Assembly: GCA_002403895.1 (NCBI GenBank)
Contig: DHIQ01000071.1
Span: 330-17,220 of the forward strand
DNA length: 16,891 nucleotides
Direction of reading: 5' to 3'
Source of the DNA: Candidatus Neomicrothrix sp. UBA4742
GTDB lineage: Bacteria > Actinomycetota > Acidimicrobiia > Acidimicrobiales > Acidimicrobilacustridaceae
Made by a program: the position numbers and the translations under genes. The number at the start of each line of letters is the position of its first letter. Position 1 is the stretch's first letter. The notes below the pieces were generated by a model. That model saw nothing but the letters and a program-made list of their open reading frames with translations. It was not told the origin of the DNA and did not search any database. This document shows positions 1 to 16,891 of the stretch, in pieces.

Positions 1-158
1 GGCAACGGGGAGGCGATCGCGACCAGGCCGGGGGCTCCGAGCAGCGCCAGCACCGGCGTCGCCACCGACGATCCGCCGACGCCGAACACGCCCATCAAGA
101 CGCCGACGACGATTCCGGCGAGGACGAAGAACGGCCAAGGCGCCACCGAAAGGATCAT
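1..158 (-). CDS. TauE/SafE (TSUP) family permease, N-terminal part
   Basis: The minus strand from ATG at 158 encodes 52 residues and runs off the left edge of the window. The peptide begins MILSVAPWPFF and forms a hydrophobic first helix, followed by GVFGVGGSSVATP, a glycine-rich signature typical of the first repeat of sulfite-exporter-type (TSUP, TauE/SafE) permeases. These are inner-membrane proteins that move small sulfur-containing or organic anions; the substrate cannot be told here. A short GGTGGG lies directly before the start and is too close to be a good ribosome site, so a start further upstream is possible. Only the N-terminus is visible, so the family call rests on one motif and hydrophobicity. 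Confidence 0.65.
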   Translation of the reverse strand, partial: MILSVAPWPFFVLAGIVVGVLMGVFGVGGSSVATPVLALLGAPGLVAIASPL

Positions 159-199
159 CCCACCAGCGGAGCAGGGCCGACGATTCTCGCGCCGGTAGA

Positions 200-264
200 G
201 GCGGCGTACTCTGCTCAGTTCTCCGCAGCCGGACCTCGCCGCCGAGGCGAGCACCTGCCGGAAC
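200..264 (+). repeat. Intergenic hairpin repeat, copy 1
   Basis: First of three related intergenic copies (also 780-844 and 1321-1391), all in the same orientation. The conserved centre reads CAGCC-N-GACCTCGCCGC, and a TGCCGG block follows the hairpin. The hairpin here is CTCGCC-GCCGA-GGCGAG (235-251), a perfect 6-bp stem. By my count copies 1 and 2 share 46 of 65 positions without gaps. The copy lies between the TauE/SafE gene and the 3' end of the RidA gene. Confidence 0.6.
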
Positions 265-273
265 GCCGCCGTC

Positions 274-732
274 TCAGTGCAGTTGGGCGATGAGTTCAAT
301 CTCGACCGCAATCCCGAACGGCAGCTCGGCCAACCCGACCGCTGAGCGGGTGTGGCGTCCGGCATCGCCGAACACTTCCACTAACAGGTCTGAACAGCCG
401 TCGATGACGGCCGGGGTCCGGTTGAACCCGGGTGCGACATTCACCATTCCGAACAGCTTTACGATCCTGCCGATCCGATCGAGATCACCAAGCTCCTGTT
501 CAAGCGTCGCCAAGATCGACAGCCCGGTGAGCCGCGCGGCGCGATAGCCCTCTTCGAGGGAGAGATCGCCACCAACCTTGCCGACGACTATCTCGTCGCC
601 GTTGGCGGGGCCGTGGCCACCTACATACAGCGTCGATCCCAGTTGGGAGCAGCCCAGGTAGTTGCCCGCCGGCGGGAAGACAGTGGGTAGGACGATGCCG
701 AGTTCGTCGAGGCGTGCCCCTGTTCTTGACAT
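274..732 (-). CDS. RidA (YjgF/YER057c/UK114) family protein
   Basis: The 152-aa product has the single-domain RidA fold signature. The C-terminal block RSAVGLAELPFGIAVEIE (from R129) contains the conserved arginine that in RidA enzymes binds the carboxylate of 2-aminoacrylate-type imines, and GFNRTPAVIDGCSDLLVEVFG matches the preceding helix and strand. RidA proteins deaminate reactive enamine/imine intermediates released by PLP enzymes, and act as trimers in the cytoplasm. The length (about 150 rather than 130 aa) and the motif resemble the longer YjgF-like subgroup, whose substrates are poorly known. No Shine-Dalgarno precedes the ATG; a TAGTAT box 6 nt upstream suggests leaderless transcription. 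It is divergent from the YkvA-like gene and flanked on both sides by the hairpin repeat. Confidence 0.88.
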   Translation of the reverse strand: MSRTGARLDELGIVLPTVFPPAGNYLGCSQLGSTLYVGGHGPANGDEIVVGKVGGDLSLEEGYRAARLTGLSILATLEQELGDLDRIGRIVKLFGMVNVAPGFNRTPAVIDGCSDLLVEVFGDAGRHTRSAVGLAELPFGIAVEIELIAQLH

Positions 733-738
733 GCGTGG

Positions 739-744
739 ATACTA
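739..744 (-). promoter_or_regulatory. -10 box of a leaderless promoter for the RidA gene
   Basis: TAGTAT on the minus strand fits the actinobacterial TANNNT -10 consensus. It ends 6 nt before the ATG at 732, so transcription would start at or next to the start codon. No clear -35 element or Shine-Dalgarno is visible. Confidence 0.5.
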
Positions 745-779
745 GGACCCCTCGGCGATCGCGAAGCCCTTCGATGGAC

Positions 780-844
780 AACGACCCACTTCGCTCAGTT
801 CTCCCCAGCCAGACCTCGCCGCTGTGGCGGTGTAGTGCCGGTTC
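780..844 (+). repeat. Intergenic hairpin repeat, copy 2
   Basis: Second copy of the repeat, 65 bp, aligning without gaps to copy 1. Shared blocks are GCTCAGTTCTCC, AGCC-N-GACCTCGCCGC and TGCCGG. The hairpin is CGCC-GCTGT-GGCG; its right arm has diverged, which shortens the stem to 4 bp. It lies between the divergent RidA and YkvA-like genes, upstream of both. Confidence 0.6.
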
Positions 845-883
845 TCGCTCCCGCGTCGGGCAACCGCTGGCTTGGCGTGTCCC

Positions 884-889
884 TAGAGT
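884..889 (+). promoter_or_regulatory. -10 box of a leaderless promoter for the YkvA-like gene
   Basis: TAGAGT matches TANNNT and ends 8 nt before the ATG at 898. There is no convincing Shine-Dalgarno, so the mRNA may begin at or just before the start codon. Confidence 0.45.
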
Positions 890-897
890 AAGAGCGC

Positions 898-1302
898 ATG
901 ATCTTGGCTCTGGTCGTCTCGCTCGGCGTCGCCGTCGCCGTCATCTGGCTCGCCCTGCTCCTGACGCTCATGGGGACCAAACCCGAGATCGGCACCGTGC
1001 GCGAAGCGGCCCGGATCATGCCCGACTCGGCGAGACTGATCCATCGACTCGCCACCGACAACGACCTCCAGCGCGGGATCCGCCTTCGGCTCTGGCTCCT
1101 GTTGGGCTACCTCGCGCTGCCCCTCGACCTCGTGCCCGACTTCATCCCTGTCATCGGCTACGCCGACGATGTCCTCATCACCAGCCTTGTGCTGCGCAGC
1201 GTGATCAAGCGGGCCGGAACGGACAAAGTCCAATCACAATGGCCCGGCACACCCGAGGGACTCAACGCACTCGCTCGACTCTGCCGATTGCCAATTGCAT
1301 GA
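898..1302 (+). CDS. YkvA family (DUF1232) membrane protein
   Basis: The 134-aa protein opens with a long hydrophobic helix (residues 1-26) and carries the DUF1232/YkvA core at about 66-105, with YLALPLDLVPDFIPVIG followed by YADD. This block, two short hydrophobic helices around a conserved P-x-D-x-x-P-D-F-x-P, defines the family. The molecular role of YkvA proteins is not established; they are small membrane-associated proteins found across bacteria. Family members are often about 100-140 aa, so this one looks complete. The start is set by ATG 898, with a -10-like TAGAGT 8 nt upstream. The neighbours (RidA and an unknown protein) give no functional clue. It is transcribed divergently from the RidA gene. 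Confidence 0.85.
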   Translation: MILALVVSLGVAVAVIWLALLLTLMGTKPEIGTVREAARIMPDSARLIHRLATDNDLQRGIRLRLWLLLGYLALPLDLVPDFIPVIGYADDVLITSLVLRSVIKRAGTDKVQSQWPGTPEGLNALARLCRLPIA

Positions 1303-1320
1303 ACAAGCCGCCCCGCCGAG

Positions 1321-1391
1321 GGCGGCGTACTCCGCACGCATCTTCCCAGCCCGACCTCGCCGCCGGGGCGATGAATCATCGCTGCCGGATC
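1321..1391 (+). repeat. Intergenic hairpin repeat, copy 3
   Basis: Third copy, 19 nt after the YkvA-like stop codon. It shares GGCGGCGTACTC with copy 1 and CCCAGCC-N-GACCTCGCCGC with copy 2. The hairpin is TCGCC-GCCGG-GGCGA (5-bp stem). Six extra bases before the TGCCGG block make it 71 bp long. Confidence 0.55.
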
Positions 1392-1503
1392 TCCGCTGCC
1401 TTCGACCGCCCAGAGTGGCCAGAGCCCACACGCCTACGCGGTCGGAGGTGCTCTCGCTCTCGGCTGGCCCTGAGCTCTGTCCAGGAGGACCGCCGGGGCT
1501 CCG

Positions 1504-1520
1504 GGCGAGTTATTCTCGCC
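1504..1520. terminator. Hairpin between convergent genes, possible bidirectional terminator
   Basis: GGCGAG-TTATT-CTCGCC is a perfect 6-bp stem with an AT-rich loop, extendable by one G-T pair. It lies in the 275-bp gap between the ends of the YkvA-like gene (+) and the unknown minus-strand gene ending at 1578. No T-run follows on either strand, so the terminator role is inferred from position. The stem sequence is the same as that of repeat copy 1 with its arms swapped. Confidence 0.35.
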
Positions 1521-1577
1521 TCCCGGGCTGAACGCAACACCTCTCCAGGGCCACAGACGGGTCGGTGGACGAGGGCG

Positions 1578-1871
1578 CTAGGGGCCGGCGTCTCGCTTTG
1601 GGGTGCGGGCACGTTCGAGCGCCCGGTCGTGGAGGTCATCGACGGTGATCGAGCCCTGGCTAAGCAGCGGCAGGAGTTCGATGGCCATCTCGACGAACCG
1701 GTCCCAGGATCGGACGGGTTCGAACTCTCCGGCCTGGATCGCGTCGATCGCCATCATGACGAGCCTTTGCTCGTCGGGCCCCAACTCACGCCACCGTTTG
1801 GCAATATCCCCTCCAGGCGCCGGTTCGCGCCTCGGTTCCGGGGCCTGCTCGGGTGTTGGGTCATCGGTCAT
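1578..1871 (-). CDS. Hypothetical protein, 97 aa, acidic with proline-rich N-terminus
   Basis: I do not recognise a family. The start at ATG 1871 is chosen over a start further upstream (1919) because GGAGGAGA sits at ideal distance before it. The product begins MTDDPTPEQAPEPRREP, a proline- and charge-rich tail likely to be disordered. A compact, probably helical region of about 60 residues follows (KRWRELGPDEQRLVMMAI, then ELLPLLSQGSITVDDLHDRAL). There is no signal peptide or membrane segment. It is convergent with the YkvA-like gene and divergent from the HTH gene at 2013. The strong ribosome site and the coding-like composition support a real gene; the function is unknown. Confidence 0.6.
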   Translation of the reverse strand: MTDDPTPEQAPEPRREPAPGGDIAKRWRELGPDEQRLVMMAIDAIQAGEFEPVRSWDRFVEMAIELLPLLSQGSITVDDLHDRALERARTPKRDAGP

Positions 1872-1999
1872 GGATGTCTCCTCCACAAGGACTGCTCCCG
1901 CGTGCGGGCGCCTGATCATGAGGAGCGCAGATACCTGAGGTGCGCACGACCCCTCGCAGTCTAGGAGTGCGACCGGTCACTCGCAATTTGGTTGGGCGC

Positions 2000-2005
2000 T
2001 ACTCT
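2000..2005 (+). promoter_or_regulatory. -10 box of a leaderless promoter that decides the HTH gene start
   Basis: TACTCT fits TANNNT and ends 7 nt before GTG 2013. This favours GTG 2013 over the in-frame TTG at 1992, which would lie upstream of the -10 box. Confidence 0.4.
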
Positions 2006-2012
2006 CGTTCGG

Positions 2013-2213
2013 GTGGGAGCCGCCTACGAGCTTGATGACCTTGTCGGCGCCGCGGAGATCGCCGACCGACTCGGGCTGTCGAGCACGAGCGTGATCCACG
2101 ACTGGCGCCGCCGCCACCCGGAGTTTCCCGCGCCGGTGAAGGTGCTGCGTATGGGGTTGCTCTGGTCGTGGCCATCCATTGAGGCATGGGCCACCGCCAC
2201 TGGGCGGCTTTAG
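2013..2213 (+). CDS. AlpA/excisionase-like helix-turn-helix protein
   Basis: The 66-aa protein is almost entirely one MerR/AlpA-type winged helix. VGAAEIADRLGLSSTSVIHDW forms the helix-turn-helix, and the wing carries FPAPVKVLRMGLLWSW, followed by SIEAWATATGRL. Such single-domain proteins bind DNA and serve as excisionases or small regulators in actinobacterial mobile elements and regulons. The start is uncertain: GTG 2013 is preferred because of the -10-like box just upstream; TTG 1992 would add seven residues. The gene is convergent with the relaxase gene, with only 9 bp between their ends, so transcripts could interfere. It may belong to the element or mark its interior; its target is unknown. 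Confidence 0.72.
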   Translation: MGAAYELDDLVGAAEIADRLGLSSTSVIHDWRRRHPEFPAPVKVLRMGLLWSWPSIEAWATATGRL

Positions 2214-2222
2214 GCCCCACGG

Positions 2223-5200
2223 TCAGTCGAACAAGTCGAGGCCGAGGTCCTGGTCAACGCCGGTCCGTCGAAGCTGGGGCTGTCGCGGCACCCGCATGAC
2301 TTCGAGCTGAGCGCGTGTCTCGGCTGTCTCTCGTAGGCCGCCGAGCGGTGTCGACCGCGCCGGGAGGGCGGGGCCGGTGTCCAGGCCGAGGTGGTGGGTT
2401 TCGAGGATGGTGGCGCCGCGTCTCCAGGCCGTCTGGGCAGAGCGGTCGGCAGGTACCGGCCCGAGGATGCGGAGGTGGTAGGCGGGTGGGTCGGCCATGC
2501 GTCGGGCGACCCGGTAGCTGACTTGGCGGTCGAGCTCGCGGTTGACCGCGTCGAGGAGGCCCTCGTCTGCGGCGTGGTCGACCTGGAATCGGTCCCGAGC
2601 GGCGGTCGTCGCCTGGGCGTCATGAAGTTCGGTGGCGATCCGATCGACCGCACTCGATAGCCCCCCGATCCGTTCTCGGAGGTCGCGCAGCTCGCCGCGG
2701 GTTCCGGGTCCGCGCAGGCGGCGGTCGGCGAGTTCGTTGTACCGAGCGACAAGCGGCTCGATCGGTTCAGCGAGTCGTTCATGTCGGGCTACAAGGGCGG
2801 CGATGTCGTGGGTGCGGTCGGGCGGGCAGGCGGCGAGGATGCTGGTGAGCCGGTGCCTCTCGGCGACGAGGTCTTCGATGTCCCAGAAGGCGAGGGGTTC
2901 GCCGGTGTCGATGGCGAGTCGCTGGTCAGTGCGGTGGTGGAGGGCAAGTTGGACCGCCTCCAGGGGATCACCGGGTAGCGGTGGTGGGCCGTGGCCAGTG
3001 GAGTCGTCGACCTCGGCGGCACCGACCAGGTAGAGGTGGTTCGACGCCCGGCCGCGGCTCATGGCGACATAGCCGCGTTCGCGGAACAGTTCGTCGGTGC
3101 CGAGCAGGAGCCCACGGTCGACGGTCGCTCCTTGGGTCTTGTGGATGGTGGTGGCGTAGCCGTGGGCGAGGTGGCCGGCGTCGACGTAGGTGGCCGGCAG
3201 CACGATCCGCCGGTCGTTGGTCTGAATGGTGACGGTTCTCTTGTCGGGGTCGACGGCTTCGAGCGTGGCGCGGGTGCCGTTGCAGACCCCGAGGCGCCGG
3301 TTGTTCTTCAGGCAGATGATCTGGTCTCCAGCCTGGTAGGGACGCTCGTCCACTACCAGCTCGGGGCCGGCCACCTCCCCGGCGCGTGTGAGGTAGGCGC
3401 GGGCCCGGCCGTTGAGGTCATCGACGTCGGACCGGCGGAACGCGACCATGGCGACGCTGTCGCCGGCCAGCCGGTAGGACCACCAGTCGGCCACCATCAT
3501 CTGGCGGACCTCGATCGCCGTGGTGGCAGTGACGACCCGACCCTTGTCGGCATACGCGGCGAATGCGGCGTCGACATCGCCGGCTCTTAGCTCGGCGAGC
3601 GCTTCACGTTCCCATTGGGCGTGCTGGCGGCGGTTCTCGGTCAGTTCGATCGGATCGAGTCGCTTGGCGAGACCGACGAGCACGCCTCCGGCGTCGATCT
3701 CGGGCAGCTGATGAGGATCACCCACGAGCACGACTTTGGCGCCGGCCTGATCCGCGGCATCGAGGATCGGGGCGAGGCTGCGGGTGCCGGCCATCCCCGC
3801 TTCGTCGATCACGACGACGGTACGGTCATCGAGGCGGACCCGGCCGGCGTCGAGGTCGATCTGCAGCATTGCCAGCGTCGACGACGGAATGGCGGCGGTG
3901 GATTGAAGCTCTTGGGCGGCGATACCGGCCAACGCGGCGCCGATCACCTGGTGGCCGGTCGTTTGCCAGGCCTCGCGGGCGGCGTCGAGGGTGTAGGTCT
4001 TGCCCGTCCCCGCCGCCGCGCACACGACGTCGATGCCGTTCCCGCTGCGGGTGAGCTGGGCGACCAGGTCGGCCTGCTCGGCGGTCAACGTCGGCCGGCG
4101 GGCCATCACGCCGGCCAGAGTCGCCCCGTCGACCACGCAGATCCCTTGATCGGCACGGGCGACGGAGCGACCCACGACGTGGCGTTCGATGCTGATGAGC
4201 TCGGCGGTCGACCAGCGGGGCTCTTTGATACCCGCCGCGACGATCGTGCCGTCCGTCCGGCGGATCACGTTCGATGACAACAGGCCGGGCCCGGCAGTGT
4301 CGACCAAGCGGACGACCTGGCGACGGTCGACCAAGGCGTCGGCCATGTCCTCGACGTCGGCCACGGTCGCCCCCGCGGGGAGCCGCTCGACGATGGCCCG
4401 AAGTAGGTCACGGCGGTCGAATGACGACGCCCGCCTCGTCAAGCCTTCCTCGCCCAACAGATCCCGATGGAGCTGGTCACGGTCCACCTCCGGGGCGGAG
4501 CGGGGCACGCGGTCCAACACTTCGCTGAGCGAGGCTGGATCGAAGCCGATGGCGGCAGCCTTCGCTCGCCACACCTCGAGCATTGACCGGTCGTCCAGCG
4601 ACATGTCTTTGGCTTGGCGGGTCGCGAGGGTGGCGAGTTGCGCGGCGCGGGCCGAACGGAAGCCGACCTCGTCGAGGTGCTCCTGGATCTCCTTGCGACG
4701 ATCGGAGAAATGATCACGGACCGCTTGGTCGATCCCGACGATGTCAGCGATCCCGTTGTTCACCGGGCCCCATTCGACGCCGAGGCGGCAGGTCAGCTCA
4801 TGACGCAGGTGCGCCTCATACAGGCACCCGGCCGTCTTCGAGTGCAGAAGCAGCAAACGGCCGTCAAGGGTGCGCCACTTGCCATCGGTGCACTCGGCCA
4901 TGTTGGCCACCAACATGTGGGTGTGGAGGTGCGGATCACCGGCCCGACTCGTGCGATGCCGGAACCCGGCCGCAACAAGCCCGTTCACTTCGATCTGGTT
5001 CACGCCATTCTTCCCGGTGCGCGACCTCGCCGCCACATGCTCGACATACGCGAACGCGGCGTCGACCGACGCATCATGCGCCTCCTTCATGACCCTTGCC
5101 GTGTCGGGATCACCGAGACCGGCGAGCAGCGACACGGACTTCGGGGCCCGAAACGTGAGGTCCCACCCGGCGATCTCCCGACCGGCGAACCGACTCAACT

Positions 5201-5414
5201 TCTCGCCGGTTGCCGGGTCGAGGCCAGCCCACACGGCGTGGAGGTCATCCGCAGCGACCTCACCGCCGAGCACGAGGCCGAGCGGCTCCGCCGCGGTGCC
5301 GGCCCATCGGCCGGGGGCTTCGCCGACACCGCGGTAGTACTCATCGATCCCGTCGGCGACCGCATTGAGGTAGTAGCTCTCACCGCTGAGCCTGACCTTG
5401 CCGAGACTGAGCAC
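2223..5414 (-). CDS. MobF-family conjugative relaxase with TraI/RecD-like helicase
   Basis: The 1063-aa protein nicks oriT, stays covalently bound to the DNA end, and unwinds the strand for transfer. The N-terminal TrwC-type relaxase has paired tyrosines early (about residues 14-15 and 26-27), the motif WDLTFRAPKSVSLL, and the metal-binding triad HLHTH at about 162-166. The SF1 helicase follows, with Walker A AAAGTGKT (466-473), Walker B VVVIDEAGMA (533-542), GDPHQLPE (565-572), HGYATTIHKTQGAT (751-764) and YVAMSRGR (782-789). About 230 charged residues complete the protein, which ends in GLDLFD, similar to beta-clamp-binding peptides. GTG 5414 is chosen because AGGAAAGG lies 8 nt upstream and the product then begins VLSLGKV, as relatives do; an ATG at 5498 would add 28 unlikely residues. 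No frameshift was seen. Confidence 0.93.
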   Translation of the reverse strand: MLSLGKVRLSGESYYLNAVADGIDEYYRGVGEAPGRWAGTAAEPLGLVLGGEVAADDLHAVWAGLDPATGEKLSRFAGREIAGWDLTFRAPKSVSLLAGLGDPDTARVMKEAHDASVDAAFAYVEHVAARSRTGKNGVNQIEVNGLVAAGFRHRTSRAGDPHLHTHMLVANMAECTDGKWRTLDGRLLLLHSKTAGCLYEAHLRHELTCRLGVEWGPVNNGIADIVGIDQAVRDHFSDRRKEIQEHLDEVGFRSARAAQLATLATRQAKDMSLDDRSMLEVWRAKAAAIGFDPASLSEVLDRVPRSAPEVDRDQLHRDLLGEEGLTRRASSFDRRDLLRAIVERLPAGATVADVEDMADALVDRRQVVRLVDTAGPGLLSSNVIRRTDGTIVAAGIKEPRWSTAELISIERHVVGRSVARADQGICVVDGATLAGVMARRPTLTAEQADLVAQLTRSGNGIDVVCAAAGTGKTYTLDAAREAWQTTGHQVIGAALAGIAAQELQSTAAIPSSTLAMLQIDLDAGRVRLDDRTVVVIDEAGMAGTRSLAPILDAADQAGAKVVLVGDPHQLPEIDAGGVLVGLAKRLDPIELTENRRQHAQWEREALAELRAGDVDAAFAAYADKGRVVTATTAIEVRQMMVADWWSYRLAGDSVAMVAFRRSDVDDLNGRARAYLTRAGEVAGPELVVDERPYQAGDQIICLKNNRRLGVCNGTRATLEAVDPDKRTVTIQTNDRRIVLPATYVDAGHLAHGYATTIHKTQGATVDRGLLLGTDELFRERGYVAMSRGRASNHLYLVGAAEVDDSTGHGPPPLPGDPLEAVQLALHHRTDQRLAIDTGEPLAFWDIEDLVAERHRLTSILAACPPDRTHDIAALVARHERLAEPIEPLVARYNELADRRLRGPGTRGELRDLRERIGGLSSAVDRIATELHDAQATTAARDRFQVDHAADEGLLDAVNRELDRQVSYRVARRMADPPAYHLRILGPVPADRSAQTAWRRGATILETHHLGLDTGPALPARSTPLGGLRETAETRAQLEVMRVPRQPQLRRTGVDQDLGLDLFD

Positions 5415-5674
5415 GAGGTGCGCCTTTCCTACGACCCGACCGTGGCGCTTAGCGCCGTGTCCGGTAGGTCCGACTTGGAGACGGCCGGTCCCTCGCATCG
5501 GGATGCAAGTTCGTGGCGCGACTTTTGGATGGGAAGAAGGTGGAGGTCGAGACGGGGAAGGGAGTGGGGGGAGGCGCTAGTGGATAGCGGGCCGGTTCAG
5601 GAGTGGCGAAGGCGGGCTTGTGCGAGTCGGTGGAAAGCGCGCGCCCGGTGAGGACAGGAACGCCCCCGAACGCG
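5415..5674. other. 260-bp gap upstream of the relaxase gene, candidate oriT/operator region
   Basis: No gene is supported here. The gap holds three short perfect inverted repeats: GGCGC-TTA-GCGCC (5444-5456), GCATC-GG-GATGC (5495-5506) and CGCTA-GTGGA-TAGCG (5575-5589). Between the last two lies an almost pure purine stretch on the plus strand (about 5527-5574). Relaxase origins of transfer often lie next to the relaxase gene and carry inverted repeats near the nick, so this is the best local oriT candidate. The nick site cannot be named from sequence alone. The first repeat could instead be an operator, since it lies 30 bp upstream of the relaxase start. Confidence 0.35.
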
Positions 5675-6130
5675 TCAGGCGAGCAAGCTGAGCTGCGTCA
5701 TCGAGGATTCGGAGCTCCGAGCCGCTGGAGACGACACAGCCGTGTCGCTGGTGGCCATGTCCCGATCGATGCGACGCGGACCCGGTCGATGCTCCTCATG
5801 GCGTCCGGGTTCGATCGTCAGCCCGGCCGCGGCGATGTCGAGGACGTACATCGACGGCGTGAACTGGCCGGTCCGACCGCAGCGACCATCCGACCGGGTG
5901 ACAACTCCAGCACCGATGAGCGCTCGGAGCGAGCGAGCCACGGTGTCCTTCGACAGCCCGAGCGAGGCGCCGAGCTCGCGGGTGCCGGCCTCGATTTCGA
6001 CGACCGGACCCGACAACGACGAGCGACCGGCGAGCACCTCCAGCACGACCCACGCCGCCGGCCCGACCTCAGCCCGAACCGAGGACGCGACATCCAGATC
6101 AACAATGAGGCGCCGGCCCTCAGGCGACAT
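5675..6130 (-). CDS. Winged-helix DNA-binding protein of the mobile element
   Basis: The 151-aa protein has a winged helix at about residues 20-85. ELGASLGLSKDTVARSLRALIGAGVVTR is clearly a helix-turn-helix plus wing, of the kind found in MarR/GntR/replication-initiator-like regulators. The C-terminal half is polar, probably disordered, and ends in QLSLLA, which resembles the QL[SD]LF beta-sliding-clamp-binding peptide. ATG 6130 overlaps the stop of the excisionase-like gene by 11 bp, so the two are translationally coupled; a longer reading from 6229 would add arginine-rich shadow sequence. The gene is followed by the 260-bp gap and the relaxase gene on the same strand. It may regulate transfer or bind near oriT; no specific family is recognised. 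Confidence 0.75.
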   Translation of the reverse strand: MSPEGRRLIVDLDVASSVRAEVGPAAWVVLEVLAGRSSLSGPVVEIEAGTRELGASLGLSKDTVARSLRALIGAGVVTRSDGRCGRTGQFTPSMYVLDIAAAGLTIEPGRHEEHRPGPRRIDRDMATSDTAVSSPAARSSESSMTQLSLLA

Positions 6131-6344
6131 TCGCGCCGCCGAGCTGCGCGTCGATCCACGCGAGCAGCGCACGCTTCGGCACCCGCAGACAACGCCCGAT
6201 CCGAATCGACGGAAGCCCCGCCGCGCCACCGGTCCGCCGGAAGATCGCTACCTCGTCGTAGGCGCGGCTGCGGCTGATCCGCAGCACCGCAGCCGCCTCG
6301 TCGACCCGCAACATGTCCGGCAAGGTGTCGATGTTCACGTCCAT
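6120..6344 (-). CDS. Excisionase-family (HTH_17/MerR-like) DNA-binding protein
   Basis: The 74-aa protein is a single excisionase-type winged helix. MLRVDEAAAVLRISRSRAYD is the helix-turn-helix, and the wing runs through LPSIRIGRCLRVPKRALLAWI. Such proteins act as recombination directionality factors that bend DNA at att sites, or as small repressors. ATG 6344 is fixed by a strong GGAGGT 7 nt upstream; starts further up (to 6467) would add unsupported sequence. It is the first gene of the minus-strand cluster (this gene, then winged helix, then relaxase). It lies 365 bp from the tRNA half-gene, with a perfect 11-bp tandem repeat in between that could be its binding site. No integrase gene is next to it, which is unusual for Xis. 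Confidence 0.82.
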   Translation of the reverse strand: MDVNIDTLPDMLRVDEAAAVLRISRSRAYDEVAIFRRTGGAAGLPSIRIGRCLRVPKRALLAWIDAQLGGANVA

Positions 6345-6708
6345 GAGAGATACCTCCGCTCGTCGACCCCGCCGCCCGGATCGGACGGCATGGGATGAAT
6401 GCCTTCCCTTTACACACCCACCCCAAAGCCAGTACCCGTCGCCACATCTCTCTGAAGAATCGGTCACACGAGCACCCGGCGGACGCGAAGGATCACGCCC
6501 TCTCCCCCCGCTGCCGAGGTCCGAACCGGCGTCAGAAACGACCGGGCAAGAGGCGCCGCGCTGCTAACGGATTGCTAACGGATTGCCCTGGACGGGGGAT
6601 CACGAGGCCGAACCCCACGGATGGCCGATTCGCAAAAGCAGCTGGTCAGCCCCACTATTGGGCACTGGAGCACACGAGTCGCTACTGGCCGAACACGTCC
6701 GGATGCGA
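6345..6708. other. Gene-free element end between the excisionase-like gene and the tRNA half
   Basis: No coding region is supported on either strand. The stretch holds the promoter region and Shine-Dalgarno of the excisionase-like gene and the 11-bp tandem repeat at 6563-6584. It is the natural place for integrase arm-type and excisionase sites. I see no clear sigma-type promoter. Confidence 0.5.
6563..6584 (+). repeat. Perfect tandem direct repeat of 11 bp near attR
   Basis: GCTAACGGATT occurs twice head to tail (6563-6573 and 6574-6584) and is followed by GC, as if a third unit began. It is 125 bp inside the tRNA half-gene. Direct repeats of about one helical turn are typical of excisionase or integrase arm sites; that role is inferred. 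Confidence 0.6.
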
Positions 6709-6764
6709 CTTAAACCCCCCGGCCGCTCCGGCGGCGTGCGGGTTCGATCCCCGCCCCGGGCACC
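6709..6764 (+). other. 3' half of tRNA-Leu(UAA): probable attR attachment site
   Basis: Reading in tRNA order: anticodon loop CTTAAAC (6709-6715, anticodon TAA), 3' anticodon stem CCCCC (6716-6720), a long variable arm with GCCG-CTC-CGGC, T-stem GCGGG (6738-6742), T-loop TTCGATC, T-stem CCCGC (6750-6754), acceptor strand CCCGGGC (6755-6761), and discriminator A followed by CC. The bases before the loop cannot form the 5' anticodon stem, and no D-arm or GCCCGGG acceptor strand lies upstream. So this is a half gene, as left at the far end of an element inserted at the anticodon loop. The minus-strand DJ-1-like gene ends immediately after it. Confidence 0.75.
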
Positions 6765-7502
6765 TCAGAGGAGGGCGGCGAAGCGCTTGGCAAAGAGGTA
6801 GGCATCGCCCGGCCAGCGGGCCGAGACGTAGCGACCGTCCTCGACGACGAATGCGGGACCGTCATCGATGGCCGTACCCCGGCGGCTGAGCTCGCGAGGA
6901 CCCCGCTCGAACTGCGATGCCGTGCGCAACGCGCTCTTGACCTCGTCCTCCACATAGGCCGGGTAGGTCCGGTAGTAGCGACCCAATCGCCAGGCGGTCA
7001 GGTAGTACGCGCTGCGTTCCATGTACTTGGGCAGGCAGGTGGTGCGCCGGTCCGCGATCACGCTGCACCCGGTGGCCGGGTCGATGGTGCGAGCCAGCAC
7101 GATCACCCCGTGACAGATGGCCCCCACCGGCCGGTCCAGGGCCCAGAACTCGGTCACCCGGTCACGCAGCTCGGCCCCGTCCAGGTACTGGCGCATCCCG
7201 GGCGCATGACCCCCGGCCAGGATGAGTCCTCCGAACTCGCTGGCCACCACGTCACGCCAGCCGAGAGGCGCCCGGTAGGCCGGGTCCTCGGTGAGCTGAC
7301 GGTAGAAGGCGATCGGTTCGGGCTCGGCCCCGAGCTGGCCGAAGAGGACACCGCTCAGCAATCGAGGATCGGCCTCAGGGGCAGTACCGCCGTGCTCGGT
7401 GGCGAACACGACCTCATGACCGGCGTCGGTCAGCAGCCGCCACGGCACGGCCACCTCGGTGACATCGAAGTCACGATCGGGCAGCGGCATCAGGACCTTC
7501 AC
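6765..7502 (-). CDS. DJ-1/PfpI family protein
   Basis: The 245-aa protein has the DJ-1/PfpI class I glutamine-amidotransferase-like fold. Glu16 near the N-terminus (DVTEVAVPW) is placed like the acidic partner residue, FGGLILAGGHAPGMRQYL is the strand-loop before the nucleophile, and the nucleophile elbow is AICHGV with Cys130-His131. Relatives include Hsp31/YajL-type chaperone-deglycases, PfpI and isonitrile hydratases; the exact reaction cannot be told. It is longer than minimal PfpI (about 170 aa), with a C-terminal extension (about 145-245) containing paired tyrosines and a final aromatic-rich segment. The start is GTG 7502, because the family N-terminus MKVLMPLPDRDFDVTE is then complete. 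There is no Shine-Dalgarno, but a TACGCT box lies 7 nt upstream. It lies directly beyond the element boundary. Confidence 0.85.
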   Translation of the reverse strand: MKVLMPLPDRDFDVTEVAVPWRLLTDAGHEVVFATEHGGTAPEADPRLLSGVLFGQLGAEPEPIAFYRQLTEDPAYRAPLGWRDVVASEFGGLILAGGHAPGMRQYLDGAELRDRVTEFWALDRPVGAICHGVIVLARTIDPATGCSVIADRRTTCLPKYMERSAYYLTAWRLGRYYRTYPAYVEDEVKSALRTASQFERGPRELSRRGTAIDDGPAFVVEDGRYVSARWPGDAYLFAKRFAALL

Positions 7503-7509
7503 CGACCCG

Positions 7510-7515
7510 AGCGTA
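7510..7515 (-). promoter_or_regulatory. -10 box of a leaderless promoter for the DJ-1-like gene
   Basis: TACGCT on the minus strand fits TANNNT and ends 7 nt before GTG 7502. The sequence in between has no purine-rich ribosome site. Confidence 0.4.
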
Positions 7516-7550
7516 GGAGGTCACCGGGTCCCGAGCTCGGCGAAGAGAGC

Positions 7551-7601
7551 CAACGCGAGAACGCTCAGCCACCGAAGCGGTCGTCAGTAGTTCTCGCGTT
7601 G
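7551..7601 (-). terminator. 12-bp inverted repeat after the ku/LigD-Pol operon
   Basis: CAACGCGAGAAC (7551-7562) and GTTCTCGCGTTG (7590-7601) are perfect complements, 12 bp, around a 27-nt spacer. The spacer holds a smaller hairpin, ACCG-AAG-CGGT. It starts 27 bp after the LigD-Pol stop and lies before the DJ-1-like promoter. Position suggests a terminator, but there is no T-run, so an operator or an mRNA-stabilising stem is also possible. Confidence 0.5.
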
Positions 7602-7628
7602 CCGCATGCCGACAGACCGGCCGACCGA

Positions 7629-8540
7629 TCAGCCCTTGGGGCCCGGGAGGCGCTGTTCGAGGGTGGCAGCGGGGGCGAACAGGTCCCCGTGGGTTTCGAT
7701 GCGGGCCAGCACCTCCGGAGCGGTGAACGAGAGCGGTGCTCCTCCGCTGGCGGCCTCGACCTCGTCCCACGTCACCGGCGTAGAGACCGTCGGCGTGGGC
7801 CGGGCTCGCAACGAGTAGGCGCAGATCGTCGTCTTGTGCCGCGAGTTCTGGCTCCAGTCGATGAGGACCTTGCCCTTGCGCAGCTCCTTCTTCATGTTGG
7901 ACACCACCAACTGACGATGGTGCTTCTCCATCAGCTGCGCCAGGGCCAGGGCGAACTCTGATGCGTGATCGTGGGTGGTCGTCGTGTTGAGGGGGAGGTA
8001 GAGCTGCAGCCCCTTCGAGCCCGAGGTCTTGGCCACCACTTCGAGCTCCAAGCCGGCCAGCGCGTCGTGGATGCCCATCGCCACCTCGGCGCATTCGGTC
8101 ATCGAGGCCGGCGGGCCCGGGTCCAGATCGAACACCACCATGGTGGGCGATTCGATGTCGGCCGACCGAGCCATGGGGGTGTGCAGCTCGAGCGCCGCCA
8201 GATTGGCCGCCCACATCAGCGCCGGGGTGTCGTCCAGCACGCAGTAGTCGATGGCGCCTCCGGAGTCGCCGGGCCCGGGCGCGACGTCTACCCAGTCGGG
8301 CCGGTGCGATGGGCACCGCTTCTCGAAGAACGACGTGCCGTCGACCCCGTTGGGGAATCGGCGGAACGTTACGCAGCGACCGGCCAGATGGGCCAGCATC
8401 GTGGGCGCCACGGCCCGGTAGTAGTCGATCACGTCACCCTTGGTGAACCCCGTCTCGGGGTAGAGCACCTTGTCGAGGTTGGAGACAGAGAGCTGGCGGC
8501 CTTCGACGTCGACGGTCGAACGGGCCGACAGGGGGGCCAT
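7629..8540 (-). CDS. Stand-alone LigD-type DNA polymerase/primase domain (NHEJ)
   Basis: The 303-aa protein matches the polymerase domain of LigD alone, without ligase or phosphoesterase domains. It is an archaeo-eukaryotic primase-type polymerase that fills ends with ribo- or deoxyribonucleotides during Ku-dependent end joining. Visible residues are the metal-binding FDLDP (Asp138, Asp140), the third acidic residue in DWSQ (Asp228), LELHTP (His120), the nucleotide-binding SGSKG (173-177), and KVLYPETGFTKGDVIDYY at the N-terminus. Mycobacterial LigD has SGSKGLHL where this protein has SGSKGLQL. The gene follows ku by 14 bp on the same strand, so the two are co-transcribed. The ribosome site is weak, suggesting translational coupling. 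A separate ATP-dependent ligase should exist elsewhere in the genome. Confidence 0.92.
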   Translation of the reverse strand: MAPLSARSTVDVEGRQLSVSNLDKVLYPETGFTKGDVIDYYRAVAPTMLAHLAGRCVTFRRFPNGVDGTSFFEKRCPSHRPDWVDVAPGPGDSGGAIDYCVLDDTPALMWAANLAALELHTPMARSADIESPTMVVFDLDPGPPASMTECAEVAMGIHDALAGLELEVVAKTSGSKGLQLYLPLNTTTTHDHASEFALALAQLMEKHHRQLVVSNMKKELRKGKVLIDWSQNSRHKTTICAYSLRARPTPTVSTPVTWDEVEAASGGAPLSFTAPEVLARIETHGDLFAPAATLEQRLPGPKG

Positions 8541-8554
8541 CGATCCGTGCGCCC

Positions 8555-9526
8555 TCAGGCCGACTTCTTGACCCGCTCGGCCCGGGCCGGCGCCTTCTTG
8601 GCTGCGGTCTTCTTGGCCGGCGACTTCTTCGCCCTCGTCGACCTCGAGGTGGTCGCCTTCTTGGCCGGGGCCTTCTTCACCTCGGCCGTCGGCTCGGTGT
8701 CCCCCGACCCCGCGGCCTCCTCCCGTCCGGTGGGGTGGCGCTTGCGGGCCTCCTTGGCCGCGCTCACCGACGCTTCCAGGGCGGCCATGAGATCGACCAC
8801 CACTGCCTGTTCCTCTTCGACCTTGGGAGCGATGATCTCGTCGCCGGCCGCCTTGGCCTCAATGAGGCCGACCACTGCCTCACGGTAGGTGTCGCGGAAC
8901 CTGGCGGGATCGAACTCGGCGCTGAGCGAGTCGACGAGCTGGCGCGCCATGGTCAGCTCCTTGTCCGAGACCTCGACCGAGATGGCGTCATCGATGTCGG
9001 CGATCTGCGTGGGGTCGTTGACCTCGTCGGCATAGACCATGGTGGACAGCACCAGCACCCCGTCATGGGCTCGGATGGCGGCCAGGTATTGCTTGGTGCG
9101 CATCACGAAATGGGCGATGCCGACCTTGCCCGACTCCTCCATGGCCTGCACCAGCAGCGCATAGGGCTTGGGTGCCTTGTCGGGGGCGAGGTAGTAGGCC
9201 CGGTCGAAGAAGATCGGGTCGATGTCGACCAGGTCCACGAATTCGTCGAGATCGATAGTCTTGGCTGCCTTCGGGTCGAGGCCCGACAGCTCCTCCTCGG
9301 TCACCTCCACGTACTCGCCCGACGACAGCTCGTAGCCCTTCACGATCTGGGCGTAGGGGACCTCTTCGCCCGTCTCGGCCGAGACCCGGAGCTGCTTGAT
9401 GCGGCTCTTCGTCTTCGAGTCGAGCTGGTGGAACGCGACGGTCTTCGAGCTGACGGCCGGGTACAGCTTCACCGGGATCTGTACCAGACCGAAGCTGATC
9501 GCTCCGCTCCAGACGGGTCGGGCCAT
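8555..9526 (-). CDS. ku: Bacterial Ku, non-homologous end-joining protein
   Basis: The 323-aa protein forms the homodimeric ring that encircles broken DNA ends and recruits the LigD polymerase and ligase. The N-terminus MARPVWSGAISFGLVQIPV is diagnostic of bacterial Ku, and the core continues through CxxC-less segments to KELTMARQLVDSLSAEFDP and DTYREAVVGLIEAK. The last 75 or so residues are a lysine/alanine-rich tail (KKAPAKK and similar units), as in long actinobacterial Ku proteins, where such tails bind DNA. ATG 9526 is chosen because GAGGAGG lies 5 nt upstream; a start at 9751 would add 75 residues of non-Ku sequence. It forms an operon with the LigD-Pol gene. Confidence 0.95.
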   Translation of the reverse strand: MARPVWSGAISFGLVQIPVKLYPAVSSKTVAFHQLDSKTKSRIKQLRVSAETGEEVPYAQIVKGYELSSGEYVEVTEEELSGLDPKAAKTIDLDEFVDLVDIDPIFFDRAYYLAPDKAPKPYALLVQAMEESGKVGIAHFVMRTKQYLAAIRAHDGVLVLSTMVYADEVNDPTQIADIDDAISVEVSDKELTMARQLVDSLSAEFDPARFRDTYREAVVGLIEAKAAGDEIIAPKVEEEQAVVVDLMAALEASVSAAKEARKRHPTGREEAAGSGDTEPTAEVKKAPAKKATTSRSTRAKKSPAKKTAAKKAPARAERVKKSA

Positions 9527-9632
9527 GGTCGCCTCCTCGGCGTCGGGACAGCAGGAACCACTCCCCCACCCGCTCCTATCGGAAAGTCTGCCAGGACGGT
9601 GACCCCTGACGCCAACAAACCTGGCGCGATCT

Positions 9633-9653
9633 GGCGGATCCTGCGTATCCGCC
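9633..9653 (-). terminator. 7-bp hairpin after the VOC gene
   Basis: GGCGGAT-N7-ATCCGCC is a perfect 7-bp stem with a 7-nt loop, 31 bp beyond the VOC stop codon and before ku. A second short stem, CGCCA/TGGCG, follows in the direction of transcription. No T-run follows either stem, so termination is inferred from position. Confidence 0.45.
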
Positions 9654-9683
9654 CGATGCTGACGAGGGGGACGGAGAGGTCGA

Positions 9684-10442
9684 TCAGGCCGGTTCGTTGA
9701 CCTGGGCGATGCCGAAGGACGCCCCATGGGGATCGGCCAGGACACAACCACGCCCGAAACTCATGTCGTTGGGCGGGGCCAGCACGGCACCTCCCAACTC
9801 GACCACCTTGGCGGCGACCGCATCTGCGTCATCGACGGTGAACCACACCGACCACGCCGGGAGCTCACCCTCCCCGGCGATGTGGGCACCGCACATGATG
9901 ACGCCGCCGATGCCGTACAGGTCAGCACCCTCGCTGCTCGCGTCCAGCCGCCCCCACCCGAACGCCGCCGTGTAGAAGGCGCGCGATGCCTCCAGGTCGG
10001 GAGTGGCCAGCTCGTTCCAGCCGAACGTGCCCGGCTCGTTCACCAGTTGGGCCCCGATGTGCTGGTTGGACTGCCAGATGGAGATGAAACTGCCCACCGG
10101 GTCCTGCACGACCGCCATGCGGCCAGCCTCGAAGACGTCCATGGGGCCGGCGACGACGGTGCCGCCAGCCTCGCTCATCCGGGCCAGCGTCTCGTCGGCA
10201 TCGGCGACGCTGACGTACACCGTCCAGAACGGCGGCATGTCGGGGTTCTGCTGCGGGCCGAGCCCGGCGACGTTCTTCCCCCGCAGGGTGAACATGCCGT
10301 ACCCGCCGGCCTCCGGCCGCGGGTCGATCTGGGCCGTCCAGCCGAGCAAGCCGCCGTAGAACTCGGCGGCTGCCGCCGTGTCGGGGCTGCCCAGATCCAC
10401 CCATGACGGCGTGCCCGGGACGTACGAAGTGCGCTCTGCCAT
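9684..10442 (-). CDS. Two-domain VOC (glyoxalase/bleomycin-resistance-like) protein
   Basis: The 252-aa protein contains two VOC modules in tandem, roughly residues 8-122 and 135-250. Each starts with a short strand and a helix (TPSWVDLGSPDTAAAAEFYGGL, then FGWNELATPDLEASRAFYTAAF) and ends in a strand with VVQDPVGSFISIWQ or VLADPHGASFGIAQ. VOC proteins bind a metal or hydrophobic ligand; the type fits the CFP32/27-kDa antigen-like double VOC group of actinobacteria, but the substrate is unknown. Metal ligands are not clearly conserved: the paired positions hold Gln, Asn and Ser rather than His and Glu. ATG 10442 is preceded by GGAGGG at 7 nt; a start at 10535 would add 31 unsupported residues. 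It is followed by a hairpin terminator candidate. Confidence 0.9.
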   Translation of the reverse strand: MAERTSYVPGTPSWVDLGSPDTAAAAEFYGGLLGWTAQIDPRPEAGGYGMFTLRGKNVAGLGPQQNPDMPPFWTVYVSVADADETLARMSEAGGTVVAGPMDVFEAGRMAVVQDPVGSFISIWQSNQHIGAQLVNEPGTFGWNELATPDLEASRAFYTAAFGWGRLDASSEGADLYGIGGVIMCGAHIAGEGELPAWSVWFTVDDADAVAAKVVELGGAVLAPPNDMSFGRGCVLADPHGASFGIAQVNEPA

Positions 10443-10535
10443 GTCACTGCCCTCCGGCTGGTCATTCCCCAACGGCCGCGGCCGCGGCTCACCTCCGACG
10501 CTAATCGCGCCGATGGGCGGATTCCCCGGTGACAC

Positions 10536-10844
10536 CTAGGCGGCCCGGAGCTCCTCGGATTCGATCTGGGCCCACAGTGCGGTGCGACAGCGAGTGGCTG
10601 CCGCACCGGTGAGATCGTTGACCACCACCACCCCTTCGATCATGTCGGCCAATACGGCCACCCAGGGGCGCCCCCGCAAGCGGACTGACACCGTGGCCGC
10701 CCCGTCGGCCCGGCGCCGCACCGACCGCTCGACCCCGTCGAGGCGGGGTGGACTGCGGAACCCGGGCACGACCAGGCCTCGCCGGTGGGCGACCTGACCG
10801 AGTGCCCGGGCAGCGGCGGCGAACTGGAGTGAAGTGGCTTCCAT
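10536..10844 (-). CDS. Hypothetical protein, 102 aa
   Basis: I do not recognise this family. The first half is helical and basic (ARALGQVAHRRGLVVPGFRSPPR, then ERSVRRRADGAATVSVRLRGRPW). The second half is more hydrophobic, with VAVLADMIEGVVVVNDLTG and ending in WAQIESEELRAA. The pattern suggests a small alpha/beta protein without signal peptide or membrane helix. GGAGAG lies just before the ATG, and a TATAAG box about 30 bp upstream on the minus strand could be the promoter. It is divergent from the nuclease gene across only 65 bp, so the two may share control. Codon-position GC bias supports a real gene. Confidence 0.65.
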   Translation of the reverse strand: MEATSLQFAAAARALGQVAHRRGLVVPGFRSPPRLDGVERSVRRRADGAATVSVRLRGRPWVAVLADMIEGVVVVNDLTGAAATRCRTALWAQIESEELRAA

Positions 10845-10897
10845 CGCTCTCCATCATGCCCAGGGGGTGTGACACTTATAGGAAGATCAGGGGGTCG

Positions 10898-10903
10898 TAG
10901 GGT
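10898..10903 (+). promoter_or_regulatory. -10 box of a leaderless promoter for the nuclease-led operon
   Basis: TAGGGT fits TANNNT and ends 6 nt before ATG 10910. No Shine-Dalgarno is present at usual distance. This would drive the long plus-strand operon. A GTGT-G-ACAC inverted repeat at 10867-10875 lies just upstream and could be a regulator site. Confidence 0.4.
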
Positions 10904-10909
10904 GACGAG

Positions 10910-11875
10910 ATGATCGGCGAGCCGGAGATGAACCCGGCCCAGCGCGAAGTGGTGGAGCTCCTCGGCGCGCCGGAGTCGGAACGGCCCCGTTTCGATGCCG
11001 GGTTGCGCCACGAACTGCGAGCCGAGCTGGAACACGAGCTGGCCCCCCTGGTTGACCAACTCGACCAGGACGACCAGCTGTTCGTGTCCAAACACAAGCT
11101 GTCGCAGGTGCACGGCTGCGAGGCCCGCTACCTGGCCGAGGAGACGGAGCCGTTCGCGTGGTCGGTCCCCATCGCCCGGGGCACGGTGGCCCACAAGGCC
11201 ATCGAACTCGGCATCTCGTGGCGAGGCGATCCCGTCCCCACCGAGCTGGTGGATGAGAGCCTGGCCCGGCTCAGCCAAGGCAGCGACAGCATGGGTGAGT
11301 TCTTACGCACCTGCGGTGAGGCCGATCGCGCCGAGCTGCGGGGCCAGGCCACCGATCGGGTGACGACGTTCTTCGACTGCTTTCCCCCGCTCAAGCCGGT
11401 GTGGCGCCCAGTCCCGGAGAGCAAGGTCCGGGTCGAACTGCTGGATGCCCGGATCGTGCTGTCGGGCAAGATCGACCTGTCCATCGGCAAGGCCAACGGG
11501 ACCACAGCGGGCAAGGTCCTCATCGACCTCAAGACCGGTGGGTTCGCCCCCGCCCACCTCGACGACCTCCGCTTCTACGCCCTGCTCGAGTCGATCAAGA
11601 TCGGCACCCCGCCCCGCCTGCTGGCCAGCTACTACCTGGAGGAGGGCCGAGCCCACGCTGAGGCGGTCAGTGAGGGCCTGTTGCACGCCGCGCTGGCCCG
11701 CACCGTCGACGGAGTGGCCCGCATGATCGAACTGCGCGCGGGCTCGCGAGCACCGACCAAGCGAACCGGTCCGCCGTGTCGCTGGTGCCCCATCCTCGAC
11801 GCCTGCTCCGAGGGCACCGCGTGGTGCTCGGGCGATGACCCCGAACGCTTCGAGTCCGATACGACTGACCCATGA
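10910..11875 (+). CDS. PD-(D/E)XK nuclease of the RecB/Cas4/AddB type with a likely Fe-S cluster
   Basis: The 321-aa protein carries the RecB-type nuclease core: GTVAHKAIE (His95), LSGKIDL (Asp189), VLIDLKTGG (Asp206, Lys208) and the following helix with RFYALL (Tyr223). One cysteine near the front (HGCEARY, Cys70) and three at the back (CRWCPILDAC; Cys290, Cys293, Cys299) match the split four-cysteine pattern that holds a 4Fe-4S cluster in Cas4 and AddB. It probably degrades or trims DNA ends. The first 55 residues are acidic and helical. It stands alone: no helicase, cas1/cas2 or CRISPR array is near. Its stop overlaps the next start by 4 bp (ATGA), so it is co-translated with the membrane protein genes downstream. 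Confidence 0.85.
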   Translation: MIGEPEMNPAQREVVELLGAPESERPRFDAGLRHELRAELEHELAPLVDQLDQDDQLFVSKHKLSQVHGCEARYLAEETEPFAWSVPIARGTVAHKAIELGISWRGDPVPTELVDESLARLSQGSDSMGEFLRTCGEADRAELRGQATDRVTTFFDCFPPLKPVWRPVPESKVRVELLDARIVLSGKIDLSIGKANGTTAGKVLIDLKTGGFAPAHLDDLRFYALLESIKIGTPPRLLASYYLEEGRAHAEAVSEGLLHAALARTVDGVARMIELRAGSRAPTKRTGPPCRWCPILDACSEGTAWCSGDDPERFESDTTDP

Positions 11876-12951
11876 CCGAACAAGCCAATTGGAAAGCCGA
11901 GCTGGCGGTGTTCGTGCTGAGCATGGTCATCGTGGTGTTGCCCACCATCCAGCTCCTGGCCCGCAACGACGGCAACGTGAGCGCCCTGTTGAACATCGGC
12001 GACCAGGCCGCCTCGCGACCGTTCGTGGAAGAGACCATCCCCAACCCGGTCCTGGTCAAGGGCTACGGCCACGACGGCCAACAGTTCTACGTGGTGGCCC
12101 GATCGATCACCCAGCCCGCCGGCCTCCAGACCCTCGACGGCAACGTCGATCGCCCCCGCTACCGCGCCCGACGCATCCTCTTCCCCCTGCTGGCGGCGCC
12201 GTTCCCCCAGGGCGCACCGACGGTGTGGGCCATGCTCGGCATCAGCCTGGTGTCGGTCGGCGCCGCCGCGGTGGCCGCCGGTCGCCTCGCCCGCCGATTG
12301 GGGGGCCCGGTGTGGCTCGGCCTCGCCGTGGCCCTCAGCCCGGCCCTACTCATCAGCGTGCGAGCCAGCCTCGGTGACGCCCTCGCCTTCTCGCTGGCGC
12401 TGTGGGGCGTGGTGTTGTGGCGCAAGCGCCTGGGGTGGGCCGTGATCTTGTTCACCCTGGCCGCCCTCACCCGCGAGACCACCCTGGTGGTACCCGCTGC
12501 CTGTCTGCTGGTTGGCACCAAGCGCCAACGCTTGGTGTTGCTCGTCCCCTTCGCCGTCTACGCCGCCTGGGACCTCACCGTCAACGGGCTGGTGCAGCCG
12601 CAGCTGAGTCAGGAATCGACGAGTCCGGTGGCCGACGCCCTCCGCCAGTTCGCGCTCCCGTTCCAGTCGTGGCGAGATCTCGGACTCGGCAGCCGCACCG
12701 TCCTGCTCGCCCTCCTGCTCACGGTGGCCAGCCTGGTATCGGCCTGGATCCTGCGCCACCGCCTGCCGGAGGTGGCTCTGTGGCTGGTGGCCGACGTGAT
12801 CCTGGTCGTCATCGCCGGCACCGGAGTGGCCGAGGACCTGCTCAACTACGCCCGCCTGGCCCCGCTGGCCGGCGTGGGCATCGCGCTCGCCGCCTGGTTG
12901 GCTCACCAAGACTCACGCGGCCCGAAGAAGGCCCCGGCCCATGCGACGTGA
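11872..12951 (+). CDS. Multi-pass membrane protein, GT-C glycosyltransferase-like, paralog A
   Basis: The 359-aa protein has an N-terminal membrane helix (about 11-31), an extracytoplasmic stretch with the motif YGHDGQQFY (65-73) and then about seven further hydrophobic segments. Conserved blocks are RASLGDALAFSLALWGVVLWR and LTRETTLVV (about 199-207). The DGQ-x-FY motif in the first loop is shared by uncharacterised multi-pass proteins annotated as involved in cell-surface glycopolymer formation, and the topology resembles GT-C glycosyltransferases; the substrate is unknown. The ATG overlaps the nuclease stop codon, and the 3' end overlaps the next gene by 11 bp. It is clearly a paralog of the following gene, including near-identical DNA around the DGQQFY motif. 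Confidence 0.75.
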   Translation: MTEQANWKAELAVFVLSMVIVVLPTIQLLARNDGNVSALLNIGDQAASRPFVEETIPNPVLVKGYGHDGQQFYVVARSITQPAGLQTLDGNVDRPRYRARRILFPLLAAPFPQGAPTVWAMLGISLVSVGAAAVAAGRLARRLGGPVWLGLAVALSPALLISVRASLGDALAFSLALWGVVLWRKRLGWAVILFTLAALTRETTLVVPAACLLVGTKRQRLVLLVPFAVYAAWDLTVNGLVQPQLSQESTSPVADALRQFALPFQSWRDLGLGSRTVLLALLLTVASLVSAWILRHRLPEVALWLVADVILVVIAGTGVAEDLLNYARLAPLAGVGIALAAWLAHQDSRGPKKAPAHAT

Positions 12952-14011
12952 GCTCCTGGTGGGGCTGGCGGCGATGGTTCTCGCCGCGGCCATCGTGGTG
13001 CCGCAGGTGATCCGAGACGGCGGCAACGTGTCGACCTACCTGCGGGTCGGCACCTACTCGGCGTCGCGTCCCTACATCGAGCGCTCGTTGCCCAACCCGG
13101 TACTGACCGGCGACTACGGCCATGACGGCCAACAGTTCTACGTGATCGCCAGCACGTTCCCCCACCCGCACGACGCCATCGGCTACGTCGACCAGATCCG
13201 CTATCGCTTCCGTCGGGTGCTGTTCCCCGCGCTGGTCTCGGCCGCCCCCGATGGTGCCCCCCTGGTGTGGACGATGTTCGCCGTCAACCTGCTCGCCATC
13301 GGGGCTGCCGCCATGGCCCTGGCCCGGCTCGCCTCGCGCTTGGGAGGCACCACATGGCTGGGGATCGTGGCCGGTATCTCGCCCGCCCTGCTCGAGAGCC
13401 TGCAGGGCAGCCTGGGCGACGCCCTCGCCTTCGCCCTGGCGCTGTGGGCGGTGGTGCTGTGGCGGCGTCACCTGGGCGGGGCCGTCGTGTTGTTGACCCT
13501 GGCCGCGCTGACTCGTGAGACGACCCTGGTGGTGGCGGCCGCCTGCTTCGTGGCGGGCGATCGCCGTCAGCGCCTCTGGCTCCTGGTGCCTCCGGCAGTG
13601 TTCGTCGTCTGGGTCGGCATCGTGTCGTGGTGGCTGCCCCAGAGCGACGGTCACGGCGGGGGGAACATCCTGCGCGACACGGCCGGCGAGCTCACCGTGC
13701 CGTTCCGGGCGTGGATCCATCTGGGCCTCGACTCCCAATCCGTGGTGTTGGGCCTGGGGCTGCTGGTCGCCTCCCTGGCGGCGGCGTGGACCCTGCGCCG
13801 ACGGTTGCCCGAGGTGGCGGTGTGGGTCCTGTTGGATGCGCTCATCTTGGTGATGTCCGACGAGGGCGTGGCCGAACGACCCCTGAACCTGGCCCGGGTG
13901 GCAGCCATGGCCGTCCCGGCCATTGCGTTGGCCGTGGCCGCGGTGCGCCATCCTGACGGGCCGGCCAGCTCGCCGGAGAGCCGGCTCGACCACCTGACTA
14001 CCATGGGGTGA
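12941..14011 (+). CDS. Multi-pass membrane protein, GT-C glycosyltransferase-like, paralog B
   Basis: The 356-aa protein is the tandem duplicate of the preceding one, with the same order of features. It has an N-terminal membrane helix (about 5-23), YGHDGQQFY (59-67), the block GSLGDALAFALALWAVVLWR and LTRETTLVV, then hydrophobic segments to the end. The N-terminal cytoplasmic tail is shorter than in paralog A. A conserved acid-Gly-Gln in the first loop would fit an active site facing outward, as in lipid-phosphate-sugar-dependent GT-C enzymes; this is inference. ATG 12941 lies inside the end of paralog A, and its stop TGA shares one base with the ATG of the acyltransferase gene. The two paralogs may form a heteromeric pair or act on related acceptors. 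Confidence 0.75.
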   Translation: MRRELLVGLAAMVLAAAIVVPQVIRDGGNVSTYLRVGTYSASRPYIERSLPNPVLTGDYGHDGQQFYVIASTFPHPHDAIGYVDQIRYRFRRVLFPALVSAAPDGAPLVWTMFAVNLLAIGAAAMALARLASRLGGTTWLGIVAGISPALLESLQGSLGDALAFALALWAVVLWRRHLGGAVVLLTLAALTRETTLVVAAACFVAGDRRQRLWLLVPPAVFVVWVGIVSWWLPQSDGHGGGNILRDTAGELTVPFRAWIHLGLDSQSVVLGLGLLVASLAAAWTLRRRLPEVAVWVLLDALILVMSDEGVAERPLNLARVAAMAVPAIALAVAAVRHPDGPASSPESRLDHLTTMG

Positions 14012-14913
14012 TGGCCAGCCGACCCACCACGGATTCCGGCGCGACCCGGCCGCACCAGGAAGCGACGCCCGACAACGTCTCCCTGCTGCCGGTCCGGAGA
14101 GAGCCGGCTCGCGAGCTGGACGACCCCCGCATGAGTGACGTCGACGAGTGGGGCCGCTCCGAAAGCCTGCGGTCGCTGGCCCGCGCCGCCTACGCCCCCA
14201 TCTACGACAAATGGTTCCGAGTCGAGTGGGAAGGCCTGGACAAGATCCCCGCCGAGGGTGGTGCACTCCTGGTGGCCAACCACGCGGCGGCCATCCCCAG
14301 CGACGCGCCGGTGATCATGCACGGGGTCGAGACCGAGCTGGGCCGCCCCTGTTACGGGCTGGCCGACCACCTCTTCAAGAGCATGCCGGTGGTGGGCACC
14401 TACTGGGCCCGACTCGGCGGCGTGGTGGCTCACCCCGACAACGCCCACCGCCTGTTGCGCGAGCAGCACCAGCTGGTGCTGGTGTTCCCCGAGGGCAGCA
14501 AGGGCCCGGGCAAGCACGTGTCGGAGCGCTACAAGCTGCGCCGTTTCGGGCGCGGGGGCTTCGTCGAGATCGCCATGCGGGCCGGGGTGCCGATCGTGCC
14601 CATAGCGGTGATGGGCGCCGAGGAGTCGATGCCCATCCTGTGGAAGTCGGCCACGGTGGCCAAGGCTCTCAACGTGCCCTACTTCCCGGTGACGGCCAAC
14701 CAGGTGCTCTTCGGCCCGGCGCTGGGCACCATCGCCTACTTCCCCGCCAAGTTCAAGCTGCGGGTCCTCGACCCGATCCATTTCGACGTACCGCCGGACC
14801 GGGAGCGGTACTCCAAGAGCCGGATCATGGACGAGTCCGAGCACATCCGTGACCTCATCCAGGACGAGCTCCACGACATGCTCCGCACCCGCCGCTCGAT
14901 CTGGTTCGGCTGA
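14011..14913 (+). CDS. PlsC-like lysophospholipid/glycerolipid acyltransferase
   Basis: The 300-aa protein contains an LPLAT domain from about residue 70. Motif I is NHAAAIPSD (His91, Asp98), with six rather than four residues between His and Asp, as in the actinobacterial and MGAT-like subgroup with NHSG-x-LPxD. Motif III is FPEGSKG (159-165), and a hydrophobic VPIVPIAVMGAEES follows. It would transfer an acyl group from acyl-CoA or acyl-ACP to a lipid hydroxyl at the inner membrane. The first 45 residues are polar and probably disordered. The start is ATG 14011, overlapping the previous stop; GTG 14008 is possible. With the following SDR gene it resembles the mycobacterial Rv0502/Rv0501 pair, which is recalled from the literature, not aligned here. 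Confidence 0.85.
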   Translation: MASRPTTDSGATRPHQEATPDNVSLLPVRREPARELDDPRMSDVDEWGRSESLRSLARAAYAPIYDKWFRVEWEGLDKIPAEGGALLVANHAAAIPSDAPVIMHGVETELGRPCYGLADHLFKSMPVVGTYWARLGGVVAHPDNAHRLLREQHQLVLVFPEGSKGPGKHVSERYKLRRFGRGGFVEIAMRAGVPIVPIAVMGAEESMPILWKSATVAKALNVPYFPVTANQVLFGPALGTIAYFPAKFKLRVLDPIHFDVPPDRERYSKSRIMDESEHIRDLIQDELHDMLRTRRSIWFG

Positions 14914-14921
14914 GGGGCACC

Positions 14922-15974
14922 GTGGGACGGCGCGTACTCATCACCGGCCTGGCCTCGTTCTGGGGCGGTCTCGTGGCAAAAGCCCTGGAGGAGGACGACT
15001 CCGTCGAGGTCATCGTCGGCCTCGACACCCGCGAGCCAACGGTCGAGCTCGAGCGCACCGAGTACGTACGCAGCGACGAGAACTATTCGATCCTCAGCCG
15101 CATCGTGCAGGCCACCAAGGTCGACACCATCGTCCACACCTTCCTCATCATCGACTCGACCATGATGCGGGCCCGCACCATGCACGAGATCAACGTCATC
15201 GGCACCATGAACCTGTTCGCCGCCGCATCGGCGCCCGGCAGCACGGTGCGCGATGTCGTGGTGAAGTCCTCGAGCTACGTCTACGGCACCGCCATGGAGG
15301 ACCCGGTCTGGTTCGACGAGGGCATGCCCCGCACCCACCCCGCCCGCAACGGCATCGAGCGCAGCCTGGACAGCGTCGAGGGCTATGTCCGGGATTTCGC
15401 CGAGGACAACCCGCACGTCAACGTGAGCCTGCTGCGCTTCTCCAACGTGCTCGGCCCGGACATCGTGACGCCGCTCAGCCGGGCTCTCGAGTTGCCCCTG
15501 GTGCCGTCGATCTTCGGCTTCGACCCGCGTTTCCAGTTCGTGCACGAAGTGGACGTCGTGCGGTCGATCCTGTTCGTACTCGACCGGCACCTGCCCGGCA
15601 TCTTCAACGTGGCCGGTGACGGCCTGCTGCCGTGGAGTGAGGTGGCCCACCTGTGCGGCAAGCGCACCGCGCCGCTCCCGCCGATCGCCACCGGCCTGGC
15701 CGCCTGGCCACTCACCCGCATCGGGGTGCCCCTGCCGGGTGAGTTGCTCGACCTGTTGCGCTACGGCCGGGGCATCGACAACCGGCGGCTCAAACAGGCC
15801 GGGTTCGAATACCACTACACCTCGGCCGGCGCGGTGAAGGCGTTCATCGAGGCCGTGCGTCTACGTGACACCATCGGCTCCACCCAGCCCACGTACCGCT
15901 ACGAGCGCGATGTCGAACAGTTCTTCCGTCACTCACCCGCCGTGGTCCGCGACCTCTCCGACCGGCCGTCGTGA
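14922..15974 (+). CDS. NAD-dependent epimerase/dehydratase-like SDR without YxxxK
   Basis: The 350-aa protein is an extended SDR. The Rossmann start is RRVLITGLASFWGG, with later VGLDTR (acidic strand end), VKSSSYVYGTA and LLRFSNVLGPD, then GFDPRFQFVHEVDVV and FNVAGDG, all typical of sugar-nucleotide epimerase-like proteins. The catalytic Y-x3-K expected near 145-149 reads I-E-R-S-L, so the usual proton-transfer pair is missing. This seems shared with GalE2/Rv0501-like proteins of actinobacteria, though that comparison is from memory. It may bind NAD(P) and a ligand without the classical chemistry. GTG 14922 has GAGGGG 4 nt upstream, is 8 bp after the acyltransferase stop, and the gene ends overlapping the crotonase start. 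Confidence 0.85.
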   Translation: MGRRVLITGLASFWGGLVAKALEEDDSVEVIVGLDTREPTVELERTEYVRSDENYSILSRIVQATKVDTIVHTFLIIDSTMMRARTMHEINVIGTMNLFAAASAPGSTVRDVVVKSSSYVYGTAMEDPVWFDEGMPRTHPARNGIERSLDSVEGYVRDFAEDNPHVNVSLLRFSNVLGPDIVTPLSRALELPLVPSIFGFDPRFQFVHEVDVVRSILFVLDRHLPGIFNVAGDGLLPWSEVAHLCGKRTAPLPPIATGLAAWPLTRIGVPLPGELLDLLRYGRGIDNRRLKQAGFEYHYTSAGAVKAFIEAVRLRDTIGSTQPTYRYERDVEQFFRHSPAVVRDLSDRPS

Positions 15975-16729
15975 CGATGAGCACCGTGCACACCGAGATC
16001 ACCGACGGCGTGGCCATCGTCAGCCTCGACGATCCTGACCGGCGCAACGCACTGAACGCCGGCATGGTCGATCAGATCATCGCCACCTTCGACGCCATCG
16101 AGGCCGACGGCGAGGCCAGTGCCGTCATCGTCACCGGCCGGGGCAAGGCGTTCTGCGCCGGGGCGGACCTGTCCCACCTGGGCGCGTCGCGACGTGAAGG
16201 GCTGCGCCACATCTACGAGGGGTTCCGGCGGGTCGGGCGCTCGCCGTTGCCCACCATCGCCGCGGTGAACGGTCCGGCCGTGGGGGCGGGCATGAACCTG
16301 GCCCTGGTGTGTGACGTGCGCCTGGCTGCTCACTCGGCCCGGTTCGACACCCGGTTCCTACAGCTGGGGATCCACCCCGGCGGCGGACACACCTGGATGC
16401 TGCAGCGGGCGGTTGGACCGTCGGCCGCGGCGGCCATGGTGCTCTTCGGCGAAGTCCTCACCGGCGCCGAGGCCGAGCGCATCGGGCTGGTATGGCGCTG
16501 CGTCGACGACGCGGTCCTTCTCGACGAGGCAGGTGAACTGGCCACTCGGGCCGCCGCCGCTCCCCGTGAGCTCCTGTTGCGGACGAAGGCCACGCTGGCG
16601 GACGTCGCCCTCATCGATGACCACGACGCGGCGGTGGACCGCGAGCTCGAGACGCAGGTGTGGTCGATGGACCAACCCGAGTTCGCCGAACGCCTCGCCG
16701 CCCTCCAGCGCCGAATCACCGGTTCCTGA
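15971..16729 (+). CDS. Enoyl-CoA hydratase/isomerase (crotonase) family protein lacking both catalytic Glu
   Basis: The 252-aa protein has the crotonase fold: DDPDRRNALN near the N-terminus, the first oxyanion-hole block GKAFCAGADLS (58-68) and the second one GPAVGAGMNLALVCD (101-115). Positions of the two rat-crotonase glutamates (E144, E164) hold Phe129 (in DTRFLQLGIHPGGG) and Ala155 (in GPSAAAAMVLFG), so water addition by the standard mechanism is unlikely. It may be an isomerase, thioesterase, decarboxylase or hydrolase-like crotonase; the substrate is an acyl-CoA by family. GTG 15971 overlaps the SDR stop by 4 bp; ATG 15977 is an alternative start. It is the last gene of the plus-strand operon before a fresh promoter. 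Confidence 0.88.
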   Translation: MTMSTVHTEITDGVAIVSLDDPDRRNALNAGMVDQIIATFDAIEADGEASAVIVTGRGKAFCAGADLSHLGASRREGLRHIYEGFRRVGRSPLPTIAAVNGPAVGAGMNLALVCDVRLAAHSARFDTRFLQLGIHPGGGHTWMLQRAVGPSAAAAMVLFGEVLTGAEAERIGLVWRCVDDAVLLDEAGELATRAAAAPRELLLRTKATLADVALIDDHDAAVDRELETQVWSMDQPEFAERLAALQRRITGS

Positions 16730-16763
16730 CGCGGCAGGATGACAGACTCCAAACACCGCACTG

Positions 16764-16793
16764 TTGACACCGTTCGGTGGCTCAGCATACGAC
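16764..16793 (+). promoter_or_regulatory. Sigma-70-type promoter for the methyltransferase gene
   Basis: TTGACA (16764-16769) is a perfect -35 box, followed after 18 bp by TACGAC (16788-16793). It is the best-looking -35 in the window. It lies in the 100-bp gap between the crotonase stop and ATG 16830, leaving a leader of about 30 nt. Confidence 0.5.
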
Positions 16794-16829
16794 CGTCCGC
16801 GACGCTGACCGTCAGGAAGCGAGGGGAAC

Positions 16830-16891
16830 ATGTCTGGACCGAATGCTCAACAGGCCGCGTACTGGGAAGAGTTGGCGCCGTCGTGGTTGGA
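16830..16891 (+). CDS. Start of a probable SAM-dependent methyltransferase, cut by the window end
   Basis: Only the first 20 residues are visible: MSGPNAQQAAYWEELAPSWL. The pattern N-A-x-Q-A-x-Y-W with a following helix is typical of the N-terminus of class I SAM-dependent methyltransferases in actinobacteria. GAGGGGA lies directly upstream, and a TTGACA promoter precedes it. The catalytic domain is outside the window, so the call is from the N-terminal motif alone. Confidence 0.5.
   Translation, partial: MSGPNAQQAAYWEELAPSWL

Follow-up and report, generated by a model that had tools for sequence, protein, structure and literature searches.

A displaced 3' half of tRNA-Leu(UAA) marks the probable end of a tRNA-targeted integrative element in Candidatus Neomicrothrix

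Insertion by a tyrosine integrase into the anticodon loop of a tRNA gene, with displacement of the 3' half of that gene, is a standard mechanism of integration. In the Islander collection, 3' fragments accompany 3760 islands, and for 2083 the site is centred on the anticodon (PMC4383910). IMEs that have a single tyrosine recombinase mostly integrate at specific sites, which include tRNA genes (PMC5704250), and MobF relaxases are described as well represented in Actinobacteria (PMC3218068). The host group considered here is little studied: in full-text literature the combination of Acidimicrobiia, integrative, relaxase and integrase led, among the texts returned, only to a review on plastic waste and resistance genes.

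We analyzed a stretch of 16,891 nucleotides from Candidatus Neomicrothrix sp. UBA4742 (“the window”; GCA_002403895.1, positions 330 to 17,220 of contig DHIQ01000071.1, our C85). The contig has 37,793 bases with a run of Ns at 200-329, in an assembly of 3.55 Mb, 285 contigs and 79% completeness. Positions 6709-6764 are the 3' half of a tRNA-Leu(UAA). We consider it likely that this half lies displaced at the excisionase-side end of an integrative element, and the gene content suggests that the window probably holds one end of a tRNA-targeted, mobilizable element (Table 1). In this uncultured actinobacterial lineage the half would thus fix one end of a mobile element, and could serve as a sequence tag for locating the other.

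Table 1. Features of the window, with positions counted from its first base
Feature	Position	Strand	Evidence
RidA-like protein, possible cargo	274..732	-	PF14588
DUF1232 (YkvA) protein, possible cargo	898..1302	+	PF06803
97-aa protein, possible cargo	1578..1871	-	no match in Pfam, PHROGs, NCBIfam
Small excisionase/AlpA-like HTH ORF	2013..2213	+	weak PHROGs matches to DNA-binding and excisionase families; no NCBIfam match
MobF/TrwC relaxase with helicase domain	2223..5498	-	PF08751 (E 6.1e-83), PF13604
Winged-helix-like regulator, second gene of the module	5675..6229	-	weak HTH matches, below cut-offs
Excisionase-like HTH_17 protein, Xis candidate; longest ORF starts at 6467	6120..6344	-	PF12728 (E 2e-8)
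11-bp tandem direct repeat TGCTAACGGAT x2	6562..6583	+	between excisionase-like gene and tRNA half
GCTGGTCAGCC, candidate integrase arm-type site	6641..6651	+	motif similarity, chosen post hoc
tRNA-Leu(UAA) 3' half, displaced attachment-site fragment (attR)	6709..6764	+	sequence reading, homology, ARAGORN-typed relatives
Anticodon loop CTTAAAC, probable crossover segment and true element end	6709..6715	+	homology limit, relatives' repeats; crossover predicted
DJ-1/PfpI-like gene, chromosomal side	6765..7502	-	PF17124/PF01965; stop codon directly adjoins tRNA end
Conserved neighbour of tRNA-Leu(UAA) in relatives	10536..10844	-	22/22 relatives with both

The tRNA half and the limit of homology

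Read from its letters, the 56-base half comprises the anticodon loop (anticodon UAA) followed by CCCCC, a long variable arm, GGCCGCTCCGGCGGCGT, with a four-pair GCCG/CGGC stem, a T-arm of five perfect pairs (GCGGG-TTCGATC-CCCGC), the acceptor strand CCCGGGC, an A at 6762 and CC at 6763-6764. BLAST with positions 6640-6770 matched 129 of 198 class-level genomes at E<=0.1, own genome counted; the best match outside the own genome was in G002 (91%, 55 nt, E 2.2e-15), followed by G083 (88%, 58 nt, E 2.2e-14) and G187 (87%, 55 nt, E 5.9e-13). ARAGORN was run on 33 loci, 29 of which (L046-L074) came from other genomes through this search, and these 29 gave 26 intact tRNA-Leu(taa) genes, two tRNA-Leu(caa) and one locus without a call (L072). 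An earlier note, made from the letters alone, had named the segment as half of a tRNA-Leu(UAA), and the intact genes of relatives, matching up to 91% over 55 bases, confirm it. Compared by eye with L046, the stem of the variable arm shows changes that are paired, as expected for a part that recently belonged to a working tRNA. TTA codons are rare here, with two in the 15 window genes counted, one in the RidA gene and one in a RecB-like gene.

No complete tRNA could be assembled at this locus: ARAGORN made no call across the whole window, and the single Rfam match in the window at E<=1 lies outside 6709-6764. Left of the loop the window reads ATGCGA where G002 has GGGGGG, pairing with CCCCCC; the matching 5' half is indeed missing, as the note had stated. 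Its further claim, that homology stops where the anticodon stem should pair, was borne out as well: in one comparison at E<=1e-5, homology starts at 6709, the first loop base, in 16 of the 16 order-level genomes listed; for 11 class-level genomes the start is 6705 or 6707. Two order-level matches extend slightly to the left, in G035 from 6705 (77%) and in G031 from 6700 (78%), by a few loosely matching bases.

The crossover should therefore fall within the anticodon loop, at about 6709-6715, and on the standard model 6716-6764 would be the host's own displaced tRNA end. Positions 6709-6764 form a tRNA fragment running from the probable crossover point to the 3' end, the form by which such islands are recognized. 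The note had put the exact end of the element at 6764; the half does hold as an element end, given its Xis-like and MobF neighbours and the architecture seen in relatives, and the end itself would belong in the loop, since that is where the crossover should lie.

A relaxase module beside the half and its counterparts in relatives

Leftward from the half follow an excisionase-like HTH gene, an HTH regulator, a MobF relaxase, an AlpA-like ORF, a 97-aa orphan, YkvA and RidA. The Xis candidate scores under the TIGR01764 cut-off and is 43-89% identical to its counterparts in five relatives, and matches to the regulator adjoin the relaxase in several relatives. The relaxase reaches 250.1 bits against a cut-off of 100 for NF041492 (MobF), which places it in a known Mob family, as is asked of an IME. 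That this module stands beside the half, and that homology ends at the first loop base, together argue for an integrated element.

At E<=1e-100 the relaxase was found in 52 of 397 order-level genomes, own counted. We examined 37 longer stretches: 34 hold a relaxase place, two are continuations of other pieces and one is an empty-site locus. A search of contigs with an alignment of five relaxases added 13 loci, of which at least four probably duplicate contigs already among the other loci, with Acidimicrobiia assemblies among the relatives; a single-relaxase query returned no relative. A search with the relaxase among plasmids gave at least 5000 records, all below 60% identity among the matches listed, and was not used. 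In all, 51 loci including the own contig were scanned for tRNAs, integrases and tRNA fragments, and 20 tRNAs adjoining an integrase were picked by hand, 19 of them distinct because L164 and L203 are one contig.

Relatives of the same order carry Xis-HTH-relaxase modules beside an integrase and a tRNA gene; an integrase accompanies the module in many relatives, though not in every one. In three of the 19 tRNA and integrase loci, the 3' part of the tRNA recurs as an exact repeat of 40-44 bp, so that it stands at both ends: L117 (tRNA-Arg(cct), 40 bp at the other element end), L119 (tRNA-Pro(ggg), 44 bp; no regulator match there) and L128 (tRNA-Glu(ctc), 44 bp, two bases of which lie past the tRNA). 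These repeats begin in the anticodon loop, at tRNA position 32-33, and the elements, with both ends visible, span about 10-11 kb. Since the three loci hold a related module between the tRNA with its integrase and the repeat, they support the reading of the window as an integrated element. The far-end half was not found in the 16 others, which weakens that reading; many of these contigs are short, yet L114 and L122 have room for it.

Eight distinct halves were found in the 51 loci, in L116 (Met), L117 (Arg), L118 (Ala), L119 (Pro), L128 (Glu), L201 (Ala), L202 (Glu) and the window (Leu); those in L161 and L163 repeat L116 and L118, and fragments cut by contig ends in L204 and L209 were left out. 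All eight have their first base at tRNA position 29-33, which is 2 to 6 bases ahead of the anticodon, and this again favours integration. It is extremely improbable that the 5' half was instead lost by an unrelated deletion, leaving a pseudogene with mobile genes nearby by chance: no second copy of the half was seen in the own genome, as that account would have it, but the break coincides with the loop base at which such elements enter other tRNAs, and the excisionase-like gene is only about 365 bp away. By eye, L124 (3380-16567) has two consecutive Xis-relaxase modules and, near 3380, a 3' half resembling that of tRNA-Gly(gcc), a probable tandem array.

The orientation needed in the window is present in three relatives whose relaxases are 67-72% identical to its own (L112, L114 and L160), and this too argues for the integrated element: Xis and relaxase run toward a convergent integrase, which reads out of the tRNA. 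If the window follows this arrangement, its tRNA-Leu(UAA) and integrase lie on the left, separated from the relaxase by at least 2.5 kb of other genes. As part of the reading that we consider likely, a tyrosine integrase would have recombined the attP of the element with the anticodon loop of the host tRNA-Leu(UAA); the element would have brought its own copy of the tRNA 3' half, and the intact tRNA-Leu(UAA), followed by the integrase gene, would lie at the far left, off the contig. Between the ends would stand the excisionase-like gene, the regulator and the MobF relaxase for mobilization, and probably also the accessory genes for the 97-aa protein, YkvA and RidA.

How far the element extends depends on these last genes. 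The gap between relaxase and integrase is about 3.5 kb in L112, and within about 0.02 and 0.4 kb in L114 and L160. The note had suggested that RidA and YkvA may be part of the element; because of the gap in L112 they are plausible cargo and the suggestion fits the layout of that relative, although no boundary was found. We had also considered rarity as proof of cargo. The 97-aa protein is found, at E<=1e-5, in the own genome alone among 397 order-level genomes (nine protein-database rows, own included). The YkvA gene occurs in 25 of the 397, own counted, and the 16 other family genomes of that sample gave no match to it; the RidA-like gene occurs in six of 37 family genomes, own counted. The argument was dropped because the DJ-1 gene on the chromosomal side is equally rare (at E<=1e-20, the own genome alone among 37 family genomes). 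A RidA gene on contig C197 was likewise dropped as a second copy of the element: its DNA is 77% identical over 111 bases, the match lies where a contig ends, and the genes beyond are others.

Alternatively, the integrase and left attachment site may have been deleted, leaving a remnant of about 2.0-6.7 kb, with RidA, YkvA and all beyond belonging to the chromosome. The AlpA-like ORF occupies the position held by the integrase in L114 and L160, no integrase lies within 2.5 kb here, and L113, whose relaxase (72%) is among the two closest, has an Xis-HTH-relaxase module without an integrase match or tRNA in 20 kb, so that a module without its integrase does occur; the likely reading is weakened to that extent, and also by a stop codon in the relaxase frame of L112, from which it appears that some such elements are decaying. 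Against a remnant stand the gap in L112 and the 10-11 kb of the two-ended elements, by which 7.1 kb without an integrase is not unusual, as well as the open reading frames and intact tRNA stems, which speak against old decay. We therefore regard a remnant as unlikely, if a serious candidate. In L113, where the module lies at 10769-14783, a glutamine-synthetase-like ORF follows the relaxase by eye.

The far end and the chromosomal side

The note had extended the element leftward to an intact tRNA-Leu(UAA). The excisionase-like and MobF genes beside the half agree with this; the intact tRNA and the integrase were not found. No integrase was found on C85, and nine integrase matches lie on other contigs of the genome; an intact tRNA-Leu(UAA) was seen neither in the 7.1 kb of contig left of the half nor elsewhere in the incomplete assembly. 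BLAST of 6640-6770 in the own genome returned only itself at E<=0.001, so that the second copy of the 3' sequence which the note had expected upstream was not recovered from this 79% complete assembly. These three absences weaken the integrated-element reading. A 5'-half pattern gave no match in the own genome, a weak test, as three mismatches catch only eight of 26 relatives' genes.

The tRNA family model marks 36 places in the genome. Among the 35 examined none of those typed by ARAGORN is UAA, and the remaining place (C185:5759-5831) has 73 bases, short for a tRNA-Leu; a weak match at C40:30596-30680 runs into Ns and receives no ARAGORN call. The loci scanned yielded 27 typed anticodons; since the assembly lacks many other tRNAs too, the absence of tRNA-Leu(UAA) is uninformative. 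Two contigs were considered and set aside as the missing end: C277, which by eye starts in the 3' end of another tRNA followed by a split integrase and has no tie to the window, and C204, which ends in an integrase C-terminus and has no link to it. The first 2535 bases of C277 (L106), with that tRNA 3' end, an integrase split between two frames and a remnant resembling a relaxase, are a decaying element in their own right.

On the other side of the half, relatives were expected from the note to have the tRNA abutting the DJ-1-like gene. This was not the case: the 36 other family genomes gave no DJ-1 match at E<=1e-20, and the tRNA instead abuts a gene of the 10536-10844 type, in an orientation opposite to that of the half. 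In the 22 relatives with both features, out of 32 loci compared, tRNA-Leu(UAA) always lies downstream of this gene on the same strand, at a distance of up to 650 bp in 19 and of 2-6 kb in three; in the other ten the gene was not seen. Among these ten, L149 also has no tRNA call, and L067 covers a shorter stretch of the same genome as L145. L073, outside the 32, agrees with the order. In the window the gene and the half lie on opposite strands 3.8 kb apart, separated by glyoxalase-like, Ku, LigD-polymerase and DJ-1 genes. The half is thus inverted relative to its conserved neighbour and an additional rearrangement is required, which weakens the integrated-element reading. In the simplest account, the DJ-1-LigD-Ku-glyoxalase block would have been inverted together with the whole tRNA as a separate event, before or after the element entered. 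An integrase-mediated inversion that split the tRNA beside 10536-10844 was rejected, as by eye no tRNA 5' half is seen there; for the same reason inversion of the whole tRNA fits better.

The inverted gene order could also point to an assembly or scaffolding chimera placing an element end beside DJ-1, in keeping with the 285 contigs, the 79% completeness and the N gap at contig positions 200-329. The break, however, coincides with a biological crossover point. Moreover, the 97-aa protein and DJ-1 flank the half on opposite sides, element and chromosome, and in the protein database their clusters, formed at 90% identity, list the same length, 107,984 bases, for the longest contig; the shared figure suggests that one longer assembly contig carries both sides of the half, which also favours the integrated-element reading. 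We judge a chimeric junction to be very unlikely.

A candidate arm motif and comparison with known systems

A motif of about GCAGGTCAGAG (at least 9 of 11 bases) lies 7-11 bp past the intact tRNA, into the element, in 13 of the 19 distinct loci, and in two of 59 control tRNA flanks; these statistics are post hoc, the motif having been seen in the same flanks that were later scored and the 20 tRNAs hand-picked. It follows different tRNA genes in L112, L114, L117, L119, L122, L160, L162, L211, L217 and others. One of the two matching controls is a tRNA-Pro on contig C201 of the own genome, itself followed by an integrase. This locus (L109, 3813-3930), with tRNA-Pro(tgg), a similar motif and an integrase, is probably another element of the kind. 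On the side of the half, the motif profile is high in L117, L119 and L128 (9-12 of 1000 random pieces score as well), borderline in L201, L202 and the window (29-59 of 1000), and no better than chance in L116 and L118. For GCTGGTCAGCC in the window, 29 of 1000 random 110-bp pieces of its own locus score as high. The GCAGGTCAGAG-like motif is a candidate arm-type site of the integrase, and the TGCTAACGGAT repeat may be a binding site of excisionase or integrase.

The tRNA genes used across the scanned loci include Leu, Glu, Gly, Arg, Pro, Ala, Met, Val and others. It is conceivable, and we put it forward tentatively, that the loci form one lineage of small MobF-relaxase elements which enter many tRNA genes with a single arm-type motif of about GCAGGTCAGAG. 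If so, the choice of core site would change freely while arm recognition stays fixed, and a motif shared beside many tRNA genes would offer a handle on how integrases switch target tRNAs.

Among described systems, the window resembles Islander class A in its displaced tRNA 3' fragment, which starts in the anticodon loop and forms one element end; it differs in that a single end is visible, with the integrase and regenerated tRNA not on the contig (PMC4383910). AICEs of the pSAM2 type and MobF T4SS ICEs share the tRNA site, and MobF (TrwC) marks actinobacterial T4SS ICEs in the survey of PMC3218068; as far as the scanned ORFs of the visible part show, the window differs from these in having no mating apparatus, FtsK/TraB-like transfer gene, Rep, T4CP or VirB4, and the left part of the element would lie off the contig. 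With IMEs (PMC5704250) the window has in common a relaxase, an excisionase-like gene and a tRNA site, the last used by many IMEs with a tyrosine integrase; that the visible ORFs scanned include no conjugation machinery would fit an IME. It differs from them in that no integrase is seen in its element and mobilization is predicted.
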